This document shows positions 1-56,423 of a DNA stretch of 56,423 bases, one piece after another. The first letter of the stretch is position 1. Each line of letters begins with the position of its first letter. This DNA is from Candidatus Hydrogenedentota bacterium (GTDB lineage: Bacteria > Hydrogenedentota > Hydrogenedentia > Hydrogenedentales > JAEUWI01). The position numbers and the translations under genes were made by a program. The DNA lies in NCBI GenBank assembly GCA_016182605.1, contig JACPGE010000014.1:1-56423 (forward strand), written 5' to 3'. Under the pieces are notes generated by a model, which saw only the letters and a list, made by a program, of their open reading frames with translations, did not search any database and was not told the origin of the DNA.

Positions 1-126
1 ACAATCCTACAGATCCTGAGCATCGGCCTATTCGAGAAAACGCCCATTTTACAGGCCTTTTCGAAGCATGACTCCACCAACAATACAGATGAATGTTGTA
101 ACCAATTGGAATTATTCAACTTCTAA
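1..126 (+). CDS. IS4-family transposase, C-terminal fragment (cut by window edge)
   Basis: Frame 1 is open from the first base to TAA at 124-126 and gives 41 residues containing the stretch LFEKTPILQAF and ending NQLELFNF. This ending is typical, from memory, of IS4-type DDE transposases of the DUF4372 subgroup, whose last residues are a Leu-rich helix with FEKTP followed by NQLxLF before the stop. The catalytic DDE core lies outside the window, so function cannot be judged. The gene is AT-rich compared with its neighbours, as expected for a mobile gene. No database search was possible; the identification rests on the C-terminal signature only. Confidence 0.65.
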   Translation, partial: TILQILSIGLFEKTPILQAFSKHDSTNNTDECCNQLELFNF

Positions 127-140
127 CCGGACACGAGTGA
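1..140 (+). mobile_element. Right end of an IS4-type insertion sequence
   Basis: The transposase fragment stops at 126 and the sequence taaccggacacgagtg follows directly. A short CCGGACA-type end just behind the stop codon is what I expect for the right inverted repeat of this IS group; that is memory-based inference, and the left end needed to prove it is outside the window. The dispersed two-hairpin repeat starts at 141, so the element ends immediately beside it. Confidence 0.5.
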
Positions 141-346
141 GCCCGCATATTTCACCACTTCAAGGCTTTCTTACAACACGCTCCTCTTGAGACGTGGTGA
201 ACTATGCTCAGCGTGACGATGGTGCTGGCGTTCACCGGGCGGGCTAACTCACGGGCTGTCTGGCGATACCGCCGTGCTTGTGGTGGCCATTGTGGGTCTA
301 AGAAGGAGTTACGGAACAAACGCGTGGAGCCCGTGATTTATCCGGG
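141..346 (+). repeat. Two-hairpin dispersed repeat, copy 1
   Basis: This copy starts GCCCGCATATTTCACCAC. It carries a first hairpin (arms at about 145-158 and 193-206), a conserved connector with TGCTGGCGTTCACCGGGC, and a second hairpin built from TCACGGGCT at about 249-257 and AGCCCGTGA at about 329-337. The second-hairpin loop matches copy 3 (shared GGTCTAAGAAGGA), whereas the first-hairpin loop is unrelated to copies 2 and 3. No reading frame is conserved among copies, so it is a structural, non-coding repeat. Confidence 0.85.
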
Positions 347-528
347 ATAGTTGCCATTTGCGGTCTTGATTGAGCCGAAAGTGGAGTGGGCCCCCTTTGG
401 ATTGCGCACAACTTCCGCGCCTCGGGCGTTTCGCTGGGTTGACTTACTTCGGGCGCCGTTGCTTCGAGTGATGCCGAGCGGCGCCTTTCCAGGAGGGCCT
501 GCAGCAAACTTCGTGTACGGGCTCTGCT

Positions 529-558
529 TTGGGCAATGAGCTGCTTCTTTGATATCAT
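529..558 (+). promoter_or_regulatory. Possible sigma-70 promoter for the gene at 590
   Basis: TTGGGC at 529-534 and TATCAT at 553-558 are separated by 18 bases and lie 31 bases before the start codon. The -35 box matches only the first three consensus bases, so support is weak. Confidence 0.3.
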
Positions 559-589
559 GTCCCCTCCACAACCCGTCTGAAGGAGTACC

Positions 590-1069
590 ATGAAGATTTC
601 CCTGCCCACGGACCTCGATACCATCCTGAAACCCCTCTTCGATGAATTGCCGCTCCATGCCGCCATGGGGCAACTCGTGGTGACCCGCGGGGCATCGCCC
701 GCGCACAAAGCCCTGGTGGAAAAGTTGGTGAAATTGCCCGAGGTCGGCGCAAACTCCGCCTTGGCCGCCGGGCTTTGGCTCTATGTGGACGAACTCGACC
801 GCAGCCACACCATTTCACAAAACGACAGTTCCCCCACCGGCTCCTACTGGCATGGGATCATGCACCGGCGCGAGGGGGATTTTTCCAACAGCCACTACTG
901 GTTTCACCGCGTGGGCAAGCACCCCGCCATGAGCAAACTGTCGAACTACGATGCGCACAGCTTCATCGACGCCGTGGAAGAACGCCACCACACGGCCCCG
1001 GCCGACCTGATGGCGCTCCAGCGGGCCGAATGGGCCAATCTCTTCGCCTGGTGCGCACAAAAGGAATGA
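590..1069 (+). CDS. Conserved hypothetical protein (159 aa)
   Basis: The start is well supported by AAGGAG at 579-584, five bases before ATG. The protein has no signal peptide or membrane segment and should be cytoplasmic. Its centre holds a striking run of aromatic and basic residues, SYWHGIMHRREGDFSNS then YWFHRVGKHP, which I recognise from uncharacterised proteins of planctomycetes, acidobacteria and relatives. Such a dense block of His, Arg, Asp and Trp suggests a ligand- or metal-binding pocket, but no activity is known to me. It opens the plus-strand run that continues with the Nfu-like scaffold about 110 bp downstream. The function remains unassigned. Confidence 0.8.
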   Translation: MKISLPTDLDTILKPLFDELPLHAAMGQLVVTRGASPAHKALVEKLVKLPEVGANSALAAGLWLYVDELDRSHTISQNDSSPTGSYWHGIMHRREGDFSNSHYWFHRVGKHPAMSKLSNYDAHSFIDAVEERHHTAPADLMALQRAEWANLFAWCAQKE

Positions 1070-1177
1070 AAACGGGCCCAGATTTGTCTTTGTTATAGCT
1101 TGGGTACCTTTCGCGGCGCGCTGCCGCCCGGAAACGATGTAACAGGGCCAAACCGGCCCAGGAGTATCCCCCTAACC

Positions 1178-2026
1178 ATGGCTGCCTGGTTTTCCAAGGT
1201 CTTCAAGACCGAAGATCCCACCAAAAATAGTGGTAACGCGGTTCCCGCGCCCGTGAAGACCGTCGCCACGGACAGGCCTGCCGCATATCCCGAGGGTGGA
1301 GCACCCTCCCCCCATACGCCGCCTTCCCGCGAGGTGGACGACCTGCCCAAAGCCCGGAAACTCGTCAGTGCGCCCATCCTGCTCGATGAGACCGAGGTCT
1401 CTGCCTGGAGCGACGAAATCCGCATCAAGGCCAAGCTGGACCCCCACGGATACACCATCGTGTTTCTGGTGGATCGTCCCGTCCTGGAGGGCCACAGTTT
1501 TATGGCGCGCGATCAGGATGGGGCTTTTGCCCACTCGCCACTGGCAGCATCCATCTTCGATTTGGGCGGGATTGTATCGGTTCTCATTCACAACATGACG
1601 GTTACCGTCAACCGCGACGGACGCCCCGATCAGTCCGTCGAAGAGGCCGCACGGGAAATCGGCGCCCAGATTCGCGCCCACCTGAAGAGCGGCATGCCCG
1701 TGCTGGACCCCGCCTACCTCGATCAAATGCCCCCGGTGGAGGAGATTCGCGCCGGCCTGCAGAAGGTGCTGGACCGCGAGATCAACCCCGGGATCGCCTC
1801 GCACAGCGGCTATATTACGCTGAACCGGGTGGAAGGCAACACGGCCTACATCACCATGGGCGGCGGATGCCAGGGCTGCGCGGCGAGTTCCATGACCCTG
1901 CGGCAGGGGGTGGAATCGGCCTTCCGGCTGGAGGTGCCCTTCCTCGGCGCGCTGCTCGATGAAACCGATCACACGGCGGGCATCAACCCCTTCTTCAAGG
2001 AACTGCCCGCGGGCATGGGACGCTGA
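1178..2026 (+). CDS. Nfu/NifU C-terminal domain iron-sulfur scaffold protein
   Basis: The preferred start is MAAWFSK at 1178 because AGGAG lies at 1160-1164; the frame is open back to 1100, but those extra 26 residues look non-coding. The 282-residue protein has a low-complexity N-terminus (to about residue 70). A middle domain follows with the Nfu N-terminal pattern FLVDRPV ... SPLAASIF ... VTV. The C-terminal NifU-like domain (about 180-260) carries the cluster-binding pair C231-x-x-C234 in GGGCQGCAASS. Proteins of this type receive or carry a 4Fe-4S cluster and pass it to apo-enzymes in the cytoplasm. The gene is followed after two bases by the 115-aa gene, and a NifU/IscU-like protein ends the same run, so the operon looks dedicated to Fe-S maturation. 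IspG at 6263 is one obvious Fe-S client nearby. Confidence 0.8.
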   Translation: MAAWFSKVFKTEDPTKNSGNAVPAPVKTVATDRPAAYPEGGAPSPHTPPSREVDDLPKARKLVSAPILLDETEVSAWSDEIRIKAKLDPHGYTIVFLVDRPVLEGHSFMARDQDGAFAHSPLAASIFDLGGIVSVLIHNMTVTVNRDGRPDQSVEEAAREIGAQIRAHLKSGMPVLDPAYLDQMPPVEEIRAGLQKVLDREINPGIASHSGYITLNRVEGNTAYITMGGGCQGCAASSMTLRQGVESAFRLEVPFLGALLDETDHTAGINPFFKELPAGMGR

Positions 2027-2028
2027 TT

Positions 2029-2376
2029 ATGCCAAGATTGGAAAAATTCACCGTCAAGATTCAGACCGGCGCTCAAGGGCTGGGCACCGTGCCGAAATAC
2101 AAGATCAATGGATTCCCCTTGGAGTTCGACACCCAGGAAGGGGGCACGGGCACCGGCGAGACCCTGCAGGTCATGGGGGAGGTGCAGAGCTTTCCCCACT
2201 CACTCACGCTGGACGGCCCCCGCGATGGCCAAGCCTGGGAAATCGAAGGGATGGAAGTGACCTACGAGGTCTACGGCCAGGATCCCTTCACGATCCGGCT
2301 CGGCGGTGTGAGGCTGGACGACGAGAGCGATCTCAATTTGTGGTACGAACGCCCCGCTGCGGTGCTGGATGTATAA
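2029..2376 (+). CDS. Hypothetical protein of the Fe-S operon (115 aa)
   Basis: This small acidic soluble protein starts two bases after the Nfu-like gene and ends three bases before the pterin dehydratase, so it is surely co-transcribed and probably translationally coupled. It has no cysteine, signal peptide or membrane segment. The sequence is rich in Gly, Asp and beta-branched residues and reads like a compact beta-sheet fold (KINGFPLEF, LDGPRDGQAWEIEGMEVTYEV). I do not recognise the family. Absence of cysteine argues against direct cluster binding; a chaperone-like or partner role in cluster delivery is only suggested by position. Confidence 0.75.
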   Translation: MPRLEKFTVKIQTGAQGLGTVPKYKINGFPLEFDTQEGGTGTGETLQVMGEVQSFPHSLTLDGPRDGQAWEIEGMEVTYEVYGQDPFTIRLGGVRLDDESDLNLWYERPAAVLDV

Positions 2377-2379
2377 GCC

Positions 2380-2721
2380 ATGAATGACGCATGCGCCCTA
2401 TTGGCGGAAAAAGACTGTGTGCCGTGCAAGGGCGGGGTGCCGCCGCTGACCGGCGGGGAACTGGCCCGCTGTTACGAAGCGCTGGGCCACGACTGGCAAA
2501 TGATTGAGGAACACCACCTCGAAAAGGAATTCCGCTTCAAGAATTTTCAGGAAGCGCTGGATTTCACGAACAGGGTCGGGGCCATCGCCGAAGCGCAGAG
2601 CCACCACCCCGACATCCTGCTGGCTTGGGGCAAGGCGAAGGTCACGATCTGGACCCACAAAATCAACGGCCTCACCGAAAGCGACTTCGTCTTCGCGGCC
2701 AAATGCGAACAGGCGGTATAG
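2380..2721 (+). CDS. 4a-hydroxytetrahydrobiopterin dehydratase (PCD/DCoH family)
   Basis: The 113-residue protein matches the PCD family in length and layout. An N-terminal CVPCKGGVPPLT motif leads into the PCD core, with the catalytic signature EAQSHHPDILLAW (H75 and H76) and the C-terminal WTHKINGLTESDFVFAA. The family dehydrates 4a-hydroxy-tetrahydropterin to the quinonoid dihydropterin during aromatic amino acid hydroxylation. Many bacterial genomes carry PCD without phenylalanine hydroxylase, where roles in molybdopterin or folate metabolism have been proposed. No hydroxylase is visible in the window. Its position between two Fe-S scaffold-type genes (gaps of three bases on each side) is unusual. 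The assignment to the family is secure; the physiological substrate is not. Confidence 0.92.
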   Translation: MNDACALLAEKDCVPCKGGVPPLTGGELARCYEALGHDWQMIEEHHLEKEFRFKNFQEALDFTNRVGAIAEAQSHHPDILLAWGKAKVTIWTHKINGLTESDFVFAAKCEQAV

Positions 2722-2724
2722 GCC

Positions 2725-3183
2725 ATGCCCTGCAAAGACGTCACCGAAATGATTCGCGTCGAAGTGGACGCGGAAGACCGCCTCACGCTTTACCGCTTCA
2801 TCAAGCGCACCTGCGGCCAGGGCGTGGGCACGGACACGCTGATTCTGCCCTTGCTCCAAGGCAAGACGGTGGATGAGATCCTCGCGCTGCAGCCTTTGGA
2901 GTTTATTGAGGAGCATCCGGTCGAAGAGGAAATCGAAGAATTCCTCAACCTCAAACACCTTATCGCCGTGCAGTCCACGCTGGAAGTGCTCACCGGCAAA
3001 GCCGCTGGCGGGCCAAACGACATCTGCGCCGCGGCGGAGATTCAGTTCGAAGACGGCATGACCATTATCGAGGCACGCATTTCGGTGGATTTGGTCACGG
3101 AAGAGATCAAGTCCTGCGGCGGCTGCAAAGGCTGTGGCAAGAACAAGAAGGCGCCTAAGAAGGCGATCGTCATCTTCAACTGA
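2725..3183 (+). CDS. NifU/IscU N-terminal-like Fe-S assembly protein with CxxCxxC tail
   Basis: The first 90 residues follow the IscU/NifU N-terminal layout: an early cysteine (PCKDVTE), RLTLYRFIKRTCGQGVG around the first scaffold cysteine, then LQGKTVDEIL and a FLNLKHLIAVQSTLEVLTG helix. The usual IscU tail HCS motif is not seen. Instead there is an ICAAAEI cysteine and a C-terminal KSCGGCKGCGKNKK cluster with two overlapping CxxC pairs. This could bind a metal or a labile Fe-S cluster. The gene begins three bases after the PCD gene and closes the operon. It is either a divergent scaffold or an adaptor for one; assignment to the wider NifU superfamily is by pattern, not by search. Confidence 0.65.
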   Translation: MPCKDVTEMIRVEVDAEDRLTLYRFIKRTCGQGVGTDTLILPLLQGKTVDEILALQPLEFIEEHPVEEEIEEFLNLKHLIAVQSTLEVLTGKAAGGPNDICAAAEIQFEDGMTIIEARISVDLVTEEIKSCGGCKGCGKNKKAPKKAIVIFN

Positions 3184-3191
3184 GCTGGGCC

Positions 3192-3221
3192 CATCCGTGT
3201 GCATCGGTGTCTATCCGTGGT
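3192..3221. repeat. Degenerate 10-nt micro-tandem array
   Basis: Three imperfect units (CATCCGTGTG, CATCGGTGTC, TATCCGTGGT) follow each other just behind the stop codon of the Fe-S operon. Similar ATCxGTGT arrays are, from memory, common between genes in planctomycete-like genomes. No coding role is seen. Confidence 0.55.
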
Positions 3222-3324
3222 TGAATTATTCCGGTGGTCGCAGATCAGCTTGTAGCAGTTTCATGCGCATAAAATTGAAGGTCTACAGAGTTAGCTAAAG
3301 AATCTTCAGCGTTATGCACTGGAA

Positions 3325-3759
3325 ATGACACGAATGTGTGACCTTGATCGTGAGATTGACCTGATACGGGCGTTCTTTCAGCCGATCCGCCGCGACCGTG
3401 CGGAGTGGATGGTGAGTACTCCGGGGAAGCGGATTAAATTTATCAATCGACTGGCCCATTGCCGTGACCTTGATGAACGGTTCACCACGTGGCTTGCCCC
3501 ATCTGTGAAGCACACTCCCGATATTCTGCGATTGCTTCGGGAGCGTGGCGCGCCGGAAACCTGCTATGTCGTCTCACTGTTGTCCTGTGCGGACGGCAAG
3601 ATTATGCCGCTGGAAGACGCGTTAGATGCCGTGGTTGGTATTAGCTTGGGATCTCTAATCTCGTGCATACCTGGGCGCTTGGCTTTCTTCGAATCGGAGG
3701 ATCGTGGGGCGCGGTGTATTCTTGAAAGACCAGCAACTGGCTCTGTCAGTCGAGAATAA
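3325..3759 (+). CDS. Conserved hypothetical protein (144 aa)
   Basis: The protein is soluble, with no signal or membrane segment. The N-terminal half is a basic helical region (RAFFQPIRRDRAEWM, then HCRDLDERFTTWL). The C-terminal half carries a segment I recognise from uncharacterised bacterial proteins: ETCYVVSLLSCADGKIMPL, then a Gly-rich SLISCIPGRLAFFESED. No catalytic signature is recognised. An in-frame ATG at 3334 is an alternative start and neither has a convincing Shine-Dalgarno site. The gene is isolated between the Fe-S operon and the inverted repeat pair; codon use and GC are a little lower than in its neighbours. The downstream stretch 3760-4148 has no supported gene. Confidence 0.65.
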   Translation: MTRMCDLDREIDLIRAFFQPIRRDRAEWMVSTPGKRIKFINRLAHCRDLDERFTTWLAPSVKHTPDILRLLRERGAPETCYVVSLLSCADGKIMPLEDALDAVVGISLGSLISCIPGRLAFFESEDRGARCILERPATGSVSRE

Positions 3760-3814
3760 GGGCGGAGCGTATACAGCGGCCAAATCTTGGTATGCCACAT
3801 CTGTAATCAGATTT

Positions 3815-3863
3815 CTCGTTGCCAAGGTCCTCCTTGGCAATGCGGTCTTTGGTGCTCTGCACC
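3815..3863 (-). repeat. Palindromic repeat, left inverted arm
   Basis: The 49-base module holds two perfect short palindromes: TTGCCAAGG-TCCT-CCTTGGCAA (3819-3840) and GGTGC-TCT-GCACC (3851-3863). Its reverse complement matches 4068-4116 at 41 of 49 positions by eye. Confidence 0.8.
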
Positions 3864-4067
3864 ATCGAAATTCCCTGGCCCAATCCCGGCATACGCTGAG
3901 TAATCCTGGCATGGCCGCACCTTTCTGGGCGCTGGCGTTGCGCCAGCTTATGGGCGAATCCACGACGCCTCCTTGCTCTTATTACTTGGGAGAACTCAAG
4001 GAGAACTTTGGTAAAGAGGTTGACGCGGTGATGTTGCTGCGGGCCGGGGTAGTCCTGGGTATGACGG

Positions 4068-4116
4068 GGTGCGGAGCACCGGGGACGGCATTACCAAGGG
4101 GGACCTTGGTAACGAG
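4068..4116 (+). repeat. Palindromic repeat, right inverted arm
   Basis: This is the partner of 3815-3863 in opposite orientation, with GGTGC-GGA-GCACC (4068-4080) and TTACCAAGG-GGGA-CCTTGGTAA (4091-4112). Some arm changes, such as G-C to A-T pairs at the foot of the second palindrome, are compensated on both sides, so pairing is kept. About 200 bases of non-coding sequence lie between the two arms. Confidence 0.8.
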
Positions 4117-4148
4117 GAGAATTGCTGGATGCTTGCACGATGGTCGCG

Positions 4149-4445
4149 TTAGTTGAATTTGGTTGGATCCAACAATCGCGCGCCGTGGTGGACCAGCACT
4201 ATGTCAACGCGTTCTTCCGCGCAGCGATAAACGATCCGATAGCTTCCAAACACTATTTCTCGAACGGCTGGGTCATCAGTTTCTGGTACCACTCCGCCGG
4301 ATGCAGGGAAATAAGCCAGTCGCTCGGCGGCTGCAAACACGTCCGTTGCAAATAGTTGAGCAAAGTGGGGTGAGTCGATAGCAATGAATTCTGCGATGGC
4401 TTCGAGGTCGTCAAGAGCGCGAGGCGTCCATCTCACTTCAACCAT
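4149..4445 (-). CDS. RelE/ParE-family toxin of a type II toxin-antitoxin pair
   Basis: The 98-residue protein has the ParE/RelE pattern: an N-terminal VRWTPRALDDLEAIAEFIA helix pair, a central VREIVFGSYRIVYRCAEERVDIVLVHHGARLL sheet region in which the strand GSYRIVYR is the family hallmark, and a short tail. Members either poison DNA gyrase (ParE) or cleave mRNA on the ribosome (RelE); this sequence looks closer to ParE, but the two cannot be separated by eye. Its start overlaps the stop of the antitoxin gene upstream by 13 bases, the usual arrangement. It lies next to the inverted palindromic repeats and is probably a mobile accessory module. Confidence 0.88.
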   Translation of the reverse strand: MVEVRWTPRALDDLEAIAEFIAIDSPHFAQLFATDVFAAAERLAYFPASGGVVPETDDPAVREIVFGSYRIVYRCAEERVDIVLVHHGARLLDPTKFN

Positions 4446-4615
4446 TTGGCCATTCTCTCCCGGGCGGCTTCGTGCGAGAGGGTGTTCTGGTCTTCAGACT
4501 GTTGCAGGCCTCGCTCCAATTTTGCCATGAAAAGCAGACGTTCCATGGCGTCTTCAAAGCTGGCGTCGGCGGGAAGATTTTCCACGGCTTGGCGCACTTT
4601 TTCCTGTATGGTCAT
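4433..4615 (-). CDS. Antitoxin partner of the RelE/ParE toxin (60 aa)
   Basis: This small helical acidic protein begins MTIQEKVRQAVENLP and ends with a charged tail, AARERMAKWLK. AGGAG lies seven bases before the ATG. It precedes and overlaps the toxin gene, the standard antitoxin-toxin order. The N-terminal half contains a predicted amphipathic helix region (VRQAVENLP, FEDAMERLLFMAKLERGL), similar to short antitoxins that wrap the toxin with a C-terminal helix. No clear ribbon-helix-helix or HTH motif is visible, so autoregulation cannot be inferred from sequence. The function is assigned mainly from context. Confidence 0.8.
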   Translation of the reverse strand: MTIQEKVRQAVENLPADASFEDAMERLLFMAKLERGLQQSEDQNTLSHEAARERMAKWLK

Positions 4616-4713
4616 GGCGGCACTCCTGGTGGCTTGAAGCTCATTCTAACACAAGACAGCGCCATTGTCCTTTGAGCCCACTCTCTCCCGGGCGGCGCGC
4701 CGTTCGTCCAGGA

Positions 4714-6033
4714 CTACCGCAGGCGCTTCAAGTAAACTTCCTTGAACTGCACCTTCATGGGTGGCCCCGAGCGGAGCTGCAGGGCCAGAATACCCGAGGC
4801 ATCAAATTCCTTTTCATCGTTGTCGATGAACTCCGCCGAGACCTTGCCATTGATCGTCAGCACGATGCGGTGCCCGTCCGCATAAACGTGATAATCGTTC
4901 CACTCCCCGGGCGCCCGTAAGCCAACGGGTTCCCCCGCAGGGGTGCAGGTGCGCGTACCGTCGGCGTCGACCACCGTCTTGTGGCCGTTGGGCGCCATCA
5001 GCGGCTCGCGCGTGGTGTATTCATCGGCCAGCGCGCCGCACCAGGGACCGCCGGGGAGGATATCGGCCTGATAGCCAATGCCCATGCCGTCCTCCTCGCG
5101 GATTGTGCTGCGGAACTGAATGCCGGAATTGCCCGAGTTTCCGGCAAGCCGGAACTGGGCCTTGAGCTCGAAGTCCGCAACGTCGCCGCCTTGCCAAACC
5201 AAGTATTGGTTCGATTCACAGGGGCGCGCCTCCGTGGACTCGGCCGTAATGGCGCCGTCTTCCACAGACCAGAATCCCATATCGGGCGCGCTCCAACCCG
5301 AGAGCGAAACGCCGTCAAAAATGGAGACATATTCGCCCGCGCCCGTGTCGGCGGCCTTGGCCCAGAGCTTGACATCGTCGAACCAGCCCACATCGTTGAA
5401 GCTGCCCAGCCCGAGCCCGCCATGGCGAAACGTCGTATCGCTGGCACGCATGATGGGGCGCGTCATATCGTCGAAAAAGACTTCTATGTTACCGGCCTGC
5501 GCATCCCGGACGATGCGCACGTTGTGCCAATCGTCTCCCCATTTCGTGCCACTGCTTCGTTCGGTGGCAATGGATTTGCGTTCGGCGTTATCCACGATGA
5601 AGATGGTATTGGCGCCCTCGTCCGACACTGGCGCCAAGTGGGTGTAGTAAAACTGGTACTCGCTCTCGACGTTGTACACAATGCACAAGTCCTGATGGGC
5701 ATATTCTTTCGCGCGATGCTGCAAACGCGCCTCGAATATGAAGTCCCCTGCGGTAAACCTGTCCACTGTGGCGACCGATCTCGGCGCGAGATAGTCCCGC
5801 TCAACGCCGCCCGCGGTGAACAGGGATAGCACATGGTTGCCGGAGCCCTCCTCTTTCTCAATTCTCCAGTTTCCGGGATCGGTGCAGGTCCAGCCGTCCA
5901 TTCCGGATTCGAAGTCGTCTTCAAAGACAAGCGCCAGGTCCGCCTTCTCCAGGGTGAAGGAGGTGCTACACCACAAGCTCGCAATGACGAGGGTCATCAC
6001 CCAACGTGCCCCAATATAGTTTCGGCTCCCCAT
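4714..6033 (-). CDS. Secreted DUF1080 (3-keto-disaccharide hydrolase-like) protein
   Basis: An N-terminal signal peptide is visible (hydrophobic VMTLVIASLWCSTSF), so the 439-residue protein is exported. Residues about 35-225 form a concanavalin/LamG-like domain starting FEDDFESGMDGWTC and ending at WFDDVKLWAKA. Residues about 240-439 form a DUF1080 domain with the usual opening IFDGVSLSGWSAP, the SGNSGIQFRS motif and the closing GILALQLRSGPPMKVQFKEV. DUF1080 proteins are abundant in PVC bacteria and some are 3-keto-glycoside hydrolases; here both lobes have the same lectin/hydrolase fold type. AGGAG precedes the ATG by eight bases. It is divergent from ispG and stands alone, probably acting in extracellular or periplasmic sugar breakdown. 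Confidence 0.85.
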   Translation of the reverse strand: MGSRNYIGARWVMTLVIASLWCSTSFTLEKADLALVFEDDFESGMDGWTCTDPGNWRIEKEEGSGNHVLSLFTAGGVERDYLAPRSVATVDRFTAGDFIFEARLQHRAKEYAHQDLCIVYNVESEYQFYYTHLAPVSDEGANTIFIVDNAERKSIATERSSGTKWGDDWHNVRIVRDAQAGNIEVFFDDMTRPIMRASDTTFRHGGLGLGSFNDVGWFDDVKLWAKAADTGAGEYVSIFDGVSLSGWSAPDMGFWSVEDGAITAESTEARPCESNQYLVWQGGDVADFELKAQFRLAGNSGNSGIQFRSTIREEDGMGIGYQADILPGGPWCGALADEYTTREPLMAPNGHKTVVDADGTRTCTPAGEPVGLRAPGEWNDYHVYADGHRIVLTINGKVSAEFIDNDEKEFDASGILALQLRSGPPMKVQFKEVYLKRLR

Positions 6034-6186
6034 CTTCAGGTCTCCTGATAGCCGGAACAGAATTCGAAATCCCGTTCACAGCGTTTTTGAAATGTTCAAG
6101 GCTCGTTTTGTGCTCTGCGGACAACTTCGCCGATTAGAGTAGCCGCCCGGCCCGCATTCCACAAGTCCACGCTCCCCGCCGCCCGG

Positions 6187-6216
6187 TTGAGGTTATTTCA
6201 GGTCTGGCAGTATAAT
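6187..6216 (+). promoter_or_regulatory. Sigma-70-type promoter for ispG
   Basis: TTGAGG at 6187-6192 and a perfect TATAAT at 6211-6216 are 18 bases apart, 47 bases before the ispG start codon, with AGGAG directly upstream of that start. Confidence 0.6.
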
Positions 6217-6262
6217 AAATACAGGCAGCAGCAGCCCACAGCCACCCCAGGAGCCCATCCCC

Positions 6263-7501
6263 ATGTCCTTTTTTCCCCGCGCACAGACCATTCCCGTAGA
6301 GGTCGGCGGCATCACCGTCGGTGGCAATGCGCCCGTAGTTGTCCAGTCCATGACGAACACCGACACGGAAGACGCCGCCGCGACGGCGGAGCAGGTCTAT
6401 GAACTTGCGGAAGCGGGTTCGGAACTCGTGCGCATCACGGTGAACACGCCCAAGGCCGCCGAGATGGTGCCGGAGATAGTCCAGCGTTTGCACGATCGCG
6501 GTTGTTCCGTGCCGGTCATCGGCGACTTCCACTTCAATGGGCACCGGTTGCTCTCCAAGTATCCCGGATGTGCGGAGGCCCTGGCCAAGTACCGCATCAA
6601 CCCCGGCAATGTGGGAAAGGGCGTCAAGCGCGACGAACAATTCGCCACCATCTGCGAGATTGCGCGGGACAACAACAAGCCCGTGCGCATCGGCGTGAAC
6701 ATGGGATCGCTCAATCCGGAACTTGTGCTGGAGAAGATGCAGGAGAACACGGATCAGGACTTCGGCAAGGACTCGGACGAGATCATGAACGAATGCATGA
6801 TCATCTCCGCGTTGCAGTCCACGGAACTCGCGCAGGAATGCGGGTTGCGCGAAGACCAGATCATCATCTCCTGCAAGACCAGTGTGCCCCAGTACCTCAT
6901 CCAGCTCTACCGCGAACTCAGCGCCAAGACCCGCCAGCCCCTGCATCTCGGTCTCACCGAGGCGGGCATGGGCATGAAGGGCCAGATCTGGTCGGCCGCT
7001 TCCATGGGCGTGCTGCTCGCGCAGGGCATCGGCGACACCATCCGCGTTTCGCTCACGCCACAGCCGCGGGGAGACCGCCGCGAAGAGGTCTACGCCGCGC
7101 AGGAAATTTTGCAGTCGCTGGGCCTGCGCCAGTTCGCACCGAGCATCACCGCGTGCCCCGGCTGTGGCCGCACCACGAGCACTACTTTTCAGGAACTCGC
7201 AAATGAGACCCAGGCCTACGTGCGCCTGCGCATGCCGGACTGGAAGAAAGACTACGACGGGGTGGAGGGCTTGAAGGTCGCGGTCATGGGCTGCGTGGTA
7301 AACGGTCCCGGCGAGAGCAAGGCCGCGAATATTGGCATCAGCCTGCCTGGCAACGGAGAAGACCCGGTGTGCCCCGTGTTTGTCGATGGCGAGCGCTATG
7401 CCAACTATTCGGGAGATAAAGATAGCCTTTCGCAGCAGTTCCGGGATTTGCTGGAGGGCTACGTGGAGAAGACCTATCCGAAGAAGACAGCGGGGGTGTA
7501 G
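6263..7501 (+). CDS. ispG: 4-hydroxy-3-methylbut-2-en-1-yl diphosphate synthase
   Basis: The 412-residue protein opens with the IspG signature TIPVEVGGITVGGNAPVVVQ and SMTNTDTEDAAAT, continues with the TIM-barrel motif VGNFHFNG-like GDFHFNGHRLL and NPGNVGKG, and ends with the reductase-like 4Fe-4S domain. The cluster ligands are all present: C298 and C301 in CPGCGR, C344 in GCVVNGPGE, and E351. The enzyme converts methylerythritol cyclodiphosphate to HMBPP in the non-mevalonate isoprenoid pathway and needs an intact cluster. It is about 40 residues longer than the E. coli enzyme, mostly in the linker before the last cysteine and at the C-terminus. It has its own promoter and is followed by two LPS kinase genes. 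Confidence 0.97.
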   Translation: MSFFPRAQTIPVEVGGITVGGNAPVVVQSMTNTDTEDAAATAEQVYELAEAGSELVRITVNTPKAAEMVPEIVQRLHDRGCSVPVIGDFHFNGHRLLSKYPGCAEALAKYRINPGNVGKGVKRDEQFATICEIARDNNKPVRIGVNMGSLNPELVLEKMQENTDQDFGKDSDEIMNECMIISALQSTELAQECGLREDQIIISCKTSVPQYLIQLYRELSAKTRQPLHLGLTEAGMGMKGQIWSAASMGVLLAQGIGDTIRVSLTPQPRGDRREEVYAAQEILQSLGLRQFAPSITACPGCGRTTSTTFQELANETQAYVRLRMPDWKKDYDGVEGLKVAVMGCVVNGPGESKAANIGISLPGNGEDPVCPVFVDGERYANYSGDKDSLSQQFRDLLEGYVEKTYPKKTAGV

Positions 7502-7505
7502 GGGG

Positions 7506-7540
7506 TATAGGTCGTATAAACCTATAGGTCCTATCGTTCC
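7506..7540. repeat. Degenerate 9-nt micro-tandem array
   Basis: Four imperfect units (TATAGGTCG, TATAAACC, TATAGGTCC, TATCGTTCC) lie directly behind the ispG stop codon. The type resembles the arrays at 3192 and 21871 in position and unit length but has a different unit sequence. Confidence 0.55.
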
Positions 7541-7571
7541 TGCGCAGCTTAATTCTCAGGATTATCCTATC

Positions 7572-8300
7572 GTGTCATTCCCCCCCAAAGGTTTTGAAGT
7601 CATCCAAAATGGCGCGTGGACCTTTTGCGCGCGACCGCATGCCCTGGAAGATCTCCGTGCTGCCGTCATGCAGCCAGGGCCTCCCGATGCTGCCCTCGAT
7701 GGCGGGCGCGGCGCCGTATGGACCTTCGAAAGCGGAGGCGCAACGGTCGTCCTGCGCCGCTACCGGCGTGGCGGCCTCATGCAGCACCTGCTTCACGATC
7801 GCTACCTGGGGAACCGCCCCCTGGCCGAGTTCAACGTGTGGCACGCAGCGGAGAGCGCCGGCTTGCCTGTGCCCGCGCTCGTCGGCGTGGCCTGGCTGAA
7901 ACGCGGCCTCTTCTATCAGGGCGCGATCGCTACAGCGCTTGTCGAGGCGAAACCCCTATTGGACCTTGTGAACATATCCGGCAAAAACGTCGACGCCCTC
8001 GGCCGCGAGTGTGGCCATGCAATCCGCCGAATGCACGATGCCGGGATTTGGCACGCGGATCTGCAGGTAAAAAACATCCTCATTCATGGCGCGAAGGCAC
8101 TGCTCATTGATTTTGACGCCGCAAAACAGGTAGATTCCATGCGCCGGACCCAGCGTTGGCGCAATCTTTACCGGCTTCGGCGCTCCTGCGAGAAACACGG
8201 CCTGCCCGGGGGCCTGTTCAAGGCCATTTGTGCGGGTTACGGCGAGCCAAACGGTCCCCACTGGCTCAGTTTCCTTTACCGGCTTCGGCGTTTCTTCTAA
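7572..8300 (+). CDS. 3-deoxy-D-manno-octulosonic acid kinase-like protein (KdkA/WaaP type)
   Basis: The frame is open far upstream inside ispG, but homology-like sequence starts around VSFPPKGFEVIQNG, so the GTG at 7572 is chosen (AGGA about ten bases before it). The 242-residue protein has the KdkA pattern: RRYRRGGLM, then a LEAKPL-like lid region, the catalytic loop WHADLQVKNIL with H161 and D163, and the metal-binding LLIDFDAAK. The C-terminus has the RRTQRWRNLYRLRRS segment typical of the family. KdkA phosphorylates the Kdo residue of lipid A-Kdo at the inner membrane. Together with kdsB on the opposite strand this supports an LPS outer membrane. A broader LPS core kinase assignment is possible. 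Confidence 0.82.
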   Translation: MSFPPKGFEVIQNGAWTFCARPHALEDLRAAVMQPGPPDAALDGGRGAVWTFESGGATVVLRRYRRGGLMQHLLHDRYLGNRPLAEFNVWHAAESAGLPVPALVGVAWLKRGLFYQGAIATALVEAKPLLDLVNISGKNVDALGRECGHAIRRMHDAGIWHADLQVKNILIHGAKALLIDFDAAKQVDSMRRTQRWRNLYRLRRSCEKHGLPGGLFKAICAGYGEPNGPHWLSFLYRLRRFF

Positions 8301-8325
8301 TCCAGATTGAGGCTCTTCAGATCCT

Positions 8326-9120
8326 ATGGTTTCCTTGCTTTGTACGCCGGACCTCCGGCAATTCCGCCTCGGGCTCGGGCGTGTCACCGCCCCGGAGTCT
8401 ATCGGGGAGGAATTGGTGCGCGCCGTACTCTCCGATTTGGGAGAAGTCCTGAAGGATTCCCCAAAGACGCGTGTGCGACGCGTGGGGAAACTCGTCGTCA
8501 AGGAAAGCCGCGGCCTCTTGCCGTCGCGTCTGGCCAAACACACCTTCAGGAAATCCCGTTACCGCCAGGCCTGGCGGGCTGCCCACCATCTGCTCGAGCA
8601 TGACGTGCCGACCCCCAAGCCCATTGCCTTCGTGGAGTGGGGCGCCATGGGGATCATCGCGGGCAATGCCATGATTACGGAATACTTGCCCGGCGCGCGA
8701 AACGTGGAAGACTTTCTGCGCGCCATGGTGCAGGCCGGTGGCGCCGTGGACACGCTGCAACAATTCCTGGCGGATCTGGCCCGGGACATCAACCTGCTCT
8801 CTCTGAGCGGCGCCTATCACCCGGATCTCTCCGGCAAAAACATTTTCACGCAAAACGGCCGGAAGTTCTACTTCATCGATCTGGATGCGGTCGAGATCGG
8901 CGAAGGCTACAGCGACGAGGCGCGGATGCGCAACCACGTGCAGTTGTACGATTCCTTTTGCGATGAACTCTCCGATCACCTCATGGTGCCCTTTATCGAA
9001 AGCCTCCTCTCGCCCTTGCACGATCCCCGGGTGTGGATGCCGGAAGTCCGTCAAAAACAACGGGAACGGCGGCGCCTCGTCGAGATGCGCTGGGAGAAAG
9101 AGGGAAAGCTGGGCGTGTAA
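8326..9120 (+). CDS. Second LPS core kinase-like protein (WaaP/InaA fold)
   Basis: It begins 25 bases after the first kinase and has the same protein-kinase-like fold: an N-terminal variable segment, an ATP-lobe region with RRVGKLVVKESRGLL, a hinge (MITEYLPGARNVEDF), a catalytic loop GAYHPDLSGKNIF with Asp and Asn in place, and YFIDLDAVEIG carrying the magnesium-binding DLD. At 264 residues it matches the WaaP/RfaP group length. It probably phosphorylates a sugar of the LPS inner core. The two kinases are not close copies of each other, so they likely act on different positions. It is convergent with the hypothetical gene at 9153. Confidence 0.8.
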   Translation: MVSLLCTPDLRQFRLGLGRVTAPESIGEELVRAVLSDLGEVLKDSPKTRVRRVGKLVVKESRGLLPSRLAKHTFRKSRYRQAWRAAHHLLEHDVPTPKPIAFVEWGAMGIIAGNAMITEYLPGARNVEDFLRAMVQAGGAVDTLQQFLADLARDINLLSLSGAYHPDLSGKNIFTQNGRKFYFIDLDAVEIGEGYSDEARMRNHVQLYDSFCDELSDHLMVPFIESLLSPLHDPRVWMPEVRQKQRERRRLVEMRWEKEGKLGV

Positions 9121-9152
9121 TCCGAGCCGATGCGTTCCTGCAAGCCCATTGT

Positions 9153-10103
9153 TCAACGTAAACTGAAGGTGTTGGTGGCCAGCGTGCGCCCGTTGCCATT
9201 GGTGCAGCGCACTTCCAAAGCGGCAATACCGTTCTTCTCCGCTTCGAGCTGGGACACATCGAAGAACACAGGAATGGTAATTCCCGGTGCGATCTCGATC
9301 GGACCGCGTTGTGCCAACGAATGCCCCTCGTAAGTCCACGCTTCAGGGGGACTTTCCCATCGTCTTGCCGTTGCGGACTCGCGGGTGGCGGCGTAAATCT
9401 CAATGCCCACATGCCCGGCGGTTTGCTCCTCTCGGGTGGGGCCGGTCGGCGGCCACGGCACGTGAAAGACCAGCGGGGTAGAGTAGGGATTCGTGCAATG
9501 TATCACGGCGCGCTGTGCCGGTCCGGATGGCGCGTCGATCGTGAACCGGGGGGATTGGCCAAAGTCGTGATAGAGAAAGACGGATAGCACGCCCATCGCG
9601 GCGGCCAATACGGCAACTGCGATGCTCATCTTGTCGGCCATCGTGAGGCGTTCCCAAAGCGTCCCCGAGGCTTGGCGGTAAATGCCGGGGTAGGCGCTCA
9701 GGGGCTTGCCAGACCAGACTTCAAGGGGCAGCGTGGCCTGGGGGGTCGAGAGCGGTGCAAGCGCATCGATCTCGCGCTGGGCCGTCTCGATTGCGAGCAG
9801 CAGCCCCTTGTTCTGGGCGTTCAGATGCGCGGCGCCTTTTTTCCCTTCAATTGCCCGGGAGAGCAGCGCGCCGCGCTCCCCCTCCAGCCGGGTCTTGCGC
9901 TGCGATGCCGCCCTTTGTTGGGCAGCAATCTCCGTCTGGAAACGATCCCAGGCGCGTTGACAGGTTTTTCGCCCGCGCTCCGGTGGGGCTTCGCCCATCC
10001 GGTAGGCCGCCTGGATCGCCTGCCGCCACGCAACAAGGACAGCGTGGCGGCGTTGCAGCAGCGCGTGCTTATCCACGTTTCCGTCGGGCCAGCAGTGCGG
10101 CAT
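9153..10103 (-). CDS. Hypothetical membrane-anchored protein with coiled coil (316 aa)
   Basis: I do not recognise this family. The N-terminal 110 residues are highly charged and helical ([16 protein letters not shown] region), probably a coiled coil in the cytoplasm. A single membrane segment follows, [20 protein letters not shown], and the C-terminal ~140 residues form a beta-rich extracytoplasmic domain. The frame is open to ATG at 10103 inside pyrG. A GTG at 10074-10076, overlapping the pyrG stop by eight bases, is a more natural coupled start and would remove nine residues. The gene is third in the kdsB-pyrG run. Its link to CTP or Kdo synthesis is unknown. Confidence 0.65.
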
Positions 10104-11700
10104 GCACGAACTCGCGGAAGAGGGGTTGCGGGCTCAATGGCGTGCTCTTGAATTCCGGGTGAAACTGCGAGGCACAGAACCACGGATGATCCGCCAGCTC
10201 AATGATCTCGACCAGTTCATGATCGCCCTTCGGATGGGTGCCGCTCACCACCATCTTGGCCTCGCCGGCGAGTTGTTCGAGAAACTCGTTGTTGAACTCG
10301 TAGCGGTGACGGTGGCGCTCGTAGATGAAGGCATCCCCGTACGCTTCACTCGCGCGCGTGTGCTCCTTCAAATCGCAGCGGTACGCGCCCAGCCGCATCG
10401 TTCCGCCCAAATCCTTGATGCCCTTCTGCTCCGAGAGGAGCGAGATGACCGGGTACGGCGTCTCGGGGTCCATCTCCGTGGAATGCGCGCCGCTCAAGCC
10501 CGCCAGATTGCGCGCCAGCTCGATGCACGCCACCTGCATGCCCAGACAGATCCCGAAAAACGGCACCTTCTGTTCACGCGCGTACTGCACCGCCCGGATC
10601 TTCCCCTCAACCCCGCGTGAACCGAAGCCCGGACCGACCAGCACACCGTCAAACTCGCTCAGGAGGTCCTTCGGGGATCCACCGTTCTCCATGCGCTCCG
10701 CATCCACCCAGGAAAGGTTCACCTTGCAGCCATTGGCGATGCCCGCATGTATAAACGCTTCGTTGATGCTCTTGTAGGCGTCGTCGTGGTCGATATACTT
10801 GCCCACGGCCGCAATCCGGACCTCCTCGTTGCGATTCGCGAAACGATCGACCATGGCCGTCCATTCGGTGAGATCGATCCCCGGAATGTCCATGGCAAGC
10901 AGCTTGAGTACGGTAACGTCCAGCCCCTGACGGTGAAAGTTCAGCGGAATCGCGTAGAGCGGTGAAATGTCCTCCGCGCCAATGATGGCATCGTCCGTGA
11001 CGTTGCAGAACATCGCTATCTTGCGGCGCTGATCGTCGTCGAGCCGCTGTTTGCCCGTGCGGCACACGATGACGTTCGCCTGTATCCCAATATCGCGCAA
11101 GGCGCGCACACTGTGTTGCGTCGGCTTGGTTTTCAGCTCGCCCGCCGCCTCGATGTACGGCACCAGCGTCACATGCACAAAGCAGCACTGCGGCGGGCCC
11201 ACTTCCAGCCGGAACTGGCGCAGCGCCTCCAGAAAGGGCAGGCTCTCTATGTCGCCCACCGTGCCGCCGATTTCAATGATCGCGACATCGATCGGCTCTT
11301 CACTGTCCGCGGTGAGCATACGGATGCGGGACTTGATCTCGTCCGTGATATGCGGAATGACCTGAACGGTCTTCCCAAGATACTCGCCGCGGCGCTCCTT
11401 CTGGATCACCGCATTGTAGATGCCGCCCGTGGTCACGTTGCTCTTCTGGGAAAGCGGACACTTCGTAAAGCGCTCGTAATGCCCCAGGTCGAGATCGGTC
11501 TCCGCGCCATCGTCCGTGACAAAGACTTCGCCGTGCTCAAAGGGGTTCATCGTCCCGGGGTCGACATTGATATAGGGATCGAACTTCATCATCGCGATCC
11601 GCAGACCGCGCGATTCCAGCAGCAGGCCCAGGCTTGCCGCAAGAACGCCCTTGCCAATGGACGATACCACCCCCCCGGTTACAAACACGTACTTCGTCAT
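10069..11700 (-). CDS. pyrG: CTP synthase
   Basis: The 543-residue protein shows both halves of CTP synthase. The N-terminal amidoligase domain begins [18 protein letters not shown] with its P-loop and continues with [20 protein letters not shown]. The glutaminase domain has the nucleophile C385 in FGICLGMQ and the C-terminal FHPEFKSTP catalytic His-Glu. The enzyme converts UTP to CTP with glutamine nitrogen in the cytoplasm. It starts three bases after kdsB ends, so the two are one operon: CTP is the co-substrate that KdsB uses to activate Kdo, a pairing seen in many Gram-negative genomes. All expected motifs are intact. Confidence 0.98.
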
Positions 11701-11703
11701 CGG

Positions 11704-12477
11704 CTAGCGGTCTCCTTCCAGCGCCAAAAGTTTCTCCACACGTATCAGATCTTCCGGCACATCCACGCCAATGCCTTCATAGGCCGTATCCACAACAGCG
11801 ATGGAATAGCCGCGCTCAAGCACACGGAGCTGTTCAAGCTTCTCCAGTTTTTCGAGGGGCGTCTGGGGCATCGCCGCATACGCCAGCAGAAAATCCCGCC
11901 GGTACGCGTACAGCCCCACATGCTGCCAATAACAGGCCGGCGCCATCTCCCGGTCCACGGCATCACGGACGTGGGGGATAGGCGCACGGCTGAACAGCAG
12001 CGCCCGGCCAGCTTCATCACACACCACCTTCACCCGGTTCGGATCCAGGGCCTCTTCCGCCGATATCCGATGGCGCGCCGTGGACATCATAAGCTCGGGG
12101 TGTTCCAAGAGGGGACGTATCGTCGCGTCGATGGTGCGCGGGTCAATCAGGGCCTCATCCCCCTGAACGTTCACGATCAAGGTCTCGCTGCGGCCCCGGG
12201 CCACTTCCGCGATGCGATCCGTTCCCGTCGCATGGTCGTCCCGCGTGAGAATACAATGGGCGCCATACGGCGCAACCGCGTCGATAACCCGCCGATCGTC
12301 GGTGGCAATGACGACATCCGTGACCAAAGTGGCCTGCTTCGCACGCTCATAGGCGTGGATCACCAGCGGTTTGCCCAGGAGCGGAGTAATGATCTTCCCC
12401 GGAAAACGGGTGGAGGCAAATCGGGCGGGAACTACAGCAAGTACACGTGGCTCAGTGGCCTGTAAATCGCTCATCAT
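11704..12477 (-). CDS. kdsB: 3-deoxy-manno-octulosonate cytidylyltransferase (CMP-Kdo synthetase)
   Basis: The 257-residue protein carries the nucleotidyltransferase signature VVPARFASTRFPGKIITPLL, the second signature VVIATDDRRVIDAV, and the CTP-binding VNVQGDEALIDPRTID. KdsB couples Kdo to CMP for LPS inner-core synthesis. Two consecutive ATG codons are possible starts; the Shine-Dalgarno site is weak. It is the first gene of the kdsB-pyrG-hypothetical operon and lies downstream of the repeat-rich gap 12478-13051. It functions with the Kdo-kinase-like gene at 7572. Confidence 0.96.
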   Translation of the reverse strand: MMSDLQATEPRVLAVVPARFASTRFPGKIITPLLGKPLVIHAYERAKQATLVTDVVIATDDRRVIDAVAPYGAHCILTRDDHATGTDRIAEVARGRSETLIVNVQGDEALIDPRTIDATIRPLLEHPELMMSTARHRISAEEALDPNRVKVVCDEAGRALLFSRAPIPHVRDAVDREMAPACYWQHVGLYAYRRDFLLAYAAMPQTPLEKLEKLEQLRVLERGYSIAVVDTAYEGIGVDVPEDLIRVEKLLALEGDR

Positions 12478-12686
12478 CGCTTAAATGCGACCCCGCGGAG
12501 TTGTGGCGCCTGTTGACTTCCGGATCTGGAAAAGGAGGGGGGTGGACCCGTTCTCCAACGGGATCACAGCGTAGCACAGTGGGCACCGGGCGCGCAACGG
12601 AAAAAGTTTTGGAAAATGTTCTGGGGTGAGCGATCTGAAGAAAACGGAGGAGTAGGGGATTGGATAACTGGCCCTGGCAAGCCTGT

Positions 12687-12730
12687 TTAGCCTGCCCGGA
12701 GAATGCCCCACCATCGTCACGCGGCGCATG
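12687..12730 (-). repeat. Partial copy of the two-hairpin repeat connector
   Basis: TTAGCCTGCCCGG followed by GTCACGC repeats, with a few mismatches, the connector of the two-hairpin element in the orientation opposite to copy 2 and equal to copy 3. It lies 17 bases before copy 2 and is probably a relic. Confidence 0.65.
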
Positions 12731-12746
12731 GATCGCCACGCTGCTA

Positions 12747-12950
12747 GCCCGCATATTTCACCACTTTGCGATCTCCGGATCGCATTCGGATTGGCAACGT
12801 GGTGAAATATGCTCAGCGTAACGTCGATGCTGGCGTTCACTGGGCAGGCTAAATCACGGGCTGTCTGTTATTTCCGGATCCAAGGTTTGGGCAACAACAA
12901 GTGTGAGTGAGAGTTATGGCTCCGTCGGCTGGAGCCCGTGATTTCATCCG
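12747..12950 (+). repeat. Two-hairpin dispersed repeat, copy 2
   Basis: It starts GCCCGCATATTTCACCAC and shows a perfect 14-bp first stem (GCATATTTCACCAC with GTGGTGAAATATGC). Its first loop is nearly identical to that of copy 3, including CTCCGGATCGCATTCGGATT. Its second stem (CACGGGCT / AGCCCGTG) is conserved but the second loop is unrelated to copies 1 and 3. The rest of the gap 12478-13051 shows no gene. Confidence 0.85.
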
Positions 12951-13051
12951 CGCTAGATGAACTTGATGCAGGAAAGTCTTGAGTTGACGAAATGCGCGTG
13001 TTGGAAGTAGGTTAAGGAAGGGGTTGCTGTAGAGTGTTCCGAAACCTTGGA

Positions 13052-13234
13052 CTACTGGGCTGCGCTACCACCTGAAGCAGGACGTTTGAGGAACGACGAA
13101 AAGCGGCTGCCTTCAATCCGTTGCCGGATATGTTCCGCAAAATCCAAATGGCTCATTTCTTTGGTCTCGTCGAATAGCTGTTCTTGTATGCGCCGTTTCA
13201 TCTCAATGCAATCGAACTGCTTGGGCTTAGGCAT
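13052..13234 (-). CDS. Probable antitoxin or partner of the PIN-domain protein (60 aa)
   Basis: The chosen start is MPKPKQFDCIEMKRRIQ at 13234, which overlaps the stop of the upstream PIN gene by eight bases; an ORF extension to 13252 is possible but less natural. The motif FDCIEMKRRIQEQLFDETK is one I recognise from short uncharacterised proteins encoded next to PIN-domain toxins in cyanobacteria and PVC bacteria. The protein is small, charged and helical, and the second half (MSHLDFAEHIRQRIEGSRF) could be the toxin-wrapping helix. Gene order here is toxin first, antitoxin second, which is less common but known. The role is assigned from context. Confidence 0.7.
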   Translation of the reverse strand: MPKPKQFDCIEMKRRIQEQLFDETKEMSHLDFAEHIRQRIEGSRFSSFLKRPASGGSAAQ

Positions 13235-13712
13235 CACATTCATCCGTTGCACCCCACGTTTTCACCAAGTCAGCGGGTGTCATTATGATCACCGGCTGGT
13301 ATCCTCGTACTTGATTTACATCATCGAAACCCCGAATCCGTACTGGATTGACCAAGTGCTTGAAGTTCCAGGAGACGATGACGTCCGCCCGCGCGACGGT
13401 AGCATGCGCAACATGTAACGCATCGTCGGACCATCTCAAGGATAGCACACCTGCTGTCAGGTAGGCATCTCGAAGTTCCAGGGTTTCCTCTGATAGCTCA
13501 AGACGCACCGTATCGTGCAAGAGAAGCTCTGCAAGAAGTTCCTGAACATGTTCGGGCGCGTTAGTCAATTCTGCGACAAGAGTGTCCGATATCAGCGGCA
13601 CTGCAAGGCCGGACATCAGAATAGCAAAAAAGTCTTTGCTGTTCGCTTCGAATTCTTCGTCAAAGCATCCGCCAAAAACCGATGTGTCGATGTATACACA
13701 GAGCTTTTTCAC
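13227..13712 (-). CDS. PIN-domain ribonuclease toxin
   Basis: A GTG at 13712 preceded by GGAG (six bases) gives VKKLCVYIDTSVFGG and 161 residues. The frame is open upstream to 13757, but that part looks non-coding. PIN-domain acidic residues are visible: D9 in the first strand YIDTSV, E in LVAELTN, D in LRWSDDALHVAHA, and a late Asp/Asn region (ADVIVSWNFKHLVNP). PIN proteins of this group cut RNA and act as toxins of VapBC-like systems. The HLVN segment after the last strand is typical of this subgroup. It overlaps the 60-aa partner gene downstream. Confidence 0.85.
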   Translation of the reverse strand: MKKLCVYIDTSVFGGCFDEEFEANSKDFFAILMSGLAVPLISDTLVAELTNAPEHVQELLAELLLHDTVRLELSEETLELRDAYLTAGVLSLRWSDDALHVAHATVARADVIVSWNFKHLVNPVRIRGFDDVNQVRGYQPVIIMTPADLVKTWGATDECDA

Positions 13713-13790
13713 ATCAACTCCAAATGCCGGCGCACAGGCCGCATTCATCAGGTCCAAGCCTTCAGTCTATTCCTCAGTGGGCGTCTCTAT

Positions 13791-14912
13791 TTACCGGTAC
13801 ACCCGCCCGAGGTACGCCACAATCGCGCGGCGCACTTCCAGCGGATCAATGCCCCCCATGTGCCGGTACAGTATTTCGCCCTTCGGCGCCACAAGCAGCG
13901 TGTAGGGGAGACCCCCTTCCCACTGGGGGTCTATGGCCTCGATGATCTTGTACGGGTCATCGCCCGAAAAGTGATAGTTGCTCATCGCCGCCTGGTTCTT
14001 CTTGAGAAACGCATGCACCTGATCCTTCTTCGCAACGGGATCCGTGCTGATTGTCACCAGTTCGAACGGGCGGGTCTGATACATCTGACGCATAATCACC
14101 AGTTCCGGAAACTCCACCACACAGGGCCCGCAAGTCGTTTGCCAAACATTAATAAGGCGCAAGTTCTCCGTATCGTTCGCCACCAGGCCCTTGATCTCCT
14201 CGACACCCGCCAACGCTACCGTCACTTCCTGCTGCGCCCATTTCTCCGCCGCCTCAGCCACCGTGGGGCGTTTGCCGGACCACTTCGTGGAGCAGCCCAT
14301 GGTCTTCGTGGTCTCCACCGGCACGGGCTTTCCAGAGAGCAGCGCTTCGATCGCATTGCGCGTGTCGTGCTCGGTGGCCTTCTCGGCCTGCTCGCCATTG
14401 TCGATCCGGCCACGGAAGCGTAACTTGCGTTCGGCGTCGAAAATGAACACGTGGGGGGTGGATACCGGACCATACGCGCGCGATACGCTTTGGGTTTCAC
14501 CGTCGTAAAGATAGGGAAAATCAAAGCCCTTTTCCTCCGCGCGTATCTTCATGTCTTCAAGCTTGTCGCCTACATCGGTATAGCCCAGTTCGTCGAGCCG
14601 CAACGCCAGGGGATCGTTGGGAGATATCGCAAGCACCGCCACACCCTTCGCGCGATAGTCGCGGGCCAATCCCTGGATCCGCTCTTCATAAGCCTGCGCC
14701 GTGGGGCAATGATTGCACGTGAACACAAGGACGAGCACTTTCGCGTCCGCATACTCGGCGAGCGTGTGATCCTTGCCGTCGACTCCAGGCAGCGAGAAAT
14801 CCGGAGCCGGTGCGCCAATGGGCAACGGTTCGGGGTAGGCCTCCGCGGCAAGGGCGCGTGTGGCGCTCGACAACAGGGCAACACAGGCAAAGCTCAGGCA
14901 AAGTGTACGCAT
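13791..14912 (-). CDS. Exported tandem redoxin protein (two thioredoxin-fold domains)
   Basis: Starting at MRTLCLSF (14912), the 373-residue protein has a signal peptide ending near ATRALAAEA. Domain 1 (about 30-195) is an AhpC/TSA-like redoxin with APDFSLPGVDGK and the pair C66-N-H-C69. Domain 2 (about 225-370) is TlpA-like with WQTTCGPCVVEFPE (C261, C264) and a cis-Pro region GGLPYTLLVAPKG. A connecting segment contains one further cysteine in TMGCSTKW, also typical of these doublets. The protein should act in the periplasm in thiol-disulfide exchange or cytochrome c maturation, which fits the several exported c-type cytochromes nearby. An ATG at 14933 is less likely. Confidence 0.88.
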   Translation of the reverse strand: MRTLCLSFACVALLSSATRALAAEAYPEPLPIGAPAPDFSLPGVDGKDHTLAEYADAKVLVLVFTCNHCPTAQAYEERIQGLARDYRAKGVAVLAISPNDPLALRLDELGYTDVGDKLEDMKIRAEEKGFDFPYLYDGETQSVSRAYGPVSTPHVFIFDAERKLRFRGRIDNGEQAEKATEHDTRNAIEALLSGKPVPVETTKTMGCSTKWSGKRPTVAEAAEKWAQQEVTVALAGVEEIKGLVANDTENLRLINVWQTTCGPCVVEFPELVIMRQMYQTRPFELVTISTDPVAKKDQVHAFLKKNQAAMSNYHFSGDDPYKIIEAIDPQWEGGLPYTLLVAPKGEILYRHMGGIDPLEVRRAIVAYLGRVYR

Positions 14913-14999
14913 AACAGGGTCTCCATGGGTCACGCCGATTCAAGATGCACGCTCAGGAGTGTAGCGCAAATCCCACGAAACTCTGTAGCCCCGAGATCG

Positions 15000-15034
15000 A
15001 AAAAAACTGGGCCGCCTCCAGGGGGAGGCGGCCC
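15000..15034 (-). terminator. Rho-independent terminator of the surface metalloprotease gene
   Basis: An 11-bp perfect GC stem (15009-15019 with 15024-15034, four-base loop) is followed on the minus strand by a run of seven T (15006-15000). It lies 26 bases behind the stop codon at 15060. Confidence 0.88.
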
Positions 15035-15059
15035 AACGAGTCGCTCAGGTCCGGTGGAT

Positions 15060-16481
15060 TCAGCCGTGCCGGCGGCGGCGCATCGCAAAGGCCGTGACAA
15101 TGCCCGTGCTCAGGGCGGCCAAGCCAATGAGCCCGGCAAGAGGAAGGCTGCCCGGAGGCAGGACTTCGAGTTCATAGGGACCAGCGACTACAACGGCCTT
15201 GCTGCCGTCATCGTATTCGCAAGTATAGGCGCCTGCATCGGATTCCAGTACGCCTGCAAAATCCAGTTCCTGGGCATCGGTGCCTGTGAGGCGTGGCGCG
15301 TCATCGGCAAGCGGATTGCCATCAAGCATCCACTGATAGGATGAACCAGCGGGAGCCGTCAGGGTCAAGTCCGCCCCGGATTCGATGAAGCCATCCGCAA
15401 CACTGGCATCGATGGAGGTGTCTGGTTCTCCTTCCCCTTCTCCTTCTCCTTCCCCTTCCCCTTCGCCCTCTCCCTCTCCTTCGCCTTCGCCTCCCGGAGC
15501 GGCCGCAGCGTCGTAGCCGATGTCGCGGAGCGCGTCGATCTCGAAATCGGCATACTCGCGCATCATTTCACCCGGGGAAATGGCGTGTTCCATGATGGCC
15601 CCGCCAGGGATACTCCCTGTCTCCCAGTGGCTCAGGCTGCTCCCTGCAGCGAAGGAACCCGGCGCATATACTGGAGGACGGCTGCCGAAAGTGACGGTCG
15701 CGTCTGCGCCCGCAAAACTGAGATCGGTACTGATGAGGTCCGCAATGGTGCCGGCAAAGGCGGGCGTGCCTCCACCAGTGAAAAGCGTGACATTGCCCGT
15801 GTCGCGCCGCAACAGGCTGTCCCACACCGAATAGACATTGGGCGCGATCTGGCTTGCCCCAGTACTGTCGGAGATAGAGAGAATCCCCAATCCATGGGTT
15901 ACCTCATGCACCAATACACTGATCAGGTCAAACTGGGATCCACCAGGCGCATTCGTGGTGATATTCCAGGTGTATCCAAAGTCGACGGTGATCTCGAGAT
16001 CGGGGACTCCCCCAAATGGATCGGAACCTGTGGTGAGCCGGGTAAAGGTCGAGCCGTTCTGGAGACCGGCCGATCCTGAAAAATACGGCCCGGCAGACGC
16101 AAGAAATCCCGTCGCATCGCTCTGTGATGCCAGGATGTCCACATCCAGGGTGCTCGTTTCCCCTGTCACACCCAATGCATATGCGAGAGCATCTTCCAAG
16201 CGCGCCTTACGGTCCGCACCCAGCGTGGCATCGTTGAAACCAACCCCCGCCCCATCGAAATAGGTAATGTTCACGGTCACCGATTTCGCCTGGATCGTCG
16301 TAGTCACGGCGCTCGGTGGAATCGATTTGGCAACACTGGTGTCGTGCACAGTGATTTCGCCACTCGATTGCACATTGTAGACCAATTCGGCGGATGCCAT
16401 GCTGCTGCCACCGGCCACGAGTGCGGCCAACACAGCGTTTCGCAGCAATCCGCCCGATCGAAAAAACAGAATCCTCCTCAT
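15060..16481 (-). CDS. Surface metalloprotease-like protein with (Gly-Glu)n linker, Ig-like domain and C-terminal sorting signal
   Basis: AAGGAG before MRRILFF (16481) fixes the start. The 473-residue protein has a signal peptide, then a zincin-like domain with HEVTHGLGI (H192, E193, H196) and a distal EHAISPGEMM region. A linker of eleven Gly-Glu pairs (about 331-352) follows, then an Ig-like domain (YQWMLDGNPL ... AGAYTCEYDDG) with a C-terminal tail of LPLAG, a hydrophobic helix and RRRRHG. The tail has the plan of PEP-CTERM/LPXTG-like sorting signals. The zinc site lacks the third His of a canonical HExxHxxGxxH, because HEVTHGLGI has no H at that place; a later ligand is needed. The protein is probably displayed on the cell surface and degrades protein. 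Confidence 0.85.
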   Translation of the reverse strand: MRRILFFRSGGLLRNAVLAALVAGGSSMASAELVYNVQSSGEITVHDTSVAKSIPPSAVTTTIQAKSVTVNITYFDGAGVGFNDATLGADRKARLEDALAYALGVTGETSTLDVDILASQSDATGFLASAGPYFSGSAGLQNGSTFTRLTTGSDPFGGVPDLEITVDFGYTWNITTNAPGGSQFDLISVLVHEVTHGLGILSISDSTGASQIAPNVYSVWDSLLRRDTGNVTLFTGGGTPAFAGTIADLISTDLSFAGADATVTFGSRPPVYAPGSFAAGSSLSHWETGSIPGGAIMEHAISPGEMMREYADFEIDALRDIGYDAAAAPGGEGEGEGEGEGEGEGEGEGEGEPDTSIDASVADGFIESGADLTLTAPAGSSYQWMLDGNPLADDAPRLTGTDAQELDFAGVLESDAGAYTCEYDDGSKAVVVAGPYELEVLPPGSLPLAGLIGLAALSTGIVTAFAMRRRRHG

Positions 16482-16584
16482 GTCACTCCCTCTCCTTGTT
16501 GTTGCGTACACCAATTTGAGCGTTCTCTGGAACGCAATTTGAGCTTCAGCAATCCCCAAATTCTTTGCAGCCTAGCCACACCTA

Positions 16585-16613
16585 ATAATAGGCAGACCTT
16601 GTCAAAACGTCAA
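16585..16613 (-). promoter_or_regulatory. Sigma-70-type promoter for the metalloprotease gene
   Basis: On the minus strand TTGACG (16613-16608) and TATTAT (16590-16585) are separated by 17 bases. They lie about 100 bases before the start codon at 16481, in the 389-base gap between two divergent genes. Confidence 0.65.
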
Positions 16614-16870
16614 GTATTTTTATTGGTTCTCGACTTTTTTCCCGCCTGCGGCACGTATTAGTCTCGAATTGTAACACCTGAAAAGCAATCGTGACCGAAG
16701 ACACCGCTCCCCGAGATCGGCTGCAGCGCTCACAACCCACTGCGGCAAAAACGCTTAGGAGGAAACACCCGGAATGCATAGTCTCGGGGCAGGGCTTGCA
16801 TTCAAAAGTGCAGTGGCGTACTGTGTTTTCCCAGCCGAATCGCAGCATCAATCAGGGAGTATCTTCTGGA

Positions 16871-19831
16871 ATGGGAATATGTCGATTAGTAGCGGTCTTC
16901 ACCGCCGCCCTCAGTGGACTGGCCTACGCACAAAATGACAGTCTGGATCGCAGCTACGCGGAGGAATTGCCCCGGATTCCAGCAACCTCCCCGCAAGATG
17001 CCCTGAAATCCTTCGAAATACATCCCGATTTCGATATCCAATTGGTCGCGGCGGAGCCCCTGGTTCTGGATCCCATTGCCATGGCCTTCGACGAGAACGG
17101 ACGCCTCTTTGTGGTGGAAATGTCCGGATATTCCGAATTGCGCGACGAAGTGCCCGGTGGCATCCGCATGCTGGAAGATACCAATGGCGACGGGGTCTAT
17201 GACCAGGGCACGCGCTATGTGGACGGTCTCCCGTGGCCAACCGCCGTGGCCTGTTACGACGGTGGTCTCTTTGTTGCGGCCCCGCCCGATATCTGGTATT
17301 GCAAAGATACCGACGGCGACGGCAAGGCGGACATCAAAGAAATCGTTTTTTCGGGCTTTTCTCTGACCAATGTGCAGGGACTGCTGAACTCCTTCAATTG
17401 GGGTCTGGACAACCAGATCCACGGTGCCACGAGCAGTTCCGGCGGCACGGTGACTTCGGTGACGAAGCCGGAGTTCCCGCCGGTGCCGCTGGGTGGGCGC
17501 GATTTCGCGATCAATCCCAAAACCCTCCAATTGAGCGCGGAAAGTGGCGGCGCACAACACGGGCTGAGCTTTGACTCGTGGGGCCGGAAACTCGTGTGCC
17601 ACAACAGCGACCAGCTCATCCAGGTCATGTACGAAGACCGCTACCTCGCCCGAAACCCCTATTTTTCAGCCCCAGGCGTGCGTGTAAGCATCGCGGAGGA
17701 TGGTCCCACCGGAGACGTCTTCCGGATCAGTCCCATTGAGCCCTGGCGCATCGTGCGAACCCGTCTGCGGGTGCAGGGGCTCGTGCCGGGGCCCGTCGAA
17801 GGCGGCGGCACGCCCGCCGGGTACTTCACCAGCGCAACCGGCGTGACCGTCTACAAGGGCGACGCCTGGCCGGAAGCCTACCGGGGCAATGTCTTTGTGG
17901 CGGACGTGGGCAGCAATCTCGTGCACCGCAAAACGATGGAAGGCGATGGCATCCGGATCCTGGGCAAGCGCGCCGATCAAAACACCGAATTCTTGCGCTC
18001 CACCGATATCTGGTTCCGCCCGGTGCAATTCGCAAACGCCCCGGACGGCAACCTCTATATTGCAGACATGTCTCGCGAAGTCATCGAACATCCCGCGAGC
18101 CTGCCACCCATCATCAAACAACACTTGGACCTGAACAGCGGCAGCAATCAAGGCCGGATCTATCGCATTGTGCCCAAGGGCTTCAATCAACCGGCGCCAA
18201 TACGACTTGGAGACCTGACCAGTGGAGAGCTGGTAGATCTGCTGGAACATCCCAATGGCTGGCACCGAGAGACCGCCTCCCGTCTGCTCTACGAACGGCA
18301 GGATACGACCGTCGTGCCCGCGCTTGAGGCCCTGGCGGCGCAGTCCGCCTCCCCCGTGGGCCGCATGCACGCCCTCTATGCCCTCGATGGACTGGGCGCG
18401 CTGTCCCAAGACATGCTGCTCATCGCCCTGAAGGACAAAGACCACCATGTGCGCCAGCATGCCGTGCGCCTGAGCGAAGGAATGCTGGCAAGCACCGCCG
18501 AACTCGCCATTGCCGTCTCGGAGATGCACGATGATCCCAGTGAAAACGTGCGCTTTCAAGTCGCCTTCAGCGCAGGCTACCTGCCGGTACGCGCTGACCT
18601 CTTGACCACCCTCTTGCGGAACGACGGCGGCAATGAGTGGATACGCATGGCGGCCCTGTCGTCCGCGATGGACGCGAGCGCCCTGATCCTCGCCCAACTC
18701 TTCGAAGGCGGCGATTTGCCCGGCAAAGGAATCGTCGACGCGCTGGCATTGCAAGCCGGGGGCTTCTCGGAAGAGGAGACCATCCAGGCCATGCTCGAAG
18801 GGCCGGGCTTCGCACACGCCGATGCGGGCGTGGCGGAAAGCACCGTGCGCGGCCTCCTGCAAGGCCTGAAGTTAAGCCGGCGCACCGCCCAGGCGCGAAA
18901 CATCATGGCGCGTAATGCGGCCGCCCAGCAAATCCTCGACCGTTCGGTGGTGAGCGCGGCAGGCCTCCTGAAATCGGGCGGCGGCAAGCCGGAAGAACGC
19001 ACCGATGCCGTCCTGAATCTGGGTTTCTCCGAGTACCAGATAGCCGCACCGGTCTTGCTCCCGCTCTTGTCCGGCGGCGATTCCGTGGACGTAAAAAAAG
19101 CAGTCTTAATCGCGTTGGCCCAGTATGAACGCCCGGAACTGGCCGAAGCCGTGGTGGCGGCCTATCCCGGCCAAGACCCCGAAGTGCGGGACGCGAGCCT
19201 GGCGCTCTTGTTCGCCCGGCCTCTCTTTCTCAACGTCCTGCTGAGTGCGATGGAGTCCGAGCGCTTCGACGTGAAACAGGTCGATGCGCTCCGCCGCGCC
19301 ATGCTCATGCAGCACGCGGACAACGCCGTGCGCGAGAAGGCCAAGGCGATCTTCGGCCAATTCCCCATGAGCCCCCGGGATACCGTCGTCGCGCGTTACC
19401 AGCCCGCGCTGACCATGACCGGGGATGCCGTGCGCGGGAAAGCCCTTTTCTCTGAGAATTGCAGTCAATGCCACAAGGCGGGTGATATCGGTTACCTGGT
19501 GGGTCCCGACTTGTCCTCCTTCGCAAACCGGGGCGCGGAACAAATCGTCCTGAACGTACTCGACCCCAACCGCGAGTTGAATCCGCAATATTTGAACCAC
19601 GTGATCGAAACCACCGACTGGGAAAGCTACTCCGGCATCATCGCTGCGGAATCCGCCAACAGCATCACGCTGCGCCGCGGACACGGAGAGGAAACGGTCA
19701 TACTGCGGGTCAACGTCGAGGCGATGAAGAGTTCCTCACTCTCGTTGATGCCCGAAGGCTTCGAAGCCAGCATTACCGTGGAAGGCATGGCAGACCTCAT
19801 CGCCTTTCTCACGAGCCTGGTGAACCTGTGA
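16871..19831 (+). CDS. PVC-type dehydrogenase/heme-binding CxxCH protein
   Basis: Start MGICRLVAVF at 16871 gives a signal peptide ending near LAYAQN; the frame is open 180 bases further upstream, but that stretch reads as leader DNA. The 986-residue protein has an N-terminal six-bladed propeller (about 30-460) with membrane-bound dehydrogenase motifs such as MAFDENGRLFVVEMSGY and two Ca-binding-like blades (DTNGDGVYDQ, DTDGDGKADI). HEAT-like helical repeats follow (about 470-820), then a C-terminal cytochrome c domain with C864-S-Q-C867-H868. It fits the large PVC-restricted family thought to oxidise sugars or alcohols at the periplasm. The next gene overlaps by one base (TGATG), so amidohydrolase-like activity is coupled to it. 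Confidence 0.9.
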   Translation: MGICRLVAVFTAALSGLAYAQNDSLDRSYAEELPRIPATSPQDALKSFEIHPDFDIQLVAAEPLVLDPIAMAFDENGRLFVVEMSGYSELRDEVPGGIRMLEDTNGDGVYDQGTRYVDGLPWPTAVACYDGGLFVAAPPDIWYCKDTDGDGKADIKEIVFSGFSLTNVQGLLNSFNWGLDNQIHGATSSSGGTVTSVTKPEFPPVPLGGRDFAINPKTLQLSAESGGAQHGLSFDSWGRKLVCHNSDQLIQVMYEDRYLARNPYFSAPGVRVSIAEDGPTGDVFRISPIEPWRIVRTRLRVQGLVPGPVEGGGTPAGYFTSATGVTVYKGDAWPEAYRGNVFVADVGSNLVHRKTMEGDGIRILGKRADQNTEFLRSTDIWFRPVQFANAPDGNLYIADMSREVIEHPASLPPIIKQHLDLNSGSNQGRIYRIVPKGFNQPAPIRLGDLTSGELVDLLEHPNGWHRETASRLLYERQDTTVVPALEALAAQSASPVGRMHALYALDGLGALSQDMLLIALKDKDHHVRQHAVRLSEGMLASTAELAIAVSEMHDDPSENVRFQVAFSAGYLPVRADLLTTLLRNDGGNEWIRMAALSSAMDASALILAQLFEGGDLPGKGIVDALALQAGGFSEEETIQAMLEGPGFAHADAGVAESTVRGLLQGLKLSRRTAQARNIMARNAAAQQILDRSVVSAAGLLKSGGGKPEERTDAVLNLGFSEYQIAAPVLLPLLSGGDSVDVKKAVLIALAQYERPELAEAVVAAYPGQDPEVRDASLALLFARPLFLNVLLSAMESERFDVKQVDALRRAMLMQHADNAVREKAKAIFGQFPMSPRDTVVARYQPALTMTGDAVRGKALFSENCSQCHKAGDIGYLVGPDLSSFANRGAEQIVLNVLDPNRELNPQYLNHVIETTDWESYSGIIAAESANSITLRRGHGEETVILRVNVEAMKSSSLSLMPEGFEASITVEGMADLIAFLTSLVNL

Positions 19832-20793
19832 TGACGGGGAAATCCACACATCGTATTGGACGCCGCGCCTTCCTGAAGGGCGCGGCAGCCGTGGCGGCGG
19901 GAAGCGCGCTTGGCGCATCGTTCCGCGCGGATGCCGAGAGCGTCTTTCCTCCCGGGCGCTACGTGGACATACACACCCATCTGGGTCAGCGATGGGGCTT
20001 CCGCGAGATCCTGACCGTCGAAAAACTCCTGAAATGGATGGACGAGAACGACATCGCCCAGGCAGCCGTGCTGCCCCTGATCTCCCCCGAAGCCTGGGAT
20101 CATCCCCTCAGCACCGATTACGTTCTCAGGGAAACCGAGCCCCACCGCGACCGGCTCTTTCCCTTCTGTTCCATCGATCCGCGCACCCTGCTGCTCGGAG
20201 GTTACGCGAAGAAGCGCGATCTCCTGCTGAAATACAAAGAGGCAGGCGCCAAGGGCTTTGGCGAACATAAGCCGGGTGTTGCGATAGATGACCCGCGAAA
20301 CATCGAACTCTTCCAGGCCAGCGCCGAAGTGGGACTGCCCATCCTCTTCCACCTCGACAACGACCGGAACATGGATCAGCCGGGCCTCCCCGGACTGGAG
20401 AAGGTGTTGAAAGAAGTGCCCAACGGCATCTTCATTGGACACGCGAACGGATTCTGGGCCTCCATCAGCGGCGGAATCACGCAGGCGGACCTCTCCGCCT
20501 ACCCAAAAACCCCAGTGCAACCGGGAGGCGCCCTCGACCGGCTCATGGATGCCTACCCCAACCTCTACGGCGACTTGTCCGCAGGCAGCGGTTCCAACGC
20601 GATCGAGCGGGATCTGGCCTTCGGCCGCGAATTCATCGTGCGCCGGGCAGACCGCCTCCTCTTCGGAACCGACTATTTGGCCCCCGCACAACAGGTGATG
20701 CAACTTGCCCTTTACCGCACGCTGGACCTGCCGGAAGCCGTGCAGGCCAAGGTCTTCCGGGACAATGCACGGCGATTGCTGGGGCTGCTATAA
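19831..20793 (+). CDS. TAT-exported amidohydrolase-family metal-dependent hydrolase
   Basis: ATG at 19831 overlaps the TGA of the upstream cytochrome gene by one base; a GTG three bases earlier is possible. The N-terminus carries a Tat motif (GRRAFLKG) and a hydrophobic AAAVAAGSALGA segment. The TIM-barrel domain shows DIHTHLGQRW near the start, GFGEHKPGV, HLDNDRNMDQPG, GHANGFWAS and a closing FGTDYLAPAQQ with the conserved Asp. This is the amidohydrolase_2 group, which includes decarboxylases and lactonases. At 320 residues it is of normal length. The pairing with a putative sugar dehydrogenase suggests lactone or ketosugar breakdown in the periplasm; the substrate is unknown. Confidence 0.85.
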   Translation: MTGKSTHRIGRRAFLKGAAAVAAGSALGASFRADAESVFPPGRYVDIHTHLGQRWGFREILTVEKLLKWMDENDIAQAAVLPLISPEAWDHPLSTDYVLRETEPHRDRLFPFCSIDPRTLLLGGYAKKRDLLLKYKEAGAKGFGEHKPGVAIDDPRNIELFQASAEVGLPILFHLDNDRNMDQPGLPGLEKVLKEVPNGIFIGHANGFWASISGGITQADLSAYPKTPVQPGGALDRLMDAYPNLYGDLSAGSGSNAIERDLAFGREFIVRRADRLLFGTDYLAPAQQVMQLALYRTLDLPEAVQAKVFRDNARRLLGLL

Positions 20794-20838
20794 TGCGCGT
20801 TTCTTCGAGAATCCAATTCAGACTACAGGAATCGTAAA

Positions 20839-21777
20839 ATGTCTACCTCTTCCCCCGAACGCTCCAAGGGCTTCACCCTCATCGAACTACTCGTCGTGAT
20901 CGCCATCATCGGTATCCTGGCGGCCATACTCCTCCCGGCACTGGCGCGCGCGCGCGAAGCCGCACGCCGCGCCTCCTGCCAAAACAACCTCAAGCAGATG
21001 GGCGTCGTCTTCAAAATGTATTCCGGCGAAAACCGGGACCACTTTCCCCGCCTGCACGGCGATCAGCCCTTCGGCGCGGAAGCCAATGCAACTGGCTGCG
21101 ACACGGAATCCTTCCAGGACTTCGGTGTCTTCGGTCCCGACATGGTTGCGCTCTATCCCGAGTACCTGAGCGACCCGAAAGTCCTCATTTGCCCCTCGGA
21201 CACCGAAGCGGGCGAAGCGAATCCCCTGGAAATCGTGGCCGACGACGGCAGCGGCGCCTGCGGCTACGTGGGCCTGGTGACGCACTCCGACGCAAGCTAC
21301 AACTACATCGGTTATGTGCTCGATGCCGTGGACGAAAGCGACGCCCAAGTCCCCGCGCCAGAGATGGTGCCTGCACAGTTGCTCGCCCTCGCCTCCGTGC
21401 TCGGCAGTGTCGTCTTCAATCAAGACCCCGCCGATGACGTCACCGCGGACGATGACGTGGATCTGAGCGGCGTGCCCGGCTTTGGCGGCGCGGGCTTCGG
21501 CAACGGCGGTTCGGAAACAGTCTACCGCCTGCGCGAAGGCGTCGAGCGCTTCCTCGTCACCGACATCAACAATCCCTCCGGTTCCGCCCAGGCACAGAGC
21601 GTCCTCCCGGTAATGTGGGACAACATTGCAGCGGTCGTAAGCGGCAACATTGGTTTCAACCACGTGCCCGGCGGCTGCAACGCACTCTACATGGACGGCC
21701 ACGTCGCTTTCGTCCGCTTCGGCGAGACCTTCCCCGCAACCCCCGGGAACGCGACCCTGAATTCCTTGTTCGAATAA
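20839..21777 (+). CDS. DUF1559-type prepilin-like protein
   Basis: The N-terminus has the type IV prepilin cleavage site [15 protein letters not shown] followed by a hydrophobic helix and the [19 protein letters not shown] segment characteristic of PVC DUF1559/H-X9-DG proteins. The C-terminal part contains [20 protein letters not shown], the H-x9-DG signature ([13 protein letters not shown]). Such proteins exist in large numbers in PVC genomes, are exported by a type II secretion/pilin pathway, and probably assemble in pseudopilus-like or surface structures. The 312-residue length is normal. A clear terminator follows at 21803. It probably forms its own transcription unit, 45 bases after the hydrolase gene. 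Confidence 0.93.
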
Positions 21778-21802
21778 ACCCAACCCCAATTGCGCATACC
21801 GG

Positions 21803-21836
21803 CCGGCGCCTGCACAGGAGTGTGGGCGCCGGTTTT
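21803..21836 (+). terminator. Rho-independent terminator of the pilin-like gene
   Basis: An 8-bp stem CCGGCGCC (21803-21810) with GGCGCCGG (21825-21832), a 14-base loop and TTTT behind it. It lies 25 bases after the stop codon. Confidence 0.85.
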
Positions 21837-21870
21837 CATTACTATCAACTCAGTAGCTACCGGGAATTAC

Positions 21871-21906
21871 TTGTCCTTGCTGACCTTGCCGTCCCTGCTG
21901 TCCTTC
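21871..21906. repeat. Degenerate 9-nt micro-tandem array
   Basis: Four units of the NTGNCCNTG type (TTGTCCTTG, CTGACCTTG, CCGTCCCTG, CTGTCCTTC) lie between the pilin terminator and the 3' end of the TMEM220-like gene, touching its stop codon. Confidence 0.6.
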
Positions 21907-22297
21907 AACGGCTTTCCGCCTCCCCGCCCGCCTGTGCCCGCCCGCGCCACCAGGCCACGCCAATCACCGCCATCCAGGCCGCGCAGATAAGCAGTCCCAC
22001 GGACTCCCGCGCGAATTCGTTGTCCTTGGAAATCATGTGCCACGTCGGCACGACGAACAATGCCTCATTGAGCTTGCCCCAGGGCATCTGGTGGATGGCG
22101 AGGGCCAGGTAGGCCAGGGTGCTTGGCAACGCGAAAGGGGAGAGGTAGCCGAAGGCTGCCGCCAGGGCAAGGATCATGGGGAAGGCGTAGAGAACCATCC
22201 AGACGACCGGGTCCGGATCGTTGTATTGAACATACACGGCAACGAAATACACGGCCGCCATAAAGAGATTGAGCAAACGCCAGAGGATGGATTTCAT
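21905..22297 (-). CDS. TMEM220-like membrane protein
   Basis: The start at MKSILWRLLN (22297) is preferred over the ATG at 22315, which abuts the NUDIX stop. The 130-residue protein has four predicted membrane helices: FMAAVYFVAVYVQY, VVWMVLYAFPMILALAAAF, LPSTLAYLALAI and SVGLLICAAWMAVIGVAWW. The loop YVQYNDPDPVVW is the hallmark of the transmembrane family 220 (TMEM220) proteins, found in bacteria and vertebrates. No molecular function is known. It follows the NUDIX gene closely on the same strand and is probably co-transcribed. Confidence 0.85.
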   Translation of the reverse strand: MKSILWRLLNLFMAAVYFVAVYVQYNDPDPVVWMVLYAFPMILALAAAFGYLSPFALPSTLAYLALAIHQMPWGKLNEALFVVPTWHMISKDNEFARESVGLLICAAWMAVIGVAWWRGRAQAGGEAESR

Positions 22298-22315
22298 CGG
22301 TGGGCGGGTCCTCAC

Positions 22316-22918
22316 TTAGATGCGCGGCAGGCTTACGTCCAGCAGGCCGAGCAAGTTGGCAATCATGGAATAGGTCAAGCCCCACACAGTATAGCCGCGG
22401 TAGACAAATGAAGAAAAGACCCGCTGCTCCGGATCCAGCGGGAACCGGTAGGGGCTGCGCTTGGCCGGATCCGCCAGTGCCCCGACAGGAATCCAAATTG
22501 CGTCCGCCACCTCGTGGTTGAGCGTGAGCGGCCCAGTGTAGGACGTGGCGTAAACAAACGGGGTTACCGCAATGCGCCGCTGCACCACGCGGCCCCCAAT
22601 CACGTCGTCGAGCCGGCCGATACAGTCGGAGCCGGCCAGAGGAAGCCCTATCTCCTCCAGGGTCTCCCGCCGTGCCGCATGCTCCAGGCTCTCGTCTCCG
22701 TGGTCTTCGTGGCCGCCCGGGAAGGCCATCTGTCCGGACCAGGGGTCGTCTGGATGGTCGGCGCGCTTGATGAGCACCAGCTCCGGACCCGCCTCCGCGG
22801 CGTCGCGAAGTATCATGGCCACGGCTGCGCGCCGGGTGACAGCGGGGTCCAACGTGCCGATGGGGGTGTACGCGGTCAGTTTTTCTTGTATAGTAGCTAG
22901 TGTGAAGCGGTCACTCAT
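22316..22918 (-). CDS. NUDIX hydrolase, CoA pyrophosphatase type
   Basis: The NUDIX box is complete at residues 69-92: GHEDHGDESLEHAARRETLE followed by EIG. It is preceded by the UPF0035/CoA motif LVLIKRADHPDDPWSGQMAF, which distinguishes coenzyme A diphosphatases (NudL, NUDT7) from other NUDIX enzymes. The late segment YRGYTVWGLTYSMIANLL is also typical of that group. The enzyme would split CoA or acyl-CoA into 3',5'-ADP and phosphopantetheine in the cytoplasm. Length (200 aa) is normal. It is the first gene of a two-gene unit with the TMEM220-like gene. Confidence 0.92.
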   Translation of the reverse strand: MSDRFTLATIQEKLTAYTPIGTLDPAVTRRAAVAMILRDAAEAGPELVLIKRADHPDDPWSGQMAFPGGHEDHGDESLEHAARRETLEEIGLPLAGSDCIGRLDDVIGGRVVQRRIAVTPFVYATSYTGPLTLNHEVADAIWIPVGALADPAKRSPYRFPLDPEQRVFSSFVYRGYTVWGLTYSMIANLLGLLDVSLPRI

Positions 22919-23000
22919 GGCCGGTACGATACCGGGGGACGCGGTTCAAAGCAAGTAATACGGGATACTTCTCCCCACGGCCCCGGCGACGCCCTCGTTA

Positions 23001-23208
23001 GCCCGGATAAATCACGGGCTCCACGCGTCTGTTCCCTAATTCCTTCTTAGACCTACAATTGCCACATCATGCAGGGCGCTACCGCCAGACAGCCCGTGAT
23101 TTAGCCTGCCCGGTGAACGCCAGCACCAACGTCACGCTGAGCATATTTCACCACGTTGCCAATCCGAATGCGATCCGGAGGTCGCAAAGTGGTGAAATAT
23201 GCGGGTTA
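23001..23208 (-). repeat. Two-hairpin dispersed repeat, copy 3
   Basis: Read on the minus strand it starts directly at the dcd stop codon (TAA-CCCGCATATTTC) and contains both hairpins. The first stem is 14 bp and its loop is nearly identical to that of copy 2. The second stem is 13 bp (TAAATCACGGGCT with AGCCCGTGATTTA) and its loop matches copy 1. It fills most of the gap between the NUDIX and dcd genes. Confidence 0.87.
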
Positions 23209-23748
23209 GCGGCGCGCGTTTTCCTCGTCGAGGAAGGCGCGCGATCCCGTAGTGACCTGCTGTCCCTGGTACTTGCCCCGGTAAGGCTTCAACACGGGCG
23301 CGTCGGCCTTGGCGATCACCAACTGGCAGATGCGCCAGCCGGAAATGATGCGCATGGGCGCGGCATTGGCATTGTACAGCTCCAGGGTAATCGCGCCTTC
23401 AAAGCCCGGATCGACCCAGCCCGCATTCTGAATGAAGAGGCCGCTCCGCCCGATGGAACTGCGCCCTTCGACAAAGGCGGTGAGGTCCGCGGGCAGCTTG
23501 AGGAATTCGACCGTCGTCGCAAGCACGAATCCGTGGGTGGGGATGATGAAGTCGTTGCCCTCTACCTGATCGTACTCGATTTCCTCGGCCAGCGAGTAGA
23601 TGCCGGCTTTGGTGGGCCGTGGGGTCAGAAAGATGGTCCCCAGGCGCAAATCGACCGAGGCGGGCCCGATCTGCATGTCGTCCAGCGGATCGATGACCAC
23701 GGTGCCCTCAGCCAGTAACGATCGAATGGTGCCGTCAGAAAGAATCAT
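23206..23748 (-). CDS. dcd: dCTP deaminase family enzyme
   Basis: The 180-residue protein starts MILSDGTIRSLLAEG and shows the trimeric dUTPase-fold motifs: QIGPASVDLRLG, VEGRSSIGRSGLFIQNAG with the catalytic Arg/Ser, and WVDPGFEGAITLELYN with the catalytic Glu. The C-terminal tail AKADAPVLKPYRGKYQGQQ closes over the nucleotide. The enzyme makes dUTP (or directly dUMP in bifunctional members) from dCTP for thymidylate synthesis. The NAGWVDPGFEG wording resembles the bifunctional DCD-DUT group, but this cannot be decided by eye. The stop codon coincides with the edge of the dispersed repeat copy 3. Confidence 0.95.
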   Translation of the reverse strand: MILSDGTIRSLLAEGTVVIDPLDDMQIGPASVDLRLGTIFLTPRPTKAGIYSLAEEIEYDQVEGNDFIIPTHGFVLATTVEFLKLPADLTAFVEGRSSIGRSGLFIQNAGWVDPGFEGAITLELYNANAAPMRIISGWRICQLVIAKADAPVLKPYRGKYQGQQVTTGSRAFLDEENARR

Positions 23749-23838
23749 GCGTTCCCGTCCCTTGCTCCGCCGCCCACTGCGCGGGGAATTGTGGGCAAAT
23801 GGTAACGAAACATGGCGGATAAGCGCAAATCAGGACGA

Positions 23839-24528
23839 CTATCGCGCCTCGATGACGAAGCCCAATTCGCCGGCGCGGTGCAGCGCCAGGGGCCGGTAAA
23901 GGGCTTGCGGGCGGAAGCGGCTGAAGCGGGTGGCGGCGAAGTTGAGGGCGCGGCTGGGCACGTCTGCGAATGCGCCGCCGAAGAGGTGGAGCACGCGGAA
24001 GGGTTTCAGGATCTCCATCCAGTGGGCGCCGGTCATCATGCGTTCATTGCCGAAGACGCCGCCCTTCCAGTGCACCGTGGGCACGGAGAAGACCACACGC
24101 CGCGCAATCCGCACTTGATCCTGAAGCGATGCGGTGATTTCGGCCGGATCGAAATGCTCCATCAGTCCCTGGTGAAAGCACAGATCGAAACTGTCCGCCT
24201 TGAAGGGCAGGGCGAAGAGATCGCCTGCCAGAAAGCGGGCCTGGCCGCAGAACCGGCTGTTGAACGCACGGTTGAGCGCAAGGATGCCCTGATCGTAGTC
24301 CAGCCCGGTGACCTTGTGTCCGCACTGCGAAAAATAGACCGAGACGAGGCCCGTGCCGGTGCCGATTTCCAGAAAGCGGGGTCCGGCCGCAAACGACTCG
24401 CAGGTACGAATGAAGGGCGCCATATTGGTCAGGTGGCGGTGGATCTGCGGCAGGCCATAATCCGCCTGGTAGTAGTCGGACCAGGAATCGAACTGGGCTT
24501 CACCGTGAGAAACTTGCTGCGCGGCCAC
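23839..24528 (-). CDS. Class I SAM-dependent methyltransferase
   Basis: AAAGGA six bases upstream supports the GTG start at 24528 (VAAQQVSHGEAQFDSW); a longer reading to 24570 has no such site. The 229-residue protein has motif I FLEIGTGTGLVSVYF, an acidic end of strand 2 (VTGLDYDQG), motif II GDLFALPFKADSFDLC and motif III region FHQGLMEHFDP. It resembles the Methyltransf_11/25 group. The N-terminal SWSDYYQADYGLPQIHRHL segment suggests a small-molecule or lipid/quinone type substrate rather than RNA. No partner gene gives further guidance. Confidence 0.85.
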   Translation of the reverse strand: MAAQQVSHGEAQFDSWSDYYQADYGLPQIHRHLTNMAPFIRTCESFAAGPRFLEIGTGTGLVSVYFSQCGHKVTGLDYDQGILALNRAFNSRFCGQARFLAGDLFALPFKADSFDLCFHQGLMEHFDPAEITASLQDQVRIARRVVFSVPTVHWKGGVFGNERMMTGAHWMEILKPFRVLHLFGGAFADVPSRALNFAATRFSRFRPQALYRPLALHRAGELGFVIEAR

Positions 24529-24618
24529 ACTTGTCCTTTCGAAACTGGAAATGGCTTGGGAACCGGGCAAGTATACGTAGCGGCCGCGCGGGCACGCAAC
24601 CGCGCGTGTGCCAGAGAC

Positions 24619-24771
24619 TTAATACGAGTCCGGCAGGAGCATGCGCAAGACAGCGAATATCGCGGGGAGGCACGCAAGAATAAGCAGCACGAAGGGGACG
24701 GCATCGATGATGTGGGTGGCGTAGTGGAACCATCGGTTGGGGCGGCCGCGTTGCGGGGTAGTGGGATTCAT
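24619..24771 (-). CDS. Small single-span membrane protein (50 aa)
   Basis: AGGAGG lies seven bases before the ATG at 24771, one of the best ribosome-binding sites in the window. The product has a polar Arg-rich N-terminus (MNPTTPQRGRPNRWFHY) and one long hydrophobic helix, VPFVLLILACLPAIFAVLRM, close to the C-terminus. I do not recognise a family. It lies downstream of the ZnuA-like gene on the same strand, separated by 173 bases, and may be an accessory of that ABC system or an independent small gene. Confidence 0.65.
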   Translation of the reverse strand: MNPTTPQRGRPNRWFHYATHIIDAVPFVLLILACLPAIFAVLRMLLPDSY

Positions 24772-24944
24772 GTCAGTGCCTCCTATTCGTGCTTTAAAAA
24801 ACTCCTCTGGTGCCCGGCATAGGCGTTGTCTATACCGGGCCCCATGCATATGAGGCATTTTGTTGCACTGGGAGGCGGGGCGGAGGCCCGGAGGGGGTGA
24901 ATCGGGCGTAGCGGGGCATGAGTCCGCCGCGCCCGGAGAAGGCT

Positions 24945-25877
24945 TCAGGGGAGCATGGAGGCCGCGGCGAGGCGCGCCAGGTTTTCCTGCATGGCGGCGA
25001 GATAGTCTCCGCTGGAGGGCACATTGGCAAGCGGATAGAAGACGACCGGCTCCAGGCCCAGGGTCTTGAGGCGGGCGGCGATGGCGGGATTGGGATCGCC
25101 TTCCCAGATCACGAAGCGCGCGGCGTGGGTCTTCAGCAGTTCCTGCAGGGCCGACCACTCCGCCTCTTCAGGCATTTCCCCCGGCTCCCAGTGCAGGCTC
25201 TTCAAATTCCATTGATAGCGCCGCGCGAGATAATTGTAGACCGGGTGGGACGCGATCAGAGGCTTGTCCGCTATGCGTCCGGAAATTTCGGTCAAGCCCA
25301 GGTCGATCTTCTTCAGATCCTCCTTGAGTGCCGCGGCGCGTTCCTGAATCGCGGTTGCTTCATTCGGCAGCTTGCCGGCGAGTGCCGCGGCGATCGCGTC
25401 CACCTGCTGCACGGCGATGTCCGTATCGAGCCAGGTGTTGAAGTCGAATCCGGCGTGCGCGTGTTGCCCTTCCGGGCCGTGGCTGTGCACCATGGCATCC
25501 TGGATTTCGATGTATTGCGGTGCGGCAGCCGACGAGGTGTCCACCACGCGCGATTCGGGCAGCGTGGCCTTGGCTACCCATTTTTCGAAGTCTGCGCCAT
25601 TGAGCAGAATGAGGTCCGCCGCTTGGTAGGCGGCAATGATTTCCTCGCTGGGATCCCAGTAGGCGGGATCCTCATCCGCGGGTGCGGGAAATTCAATGCT
25701 GGCGGCCTCTCCGGCGAGGCGCTTCGCAAAGTAGTACACGGGATAGTTCGTGGTGTAGACCGTGGTGGCCGCAGCCGCCGTCTTGCCAGCGCCGGCGGGG
25801 GCTTGTTCAGCTTCCTTCGAACAGGCGCCCAGCACGAGGGCCAGGCACAGCGCAGCCAGGCCAGTGAGTTTCTTCAT
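24945..25877 (-). CDS. ZnuA/TroA-like metal-binding lipoprotein
   Basis: The signal peptide ends in a lipobox (LVLGAC, C19), so the 310-residue protein is a lipoprotein. The cluster A-I fold is recognisable: VYTTNYPVYYFAKRLAG at the start, ADLILLNGADFEKW, a short His-rich loop VHSHGPEGQHAHAGFDFNTW followed by LD, the ASHPVYNYLARRY strand with a candidate ligand His, and a C-terminal LKTLGLEPVVFYPL. The canonical first ligand, the His of DPHxYEP, is replaced (DPAYWDPSEE), so the site has changed or uses the loop histidines. It is the last gene of a unit with an FtsX-type permease instead of a ZnuB partner. Zinc or another transition metal is inferred, not shown. Confidence 0.82.
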   Translation of the reverse strand: MKKLTGLAALCLALVLGACSKEAEQAPAGAGKTAAAATTVYTTNYPVYYFAKRLAGEAASIEFPAPADEDPAYWDPSEEIIAAYQAADLILLNGADFEKWVAKATLPESRVVDTSSAAAPQYIEIQDAMVHSHGPEGQHAHAGFDFNTWLDTDIAVQQVDAIAAALAGKLPNEATAIQERAAALKEDLKKIDLGLTEISGRIADKPLIASHPVYNYLARRYQWNLKSLHWEPGEMPEEAEWSALQELLKTHAARFVIWEGDPNPAIAARLKTLGLEPVVFYPLANVPSSGDYLAAMQENLARLAAASMLP

Positions 25878-25894
25878 AGGATTGTCCTTCCAAG

Positions 25895-27073
25895 TTAGGC
25901 CAGAAAGGTGCGCATGAGTACCGGCGCCAATTGCAGGACCAATACGAGCGCACCGGCAGAAAACAGGGAACTGATACCGCCAATGAGGATCAATTCCGCG
26001 CCAACCAAGGTGATCATGGTGTGGCGGCTGCAGCCCAGCTTGTGCAGGGTCTGCAATTCCGTGCTGCGCAGGCGCAGCGAAAGGCTGATGATGAGCACAA
26101 GAAAGAGCACGGTGGCGGCTGCAATGCAGACCACGGTGTAGTTGAAGATGCGCTGGGCCTTGAAAACCATTTCCATGATCTCGCCCACCACATCTTCGGG
26201 AATCACGAGTTGCGCGGCGGCATCCTGTTGCTCGTAGCGCCCGCGCAGCAACACGGCGGATTTCTCATCCCTCGGCAGCGCGATCAAGGCCGTGATGGGG
26301 AAGCCCGCCGGATCGCCGTGAAAGTGGAAGGAGCCGATATTCTCGTCGGTAATCTCGGTGTATTCCGGCAAAGCCGCGTTCGCCACCACGGTGTTGCCCG
26401 TGCGATCCAGGATGACCGATTCATCGGCTTTGCTCACGTCCTGGTGGCCGTGGCCCAACCCGGCGATGACCCAGGCGGTCTTGAGGTCGACGAAGACGGC
26501 GAAGTCATCCTCAGTGCGCTCCTCAGCGAGCACCCCTGTCACGCGCATGTTCAATGGATAGGCGCCGGAGAGATCAAGCACATTCTCGCTGTCTGAAAGC
26601 AGGCGATCGCCCGCGCCCAGGGCCAGCGCCTGGGCCACCCGTGCGCCGAGCACGCAATCGCCGAGTTTGGCAATTTGATGTCCGGAGGCGACGCGCAGAT
26701 CACGAAAGTCGAAATAGTCGAGGGTGGCGCCCACGATGGGGAAAGAGCGGGCCGTGAAACGGCCATAGAGCGGCACGGGAATGGCCAATCCGGCCTCGCG
26801 CAGTTTCGCGGCCTCCGCCATGCCGATCGGCGCGGGCGCCTTGCTGCGGAAGTAAAGCGCGTGCAGACTGAGATCGACACGGCTTCCCTTCGCTCCAATC
26901 ACCATGGGGGTGGAGGCCGCGCGGGACATCAGCCATTCTTCGCCAAAGCGAACGAGAATGAAGACAGCAGCAGGCACGACTATCGTAAGGGTGACGCCAC
27001 AGACGAGCAATACGCTCTTGATGCGGTTGTGCCGGATGTATTGCCAGGCCAGGTAGAAGGCGTGCATGTTCAA
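25895..27073 (-). CDS. FtsX/MacB-type ABC transporter permease
   Basis: The 392-residue protein has one N-terminal helix (YIRHNRIKSVLLVCGVTLTI with the following hydrophobic stretch), a large extracytoplasmic domain (about 45-270) and three C-terminal helices: TVVCIAAATVLFLVLIISLS, then MITLVGAELILIGGISSLFS and LVLVLQLAPVL. The LRLRSTELQTLHKLGCSRH segment is the coupling helix of the FtsX superfamily. Such permeases drive mechanical or lipoprotein-related work in the periplasm and do not form a substrate channel like ZnuB. Its stop is 17 bases before the ZnuA-like gene and its start overlaps the ATPase gene by four bases. Confidence 0.88.
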   Translation of the reverse strand: MNMHAFYLAWQYIRHNRIKSVLLVCGVTLTIVVPAAVFILVRFGEEWLMSRAASTPMVIGAKGSRVDLSLHALYFRSKAPAPIGMAEAAKLREAGLAIPVPLYGRFTARSFPIVGATLDYFDFRDLRVASGHQIAKLGDCVLGARVAQALALGAGDRLLSDSENVLDLSGAYPLNMRVTGVLAEERTEDDFAVFVDLKTAWVIAGLGHGHQDVSKADESVILDRTGNTVVANAALPEYTEITDENIGSFHFHGDPAGFPITALIALPRDEKSAVLLRGRYEQQDAAAQLVIPEDVVGEIMEMVFKAQRIFNYTVVCIAAATVLFLVLIISLSLRLRSTELQTLHKLGCSRHTMITLVGAELILIGGISSLFSAGALVLVLQLAPVLMRTFLA

Positions 27074-27747
27074 TCGGCCTCCTGCGCGAGCGTGGCGAAA
27101 TCGATCACGCGATCGAAACCGGACAGAAGGCTGTGGTCGTGCGTCACCATCAGGAGGGTCGCGCCCGATTGCTGTCGTTGTGCCGTGAGCACTTCCATGG
27201 CGTGCTGTTTCGTGCGTGGATCCAGGTTGCCGGTGGGCTCATCCGCCAGCAACAGCCGCGGCGCGGTCACCAGCGCACGGCACAGGGCGACCCGCTGGCG
27301 CTCGCCCTGGGAGAGTTGCTGAATCGGTCGATCCAGCTTGCCCGCGAGCCCCAGTTCATCGGCGCAGCGGCGGGCCCGTTCGGTGACGTTGGCATCGAGC
27401 GTGAGCACCGGGTTCACACGGAATGGCAGAAGAATATTTTGCAGGACGTTCAGGTAATCGAGCAACGAAAAGTCTTGAAAGACGAATCCGATATGTTGAA
27501 TGCGGAAGGCGCGCCGTGACGCGTCGCTGAGCGTGTTAATCACCGTCTCGCCCAGCCGCACCGCACCCTGTTCGGGGGTGATGATGCCCGCAATGAGGTT
27601 GAGCAGGGTGGTCTTTCCGGAGCCGCTCGGCCCCACGATGGCGATACGTTCGCCGGCGGCAACGTGCAATGCATCCAGCGCCAGCGTGAAGCGCCCCTGT
27701 GGATAGGCAAAGCGCACGCAATCCAGGGCCAGTTCCATGCCGTTCAT
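27070..27747 (-). CDS. ABC transporter ATP-binding protein (LolD/MacB type)
   Basis: Start MNGMELALDC at 27747 overlaps the stop of the upstream gene in ATGA; the longer open frame to 27924 is a shadow. The 225-residue protein has a Walker A (GPSGSGKTTLLN), a Q-loop (FVFQDFSLLDYLNVLQNILL), the signature LSQGERQRVALCRAL, Walker B (LLLADEPTGNLD) and the H-loop (MVTHDHSLL). The ADEPTGNLDP wording and the QDFSLLDYL loop place it with the LolD/MacB/FtsE class that works with FtsX-type permeases. It pairs with the permease at 25895. Confidence 0.93.
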   Translation of the reverse strand: MNGMELALDCVRFAYPQGRFTLALDALHVAAGERIAIVGPSGSGKTTLLNLIAGIITPEQGAVRLGETVINTLSDASRRAFRIQHIGFVFQDFSLLDYLNVLQNILLPFRVNPVLTLDANVTERARRCADELGLAGKLDRPIQQLSQGERQRVALCRALVTAPRLLLADEPTGNLDPRTKQHAMEVLTAQRQQSGATLLMVTHDHSLLSGFDRVIDFATLAQEAD

Positions 27748-29558
27748 GAGGGCAAGACACGCAGTCCGGTGTCGAACTTGACGCGCTCTTCGGATATCAC
27801 GTCCATACCCGTGATCTTCCAGCCGCTTTCCAGCGCCTCCACCTTGAAGCGGGCCTGGTACTGGTTTGTGCGGGTGTGTATGTGACCCCAGTGTTCCACG
27901 CTGCCTTCCACCTGCCACGTGCATAGCATGGCGAAGGCGCGCGCGGGATCGGCCCCCTCCAGCGGCGCGTGTTCCGCGTTAACGATGCGCACGTCCTTGA
28001 TGCGGGAAATGGCGCCGCCCTGCTCCTGCATTTCGAGGCCCTTGCGGATCTGGAGGTAGAGCGTGGCGAGGAGATCGCCGCCCACACTCTTGTCCAGCGC
28101 GTCGTAGACGTCGCTTTCGATGCGGTAGTCGAAGGCGCGATAGACATTCTTGTGCAGGGCGGCAAAGAGGTTTGCGGCCTCCTCGTCGGAGAGGGCCTGG
28201 TGATTTGAGAAGGGATCCGCGATTTCCACGGGCTGCCAGGGCCAGCCGGCGGCACCGGCCAGCAACAGGGCGGCACACAGGAGCATCGGTCCCCGGCGGC
28301 GGCGGTACAGGGCCACGGGCAACACAGGCAGGAGGAGGAGTGCGGCCCCCAGGCTAATCACGGGCAAGGCATACTTCTTTGCGGGCGGGGGCGGATCGAG
28401 GGTGGCGATATCGGTGGCGGCTTCCCGTCCGGGATTATTCCATTCGAAGATGGGTTCACGGCGGGTAAAGACTTTCTGATTCGTGTTGTCGTAGTCGTAA
28501 ATCATGGAGTAGAGCACGGGCACATAGTTGTTGAACATTTCCCAGGTGAGTTTGACGGCGTTGGGCGTGCCCTTGGTGCTGTAGTTGAGGATGATGCCGA
28601 CGCGGGCGGTGTAGGCGCTCAGGCGTTTCTCCGGGGCGAGCTGTGCAAAATCCTTGAAGTCGAGCCCGTAATACACGATATTTTCCAGCGAAGGCTTCAC
28701 TGCAATGCCGTCGACCTCTACCGGATTGCGATCGCGGAAATAGGCGAAGATCGCATCACGCGCTGCGTGCTGCTCCTCCACTTCGATGAAGGCTTTGTCT
28801 CTGCGCTCGATGGGCATCCAGGATTCCAGCGTGAGGAGCGGAATGAGGATCTCGTGGCGCACCTCGAAGTCGGTGATGTAGAAAAACGAATAGACGGCGC
28901 CATACGAAGTGAAGCCGAGCTTCTTCTGGTTCTCCTGTTCGAAGTAGGCAGAGGCCTCTTCTGGGGAGGCGTCCGCGGGGGGCGGTGGCGCGTCCCAATC
29001 GATGTCGATGGCGTAGGGCACGTCTTTGGGCAGCATGAAGGGGCGAAACATGCCTTCACCTTCGCGCTTCAGGGTGAGCCACATGGAGGCGGGCAGGAAA
29101 GAATCCGCGCCGCCGAAGACCTGAATGAAGGTGAGGAACTTCGGGGCATCTGCGAGGGGAAAGTGGAGCAGGTACTCCACGTTGAACTGCATGAGATTCG
29201 CGATGTGCACACCTTCCTCGGGGAGTTCCTGGGCTGTCATGCCCGTGACCTCGCCTGCGATGGTCAGCCCCTCCAGATCCCTTATCTGGAAGAAGTCCTT
29301 TACAAAGGTTTTGTGTTTTTCCATGGCTTCGTTGAGCGTGGCCACGGAAAGGTAGCCCTCATCACTCGCCTTGAGATCCTGATAAAGATAGAGATCTTCC
29401 AACAGGATCTTGAGCTTCACATCGACGCGGTCGCGGTAGATGTCGGCTTCGGCTTCGCTGAGCGAGACGGGGTGCGCGGCGGCGGGCTGGCCCGGCAGCA
29501 CGAGCGCGGCGAGGGCAAGCAGCGCGAAAAAGGTCTTTGACTTGAGAGATGACTTCAT
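27744..29558 (-). CDS. Large exported protein of the ZnuA/FtsX-type ABC unit (unknown function)
   Basis: Start MKSSLKSKTFF (29558) gives a clean signal peptide cut near AAAHPVSLSE, leaving an exposed N-terminal His. The opening HPVSLSEAEADIYRDRVDVK resembles the first strand of HupE/UreJ-type periplasmic leaders. The 604-residue protein has a long periplasmic part (about 29-390), two adjacent membrane helices (about 395-440: YALPVISLGAALLLLPVLP and LLCAALLLAGAAGW), then a C-terminal domain (about 445-604) with EQGGAISRIKDVRIVNAEH. I do not recognise the family. The stop overlaps the ATPase start in ATGA, so it is coupled to the ABC unit and is probably its periplasmic partner. Confidence 0.7.
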   Translation of the reverse strand: MKSSLKSKTFFALLALAALVLPGQPAAAHPVSLSEAEADIYRDRVDVKLKILLEDLYLYQDLKASDEGYLSVATLNEAMEKHKTFVKDFFQIRDLEGLTIAGEVTGMTAQELPEEGVHIANLMQFNVEYLLHFPLADAPKFLTFIQVFGGADSFLPASMWLTLKREGEGMFRPFMLPKDVPYAIDIDWDAPPPPADASPEEASAYFEQENQKKLGFTSYGAVYSFFYITDFEVRHEILIPLLTLESWMPIERRDKAFIEVEEQHAARDAIFAYFRDRNPVEVDGIAVKPSLENIVYYGLDFKDFAQLAPEKRLSAYTARVGIILNYSTKGTPNAVKLTWEMFNNYVPVLYSMIYDYDNTNQKVFTRREPIFEWNNPGREAATDIATLDPPPPAKKYALPVISLGAALLLLPVLPVALYRRRRGPMLLCAALLLAGAAGWPWQPVEIADPFSNHQALSDEEAANLFAALHKNVYRAFDYRIESDVYDALDKSVGGDLLATLYLQIRKGLEMQEQGGAISRIKDVRIVNAEHAPLEGADPARAFAMLCTWQVEGSVEHWGHIHTRTNQYQARFKVEALESGWKITGMDVISEERVKFDTGLRVLPS

Positions 29559-29662
29559 GGGGATGACGAATTCCTCGCGCCGTATGCGGGTTGTTGCAAC
29601 CCAGGATCGTACTGAATTAAGCGCCCGCAAACAAGTTGGAGGGGGCGAAGCCAAGCCCGCGG

Positions 29663-30925
29663 CTATTCGTGGCGCAGCGCCTCAATGGGGTCGAGGTTGG
29701 CGGCGCGCACCGCGGGGTAGAGCCCGAAGAGGATCCCCACAGCGACCGAGATGCCCACAGACAGCATGAGACTCGAAGCGGTGACGATGGTGGGCATGCC
29801 GGCAAAGAATGTGACCAGCCACGGGATGGTGATGCCGATAAGAATGCCGATGAAACCGCCGGTGGTGCTGAGCACGATCGTTTCGATAAGAAACTGGACG
29901 ATGATCTGTTTCTTCTTCGCGCCGATGGCGCGGCGGATGCCGATTTCGCGGGTGCGCTCGGTAACGGATGCGAGCATGATGTTCATGATGCCGATACCGC
30001 CCACAAGCAGGCTGATTCCGGCAATGGAGCCGAGCACAATATTAAAGTTGCGTTTGGTCGCCTCGGCCTGGCGCAAGAGGGCCAGCGGCACGCTGATCAC
30101 GTAGTCTTCCTTGGTGTGGAAATGCTTGAACATGCCTTCGATGCCCGCGGCGGTGCGCTCCACGTTGTCATTGGTGTCCACCTGGACGATCAGTTGCTGC
30201 AGCTCCACGCGCTCGCGGGATCGGGTCCCGGCGCTGTTCTTCACGACCATGTCGCCAAACTGTTCCCGGGCAATGTTGATGGGCACGTAGGCGTCCACTT
30301 CCTGGTCCGGCACCTGGACGCTGCCGCCCTGGCCGCTTTCACTGCGGATGATGCCGACCACTTCAAAGTAGTCGCCGCCGAGGCGCAGGTAATTGCCGAT
30401 GACGGCTTCCGTGGCGAGTAGACGCCGTGCGCCGAATTCCGTAAGTACAACCACGTTGGCGAATGCGGTGACATCGTTGGCGGTGAACACGCGGCCCGCG
30501 ACCAGGGGGCGTTGAACGAGTTCGAACCAATCCGGGGTGGTGCCCACGACGCGCAATTCGAGGGAGCGCGCGTTGATGCGGCCTTCTTTCCGCACGAGTT
30601 TGACCGGCGCGGTGCGTTTCACGGCTTCGAAGGTTTCCCGGATCCGCACTTCGTCGTCATAGGTGATGCCGTACATGCTCATGAAGATGCGCTGCGTGGT
30701 TGCGGCCTCTTCTTCCTGCGGTTTGCGCGAGGAGATGATGATGTTGGTGCTGCCCAGTTTGCGAAGCTGGTCGAGGGCCTCCTTGCTTGCGCCCTCGCCG
30801 ATACTGAGCATGGCGATGACACTGGCAACGCCAAACACGATCCCGAGCATGGTGAGCATGGAGCGGAGTTTGTGCAGGAGCAGATTCTTGACGCCCAATT
30901 GAATATCGCGGAGCTGGCGTATCAT
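29663..30925 (-). CDS. MacB-like ABC permease of a tripartite efflux system
   Basis: Start MIRQLRDIQLG at 30925 overlaps the ATPase gene by four bases; the longer open frame is a shadow. The 420-residue protein has the MacB/FtsX plan: helix 1 (RSMLTMLGIVFGVASVIAML), the SIGEGASKEALDQLRKLGSTN motif that is nearly diagnostic of MacB, a large periplasmic domain (about 50-285) and three C-terminal helices beginning ISLLVGGIGIMNIMLASV, with TERTREIGIRRAIGAKKK as coupling helix. It exports substrates from the periplasm together with the adaptor encoded upstream; an outer-membrane TolC partner is not in the window. Confidence 0.95.
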   Translation of the reverse strand: MIRQLRDIQLGVKNLLLHKLRSMLTMLGIVFGVASVIAMLSIGEGASKEALDQLRKLGSTNIIISSRKPQEEEAATTQRIFMSMYGITYDDEVRIRETFEAVKRTAPVKLVRKEGRINARSLELRVVGTTPDWFELVQRPLVAGRVFTANDVTAFANVVVLTEFGARRLLATEAVIGNYLRLGGDYFEVVGIIRSESGQGGSVQVPDQEVDAYVPINIAREQFGDMVVKNSAGTRSRERVELQQLIVQVDTNDNVERTAAGIEGMFKHFHTKEDYVISVPLALLRQAEATKRNFNIVLGSIAGISLLVGGIGIMNIMLASVTERTREIGIRRAIGAKKKQIIVQFLIETIVLSTTGGFIGILIGITIPWLVTFFAGMPTIVTASSLMLSVGISVAVGILFGLYPAVRAANLDPIEALRHE

Positions 30926-31635
30926 GCGTTGCGATCGATTCTTTCTACGTTGCCGTCGCGCATGTGCACGCGTACGTTGGAGTGGGCGGCGACTTCGTCT
31001 TCGTGGGTCACCATGATGATGGTTTTGCCTTGCCCGTTCAGTTCGGACAGGAGCGACATGATTTGCTTGCCCGTGGCAGAGTCCAGGTTGCCGGTCGGTT
31101 CGTCCGCCAGGATGATCCTCGGATCGTTGGCGAGCGCGCGCGCGATTGCCACACGCTGCTGCTGGCCGCCGGAGAGCTCCAGGGGGCGGTGTCCGAGCCG
31201 GTTGCCGAGCCCCACGCGATCCGCGAGTTCCCGTGCCCGTTCGACACTGCGCTGGCGGTCCCACTCCAGATAGTAGAGGGGCAGCGCGATGTTTTCACTC
31301 ACGGTGAGCTGGGGAATCAGGTTGAAGCTCTGAAAGATGAAGCCAATCCGTTTCAGCCGCAGATCGCTGAGCTGGTTGTCATCCATCTGGCTCACGTCGT
31401 GGCCGTCCATCTTGAAAAGGCCCGAGGTGGGCCGGTCGAGACAGCCCAGCAAATTGAGCATGGTGCTCTTGCCCGAGCCGCTTGGCCCGAGTATGGAGTA
31501 GAATTCGCCCTCGTCGAAGTCCAGCGTGACACCGTCGAGCGCGCGCACTTCCGAGTCGCCCATGATATACGTCTTGTGAACGTTCTCGATCTGGACCAGA
31601 GCGCGCCGTTGCAGCTCAGGAAGCGGCATTGGCAT
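30922..31635 (-). CDS. MacB-like ABC transporter ATP-binding protein
   Basis: Two ATG codons (31635 and 31629) overlap the end of the adaptor gene, so translation is coupled; the longer frame to 31776 is a shadow of the adaptor's Gly/Arg-rich tail. The product of about 237 residues has Walker A (GPSGSGKSTMLNLLG), Q-loop (FIFQSFNLIPQLT), signature (LSGGQQQRVAIARAL), Walker B (IILADEPTGNLDS) and H-loop (MVTHEDEVAAH). The NLIPQLTVSENIALPL wording is the LolD/MacB class. It is split from its permease, unlike E. coli MacB, where both parts are one chain. Confidence 0.95.
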   Translation of the reverse strand: MPMPLPELQRRALVQIENVHKTYIMGDSEVRALDGVTLDFDEGEFYSILGPSGSGKSTMLNLLGCLDRPTSGLFKMDGHDVSQMDDNQLSDLRLKRIGFIFQSFNLIPQLTVSENIALPLYYLEWDRQRSVERARELADRVGLGNRLGHRPLELSGGQQQRVAIARALANDPRIILADEPTGNLDSATGKQIMSLLSELNGQGKTIIMVTHEDEVAAHSNVRVHMRDGNVERIDRNA

Positions 31636-33520
31636 CACCACCCGCTGGCGGGGCTGTCTCGGCGCCTTCACGCACGGGGCGCGGCTCGCTGCCGCCGGTC
31701 TGTCCGGCGCCTTCGCCACCCTCACGGCGGCCTTCACCACCACCTCCGGCCTGATCGCCGCCTTCTCCGCCGCCACGGCGCCGCCGTCCTTCGCCCCCGC
31801 CGCGACCGCCTTCTCCGCCGCCGCGCTGCTTCCGGAACTCTTCGCGTTGTTCCGGGGTCATGTTGCGCCACTTCTCGCGCATTTCTTCCGTGATTTCAGG
31901 GCGTCCTTCGCCGCCCTCGGGCCGCCGCCCGCCGGCCTCGGGCGTGGCTCCATCGGGTCCGGGCGTTGCGGGCTTGCGTTCCATCACGGGTTCCATATGG
32001 CGCGTCTCATCGGTGAGCCCCTCAATGGTCACGTCAACCGGGGGGCTGAGTGGCGGATCCAGAAGTACGACTTCGCCCTCCTCCACGCCGTTCTTGATGT
32101 GGATCATGCTGTTGTTATCGAGGCCAATATTGACCGCATACGGCGTTGCCTTGCCGCCGGCGAGCTTGAAGACGACGGGCTGTTGCACCACGCGGGTCAC
32201 GGCCTGTATGGGCACATAGAGCGCATCGTCGTAGGACTCCACCAAGACCTGGGCGCGGCAGCTCATGCCGGAACGAAGCCCGGTGGTCTCGCCATCCAGA
32301 AAGATTTCGGTCTTGTATACCTTCAGGTCGGGGTTGAGCCACACGCTCTGCGCATCGGGCATGGGCGCGATGGAGTCAATCACCCCGGAGTACTTCCGCC
32401 CGGGCAGGGCATCCACCGTAACTTCCACCCGCTGGCCCACGCTCAACTTGTTCAGGTTGCTCTCGTGGACCTCCACCGAGGCCTTGAAGGCGTCTGCCGT
32501 GGGCAGGTGAATCAATTCCTGCCGCTCACGCACCGTCTGGCCCTCGTCGAGGGGCTCGTCATTGCCCCGCCAGTTGCCGCGGCCGGACGACGCATAGATC
32601 ACCCGCGAATCGCTCGGCGAATAAATCTTGGTCTTGGTGATCTGATCCTTGAGTTTGGCGAACTTGGAGGTCTGCTGGTTGAATTCGGCTTCCTTCGCGC
32701 TGTGGTTGGCCTTGGCCTGCGCCACATCCGCGGCGGCCTTGCGCTGCGAGCGCTCCAGCGCCATCGCGGTTTGCACGACCAGGCTCTCGAACTCGGTGAG
32801 GCTGCGCTTGTACTGAAAGTTTACCAGCAGATCCCGCTCCGCTTCGGACAATTCCAAATCGAGTTTCGCCTTTTGCGCCGACTGCTCTTTCGCCTGCATT
32901 TCGGAATTGGTGATGAATTCCTTCTCGAAGAGTTTTTTCGCGCCCACCAACTGGTCTTCCGCAATGCTCACTTCTGACTTCGCAATGATGATCTTGGACT
33001 CCGCCGCCTTCAATTGAGTCGGGTACTCCCCGTTCTTGTAGTTCTCCAGATCTTCAATGGCGAACTGCGCGTCCAGCGTGGCCTTGTCCACATCGCTCTT
33101 CGCCTGGTTCTCCGCCACGGCGAGATTTTCCCGGGCGCTGATGAAGGCGGCCTCTGCGTTCTGAAGGCGGATGTCCTGTTCCACCAACTCATCGGCCAAT
33201 TCTGTCCCGTCGAGTTCCACGAGCAGATCGCCTTTTTTTACCTCGGCGCCTTCGGGCACGATGGTGAGAATGGTGGTCTGGCCCTCCACCTCACACTTGA
33301 GGATTTCTATGTCCCGCACCTGGATGCCGCCGGCCAGTGTCACCGAAATATCCAGGGGGCCGCGTTTGACGGAAAAGGTGGGGTCGTTGATGGCGCCGCT
33401 CGCGGGGGTGGCCACGGATTTGAGCCAGACGCCGGCGCCCACCACGGCGATGGTAATGAGACCTGCCGCGCCATAAGTCAGGACGCCGGAGGCGCGCTTG
33501 GAACGGGTAGAGACTTCCAC
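31616..33520 (-). CDS. HlyD/MacA-type periplasmic adaptor with Gly/Arg/Glu-rich tail
   Basis: A GTG at 33520 (AAGG eight bases upstream) gives VEVSTRSKRASG and a signal anchor LITIAVVGAGVWLKSV; the frame is open upstream but without coding character. The 634-residue protein has a lipoyl/barrel-sandwich half (VEGQTTILTIVPEGAEVKKG), a long coiled-coil hairpin (about 140-330, rich in A, E, K, Q), the second lipoyl half and a beta-barrel (SVGQRVEVTVDALPGRKYSG). The last ~90 residues are unusual: a Spy-like MTPEQREEFRKQR helix and a long Gly/Arg/Glu-rich low-complexity tail. It is the first gene of the block and links the MacB-like pump to an outer-membrane channel. Confidence 0.9.
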   Translation of the reverse strand: MEVSTRSKRASGVLTYGAAGLITIAVVGAGVWLKSVATPASGAINDPTFSVKRGPLDISVTLAGGIQVRDIEILKCEVEGQTTILTIVPEGAEVKKGDLLVELDGTELADELVEQDIRLQNAEAAFISARENLAVAENQAKSDVDKATLDAQFAIEDLENYKNGEYPTQLKAAESKIIIAKSEVSIAEDQLVGAKKLFEKEFITNSEMQAKEQSAQKAKLDLELSEAERDLLVNFQYKRSLTEFESLVVQTAMALERSQRKAAADVAQAKANHSAKEAEFNQQTSKFAKLKDQITKTKIYSPSDSRVIYASSGRGNWRGNDEPLDEGQTVRERQELIHLPTADAFKASVEVHESNLNKLSVGQRVEVTVDALPGRKYSGVIDSIAPMPDAQSVWLNPDLKVYKTEIFLDGETTGLRSGMSCRAQVLVESYDDALYVPIQAVTRVVQQPVVFKLAGGKATPYAVNIGLDNNSMIHIKNGVEEGEVVLLDPPLSPPVDVTIEGLTDETRHMEPVMERKPATPGPDGATPEAGGRRPEGGEGRPEITEEMREKWRNMTPEQREEFRKQRGGGEGGRGGGEGRRRRGGGEGGDQAGGGGEGRREGGEGAGQTGGSEPRPVREGAETAPPAGGDANAAS

Positions 33521-33716
33521 GGGATACACCTTTCTTGGGGATCGGGCACATATACCCGCATAATGGAACACCGGCTGGGCTAAAATGTTCCACCTTATGG
33601 ACCTGCGCAGGAGGACATTAGTTTTGATAAACGGCGCGAAAAATGCCGTCGAAGGCGCTGCGCCCGTTTCAGGAGATGAGGACAAGGCTCCCGGAGTGCC
33701 GAGGCTTGTGCAATTT

Positions 33717-36398
33717 TCACGGTTCAGGTGGCGGCGTGACGCCCAAAGGACGGACCCCAAGCACCTGAACCACGCCATTGGCCAGTGCGCAGACCAACTC
33801 GCTGCGGCCGTCGCCGGTCAGGTCGGCAACGATCAACCGGTTCACACCAGCCCCAGTCTGAAAGGTCCAGAGCAGCCTGGGTGTTCCACCTGCATCGCCC
33901 AGGGCAAGGACGTTGCCGTGCGAGGTGCCGACTACAAATTCGAGTTGGCCGTCGCCATCCACATCGGCGGCAATGGTGTCGCTGCATGCCCCGCCGGTGG
34001 GGACTTCCCAACGGAGCTTACCGTCCAGCATGGAGACACAGGCGAAGGCGCCGTTCTGTCGGCCGAATCCCATCATCCAGGCGCCGTTTGCCAACGGCAC
34101 AAATCCCTCCTCCGCGCACCGGTTCTGTCCTGCGGGGGGCAGGCTGTACCAATGGGGTTGGCCATCGAGTGAGAGGGCGCCTTGAAAATAATGCCCGCCC
34201 GCCAGGGCCACCATCGGCTGGGTGCCAGGCGCGCCGTCGAGCACGGCGGGAAAGGTGTAGAGCCCCTGTGAGGGTTGGTTGAAGATCGTGGGCGGAAACA
34301 GGGGCCCCAGCAGCAAGTCGCCGGTGCGTCCCGAGGCCACGCAGTAGTAGTCCGGGTTGGTGAAGATCAGATCTTCCGCGCCGTCGCCGTCGAGATCGGC
34401 GGCCGATGCGTCGTTCATGGTGGGCGCCCAATAGCGTTCTGTTTCCGGGAGTTGGCCCTTCTCCCATTGCACGGCGCCGCTGAGCCCGTCAAGCACGAGG
34501 CTCCGTACGACTGGCGTTCCAGCGAACACGTATACGTCGGGCGTGGCTTTGCCGGTAAAGCGCCCGGTGCGGAGGTAGGCGGTGCGTGGCTGGGGCAGCC
34601 CGGTGCGATCGGGTGCGCCCAACTGCTGCCGCCACAAGACGCGCTGACCCAATGCGGGCGTCAGCGCTTCGATGATGGGCGTGTTCACGGGCGAGACGGC
34701 GATCGCGATCACTTCAGTATGGCCATCGCCATTGAGATCGGCCAGCGCAGGCTCCACGCTGCTGATCCATTCGCCCGCGGGTTGAAATGCGCCGTCCGCA
34801 AATTTCCACGCGCGCATACGGCTGCCATCGAAGGTGAGGAGTTCGTTTATGGTGTCCGAATCGAGATCGGCCGCGAGCAATGTGGGCGCAGGCGGCCCGG
34901 CGATCGCGGGCACATTCGCAAAGACCGGTGCGGCAGGCGGAGGGGGTGGCGTGAAGGGATGCATGCCCACGGCGCCCGCCTCTGTTCGCAGTTCAAAGAC
35001 GCCCGCGGCGGTGCGCACCAGCGGGAGCCGCTCTCCCGAAACCGGAAATAGCGTGGTGCCGCTGTTGCGGGAGACCGCCGCGCTTTGGGGCGTGGTGACT
35101 TTGAGTGCGGTGGCCCGCGCATCCGACCACAGCACCGCGGGCGCGGCATCGGGCGCGCAGCGGTACACCGTTGCGCCTTCAAGACGCTGATGCACGGGGT
35201 CGGCGCAGCGGTTGGCGAGAATCTCCGCGGCGCCATCGCCGTCCACATCGTGGAGGGCCGCAGCCACGGTGTCCTCCAGCGTGTGTTCTATTGCGCCGGA
35301 AACGGTATCGTAGATACGCGTCTTCCATCGCGCGTCGTTGTCACCGTTGAAAATGGAGACCACCACTTCTTGTTGTCCGTCGCCATCGACGTCTGCCCAG
35401 GCGGGCTCGGGCCAGGCTGTGGCGACCTTGCCGGTGGTGACACTTTCCGCCCAGCCGTGGGACCACGCTTTCTCCAGGGCGCCTGCGCGATTGAGGAGGA
35501 CTTCGTGGTGCTGCGAAAAATCCGCGATGCAGAGAAAATCGGTCCAGCCGTCGCTGTTGAGATCGGTAAAGGTGGTGAGGCCGTAGCTGCGCACGTTTGC
35601 GGGGGCCACGTCCCACTGCACGAAAGACTCCCGCGCGCCCGTCGCAGGATCGAGGATCCACATGCGGCTGTGGGTCTCCACCACGAGTTCCGTGACCCGA
35701 TCGTTATCCACATCGGCCCGAAGCAGACTGGGGAAGCAGGTGTACTGATCGAAGTCATAGCGCCAGCGCTGTTCCGGCACGCGCGTGCCCGGAGCAGCCG
35801 CGAACAGCGCAATGTACCCATTTTGTGCGTCGGGCGGGTAGCCCTGCATGATCACGATGATCTGGCGCGTGTTCTCGTTTGGAAGATAGGCGCCCAGGTA
35901 CAGGTACCACTGATAGGACATGGGATCCACATCGTATCGCCACAGCACCGCACCATCGGCAAGCGAGATCAGCACCGCGGCTCCATAGGGCTCCGCCGCA
36001 CGGCCTGCCTGCAAGAGCAGTTCCTCCACGCCGTCGCCATCCAGATCGGCCACGGCGGACAACTGCGTGAAATTGAGTCCTTCCGGGTGGGCGCTCCAGC
36101 GGGTGAGGCCGTGCTGATCGAAGCAATGCAGCGCTCCAGCCACAATGGCGACACCCCAATACCCGTCGCCTTCCGGGGCACGCACGGGGGTGAGCCCGGG
36201 CGCACTGCGGCCCAGATCGAGTTCGCCGAGCAGTGACGGCGCCTCGGTCATCGCGCCGGGCAACGGCTGCACCGCGGTAAGGTGACTGTTCTGCCGTGGC
36301 TCGGGCCAATCGCCGGGCGCGGCAAGGGCCCGCGCGCTGGCAATCAAGACGCCCAGGCACAGCATGCGCGCTGCTGCTTGCCTCCGTGCGGGCGGCAC
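33717..36398 (-). CDS. Exported FG-GAP/VCBS repeat protein
   Basis: A GTG at 36398, four bases after the stop of the DUF1501 gene, gives RRQAAARMLCLGVLIASARA, a signal peptide. The Shine-Dalgarno site is weak, and ATG at 36365 is an alternative. The 893-residue protein contains about ten Ca-binding FG-GAP/VCBS units, for example DLDGDGVEELLLQ, DVDNDRVTELVVE, DLNSDGWTDF, DVDGDGQQEVVVS, DLNGDGHTEVIA and DVDGDGQLEFVVG, spread over the whole chain as in integrin-like beta-propellers. It has no catalytic domain. It is probably an extracellular binding or scaffold protein made with the DUF1549 and DUF1501 proteins in one transcript. Confidence 0.9.
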   Translation of the reverse strand: MPPARRQAAARMLCLGVLIASARALAAPGDWPEPRQNSHLTAVQPLPGAMTEAPSLLGELDLGRSAPGLTPVRAPEGDGYWGVAIVAGALHCFDQHGLTRWSAHPEGLNFTQLSAVADLDGDGVEELLLQAGRAAEPYGAAVLISLADGAVLWRYDVDPMSYQWYLYLGAYLPNENTRQIIVIMQGYPPDAQNGYIALFAAAPGTRVPEQRWRYDFDQYTCFPSLLRADVDNDRVTELVVETHSRMWILDPATGARESFVQWDVAPANVRSYGLTTFTDLNSDGWTDFLCIADFSQHHEVLLNRAGALEKAWSHGWAESVTTGKVATAWPEPAWADVDGDGQQEVVVSIFNGDNDARWKTRIYDTVSGAIEHTLEDTVAAALHDVDGDGAAEILANRCADPVHQRLEGATVYRCAPDAAPAVLWSDARATALKVTTPQSAAVSRNSGTTLFPVSGERLPLVRTAAGVFELRTEAGAVGMHPFTPPPPPAAPVFANVPAIAGPPAPTLLAADLDSDTINELLTFDGSRMRAWKFADGAFQPAGEWISSVEPALADLNGDGHTEVIAIAVSPVNTPIIEALTPALGQRVLWRQQLGAPDRTGLPQPRTAYLRTGRFTGKATPDVYVFAGTPVVRSLVLDGLSGAVQWEKGQLPETERYWAPTMNDASAADLDGDGAEDLIFTNPDYYCVASGRTGDLLLGPLFPPTIFNQPSQGLYTFPAVLDGAPGTQPMVALAGGHYFQGALSLDGQPHWYSLPPAGQNRCAEEGFVPLANGAWMMGFGRQNGAFACVSMLDGKLRWEVPTGGACSDTIAADVDGDGQLEFVVGTSHGNVLALGDAGGTPRLLWTFQTGAGVNRLIVADLTGDGRSELVCALANGVVQVLGVRPLGVTPPPEP

Positions 36399-36402
36399 GC
36401 CG

Positions 36403-37839
36403 TTACGCCAGAATGTCGTGCACGACATTGCCGTGCACATCGGTAAGGCGGAAATCACGGCCCTGGAACGGGAAGGTCAGATGCAGGTGATCCATGCCGA
36501 GCAGGTGGAGAATGCTGGCTTGCAGATCGTGGACGTGGACGGGATTCTCCGCGACGCGGTACCCGAAATCGTCTGTGGCGCCGTAGTTGAAACCGCGCTT
36601 CACGCCGCCGCCCGCCATCCAGATCGTGAAGGCGTTGGGGTTGTGATCGCGGCCGAGGAATTTTGAGCCGTCTCGCTCTTCGTTCATCGCGGTGCGCCCA
36701 AATTCGCCACTCCAGACGACCAGCGTTTCCTCCAGCAGTCCGCGCTGTTGCAAGTCTCTTAGCAGGGCCGTGATGGGCCTGTCCGTGAGCCCGCACTTTT
36801 TCGGCAGTTGCGTCACGATGTCGTCTGAAGGGCCGGTGCCGTGCGTGTCCCAGCCCCAATCGAAAAGCTGTACGAAGCGCACGTTCTGTTCCACCAGCCT
36901 GCGCGCGAGTAGGCAATTGTTCGCGAAGCTCGACTCGCCGGGCGTAGCGCCATACCACGCGAGTGTTTCCGGGGATTCCTTGGAGATGTCCATCACTTCG
37001 GGCACGGAGACCTGCATGCGAAAGGCCAACTCGTATTGGGAAATGCGTGTGAGCGTTTCGGGGTCGCCCATGCTTTCGTATTGCGCTTCGTTGATGCGGT
37101 TGATCGCGTCCAGGCTGCGCCGCCGCAGGTCCCGGTCCATGCCTTTCGGATCGGAAACATAGAGCACGGGCTCGCCCTTGCTGCGGCACTGCACCCCTTG
37201 ATGGATCGTGGGCAGGAAGCCGCTGCCCCATACGCTCTTGCCTGCATCTGGCGTCTTGTCGCCGGAGACCATCACCACGAAGCCGGGAAGGTCCTGATTT
37301 TCCACGCCGAGGCCATAGGTCGCCCAGGAGCCCATGGAGGGCCTGCCCAGGCGCGCGGAGCCCGTATGCAGGAGCAACTGCGCCGGTGCATGGTTGAACT
37401 GCTCGGTGTACATGGAGCGAATAAAGGTCATCTCATCGGTCATGGTGGAGAGATGCGGCAAGAGATTGGAGAGGTAGGTTCCGGACTGGCCGTATTGCTT
37501 GAAACTGTGGGGGGAGCCCAGGATCTTGGGATGGCCCTTGATGAACGCGAAGCGCTCTTTCTCCATCATCTCATCGGGACAGAGTTTGCCGTTGAATTCG
37601 TTCAGTTTTGGCTTGTAGTCGAAGAGGTCCATCGGCGGCGGCGAACCGGCCATGTGCAGGTAGATCACCCGTTTCGCCTTGCCTGCGAAGTGAGAAGGCC
37701 GCGTGGCCAGCGGGTTCGCCGGTGTGGCCGCCTGCGCCACGCCGTTCAACGCGGCCCAGGCAATCGCGCCCACGCCCATCGTGGTGCCCAGAAAGTGGCG
37801 GCGGGTAAGCCCGTTCATGTGGTCGAACTTGGGATCCAC
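36403..37839 (-). CDS. DUF1501 protein (exported, alkaline-phosphatase-like fold)
   Basis: The 478-residue protein starts with a Tat-type leader (LTRRHFLGTTMGVGAIAW). The DUF1501 family signatures are clear: KRVIYLHMAGSPPPMDLFDY, SPHSFKQYGQSGTYLSNLLP, RLGRPSMGSWATYGLG, FDWGWDTHGTG and WSGEFGRTAMNEERDGSKFL followed by GRDHNPNAF. The His, Asp and Glu residues in the last motifs are those expected for a metal-dependent sulfatase/phosphatase-type site. In PVC bacteria DUF1501 nearly always follows a DUF1549/DUF1553 gene, as here (gap about 25 bases). The biochemical role is unproven, but the pair is tied to degradation of complex extracellular polymers. Confidence 0.95.
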   Translation of the reverse strand: MDPKFDHMNGLTRRHFLGTTMGVGAIAWAALNGVAQAATPANPLATRPSHFAGKAKRVIYLHMAGSPPPMDLFDYKPKLNEFNGKLCPDEMMEKERFAFIKGHPKILGSPHSFKQYGQSGTYLSNLLPHLSTMTDEMTFIRSMYTEQFNHAPAQLLLHTGSARLGRPSMGSWATYGLGVENQDLPGFVVMVSGDKTPDAGKSVWGSGFLPTIHQGVQCRSKGEPVLYVSDPKGMDRDLRRRSLDAINRINEAQYESMGDPETLTRISQYELAFRMQVSVPEVMDISKESPETLAWYGATPGESSFANNCLLARRLVEQNVRFVQLFDWGWDTHGTGPSDDIVTQLPKKCGLTDRPITALLRDLQQRGLLEETLVVWSGEFGRTAMNEERDGSKFLGRDHNPNAFTIWMAGGGVKRGFNYGATDDFGYRVAENPVHVHDLQASILHLLGMDHLHLTFPFQGRDFRLTDVHGNVVHDILA

Positions 37840-37863
37840 GGCAATATCCTTTCCTTGCCGCGC

Positions 37864-40806
37864 TCAGGTGCGCGTCAGGGTTTCATCGAGGTTGAACACG
37901 GCATTGCACACCACCGTCCACGCCGCAGCTTCTTCGGGGGAAATGCCCTCCGGCAACGGACCCACTGGGTCGGTGGCCATGGCCAGCGCGTCCTCGGGGC
38001 GTTCTTCGAAGTGGGCCTTTGCGTTTTCATACAACAATCCGAGTTCCTTCAATTCAATATCGGTGGCGTTGCGCGCCAGAACCGCGCGCACTATCTGGTG
38101 GATGGCGGCCGCTGCGCTTTCCGGCCTGGCCCCAATTACGCGGCGCGCCAGGGCCTGCGCTGCCTCCACATAGACCGGATCGTTCAGCGTCACCAGCGCC
38201 TGCAACGGCGTATTGGTCGCTATGCGGCGCACGGTGCAGATCTCCCGCGAGGGCGCATCGAAGGTCACCATGCTGGGATAGGGCGACGTGCGGCGCCAGT
38301 AGGTGTAGATGCCCCGGCGGTGGCGGTCTTCATTCGCGGGCGTCTCCCACGCTGCACCGCTGTAGACCACCTGCCACACACCCTCGGGCTGTGCGGGCAT
38401 GACCGATGGCCCATGCATCTTGGTCGAGAGCAGTCCGCTTGCGGCGAGCGCCTGATCGCGCACGGCCTCGGCCTCCAGACGGAAGCGCGGCCCGCGCGAA
38501 AAGAGCCGGTTATAGGGATCCACTTCGCGAAGCGCCGGCGTAACCGCCGCGGACTGACGGTATGCCGCAGACGTCACGATCATGCGGCACAACTCTTTCA
38601 TGCTCCAGCCGTGCTGCATGAACTCCACCGCCATCCAGTCGAGCAGCGCCTGATTCACCGGCGGACTGCCCTGAATCCCGAAGTCTTCGCTGGTTTCCAC
38701 GATGCCTGTGCCCCAGAATTTCTCCCAGTGCCGGTTGACGGCAACGCGTGCCGTGAGTGGATTGTCCATGCTCACGAGCCACTGCGCCAACCCAAGGCGG
38801 TTGCGGGGCGCGTCTGCGGGGAAGGGGTGAAATGCTGCGGGCACCCCTGCGGTCACCGCGTCGCCCGGACTGAGAAAGCTTCCCCGAACATGGATGTGGG
38901 TCTGGCGCTGTTGAGCAGCCGGTAATTCGGAGAGCACAGGAACGGTGGCCATGGTGGCGAGCAGCGATTTGCGTTCTTCATTAATCGCGGCCTGTTGTGC
39001 GCGCAGTTCCGTGAAGGGCGCGCCCGTGGCCTTGAAGTAGCTTTCGAGCGTGGCGGTGTCTTCTGCCGTGCGGTCGGCCGCCGTCTTTTCCGCGGCAGCC
39101 ACAATCGCCCGCGGCGCCGCAAGCGGCCCCAGGTTCACCAGCGCGGTGCGCCGGCTCTCCGTGTTGACCAGCTTCACCACCAAGTGATTGTCCCCGGCGT
39201 TGAACTGCACCGGCACTACATCTGCATTGCCGCGAACCCGGCGCACCTCGTTGCTCTCATAGATGACGGTGCCGTTGAGCCACACGCGGAAGGGGCCATT
39301 GGCTGCGAGTTGAATCGTGCGCGGCTGCGCCACGGTGCTGGTGAGACGCTGATAGAGCACGGCGCCCTGTCCCGCATCAAAAAGGCTGATAGTCGAATCC
39401 GCATCCAGCTCGGGCCGTGCCGCAAACTTGAGGCCGCCGTCGTAGGTCTTTGCGGGATCCACGTCCTGCTCGAAGGGATAGGCGGTGGTGTAGATGGCCT
39501 CGGGACTGTCGCCACGAATCGGGCCAATCGCCTGCCAGCCGCCTGAGCGCACTGCCGTGGCTTCCATGACTGCGAGTTCCCGCTCCAGCGCGGTGAAGGC
39601 CTCTTGCTCTTGCGCAAGCACCAGGCCCATCTTGTGGTCCAGCTCCGCCTGACGGCGCGATAGATGATCGAGCACCGCCTGTTGATCCGGCGCGGGGCAG
39701 GGCATCACGGGCGATTCGTCGTCGATATCCGCATCGGCGGTCTGGTTGAGGAAGGCGTAAAACTCGAAGTATTCCTTCTGAGAAATCGGATCGTACTTGT
39801 GGGTGTGGCACTGGGCGCAGGCCATGGTCATGCCCATCCACGCAGACATTGTCGTGTTCACGCGATCGACCACGGCGGCCGAGCGGAACTCTTCGTTGTC
39901 GGTGCCGCCTTCTGTGTTCGTCATGGTGTTGCGGTGGAAGGCCGTCGCAATGCGCTGATCCACTGTCGCATCCGGCAGCAAGTCACCCGCGAGCTGATCA
40001 ACGGTGAATTCGTCGAAGGGCAGGTCCGCGTTCAGGGCATCGATCACCCAATCGCGGTATTTCCAGATGACGCGTCCGTTATCCTTCTCGTAGCCCTGGG
40101 TGTCGGCATAGCGCGCAATGTCGAGCCACACCCTGGCCCAGCGTTCACCATAGCGGGGCGAGGCCAGCAGGACCTCCACGGCGCGCTCATAGGCCACCGC
40201 ACTCGTGTCGTTGAGGAACTGTTCCACCAGTTCCGGTGCGGGTGGCAGCCCCGTAAGATCGAGCGCCGCGCGCCGGATCAGGGTTTCCTTGGGCGCTTCT
40301 GGACTGGGCTTCAACCCGGCCTTGTCCAGACCCTCCAGCACGAAATAGTCCAGGCCGTTGCGGGGCCACAGGGGGTTGCTCACCGTGGGCAGGGCAGGCT
40401 GCACTGGGGGATTGAAGGACCAGTGCTTTTCGTATTGGGCACCTTCATCAACCCACTGTTTCAGGAGGGCGACTTCCCGGTCTGAAAGTGTGCGGCCCGT
40501 TTCGGGCGGTGGCATGCGCTCATCGGGATCCGCGCTGAGAACGCGCTGGATCAACATGCTCGCGGCGCTGTCCCCCGGAACGAGGGCGGGCGCGTGGCCT
40601 TCCTTTACGGCAAAGGCCGCTTCGGCACTGTCGAGACGGACATCGCCTTTGCGTGTTTTTTCGTCCGGGCCGTGGCACGCAAAACAATTCGCCGCCAGGA
40701 TCTTGCGCACATCCCGGTTGAAAGAGACGGGCTCTGTTGCCCAAGCCCACGCGGAAAAGGTGCTAACAAGCACGAAGGTTGAAAGCACGGTCATTTTTTT
40801 GTACAT
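37864..40806 (-). CDS. DUF1549/DUF1553 planctomycete-type cytochrome c protein
   Basis: Start [11 protein letters not shown] at 40806 gives a signal peptide ending near AWAWATE. The 980-residue protein begins with a PSCyt1 heme motif, C41-F-A-C44-H45, in [15 protein letters not shown], followed by [21 protein letters not shown]1549 is recognisable by [39 protein letters not shown] and [19 protein letters not shown] (a second CxxCH). A central carbohydrate-binding-like insert follows, then DUF1553 with [20 protein letters not shown] and [20 protein letters not shown]. It is the first gene of the three-gene unit with DUF1501 and the FG-GAP protein. Probably periplasmic or surface-bound, oxidising unknown polymer-derived substrates. 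Confidence 0.95.
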
Positions 40807-40987
40807 CTTGCCTGTTCCGTTACGCCGAAGGGTCCTGATTTGCCGCCCGCTGCACAGCCAAGCGTCCTCAAGCAGCTTAAACCCCGCCGAAATCGAGGTC
40901 AAGTCGCGCCTGAGTTGGCGCCTTGCCAATGCACCCGGGTATTCGGCCTGAAATGCACACTAGAGTAGACCTAGCGAAAAGTGGGCG

Positions 40988-41077
40988 TTAATTTTTGGCC
41001 CGCTCCTTTATTCGCCTGGCCATTGCCCCGAGTGGCCACACGATTAAAGCTCCCGAATACCCGATACGCAATGGCAT
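40988..41077 (-). pseudogene. Remnant of a REP-associated tyrosine transposase (RAYT) gene
   Basis: On the minus strand ATG at 41077 reads MPLRIGYSGAL, matching the nearly invariant start of RAYT proteins (MPLRIEYPGALYHV). A one-base shift then gives RVATRGNGQ, matching the next RAYT motif HVTSRGNGQ. Sequence similarity ends soon after, so only about 80 bases of a frameshifted 5' end remain. It lies in the gene-free gap 40807-41248. Confidence 0.7.
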
Positions 41078-41141
41078 AGCCACAACAATGCCCCGGCAGC
41101 AACCCTTATTCGCCAGATTCGCTCGGGCTGGTATCCTTCTG

Positions 41142-41169
41142 AAGGCCTGACCCCATTGATTCTGGTATT
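41142..41169 (-). repeat. RAYT-associated upstream element
   Basis: Read on the minus strand this contains AATCAATGGGGTCAGGCCTT, a motif that, from memory, commonly precedes RAYT-type genes in many phyla. It lies about 65 bases before the remnant start codon, the expected position. Confidence 0.5.
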
Positions 41170-41248
41170 TGTATCGTATTTTGTCTTTCAAAGACTCTAT
41201 GCGGCCATTTCCCAAGGGCCAAACGGAGTGGGAGTCAGGCGAAGATGG

Positions 41249-42511
41249 TCATCGTACATCCGGGGCAGGCTTCCCGCTAAGTGCGTGCTTCACGGTATGC
41301 CAGTCTGCTGATTCAATGCCTAAGTTAAACGGGATGATTTTACCGGTAGCGACGAGGCAGTCCCATTGCCTCCTCACGGCACCCCGTGCGATCCTATTCA
41401 TCGAATCGGCGCTCGGATCAATGACGGCCATTCTTCTTAAACCCGATGAGTGCAGCCAGTCCAATAATCGAGTGTTTACAGCTTTGTCCCCAAAACTGTA
41501 TCCGCAGACTACAAGTGAATCAGTTTCCCGGAGATTCTGGTGAAACATCAGTTGAAGATCGGCAAATATTCCGTAGTTGTATTCGATAATTTTGTTGAAT
41601 GTACCCATTAGCATCAGGGGGCCCTTCACCACTTCCAGTGGATGGCGTTCACCACGTTCGTTTTTGGCATGGTAAATGTCGCCATTCAAAGCAATTCCTG
41701 TGCATTGACTTCCCCACATTGGTATTGAAGGCGAGAACGAAAACCAATTTACGGATCCATGAAGTTTGAAGAGTCGAACCCTGGCATTGGAATTGGGCAA
41801 TGAATCAGGATTCCAATGCATAACATCGCCTCTTAGATCAGTAAAGCCGTCACAATGTGGAACCCCAGAACTCGCAAGCAATTGCTCGATTACCATGTCA
41901 TGATTCAGGGTGTAAACGTCCATCAATGAGATTTCATCATCACATGCGGCTGTTATCAAAGGTGACACCACCGGTACTTGGTCAAGAGTTCTGCACAGTT
42001 CGTGCGCCACTACGTCACGGATATAGTTGCAAGTCTCGCTCAACAAAGTTGTAAGTCGCCAATTCTCATGAATCTCCCACGGTTCCCTCCGAAGAATTGC
42101 TTTAACTGTAGACATTGAGTTGAGTTTCTTGAATAACGCCATTACGGTCGGATTTTCATATTCAAAGTGATCGCTGTCCGAAAGCTGGCGGGCACAGTAA
42201 TACAGGTCTTCGTAGTTCGTTTCATGTCGACCAAACATCTCGTAGAATCCGGACGAGTCCTCTAGATCATGTTTGCCGCAGTGATAGTATTGGTCGATCT
42301 CATTTTTTAGCACAGCAAGCAGTGTCGCAATTCGCGGCACATCTTTTTCAGGCAATTCGTGAGTTTCGATCTTTCGATTGTCAAAACAATAAACTCCTGA
42401 TGTGTGACGGTTAAAATCTCTTCCAGCCAAAATGGTTTCCGTCAAACCCGACGTTGATGACATACCAACTGGAATAGATGTTCCAGCTCCGCATACAAAT
42501 CCGATTCGCAT
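41249..42511 (-). CDS. SIR2-like domain protein (possible NADase/defence effector)
   Basis: The start at MRIGFVCGAGTSIPVG (42511) is preceded by an AAGG site; the frame is open to 42583 without coding character. The 420-residue protein has the SIR2 NAD-binding pattern: GAGTS near the N-terminus, a TLNHDMVIEQLL segment in the position of the classic TxNxD, and RLFKLHGSVNW with the His expected to act in NAD cleavage. A late VCGYSFGDKAVNTRLLDWL strand-helix completes the Rossmann fold. SIR2-like proteins without zinc-binding cysteines are common NAD-depleting effectors in anti-phage systems. GC is lower than in the neighbours and a transposase relic lies directly downstream, indicating horizontal transfer. 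The defence role is inference. Confidence 0.8.
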   Translation of the reverse strand: MRIGFVCGAGTSIPVGMSSTSGLTETILAGRDFNRHTSGVYCFDNRKIETHELPEKDVPRIATLLAVLKNEIDQYYHCGKHDLEDSSGFYEMFGRHETNYEDLYYCARQLSDSDHFEYENPTVMALFKKLNSMSTVKAILRREPWEIHENWRLTTLLSETCNYIRDVVAHELCRTLDQVPVVSPLITAACDDEISLMDVYTLNHDMVIEQLLASSGVPHCDGFTDLRGDVMHWNPDSLPNSNARVRLFKLHGSVNWFSFSPSIPMWGSQCTGIALNGDIYHAKNERGERHPLEVVKGPLMLMGTFNKIIEYNYGIFADLQLMFHQNLRETDSLVVCGYSFGDKAVNTRLLDWLHSSGLRRMAVIDPSADSMNRIARGAVRRQWDCLVATGKIIPFNLGIESADWHTVKHALSGKPAPDVR

Positions 42512-42662
42512 TATTGCCTTACTTTTGGTTCGTTGAGCAGTTGACCTAGATCCAAATTGGCCGCGCCTACGGGGCTCTCTCACTTAAAGTGAAGTGATTT
42601 GCGGAGAGGAGCAACAACTAGTTTTGAAATTTGAAGATATGCAAATGCAAAGCCTAGGCACT

Positions 42663-43190
42663 CTAATTTGAAAACATGCAAACAGCCAACACAATAAGAA
42701 TTGCAGCGGCAGTGAAGCAGCCGCTCCCAGAGGGGGCCGTGTGGCCTCCCTTTCCATCAGGCGTAATCCTAAATTTTGGAAGTCCTTTCGCAGCAGCGTG
42801 AGATTGCCAGATTGCTTGGGCGTGTGCGGCGGCATGCCTCGATATTATTTCCTTGCGTCTTTGCGAACCAAGGGCTGGGGACAGGTCATGAGTCATCTGG
42901 CTTATCATTACGTCAAGGCGTTCTGGTTCTGCAAAAGGTAATGTTGCCGCCAACATGTTGCCACCGCATTCAATACATGGATTCGGCATAAGGGACTGGA
43001 TCATTACAGCATAGATTTGACACAGATCTTCAATATCAAAATGATACCTATCCAGAATGGCCTGGATGTGTTTGCCCTTGGATGCTTTGCGCACAAATTG
43101 GGCGACATGTTGCATTCCTCGAGGATCCGTTAGAGTTCCCCCGCGGCGAATGTATTCCAACAGAGGTTTTTCGTACATAGTTACAAACAT
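42663..43190 (-). CDS. Hypothetical tail-anchored protein upstream of the SIR2-like gene (175 aa)
   Basis: AAGGAGG about ten bases before the ATG at 43190 and a strong promoter at 43258-43230 support a real gene. The first 125 residues are soluble and helical (LLEYIRRGGTLTDPRGMQHV, HIQAILDRYHFDIEDLCQIY) with CIECGG as the only CxxC. A low-complexity linker follows, then a C-terminal membrane helix, CFTAAAILIVLAVCMF, ending the protein, so it would be anchored by its tail with the bulk in the cytoplasm. I do not recognise the family. It is 151 bases upstream of the SIR2-like gene on the same strand, and the two probably form one accessory unit. Confidence 0.7.
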   Translation of the reverse strand: MFVTMYEKPLLEYIRRGGTLTDPRGMQHVAQFVRKASKGKHIQAILDRYHFDIEDLCQIYAVMIQSLMPNPCIECGGNMLAATLPFAEPERLDVMISQMTHDLSPALGSQRRKEIISRHAAAHAQAIWQSHAAAKGLPKFRITPDGKGGHTAPSGSGCFTAAAILIVLAVCMFSN

Positions 43191-43229
43191 GTGAACTCTT
43201 CCTCCTTACGGGTTCTAGGGTTTGCAATT

Positions 43230-43258
43230 TATTTAGCGAGTCTGGGACTTACTGTCAA
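43230..43258 (-). promoter_or_regulatory. Strong sigma-70 promoter for the tail-anchored/SIR2 unit
   Basis: On the minus strand a perfect TTGACA (43258-43253), a 17-base spacer and TAAATA (43235-43230) lie 40 bases before the start codon at 43190. Confidence 0.7.
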
Positions 43259-43331
43259 TCCCCATAAAAACGGGGATCGAGAGCACGCGCGTGGGCAATG
43301 CAATGGACCATTGAATTCAAGCACCACTCCT

Positions 43332-45200
43332 TCAACCCGTATGATACCCCAAAAGATTCCAGTGTTGCAGAAAGACCAGCATGCCCACGGCGCCGAGGTG
43401 TGCCAGCAGGTAGAGGCTCCGTTCCGATTTGGACCCGGTCTGGCCGCGCCAGAGTTTCACGGCCCAGCCGAGTCCGCCACCCGTAAAGACAAGCGCAACG
43501 AGGGGCAATGCCAATGCCGCGATAACAAACGAGGGCGGGCCCCAGAACATGGTATAGCGGACCATGGTCAGGAGATAGCCGCCAACGACGCCGAGAAAGA
43601 CGAGGTGGAGCAGGGAGACGAAGGCCAGGAGCCGCCAGCCGAAACGCATGTCCCGGTCACCCGCGCTTTGCACGCCCTTTCTGCTGCGCGAAAACAGCGC
43701 AACAAGCTGGGGCACGAGCAAAAGCAGCAGGGAGAGTAGCAGGAAGCCCTGTTGTGCCAAGGGGGCGTCCCACGCGGGCACTTTCTGGAAGGCGTTGGAG
43801 TTCACCGCAATCATTGCGGGCGTGGCAGCAGTTGCGGGCAGAAATGCGGCACGGTCCCCGCCCTCCGCGCGCCCGAACAAGTTGCTTGCCATCGGCACAA
43901 AGGTACGGCTGCCGAAACGCAGGCTGCCGTCCTCCAAGAGGGTTGCGCGCTGCCCGTCGATGAGCGCGGCCACGCGGGAGAGGGTATGCCGCTCGTAGCG
44001 CATGTTGCGGTAGACCCCGGCCAAGGCGGGATCGTGATCAAAGGCGCCTCCCGCGGGTTTCGTCTCGGGCGCGGGTTCGGGTTGGTGCAGCACCGTGTCG
44101 AAATACTCGGTGCGCAGGGGCTGCTGAATGCCGATCGCGGTGCCGTCGGTCGCCTCATGGTTGCAGGAAAAGAAGTAACCTGCGTTCTTTTCCGGCACGA
44201 GCACGATCTGGCTTGTGAATCCCGATGTGGAGCCACCGTGAGTCAGCAGGCGCAAGCCCCGGTAATGCTCCTCTTCAAAGCCGTAGCACCATCCATCCAG
44301 TTCCGGGGCGTGGGAGAAATGCCGCTCGTGCATTCTCGCGGTGGTTTCGGGTTTGAGCAATACCACTTCGCCAAAACGGCCGCCGTTCAGGTGCGCGATC
44401 GCAAAGTGCGCCATGTTCCCGCCGGTGACCATCATGGCGCCGGCTGGGTAGTGGTTCTGATAGTCGTACGGCATGGTGGCGAGTTCGCCAAAGCGGTAGA
44501 CATAGCCCTGCGCCAGATTCTCCGTCGCCGCTTCCTGTAATTTGTAGCCGCTCTTGTCCATGCCCAAGGGCTTTAGAATATGCGCGTCCACGTAATCGCT
44601 GTAGGGCATTCCGCTCACGCGTTCCACGATGTATCCCGCGAGACTGTACGCGTAGTTTGAGTACATGAGCGCCCTGCCCGGGGGCAGAATCCGCGGCGGC
44701 TTCACCTGTTGAAGCGCCTCCTCCAGCGTGAGCCGCTCGTAGGGCGTGAGTACCGACATCCCCAGATAGCGATCGTCCAGCCCTGGAGTGTGCGTGAGCA
44801 AGTCTTGCAGGGTCAGCGGGCCAAACCCCGCGTCCTCGATCTTCCATTCGCCCAGATACTGGTTCACGTCCGCGTTCACGTCCAGCTTGCCCACTTCGAC
44901 CAGTTGCATCACGGCCGTGGCCACGAAGAGCTTGGAGAGCGACGCCACGCGGAAGAGGGTCTGATCGGGGTCCACCGCAGTCTGGTTTTCCACCTGCGCC
45001 AGTCCGTAGCCCTTCTTGTAGACGATGTCTTGGCCCTGCACGGCGGCAAAGACTGCGCCCGGGATATGGCGCGCCTCCATCTCCTTTGCAAAGAAGGCGT
45101 CTATCGCCCCCCAGTCCGGCGCTTCCTGGGCAGGCACCGTCACGGCAATCAGAAGCGGTAACAAAACCATACTCCAGGAGCATCGGCACAAGCCCGTCAT
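43332..45200 (-). CDS. Serine hydrolase (class C beta-lactamase-like) with C-terminal membrane domain
   Basis: Start MTGLCRCSWS at 45200 yields a signal peptide; the longer frame is a shadow of the GH123-like gene. The 622-residue protein has the penicillin-binding/AmpC triad: S87-L-S-K90 in VASLSKLF, YSN in ALMYSNYAYSLAGYIVE, and HGGSTSG. The catalytic domain spans about 30-370. A small beta domain (about 400-465) follows, then four hydrophobic helices: LLLSLLLLLVPQLVALF, LLAFVSLLHLVFLGVVGG, SFVIAALALPLVALVF and LLAHLGAVGMLVFLQHW. The fold suits a periplasmic peptidase, esterase or amidase; beta-lactam resistance is not implied. It is encoded just downstream of the GH123-like gene. Confidence 0.9.
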   Translation of the reverse strand: MTGLCRCSWSMVLLPLLIAVTVPAQEAPDWGAIDAFFAKEMEARHIPGAVFAAVQGQDIVYKKGYGLAQVENQTAVDPDQTLFRVASLSKLFVATAVMQLVEVGKLDVNADVNQYLGEWKIEDAGFGPLTLQDLLTHTPGLDDRYLGMSVLTPYERLTLEEALQQVKPPRILPPGRALMYSNYAYSLAGYIVERVSGMPYSDYVDAHILKPLGMDKSGYKLQEAATENLAQGYVYRFGELATMPYDYQNHYPAGAMMVTGGNMAHFAIAHLNGGRFGEVVLLKPETTARMHERHFSHAPELDGWCYGFEEEHYRGLRLLTHGGSTSGFTSQIVLVPEKNAGYFFSCNHEATDGTAIGIQQPLRTEYFDTVLHQPEPAPETKPAGGAFDHDPALAGVYRNMRYERHTLSRVAALIDGQRATLLEDGSLRFGSRTFVPMASNLFGRAEGGDRAAFLPATAATPAMIAVNSNAFQKVPAWDAPLAQQGFLLLSLLLLLVPQLVALFSRSRKGVQSAGDRDMRFGWRLLAFVSLLHLVFLGVVGGYLLTMVRYTMFWGPPSFVIAALALPLVALVFTGGGLGWAVKLWRGQTGSKSERSLYLLAHLGAVGMLVFLQHWNLLGYHTG

Positions 45201-45220
45201 ATTCACCCTGTTCCCTTCGG

Positions 45221-47941
45221 TTAGTTTTCCAGCGCTCCGGTCATCTTGACGATCATCCGCGCCACGGCCTCGCGGCGGGCCAACAAGAGCTTCGCATCGC
45301 GTGTGTAGGTCACCAGACTGGGCAGCAGTTCGTTCAGGTTGTACACGACCGCCGCTTCCTTGAGCAAGGCCTCGTGGCCCGGGGTGGCGAGCAGCCGTTC
45401 GCGAAGCTGGTTGAACAGGAAGAAGTAGTCGTAGTCTTCCAGGCCATCGCGGATGATTTCCCAGCGGATCGACGGAATCGGGCCCTCGGGACCGGGATAG
45501 ACGAGAAGGCCATCGCCATTTACGGGCGTTGCGTCGAGCAGGCTGTCGAAGGCATCCTGCCCCTCGGGAACATAATTCACATTCCAGTAGTGCATACCGC
45601 GCACACCCAGCCCCCACGCCTGCCAGAACAGGATGCGGTGATCGATGCCGGCGAAGTCGACGAAGAAGTTGCCGTAAGGCCGCGGCGGCGTATGGTTCAC
45701 GTACCACCACACCTCGCCACCGTTCACGATGCGCTGAAACACATCCTTGTTATACACGGTGTCGAAGATCTGCGCGTGCAGATTCCACTGATCGAGATCG
45801 TCCGGCGCGAAGGGGCGCAGCCCGAAGGTGGCCACGTTGACTGGGATCGCCGGTGCGAGTGTCTTCCACTGCTGCAGCGCTTCCAGCACGCGCGGATAGG
45901 CGGGCTCCTCCGGTTCATCGGCCAGCGGCACAAATGCCGCGTCCTGCAATTGGTTTTTCACCACGAACGTGTTTGCGGCCTGGAGCGCGTCGGGCGACTC
46001 CAGCAAACTCGGCGGCACGGCAAAAGTCGTGGCCCCTGCCGCGCGCCAGGCCTTCACATCGACCAGGTAACGATCGAGCGCTGCGCCATAGTTGGGCTGT
46101 TCCAGGGGGAATTGTGTGAGTTCGCGGAGCGTCACGCGGTGGGCAAAGCCGTCCTTGCGGTACGCATCCAGGAGCCGCGCTTCATTGCTGCCTCCCCCCT
46201 GGGCCTTTGCGCCACGCATGGCGGCTTCCGGCCAGAACCCGAAGTCGGTTTTCAGCGCGGGCTGCTGCGGCAATGCAAAATCGAAGACTTCCACTTCCAG
46301 CGACAGACTGACGGGGTCCATGCCTTCCCCCGTGATGACGACGGTGCCGCGATACGTTCCGGCTTCGGCGTCTGGCGGAGCCTGCACGGTTATCCACACG
46401 GGCGAACTCACGCCGCCCACGGCACTGAAGGGCGCGTAGGGAAGCAGGGCGTCGGGGAAATTTCCCGTCGGCCCCTCGAAATGACTTGGAATGCCCACGT
46501 TGTGATACTGCACCCGGCGGAGCGTAATGGCGGAGGCGGGAATCGTGGCCCCTCCCCCGCTGTGTGTGAGCACGCCCGCCTCCACATTGACGAGCGAAAT
46601 GGTGCGTTCGGCAGGCGGCTGAAACACAATCTGGAAGGCCTCGGCTTCGCGCTTAGCCAGCTTCACACGCAGGACCGGATCCACCTTTGCGTTCGTGTCG
46701 ATACGGTCCTGTTGAAAGACCTTCTCCAGACCGCTCGCGAGCCAGATTGGCAACTCACCGCCCTGCAAGAGTTGGCCCTTGACCGTGCGCGCGCCCATCT
46801 CCAGCGCGTAGGGCGCGTCGGTCCAGGCGTCCCACGCAGGCTGCACTGCCTTGCCCACGGTGAAGCGGGTATCGATGCCTCCGTGCGGCGAGTGCGTTGC
46901 CTTGCCCAAGTAGATCGGCTTGCCCTGATACGAGAGCTGGGCGAGTAATTCATAGGCCCCGTCGCCCGGGGCTTCCCACTCCCAAGTGCAGCGCGAGAGC
47001 CGGTTCGGCGCCAGCGTAAATTTCTTGTCGGGCAGCGGCCACACCCGCCCGTTCGGGCCGAGCACGCGCGCCGTAATGGTGACGTCCGGCAGATCCTTGA
47101 TTGCCGAGAGCAGGAGCACCAGCTTCTTGTCCTGATATTCCAGCGCGCCCGCGAGTTCGTCGCAGGCGAAATCGACCCGCTTCAGGCCGCGCACGGCGTT
47201 GAGCCGGTAGGTCGTGCTCCACACCGCGCCAGGCTTCATCAGGCGCGGCACGAACGCCACCTTGAATCCCTCCGAAGACAACACGTTCGGCTGATTCGGC
47301 GGTGTCCGCAGCGTGAGCACGCTGTGCGCCTCATTCGCGTCGAATACTGCGAAGAGGGTCGTCTCTTCCACGGGATCGGTGAATGCGATCCAGTTGCGCG
47401 CAAGCCGGTAGTAGCGGATGGTCTTGGGCTGGATGAGGCCTTCCAGCGCGGGCACGTCCAGCCGATCGTATTCCGAGATCGATCCCCCGGGCGCGGCATT
47501 GTTCTCCACCCAGGGCGCCACCCATTGCGCCTCCTTGCCCTTGTTCTCCACTGTCCACGTGACCGAAATCCCCGACTCGTTCGGATACACGTTCATGGTC
47601 CGGGTGCTGTGCAGCCCGGCGATGTTCGGGCCGTCGCAGTCGTACGAATAGATCATCACGGGACGATCGGCGATCGAGTCGTCGGATTCCAGGCGCTCGT
47701 TCAGGCGGCGGTTGGGCACATAGTGGCTGCCCACGCCAAAGCCCTCCTGCAAAAGGCCGTCGCCCGAGGCGAAATTGCCGGGCGCCGTAAGTATTTGGAA
47801 GGTGTGCAGGGCTCCCCCATCTTCCGGGCTGAACCCGATGCCGATGTAGTTGCTCTCAATCACCGCGTCGGCGTCGATTACAGCCGCCCCCGCACCCGCC
47901 GCCAGTGCGCACCACGCACCCAGAAGAAACAGAATCCGCAT
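45221..47941 (-). CDS. DUF4091/GH123-like exported glycoside hydrolase
   Basis: GAGGAG before ATG at 47941 and MRILFLLGAWCALAAGAGA (a signal peptide) fix the start. The 906-residue protein has N-terminal beta domains (about 25-400). A GH123 N-terminal-like sandwich follows (about 420-560, with RVKLAKREAEAFQIVFQPP and YRGTVVITGEG), then a TIM-barrel DUF4091 region (about 560-900). The catalytic pair expected for GH123 is visible as D675-E676 in PLADEPEEPAYP, and the GIDHRILFWQAWGLGVRGMH strand and EIIRDGLEDYDYFFLF helix are typical. GH123 enzymes release N-acetylgalactosamine by substrate-assisted catalysis. The substrate here is unknown but probably an amino-sugar glycan. Confidence 0.85.
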   Translation of the reverse strand: MRILFLLGAWCALAAGAGAAVIDADAVIESNYIGIGFSPEDGGALHTFQILTAPGNFASGDGLLQEGFGVGSHYVPNRRLNERLESDDSIADRPVMIYSYDCDGPNIAGLHSTRTMNVYPNESGISVTWTVENKGKEAQWVAPWVENNAAPGGSISEYDRLDVPALEGLIQPKTIRYYRLARNWIAFTDPVEETTLFAVFDANEAHSVLTLRTPPNQPNVLSSEGFKVAFVPRLMKPGAVWSTTYRLNAVRGLKRVDFACDELAGALEYQDKKLVLLLSAIKDLPDVTITARVLGPNGRVWPLPDKKFTLAPNRLSRCTWEWEAPGDGAYELLAQLSYQGKPIYLGKATHSPHGGIDTRFTVGKAVQPAWDAWTDAPYALEMGARTVKGQLLQGGELPIWLASGLEKVFQQDRIDTNAKVDPVLRVKLAKREAEAFQIVFQPPAERTISLVNVEAGVLTHSGGGATIPASAITLRRVQYHNVGIPSHFEGPTGNFPDALLPYAPFSAVGGVSSPVWITVQAPPDAEAGTYRGTVVITGEGMDPVSLSLEVEVFDFALPQQPALKTDFGFWPEAAMRGAKAQGGGSNEARLLDAYRKDGFAHRVTLRELTQFPLEQPNYGAALDRYLVDVKAWRAAGATTFAVPPSLLESPDALQAANTFVVKNQLQDAAFVPLADEPEEPAYPRVLEALQQWKTLAPAIPVNVATFGLRPFAPDDLDQWNLHAQIFDTVYNKDVFQRIVNGGEVWWYVNHTPPRPYGNFFVDFAGIDHRILFWQAWGLGVRGMHYWNVNYVPEGQDAFDSLLDATPVNGDGLLVYPGPEGPIPSIRWEIIRDGLEDYDYFFLFNQLRERLLATPGHEALLKEAAVVYNLNELLPSLVTYTRDAKLLLARREAVARMIVKMTGALEN

Positions 47942-48035
47942 GCCCGCTCCTCGCCGGTTTCCGGCTTTGAAACCAGACATAATACACCACTGGGGGAGCG
48001 GGTTGCCTGAATCGGACGGCGCGCCTTGACGGTGT

Positions 48036-48887
48036 TTACTTCGACGTAGGCTGCGGAAACACAGGCGGATTCTTGGTGCTGGCCGCGCCAATGGCCGCAG
48101 TGCCGTCCTCGCGTTCCATCCGGGCGGCGTTGCGTTGCCCCAGGACGCTTCCATGCACCGCAGCGGTATCGCGTTCCATCGTGTAGAGCAGGTAGCCATT
48201 ACTGCGCAGCAAGGCCCGGCACCTGCGCCGTTCGGACAATGTAAGGTGCCGGTGTTCGTAGCAGCAGATTTTGGGCGGCAATTCTTTGAAATCGACCTGT
48301 TTTATGATCTCAAAATCATAGCCTTCCGTGTCCACTTGCAGGAGGTCCCAGCGCCGCGGGGCGTATTTCTTCAGTATTCCCCGGAGCGTCACCGCCGGCA
48401 CTTCGATGTATTCCACATCTTGCGGCGCGAGACCGCGAATGGCCCCACGCTCGGGACAAATCGACGCGATGCCATTGTGAAACGATTCAGACGCATGACC
48501 GTCTTTAACTTTCAGCATCGAAACGGTGCCTGCCGTGTTCGAAACCGCGGCATTCTCGAAATAGAGACCGTCGATGTCCGCATAGTTGTATTTGAGCCGT
48601 TTGAAAAGTTCGGGCTGCGGCTCAATAAGCACACCGCGCCAGTTGAACTTTCTCACCATCGGCGAGATGGGATCGTTGCGCACTCCATCGTTGGCGCCGG
48701 CCTGAACAAAGAAAAAATCACGATGGGTCTCTGCATAGACGTTCAGGAAGGCGCGATACTCCGCTTCGTTTCTCGACCACCCGCGCCGGAGGATGGCGCG
48801 CCACACCCGGGAACAAACGCGCTTCCCGCCGCGCAAAACACCCCAAAGGCCAGGGAAGCTCCTTCGAAGTTCCGCCCTGAGATTCAT
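48036..48887 (-). CDS. FkbM-family methyltransferase
   Basis: GGGGAG eight bases before MNLRAELRRS (48887) supports the start. The 283-residue protein has the FkbM pattern: FFFVQAGANDGVRNDPI as SAM motif I, a GVLIEPQPELFKRLKYNYA strand with the acidic ribose-binding residue, ENAAVSNTAGTVSML, and the hallmark WDLLQVDTEGYDFEII near the end. FkbM enzymes O-methylate sugars or secondary metabolites. An N-terminal basic helix may bind membrane. The gene is close behind the S41 peptidase gene; the nearby GT2 and LPS kinase genes fit a role in surface glycan modification. Confidence 0.9.
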   Translation of the reverse strand: MNLRAELRRSFPGLWGVLRGGKRVCSRVWRAILRRGWSRNEAEYRAFLNVYAETHRDFFFVQAGANDGVRNDPISPMVRKFNWRGVLIEPQPELFKRLKYNYADIDGLYFENAAVSNTAGTVSMLKVKDGHASESFHNGIASICPERGAIRGLAPQDVEYIEVPAVTLRGILKKYAPRRWDLLQVDTEGYDFEIIKQVDFKELPPKICCYEHRHLTLSERRRCRALLRSNGYLLYTMERDTAAVHGSVLGQRNAARMEREDGTAAIGAASTKNPPVFPQPTSK

Positions 48888-48969
48888 CCTGTATCTCCCC
48901 TCAGACCTTGTCCCAATGGCAGTTCCCACGCAATCAGTTTACCACAGAGACCACGCAACCGTCCGGCGC

Positions 48970-50442
48970 CTATTTCCCCTCGGCCTCCTGGATTCGGGCT
49001 TCGGCGGCTTCGAGCAACACGTCGCGGCCTTCGAGGCGCATGGCGCGCAGGACTTCTTCGGTGATGGGGAGGCGGATGCCGGGCTGCACGCCGCCGTTGC
49101 CTGCGCCGTCTGCCGTGAGGAGGATCTTGCCTTCGCATTCGTAGCGGCCCATGGGATAGAGGACGGTGAAGCCGCCGGGCATCTGGATTTCGCCGCCCGC
49201 AAGGCCGTAGACCCCGCCCGTGCCGTGGAAGCCCATCACGGTGACGTTGGGCTGTTGTTGCAGGGCCCAGGCCAGGCCTTCGCAGGAGCCGGAGGTGCTG
49301 GCGCTGACGAGCACCACCACGGGACAGCTCACCCGTGGTTCTTGGGGCGTGATGAGGAGGTCGAGATCGTGGTTCGCCTCGAAAACGCGGTTTTCGTTGA
49401 GGACGACCGTGGTGTTGAACGGCATTTCTTTTTCGACGAAGTGTCCCGCGAATTCGGGGATAAAGGCGTCGACGCCGGTGCCGTTGCCGCGCAGATCGAG
49501 GATGATGCCGGACGCCTGGTCCTTCACGGCCTCTTCGAGGGCGTTGCGGAAGGCCTGCGCGGGGAAGGGTGTGGAGAAGCTGGGCGCCATGAAGAAAATG
49601 CGGATGTAGGCGGCGCCGGAGGCGAGGCGTTCGGTGCGCATGGGATCGGATTCTTCGTCGATGGAGGCGTAGAATTGGGAGGCGTCTTTCAGGCCTTCGT
49701 AGCCGTCTTTCGCGGCCTTGAGCGGGGCCAGCGCGGCCTCCGGAGCGCCGGGATTCTTGTAGCCCACGAGGGCCTGCGCATTCTCCGGACCGCGCCGCAG
49801 ATAGTGCTGTGCGCGGAGCTGGCGCAAGGCCGTGGTGGCTGCAGGGGCATCGGGCCAGAAGGTCTCGACCTGGGCGAGGGCTTCGGCAATGGGCTTGTTG
49901 TTCCAGGTGAGGATCTCGGCACCCCAAGCGATTCCCGCCTGGGCGGCGGGGCCGCCGTCTTCAATGGCGTAGGCGATGGTCCGGCCATCTTCGACGGTCA
50001 TGACGCGCAGGCCAAAGCTTGCCTCCACACGGGGATCGAGCACTTCGTTGCGGTAGGTCATGCCCATCATGCCGTCGGGAATGGCATAGATATAGGAACG
50101 CAGCGCGAGGTAGTAAGCGTCTTCATCCCGGGCTGCCTCGGCGGCGGCTACGCGGGGGGCGTAGGCGTCGTGCAGCGCCTGCCAGTCGATGGCCTTGTGC
50201 GCAGTGAAGGGGTATTCCGCGGCGAGTTTGGCGTGCAGCGCTTCGAAGGCCTTCACCCGGGAAAGATTGCTGAAATCGCCCTCGGCCCGGCCGAAGATGG
50301 GCGTGAGCAGCGGGGTGATAATGCTGGTGACGGGCCGGGTGAGCCGGGTCAATTGTGCCTGGGTGCGCGCGCAGCCCGCGAAGAGTCCCGCAACGAGGGC
50401 CACGGTTATGGCACCAACGGCAAGGTTCACCAGTATCCGCAC
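48970..50442 (-). CDS. S41-family peptidase-like lipoprotein
   Basis: AAGGAG eight bases before GTG at 50442 gives VRILVNLAVGAITVALVAG, a signal peptide with a lipobox-like LFAGC. The 490-residue protein has an N-terminal helical region, a PDZ-like segment (EDGGPAAQAGIAWGAEILTW) and a C-terminal-processing-protease core with GIILDLRGNGTGVDAFIPEF and the Ser-containing VVLVSASTSGSCEGLAWAL. The usual S41 catalytic Ser in SASTSG is kept; the Lys of tail-specific proteases is not obvious. It is likely anchored to a membrane and processes periplasmic proteins. It is 82 bases upstream of the FkbM gene. Confidence 0.88.
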   Translation of the reverse strand: MRILVNLAVGAITVALVAGLFAGCARTQAQLTRLTRPVTSIITPLLTPIFGRAEGDFSNLSRVKAFEALHAKLAAEYPFTAHKAIDWQALHDAYAPRVAAAEAARDEDAYYLALRSYIYAIPDGMMGMTYRNEVLDPRVEASFGLRVMTVEDGRTIAYAIEDGGPAAQAGIAWGAEILTWNNKPIAEALAQVETFWPDAPAATTALRQLRAQHYLRRGPENAQALVGYKNPGAPEAALAPLKAAKDGYEGLKDASQFYASIDEESDPMRTERLASGAAYIRIFFMAPSFSTPFPAQAFRNALEEAVKDQASGIILDLRGNGTGVDAFIPEFAGHFVEKEMPFNTTVVLNENRVFEANHDLDLLITPQEPRVSCPVVVLVSASTSGSCEGLAWALQQQPNVTVMGFHGTGGVYGLAGGEIQMPGGFTVLYPMGRYECEGKILLTADGAGNGGVQPGIRLPITEEVLRAMRLEGRDVLLEAAEARIQEAEGK

Positions 50443-50512
50443 GAACAGACTCCTTCGATCGGATCGGCCCGCAGCCTTGCGCAGCCGCAAGCGGACAAAC
50501 CGGGTAGGCGCG

Positions 50513-51874
50513 CTACATGAGAGGCAGAATGCGCGTCAACAGGGCAACCCAAAGTATCCCGGACAGGGCCATTATGGTAAGGGATGCGGACCAGGTCTTC
50601 AAGGTTTGCGTTTCCGAGAGGCCGGTCAACTGGCCGAAGAGCCAGAATCCGCTGTCGTTCATCCAGGAAAAGCCCGTGGCGCCCAGCCCAATAGCGGTCA
50701 TTAAATACACCGGGTGGTAGGAAAGTTCCACGGTCTCCAGCGCGGGCGCCACGATGCCCGCGGCGGTGAGCATGGCCACGGTGGCCGAGCCCTGCGCGAT
50801 GCGCACCAGGGCGGCCGTCAGAAAGGCCAGGGCCAAGAGACTCAGACCCCATTGCGAGGCGGCCGTGCCGATCGCCTCCCCCACGCCGGCCGCGGCGAGG
50901 ACCTTGCCAAAGGCGCCGCCCGCACTGGTGATGAAGGCAATCACCGCGCCGCTGGCAACGGCGGGCTCCAACTGCACCATGGTCTCCCGCAGGCCCGCCG
51001 TGCGCTGGCGCAGGACGAGCCACAACGCCACCCCGGCGCCCAGCATGAAAACAAGGTTTTTGTCGCCGAACACATTGAGCCAGGCCAGGGTGGCGGCGTT
51101 GTCTGTCATGGGCCGGGCGATGCCCGTACCCGCAAGCAACACGATGGGCAGGGCGAAGGGCAGCATCGACAGGAACAGCCCCGGCAGTTCGTGGTCGGCC
51201 TTGGCCGCGGTGGCGCTCAAGTCCGCCTCTGAAACCCCCAGGGCCGCCCCGGGCGCCACGGGCATGCGCCGGTTGATCCATTTGGCGTAAATCACACCGC
51301 CCACAATTGCCGGGGGCACGGAGCACAGCAGTCCGCCGAGTATGGCCATCGCCACGCTGACCCCGAGCTGTTCGGCCACAGCGAGGGGCCCTGGCGTGGG
51401 CGGTACGAGCGCGTGCGTAATGGCGGCCCCGGCCCCCACCGAGCAGATGAGGAGGACATAGTCCCGCCCGGAGCGCGCGTAGGCAGCGCGGGCCAGCGGC
51501 GCGAGCAGATAAAAGACCGTATCGAAAAAGACGGGGATACTCAGCACGAAACCCGAGGAGAGCAGAGCGTAGTTCTCCCGGCCTGGGCCAAAGACCCGGG
51601 TGAAGGCGCGCACGATACGGTCAGCCGCTCCGCTGTCCATGAGGCACTTGCCAATAATGGCCGCGAGAGCAATGAGGATGCCAATGTTGCCCATCATTTC
51701 GCCGAAGCTTCGGGCCACAAGGGGGAGTGCTTCGTGCGTGGGAATGCGATCGGAGAGCACGGCGATTGCAATAGCGACCGTGGCGAGGGCGAGAAAGGGG
51801 TGCAGCCGCAGGTAGAGGATGAAGACCAGGATGAGGAGGATACCGACGGCGAGACAGACGATTGGGCCAAACAT
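50513..51874 (-). CDS. GntP-family gluconate:H+ symporter-like permease
   Basis: The 453-residue protein is almost entirely hydrophobic with about 12 membrane helices, starting MFGPIVCLAVGILLILVFIL. GntP-type motifs are visible: LVARSFGEMMGNIGILIALA (a half-loop), PVFFDTVFYLLAPLARA, the HALVPPTPGPLAVAEQLG loop characteristic of the gluconate/2-keto-sugar permeases, and WMNDSGFWLF near the end. Such transporters import gluconate or related sugar acids with protons at the inner membrane. Sugar acids could be products of the dehydrogenase-like proteins elsewhere in the window. The gene is divergent from the cytochrome/monooxygenase gene at 52021. Confidence 0.93.
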   Translation of the reverse strand: MFGPIVCLAVGILLILVFILYLRLHPFLALATVAIAIAVLSDRIPTHEALPLVARSFGEMMGNIGILIALAAIIGKCLMDSGAADRIVRAFTRVFGPGRENYALLSSGFVLSIPVFFDTVFYLLAPLARAAYARSGRDYVLLICSVGAGAAITHALVPPTPGPLAVAEQLGVSVAMAILGGLLCSVPPAIVGGVIYAKWINRRMPVAPGAALGVSEADLSATAAKADHELPGLFLSMLPFALPIVLLAGTGIARPMTDNAATLAWLNVFGDKNLVFMLGAGVALWLVLRQRTAGLRETMVQLEPAVASGAVIAFITSAGGAFGKVLAAAGVGEAIGTAASQWGLSLLALAFLTAALVRIAQGSATVAMLTAAGIVAPALETVELSYHPVYLMTAIGLGATGFSWMNDSGFWLFGQLTGLSETQTLKTWSASLTIMALSGILWVALLTRILPLM

Positions 51875-51963
51875 AAGGCACTAAAACTCCTTGATTTATG
51901 AGTATTTCTCAGTTTGACGGAATGCTAGTGAAACCCGTCAACACGGCCCGCGGTCGCATGGGG

Positions 51964-51969
51964 TATAAT
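51964..51969 (+). promoter_or_regulatory. Possible -10 box of the gene at 52021
   Basis: A perfect TATAAT stands 52 bases before the start codon, but no -35 box is found at 16-18 bases upstream. It could belong to an extended -10 or activator-dependent promoter. Confidence 0.3.
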
Positions 51970-52020
51970 TTTCGCAGTCTAACATCACACTGCAACGGGA
52001 GCCAAGGGAGATTACGAGTC

Positions 52021-53301
52021 ATGGGCCAAATGGGAACCAGGCACGCCTGGATAGGGGCAGCGCTGCTGGCGGCATGCGTTGCGGCGCCGGGGGCATGGGC
52101 AGAGGGCGAAGTGACCTACAGCAATCAGATTGCGCGGGTCATGCAGAAACATTGCAATGTGTGCCACCGCGATCAGGGCATCGCCCCGATGAGTTTTAGC
52201 GACTATGCAACGGTGCGCAAGTTTGCGCCGATGATCAAGGAAGTGGTGCAGCAGCGGCGGATGCCCCCGTGGCACGCCGATCCGAATGTGGGGCATTTCT
52301 CCAATGCGCGCAATCTTTCCGATGAAGAAATCTCGATGATTGGCGCCTGGGTGGACAACCGTGCGCCGCGCGGCAACGATGCCGATCTGCCCGCGCCGCT
52401 TCACTTCGATGGTGCGTGGTCCATCGGCACGCCGGACGTTATTTTCGAGATGCCGGAGGAGGTCTCGGTCGAGGCGGACGGCACGGTGCCGTACTTGTAT
52501 TTTGAAACGCCCACCAACTTCACGGAAGACAAGTGGGTGCGCGCGGTGCAGGCGGTGCCCGGGAACGACAAGGTGGTGCACCATATCATTGTGTTTATGA
52601 AAGACGAGCGGGGTGGTGCGCGTGGCAGCCGCGAAGGACGTGACGGGAGCCTCGGTATTGGCAAGGGATTCTTGAAGGGATTCGCGCCGGGCGTGGAGCC
52701 GATGATCCTGCCTGAAGACATGGCGGTGAAGATTCCCGCCGGCACCACGCTGGTGTGGCAGATGCACTACACCGCCACGGGCAAGCCGGAAACCGATCGA
52801 TCCAGGATCGGCATGGTCTTCGCCGATGGGCCGCCGAAGTTTGAACACAAGACGGCCACGGCCGCGACCCACGACTTTGCCATTCCCGCGGGCGCGGACA
52901 ACTACAAGGTGGAGACCGAGTATGTTTTCGCGGACGATGCGACGCTGCTCGACATGACGCCGCACATGCACGTGCGCGGCAAGTCGTACAGCTATACTGC
53001 CATCTTCCCCGACGGCCGCGAAGAGTTGCTGCTCTCGGTGCCCCGCTATGATTTCAACTGGCAGAACACGTACCGGCTCGCGAAGCCGCTGTTCATGCCG
53101 AAGGGATCGAAGCTGCACTGCGTGGCCCACTTCGACAATTCGACGGCGAATCCGGCCAATCCCGATCCGTCGACGACGGTATATTGGGGCGATCAGACTT
53201 GGGAAGAGATGATGATCGGATGGTTCAGCTTGGTGTGGGGCGATCGCGGCGAAGGCGCCGGCCACGCCCAGTCGTTCACCACCACGGCCCTCTCGAAGTA
53301 A
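52021..53301 (+). CDS. Cytochrome c/copper monooxygenase-like exported protein
   Basis: Start MGQMGTRHAWIGAALLAACV (52021) gives a signal peptide ending near GAWAEG. The 426-residue protein has an N-terminal cytochrome c motif C45-N-V-C48-H49 with the family-typical QRRMPPWHADPNVGHFSNAR. The C-terminal two-thirds resembles copper type II ascorbate-dependent monooxygenases (PHM): VVHHIIVFM (His-His, site CuH), and TPHMHVRGKSY with H-M-H (site CuM). Thus heme and copper sites are fused in one chain. Proteins with this layout are common in PVC and acidobacterial genomes and are thought to hydroxylate or oxidise organic compounds in the periplasm. A terminator follows. Confidence 0.85.
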   Translation: MGQMGTRHAWIGAALLAACVAAPGAWAEGEVTYSNQIARVMQKHCNVCHRDQGIAPMSFSDYATVRKFAPMIKEVVQQRRMPPWHADPNVGHFSNARNLSDEEISMIGAWVDNRAPRGNDADLPAPLHFDGAWSIGTPDVIFEMPEEVSVEADGTVPYLYFETPTNFTEDKWVRAVQAVPGNDKVVHHIIVFMKDERGGARGSREGRDGSLGIGKGFLKGFAPGVEPMILPEDMAVKIPAGTTLVWQMHYTATGKPETDRSRIGMVFADGPPKFEHKTATAATHDFAIPAGADNYKVETEYVFADDATLLDMTPHMHVRGKSYSYTAIFPDGREELLLSVPRYDFNWQNTYRLAKPLFMPKGSKLHCVAHFDNSTANPANPDPSTTVYWGDQTWEEMMIGWFSLVWGDRGEGAGHAQSFTTTALSK

Positions 53302-53323
53302 GTTCCCGATACCGCAAAACCTT

Positions 53324-53356
53324 GGCCCGGGCCGCAACCCTGCTGCCCGGGCCTTT
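53324..53356 (+). terminator. Probable terminator behind the cytochrome/monooxygenase gene
   Basis: A 9-bp stem GGCCCGGGC (53324-53332) pairs with GCCCGGGCC (53345-53353) and is followed by only three T, so termination may be partial. Confidence 0.55.
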
Positions 53357-53368
53357 CAATTATATCGA

Positions 53369-53397
53369 TTGACTGCCCCGCGAAGCGCCGATATACT
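53369..53397 (+). promoter_or_regulatory. Sigma-70-type promoter for the GT2 glycosyltransferase gene
   Basis: TTGACT (53369-53374) and TATACT (53392-53397) are separated by 17 bases, 38 bases before the start codon at 53436. Confidence 0.6.
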
Positions 53398-53435
53398 GCG
53401 CCCGTATCCACGAAACACGAGGAAAGGACGCCCCC

Positions 53436-54386
53436 ATGGACAAGCCCCACCCATCCGTGACGCTGTCCGTCGTGGCGCCGGTCTTCAACGAGAAGGATAC
53501 CGTCGAGGCGTTCGTGGAAGAGGTGCGCGCGCAGCTTGAGGCGCTCCCGCTCGAATCGGGCTATGAAATTGTGCTGGTGAATGACGGGAGCACCGATGGC
53601 ACCGCGGCCGTCCTCGACGAACTCGCGCTCAAGCATGCGGGACAAATCGTGGTCGTGCACTTCTCCCGCAACTTTGGTATTGCGGCGGCGGTGTGTGCCG
53701 CGCTCGACCACGCAACCGGCGATGCGGTGATCGTCATGGACTCCGACATGCAGGACGACCCCGCGGTCTTCGGGGCCTTTCTCGCGAAATGGCGCGAGGG
53801 CTACCAGGTCGTCTACGCCATCCGCAGTTCGCGCCAGGAATCCGCCGTGCAGCGCTTCCTCTTCTGGGCCTTCTACCGCCTTATCCACAGCATCACCGAC
53901 GCCAAGCTGCCCATGGACGCGGGCAACTTTGCCCTCCTTGATCGCGCCGTGGCGGACACCATTTCGCGCATGCCGGAGCGCAACCGGTACTTCTCCGGCC
54001 TGCGCGCCTGGGTGGGCTACCGGCAGACCGGTGTGCCTGTCGCGCGCCGTGAGCGCCACCGGGGCGACTCCCGCGTGGGCCTGCGCGGGCTCTGGATCCA
54101 GGCCATGAACGCCATCTTCTCGTTTTCCTATGTGCCGATTTTTGCCTTCCGCGCAATCGGTCTGCTCTCCCTGCTCCTCTCCTTCGCGCTCATGGCGTGG
54201 GTGCTCGCGCAGTGGTTCCTCACGGGCGAGGCCATCGGCGCCTGGGCCACGCCCCTCATTTCGATCTCCTTCTTCGGCGGCATCAATGTTCTCGGCGTCA
54301 CCCTCGTCGGGGAATACGTTGCGCGGATCTATGACGAGGTGCGCCAGCGGCCGAACTATATTGTGGAGCGCATCAGCCGGCATTGA
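53436..54386 (+). CDS. GT2 glycosyltransferase (DPM1/GtrB-like)
   Basis: The 316-residue protein has a GT2 domain (about 8-235) with LSVVAPVFNEKDTVEAFVEE, EIVLVNDGSTDGT, and DSDMQDDPAVF, the DxD-type metal site. A QxxRW-like region is replaced by MPERNRYFSGLRAWVGY, typical of polyprenyl-phosphate glycosyltransferases of the GtrB/DPM1 group. Two C-terminal membrane helices follow (IFAFRAIGLLSLLLSFALMA; ATPLISISFFGGINVLGVTL), ending with GEYVARIYDEVRQRPNYIV. It would load a sugar on undecaprenyl phosphate at the inner membrane for surface glycans. AGGA lies upstream of the ATG. No flippase gene is adjacent. Confidence 0.93.
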   Translation: MDKPHPSVTLSVVAPVFNEKDTVEAFVEEVRAQLEALPLESGYEIVLVNDGSTDGTAAVLDELALKHAGQIVVVHFSRNFGIAAAVCAALDHATGDAVIVMDSDMQDDPAVFGAFLAKWREGYQVVYAIRSSRQESAVQRFLFWAFYRLIHSITDAKLPMDAGNFALLDRAVADTISRMPERNRYFSGLRAWVGYRQTGVPVARRERHRGDSRVGLRGLWIQAMNAIFSFSYVPIFAFRAIGLLSLLLSFALMAWVLAQWFLTGEAIGAWATPLISISFFGGINVLGVTLVGEYVARIYDEVRQRPNYIVERISRH

Positions 54387-54523
54387 GGCGGCGGGAAAGC
54401 CCAACGAAATTGGATTTCAAGAGGAATGTTACAATCGTGCATATTCACTGATACCATATGAGTTGATCCTCCGTCTGATTACAAGATCTCCAATCCTTGG
54501 AGTATGCCAGGAGCACTTTCCAG

Positions 54524-55789
54524 ATGATTTCGCTCATTGAGGCCAAGAACTACCGATGCCTTCACTATATTCGGCAACCTCTCCAAGCGTTTCACGTACT
54601 TGTTGGGCCCAACGCTAGCGGGAAGACCACTTTTCTTGATGTTGTTGCGTTCTTGGGGGATTTGGTCTCGGATGGGCTGGACAAAGCCGTTGGGAATCGC
54701 TCGCAGAACTTTGAAGATCTCTTCTGGGGACGCAAAGGCGATGGATTCGAATTGGCTCTGGAAGCCGTTATTCCTGACGTGCACCGGCAAATACTACCGG
54801 ATAACGAGTTTGATACCGTTCGCTACGAGACATCGTTTGGCTTCGATGATGTCTCACGCGAGTTTGTGATTCGAGGTGAAAAAGTTCTCCTGATAAAATC
54901 TGCTGGGCAGGACAACAGGCCCCTGGAGACTGAATGGTTTCCTGCGTTTCATGAAGGACCCGAAACGATCTTGAGCACGTCGAGACGCCGATTGACAAAG
55001 ACCATAGTGAATAAGGTTTCCGGTGGAAATGACAATTTCTATTCGGAGGTCTATAAAGATAGTGGAAAAGGCTGGACACCGGCTTTCAAGTTGGGTCCCC
55101 GGAAATCGGCGCTTGGCAACCTGCCAGAAGACGAATCAAAACTTCCCGTCTCCACTTGGTTGAAAAGGCTTCTCACCGACGGCGTCCAGCAATTCATGCT
55201 AAACAGCATGCTCATCCGCAAGGCGTGTCCACCTGGCCAAACCCGCGGCTTTAAGCCCGACGGCTCGAACCTCCCTTGGGTCATAGATTCTCTTCGTCAG
55301 CGCTCTCCCGCTTCTTTCCATCGCTGGATCGAGCATCTCAAGACCGCGCTTCCGGACTTGGAGGATATTGACACCGTTGAACGCCTGGATGATAAGCATC
55401 GCTACTTGGTGCTCTGTTATCTCGGAGGACTTAGGGTTCCATCTTGGATGGCGTCCGATGGAACCCTGAGGCTCCTGGCCTTGACGTTGCCGGCATATTT
55501 GCCTGATATGAGCGGCGTCTATCTTATCGAGGAGCCCGAGAATGGGATCCATCCCCGTGCGGTTGAGACGATGTTCCAATCTCTCTCTTCGGTCTATGAC
55601 GCCCAGATTCTGCTCGCTACCCACTCTCCGGTCATTATCAGTATGGCCAAACCTGATACTGTGCTCTGTTTTGCGAAGACAGAAGAAGGATCTGCTGATA
55701 TCGTGTTGGGCAGTGAACACCCGGCTCTGAAGGATTGGCACAAAGAAACCAGCCTGGGAGTTCTGTTTGCGGGTGGCGTCCTGGGATGA
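54524..55789 (+). CDS. AAA-family ATPase (OLD/SMC-like, AAA_15/21)
   Basis: Start MISLIEAKNYRCLHY at 54524 (AGGAG 11 bases upstream) is preferred to the ATG at 54497. The 421-residue protein has a Walker A GPNASGKTTFLD near residue 30, a middle insert and coiled-coil region, a signature-like SDGTLRLLALTLPAYLP, a Walker B VYLIEEPENGIHPRAVE, and a LLATHSPVIISMA H-loop near the end. It is an SMC/Rad50-like ATPase of the group found with TOPRIM or other nuclease subunits. The next gene overlaps it in ATGA, so both subunits are made together. Lower GC than the region before 54,400 suggests acquisition; anti-phage or plasmid defence is inferred only. Confidence 0.9.
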   Translation: MISLIEAKNYRCLHYIRQPLQAFHVLVGPNASGKTTFLDVVAFLGDLVSDGLDKAVGNRSQNFEDLFWGRKGDGFELALEAVIPDVHRQILPDNEFDTVRYETSFGFDDVSREFVIRGEKVLLIKSAGQDNRPLETEWFPAFHEGPETILSTSRRRLTKTIVNKVSGGNDNFYSEVYKDSGKGWTPAFKLGPRKSALGNLPEDESKLPVSTWLKRLLTDGVQQFMLNSMLIRKACPPGQTRGFKPDGSNLPWVIDSLRQRSPASFHRWIEHLKTALPDLEDIDTVERLDDKHRYLVLCYLGGLRVPSWMASDGTLRLLALTLPAYLPDMSGVYLIEEPENGIHPRAVETMFQSLSSVYDAQILLATHSPVIISMAKPDTVLCFAKTEEGSADIVLGSEHPALKDWHKETSLGVLFAGGVLG

Positions 55790-56343
55790 CGACCGAAAGG
55801 CTTCCAAAGGACTTGGTAATTCTAACTGCCGGCAAAGACACGGAATACGCTATCAGGGGCATTCTCAGCCGATTCAGGTCGCTTGGTATCCGCGAACTGA
55901 ACTTCGATGTTTTCGTTCATCCCAACCGGGATCCTGGATGCCTAAGGGAGGGGTATTTGTTTTTGCGGGATCACTATCACCGTTACGCTCACGCGATACT
56001 TATGTTTGACCGCGATGGTTGTGGAAAGGAGTCTTTGACGCGAGAAGATCTGGAATCACAATGTGAGATTCAATTGAGTAAAACGGGATGGGGTGATCGT
56101 GCCGCGGCAATAGTGCTCGATCCTGAGTTGGAGGTTTGGGTTTGGAGTGATTCTCCAGAGGTGGAACGCGAATTGGGATGGGCAGGTCAAACGCCTGATT
56201 TGAGAAGTGCACTTCAGAGTAACGGGTTTTTCGATTCGCAGGGTCCCAAGCCAGACAACCCAAAGTTCGCGATGGAATACGCACTTAGGGTCTGTGACAA
56301 AATAACTCGACTATATTTATTCTGTTGTGCGATACTGTTATCC
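55786..56343 (+). CDS. TOPRIM-like partner of the AAA ATPase, interrupted by an IS
   Basis: The gene starts in the ATGA overlap with the ATPase stop; the frame stays open to the window edge. The first ~165 residues look native: LVILTAGKDTEYAIRGILSR (a TOPRIM-like GK-D-E opening strand and helix), AHAILMFDRDGCGKES with a D-x-D pair, and AAIVLDPELEVWVW. After about KFAMEYALR (near 56290) the codon composition changes and the chain becomes hydrophobic and cysteine-rich (LYLFCCAILL), which I read as IS left-end DNA that happens to stay in frame. The real C-terminus is then missing or replaced. TOPRIM assignment rests on motif order only. Together with the ATPase it recalls two-subunit nuclease defence systems. 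Confidence 0.7.
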
Positions 56344-56423
56344 ATGAAAACAGTAACCGATATCGCGCGACAATATAAGCAACTGCAGGGCTCGTTGGAC
56401 GAGCGCGGCCGTCGTGAGTGGGC
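56292..56423 (+). mobile_element. Left end of an ISAzo13-type insertion sequence (cut by window edge)
   Basis: A sharp drop in GC begins near 56292 (TGTGACAAAATAACTCGAC), followed 40-50 bases later by a transposase-like start. The inverted repeat cannot be proved without the other end, and the exact boundary is uncertain by several bases. Confidence 0.5.
56344..56423 (+). CDS. ISAzo13-type transposase, N-terminal fragment
   Basis: ATG at 56344 starts MKTVTDIARQYKQLQGSLDE followed by RGRREWA, cut by the window edge. The sequence L-x-x-x-LDERGRRxWA is, from memory, the conserved start of ISAzo13-family transposases. It lies in the same frame as the upstream TOPRIM-like gene. Only 26 residues are visible, so the call rests on this signature alone. 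Confidence 0.55.
   Translation, partial: MKTVTDIARQYKQLQGSLDERGRREW

Follow-up and report, generated by a model that had tools for sequence, protein, structure and literature searches.

Here we describe four adjacent genes that make up a widespread, unnamed bacterial ABC machine, which probably handles copper, and in a manner different from that of the ordinary zinc importer of its annotation. Copper handling is probable because the periplasmic parts of the system carry invariant paired histidines and because the relatives in methanotrophs lie in a cluster induced by copper shortage. The genes were found in a stretch of 56,423 nucleotides from a Candidatus Hydrogenedentota bacterium (assembly GCA_016182605.1, contig JACPGE010000014.1, positions 1 to 56,423 of the forward strand), here called the window. 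All four lie on the minus strand in 24945-29558, where an earlier note made from the sequence alone had placed them, and encode a large protein (protein D), an ATPase, a permease and a ZnuA-like lipoprotein. The genes for D and the ATPase overlap by 4 bp, those for the ATPase and the permease are nearly contiguous, and 17 bp separate the permease gene from the ZnuA-like gene. The features are as follows.

27744..29558, minus strand: protein D, 604 aa
28983..29477, minus strand: domain 1 of D, residues 28-192 (DSSP of the AlphaFold model)
28413..28907, minus strand: domain 2 of D, residues 218-382, an internal repeat of domain 1
27747..28211, minus strand: NTF2-like C-terminal domain of D, residues 450-604 (secondary structure of the model)
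27870..27893, minus strand: HWGHIHTR motif of D (H556, H559, H561, R563), invariant in 39/39 aligned members
27070..27747, minus strand: ATPase of the FtsE/LolD/MacB type, 225 aa
25895..27067, minus strand: MacB/FtsX-type permease, 390 aa
26444..26452, minus strand: GHGH motif in the periplasmic region of the permease (H206, H208), invariant in 50/50
26318..26326, minus strand: FHFHG motif in the periplasmic region of the permease (H248, H250), invariant in 50/50
24945..25877, minus strand: ZnuA-fold lipoprotein with a degenerate cleft metal site, 310 aa
25455..25487, minus strand: HSHGPEGQHAH hairpin of the ZnuA-like protein (H131, H133, H139, H141)

The order D-ATPase-permease-ZnuA-like was found again in dozens of genomes spread over many phyla, and the arrangement is therefore not due to chance. 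Counts were limited to related loci whose flanking DNA was long enough, because some apparent gene absences are partly contig ends. On this basis the ATPase is present in 74 of 77 testable loci, the ZnuA-like gene in 62 of 68 and the D gene in 43 of 60, and the complete set occurs in 35 of 52. The earlier note had taken the genes for a unit whose order might be conserved in PVC-related genomes. The conservation is borne out, but it is not centred on that group. Pseudomonadota often have the set, whereas Hydrogenedentota, the window's own phylum, seldom do (3/68 genomes), and with this spread over Pseudomonadota and other phyla a PVC-specific system was rejected. The only published account of such a system that we found is that of the Methylococcus capsulatus cluster discussed below.

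The ZnuA-like protein matches the ZnuA family with confidence (PF01297, 151 bits against a cut-off of 29), and its structure model has the AdcA/YcdH fold (pLDDT 91). The replacement of the first cleft ligand (DPHxYEP by DPAYWDP), already seen in the earlier note, is confirmed, and the second cleft histidine, which that note missed, is lost as well (DPHxWLDP to DFNTWLD). Across the family the cleft histidine is found in 0/66 members at ligand 1 and in 3/66 at ligand 2. The hairpin histidines are instead nearly universal (H131 and H133 in 66/66 members, H139 and H141 in 64/66), and their spacing is fixed as HxHG-x4-HxH in 64/66, in a stretch that the structure model renders with low confidence. 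The window genome has two further ZnuA/ZnuB-type loci elsewhere, whose ZnuA proteins retain the histidines of the cleft and do not have the fixed HxHG-x4-HxH motif. In place of the interlobe cleft, a fixed four-histidine hairpin has thus apparently become the metal site, as judged from these alignments. Loss of the cleft ligands throughout the family, and not in the window sequence alone, led us to reject a ZnuABC importer with a swapped permease. No ZnuB-type permease was found among 80 related loci, so that the pairing the earlier note had named as contrary to its reading is absent from them, and its view that this is not a ZnuABC-type importer stands.

The permease matches MacB_PCD (PF12704, 32.7 bits against a cut-off of 27), and its match to the FtsX C-terminal domain (PF02687, 19 bits) is under the cut-off of 25.5. 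A profile of the permease family scores 69-102 bits against ZrgB permeases. In the tree all 50 family members group in a clade of their own (support 0.90) and the seven ZrgB permeases in another (support 0.999); HxH motifs of the type described here are absent from these seven, which adjoin genuine ZrgA genes. On profile and tree evidence, the permease is homologous to permeases of the ZrgB/PA4065 type, yet belongs to a separate clade. Because of this relationship, pairs of an FtsX-type permease and a metal-binding protein are already known and are not the novelty that the earlier note supposed; Zrg of V. cholerae and PA4063-PA4066 of P. aeruginosa pair alike, with a different binding protein. 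The ATPase matches ABC_tran (115.7 bits), and its top NCBIfam relatives are FtsE, L_ocin_972 and LolD, every one of them under the curated cut-off.

Protein D consists of a signal peptide, two tandem anglerase/ZrgA-like domains, a membrane segment and the C-terminal NTF2-like domain. Its predicted mature end, HPVSL after PAAA (with the cleavage site placed by eye), agrees with the HupE-like leader proposed earlier, and domain 1 begins with His29 at this end. About eight of 38 aligned relatives have the N-terminal histidine in common with the window protein; most members from Pseudomonadota start with DW. The two domains match one another in a profile-profile comparison (probability 94%, E 1e-7). 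A search of solved structures with the sequence of D gave nothing useful, and matches came from the fold search alone. With the whole model, Foldseek matched Cu-bound Ang-1 (9gce), ZrgA (8f1b) and PA4063, without reporting the matched residues, and ARC6/PARC6 were among the matches together with other NTF2-like proteins. The profile comparison of D with ZrgA was not significant and D has no Pfam match to PF10986 (ZrgA), so the likeness is one of fold as found by Foldseek. The window protein has no Pfam domain, HupE/UreJ included, and among its relatives HupE_UreJ_2 and DUF6702 are matched sporadically and weakly. PF10986 and DUF3299 domains are absent from all four window genes. Ang-1 is reported to bind Cu(II) with a Kd of 74 nM and Ni(II) with a Kd of 220 nM (PMC12537917).

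The earlier note left the metal unnamed, and the evidence here points to copper. The cluster of the Methylococcus type has the order BNR protein-CopC-PmoD-like-D-ATPase-permease-ZnuA-like. Five genomes, assigned to Methylococcus because their permeases are 80-85% identical to that of a named Methylococcus locus, each have one PF01297 gene, which is the ZnuA-like gene and lies about 5 kb or less from copC. The permease occurs in 26/38 Methylococcaceae genomes as against 5/143 sampled genomes of the class. In M. capsulatus, MCA2168-2179, described as including a ZnuABC-like ABC system and copC, is reported to be up under copper limitation (PMC4831470), and the same is reported of the pmoD homologue MCA2170b beside copC (PMC6688271). 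By gene content in the five genomes, the Methylococcus clusters appear to match MCA2168-2179, because they hold copC, a pmoD homologue and the only ZnuA-family gene of the genus.

We therefore favour, with confidence only somewhat above even, the reading that the four genes form a single ABC system of the MacB/FtsX type which handles metal in the periplasm, is related to Zrg and PA4063-PA4066, has copper as its most likely metal and is induced by copper limitation in methanotrophs. No import channel would be expected of this ATPase with its MacB-like permease. Binding and hydrolysis of ATP on the cytoplasmic side would drive motion of the permease's periplasmic domain, whose GHGH and FHFHG histidines may pass metal between D, with its anglerase/ZrgA-like domains and HWGHxHxR NTF2-like domain, and the ZnuA-like protein, in which the conserved four-histidine hairpin would replace the interlobe cleft site. 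The net effect would be the capture of scarce copper and its loading onto copper proteins or chaperones in the periplasm or membrane. The histidine motifs of all three proteins are candidate metal ligands, and the direction of transfer is putative. More tentatively, and as a possibility that we consider doubtful, ATP spent in the cytoplasm may move copper only between periplasmic proteins, by loading or extraction and with none crossing the inner membrane, through a ZnuA-derived protein whose site has moved from cleft to four-histidine hairpin.

Other readings concern the metal or the function. Outside methanotrophs copper is extrapolated from the methanotroph members, and neighbour genes there point to several metals. 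One machine adapted to nickel or to a different metal in each lineage, which is compatible with a periplasmic relay, is somewhat unlikely. It would account for the NikR gene adjoining the Methylomagnum cluster, for a lone D gene near urease genes in Rhodobacteraceae M382, for the DUF4198 proteins among the neighbours of some clusters (a family with a nickel-binding member) and for the nickel binding of Ang-1 (both PMC12537917); the best-documented relatives are nevertheless copper-responsive, and lie with copC and pmoD. High-affinity import of the Zrg kind, from the ZnuA-like protein or D through the permease to the cytoplasm and with zinc as the metal in most hosts, is unlikely; such a route has been proposed for zinc and ZrgABC in V. 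cholerae. ZrgA is needed by V. cholerae for growth in zinc-poor medium (PMC9820375), and the homology to ZrgB and the ZnuA fold of the binding protein fit such import. Known importers of this fold, however, use the cleft site that is lost here, the window genome already has its two other ZnuA/ZnuB-type loci, and the sole expression data indicate copper. Nor is an import channel known in MacB/FtsX permeases.

Export of a metal chelate or metallophore has been proposed for PA4064-PA4065 and pyochelin-cobalt, and here the ZnuA-like protein and D would have the part of stripping or reloading metal in the periplasm. PA4065 has a MacB-type fold and its mutant accumulates pyochelin and cobalt (PMC11481552), and TonB-dependent receptors lie close to some clusters. 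No gene family for metallophore biosynthesis turns up repeatedly near the clusters, however, and a MacA/TolC partner is not conserved in the cluster, which leaves export improbable. A Lol-like system that extracts or assembles the ZnuA-like lipoprotein or another envelope metalloprotein would suit the FtsE/LolD type of the ATPase and the lipobox of the window protein. It is disfavoured because most ZnuA-like relatives lack a lipobox (recognisable in 9/67 members). Invariant histidines such as those of the permease are not known to be required by Lol permeases, and the Lol-like reading is very improbable.

The favoured reading bears on copper acquisition in methanotrophs such as M. capsulatus and on the loading of the metal into particulate methane monooxygenase, for which a defined four-gene system with specific residues for mutation is now given. 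The M. capsulatus study states that nothing is known on the transfer of copper from MopE to the cell (PMC4831470). In many phyla, proteins that routinely carry the annotation zinc ABC transporter substrate-binding protein no longer have the zinc site, and the pair of a metal-binding protein and a MacB/FtsX-type ABC transporter is a theme broader than Zrg. If true, a copper relay confined to the periplasm would be a new function of the MacB/FtsX superfamily and a new fate of the binding-protein fold.

Several known systems share parts of this one. The Methylococcus members have the copC, pmoD homologue and ZnuABC-like ABC system of the M. capsulatus copper-responsive cluster CRC 3 (MCA2168-MCA2179), which was published as a ZnuABC-like putative copper transporter; the text available makes no mention of the MacB-type permease, the lost ZnuA site or the D domains. 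A ZnuA-fold binding protein is shared with ZnuABC, from which the system differs in lacking the cleft histidines and a ZnuB-type channel permease. With ZnuA, AdcA and AztC (cluster A-I binding proteins, PF01297) the ZnuA-like protein shares fold and full-length homology, but both conserved cleft histidines are gone and its partner is not of the ZnuB type. The permease class and presumed mechanotransmission are those of MacAB-TolC, although here the ATPase is a separate chain and the adaptor and outer-membrane channel are not conserved in the cluster. The N-terminal region of D has a fold in common with anglerases (Ang-1/Ang-2, HupE_UreJ_2) and DUF6702, and the window protein has an anglerase-like histidine at its predicted mature N-terminus, a feature that is not universal in the D family. 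Unlike anglerases, D has no HupE channel and has a tandem domain repeat and a C-terminal NTF2-like domain. Zrg (ZrgABCDE) of Vibrio and PA4063-PA4066 of Pseudomonas likewise combine a LolD-type ATPase, a separate MacB/FtsX permease and a periplasmic metal-binding protein in one operon; their permeases are homologous to the one described here, and the model of D resembles ZrgA/PA4063. The present system differs from Zrg in that its permeases branch as a clade apart, with invariant HxH motifs of their own, its partner protein has the ZnuA fold, and D is large, multidomain and membrane-anchored.

The four genes are closely packed on the minus strand at 24945-29558, and the adjacent or overlapping cluster described in the earlier note is thus confirmed. 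In reading order they are:

27744-29558, minus, the protein here called D (604 aa), first
27070-27747, minus, ATPase, second
25895-27067, minus, permease, third
24945-25877, minus, ZnuA-like protein, last

The ZnuA-like protein matches PF01297 over its full length (151 bits), the permease scores above the MacB_PCD cut-off (32.7 against 27), and the ATPase groups with FtsE/LolD/MacB-type subunits by domain comparison. No domain was found in D by Pfam search. A MacAB-type efflux set (HlyD-like protein, ATPase and MacB-type permease; 29663-33778, minus) lies directly upstream of D after a gap of about 100 bp. It was not found as a repeated neighbour in the related loci and therefore looks unrelated to the four genes. 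A predicted dCTP deaminase/dUTPase-like ORF of 180 aa (23206-23748, minus) is located downstream of the set, and a putative prepilin-type N-terminal methylation protein, DUF1559-like, at 20839-21777 (plus).

The ZnuA-like family is predicted to have changed its metal site. The replacement of the first ligand, previously noticed in the window protein, extends to the whole family: among 66 aligned members histidine is absent at this position from all and alanine is present in 47. At the second ligand histidine remains in 3/66 and threonine is found in 47/66, while the third histidine is retained in 48/66. A different set of histidines is nearly invariant (H131 and H133 in 66/66, H139 and H141 in 64/66), and the motif HxHG-x4-HxH keeps a constant spacing in 64 of 67 sequences; of the three that depart from it, two are divergent and one is truncated. 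The window protein is modelled by AlphaFold (pLDDT 91) with the AdcA/YcdH fold, in which DSSP assigns two short strands at 130-132 and 138-140, where local confidence is lower (about 65); these would place the four histidines on a hairpin. The 6.8 Mb genome contains two more ZnuA-family genes, whose proteins still have the two cleft histidines and do not have the fixed motif. One is accompanied by ABC and permease genes (contig C110), and the other, with znuB, adjoins a FUR-family regulator (contig C73).

The permease carries GHGH (H206, H208) and FHFHG (H248, H250) in all 50 members. HxH and HH motifs are absent from seven permeases encoded next to genuine ZrgA (PF10986) genes, so these histidines mark the present family. 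Against those seven ZrgB permeases the family profile scores 69-102 bits, and the family forms a separate clade from them (support 0.90). Zrg-like ATPase/permease pairs, each followed by a DUF3299 protein, are present in the window's own genome on contigs C73 and C26; the C26 permease bears an HSHEEDH-type stretch (L042 845-3466). The C73 region (L039 3903-13485), which also has a metal P-type ATPase beside these genes, looks like a canonical zinc-starvation island that has a Zrg-type pair of its own; ZrgA was not seen there.

The third periplasmic component, D, has HWGHxHxR (H556, H559, H561, R563) in 39/39 members. Its signal peptide is predicted to end in PAAA and to be followed by HPVSL, the mature end that had been proposed. 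About eight relatives share the histidine at this position, most of them from Hydrogenedentota, Planctomycetota and Verrucomicrobiota; D of most Pseudomonadota members starts with DW. The two N-terminal halves are mutual repeats (profile match 94%, E 1e-7). Foldseek with the D model (pLDDT 84, pTM 0.59) retrieved the Ang-1 domain of a HupE/UreJ-2 protein with copper bound (9gce), ZrgA (8f1b, 8ezw), PA4063 (7bgo) and NTF2-like domains such as ARC6. The search was made with the whole model; judged by secondary structure, the Ang-1/ZrgA likeness would belong to the N-terminal region and the NTF2-like to the C-terminal region. Weak matches of D relatives were to HupE_UreJ_2 (two) and DUF6702 (two), and profile comparison of D with ZrgA was not significant. 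For Ang-1 itself, Kd values of 74 nM for Cu(II) and 220 nM for Ni(II) are reported, together with a mono-histidine brace through His1 and ZrgA as its closest structure (PMC12537917).

Scanning GTDB genomes with the permease alignment yielded at least 237 relatives, and 80 loci were kept. Their hosts are Gamma-, Beta-, Alpha- and Deltaproteobacteria, Planctomycetota, Verrucomicrobiota, Kiritimatiellota, Nitrospinota, Entotheonella, Myxococcota, Gemmatimonadota and Thermoanaerobaculales. The earlier note had looked to PVC-related genomes for conservation of gene order; Planctomycetota and Verrucomicrobiota are indeed hosts, but so are many non-PVC phyla. In loci whose flanks are long enough to judge, the ATPase adjoins the permease in 74/77, the ZnuA-like gene is near it in 62/68 and D in 43/60, and all four are together in 35/52. 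A ZnuB-type partner, which would have spoken against the proposed set, was found in none of the related loci. Annotated plasmid records of Methylomagnum ishizawai and Paracoccus liaowanqingii have the same order, with D short in the latter. Seven Pirellulales-type loci (L100, L102, L105, L112, L123, L128, L129) have an 800-aa protein inserted between the permease and ZnuA-like genes (DUF4332 match in the one member scanned), and their ZnuA-like proteins have also lost the third ligand histidine.

Within the window's phylum the permease family is present in only 3 of 68 genomes, and the nearest named relative is a Candidatus Hydrogenedentota MAG (L084). One genome (G041) retains all four genes in the same order. 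In another (G033), D immediately follows a different, Zrg-like ATPase/permease pair (L008 4373-8049), and the family ATPase and permease lie elsewhere without a ZnuA-like gene, which suggests that D is able to switch partners.

The clearest metal context comes from methanotrophs. The permease is found in 26/38 Methylococcaceae genomes versus 5/143 sampled across the class, two of these five being Methylococcus-type. The Methylococcus-type cluster reads BNR protein, CopC (PF04234), PmoD-like protein (match to 6cpd, 1.2e-9), D, ATPase, permease, ZnuA-like; a TonB receptor is encoded close by. All five genomes judged to be Methylococcus have two copC genes, one within about 5 kb of the ZnuA-like gene, which is their only ZnuA-family gene. 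Larsen and Karlsen describe MCA2168-MCA2179 of M. capsulatus Bath, comprising hypotheticals, a ZnuABC-similar ABC system and copC, as responding strongly to copper limitation (PMC4831470); MCA2170b, a pmoD homologue beside copC, is upregulated without copper (PMC6688271). Because each Methylococcus-judged genome has a single ZnuA-family gene, the Bath cluster, matched by gene content, is very probably this four-gene system. Contexts outside Methylococcus suggest nickel or a mixture of metals: NikR beside the Methylomagnum cluster, DUF4198 near the set in Paracoccus and Entotheonella, and a lone D close to urea-transport and urease genes on a Rhodobacteraceae M382 plasmid (L050 4842-9116). Two MBL-fold hydrolases precede that lone D, and such hydrolases are repeated neighbours of D in about ten loci.

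On the model of MacB and Zrg, ATP would most likely drive motion of the periplasmic domain of the permease, and this motion would pass metal between D, the histidines of the permease and the hairpin of the ZnuA-like protein; for methanotrophs the purpose would be to secure copper under scarcity. Zinc import is proposed for Zrg (PMC9820375) and pyochelin-cobalt export for PA4064-PA4065 (PMC11481552), so the known relatives disagree on transport. Identity with ZnuABC was rejected, two of its defining features having been looked for and neither found. The four-gene set probably resembles a Zrg-type system in its working, yet it falls outside Zrg by permease clade, by binding protein and by DUF3299. 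The M. capsulatus cluster has been seen before, as ZnuABC-like (PMC4831470). Relative to that account, as excerpted, what is added here is the MacB-type permease, the loss of the ZnuA site across the family, the histidine motifs in all three periplasmic components and the anglerase/ZrgA-like nature of D.
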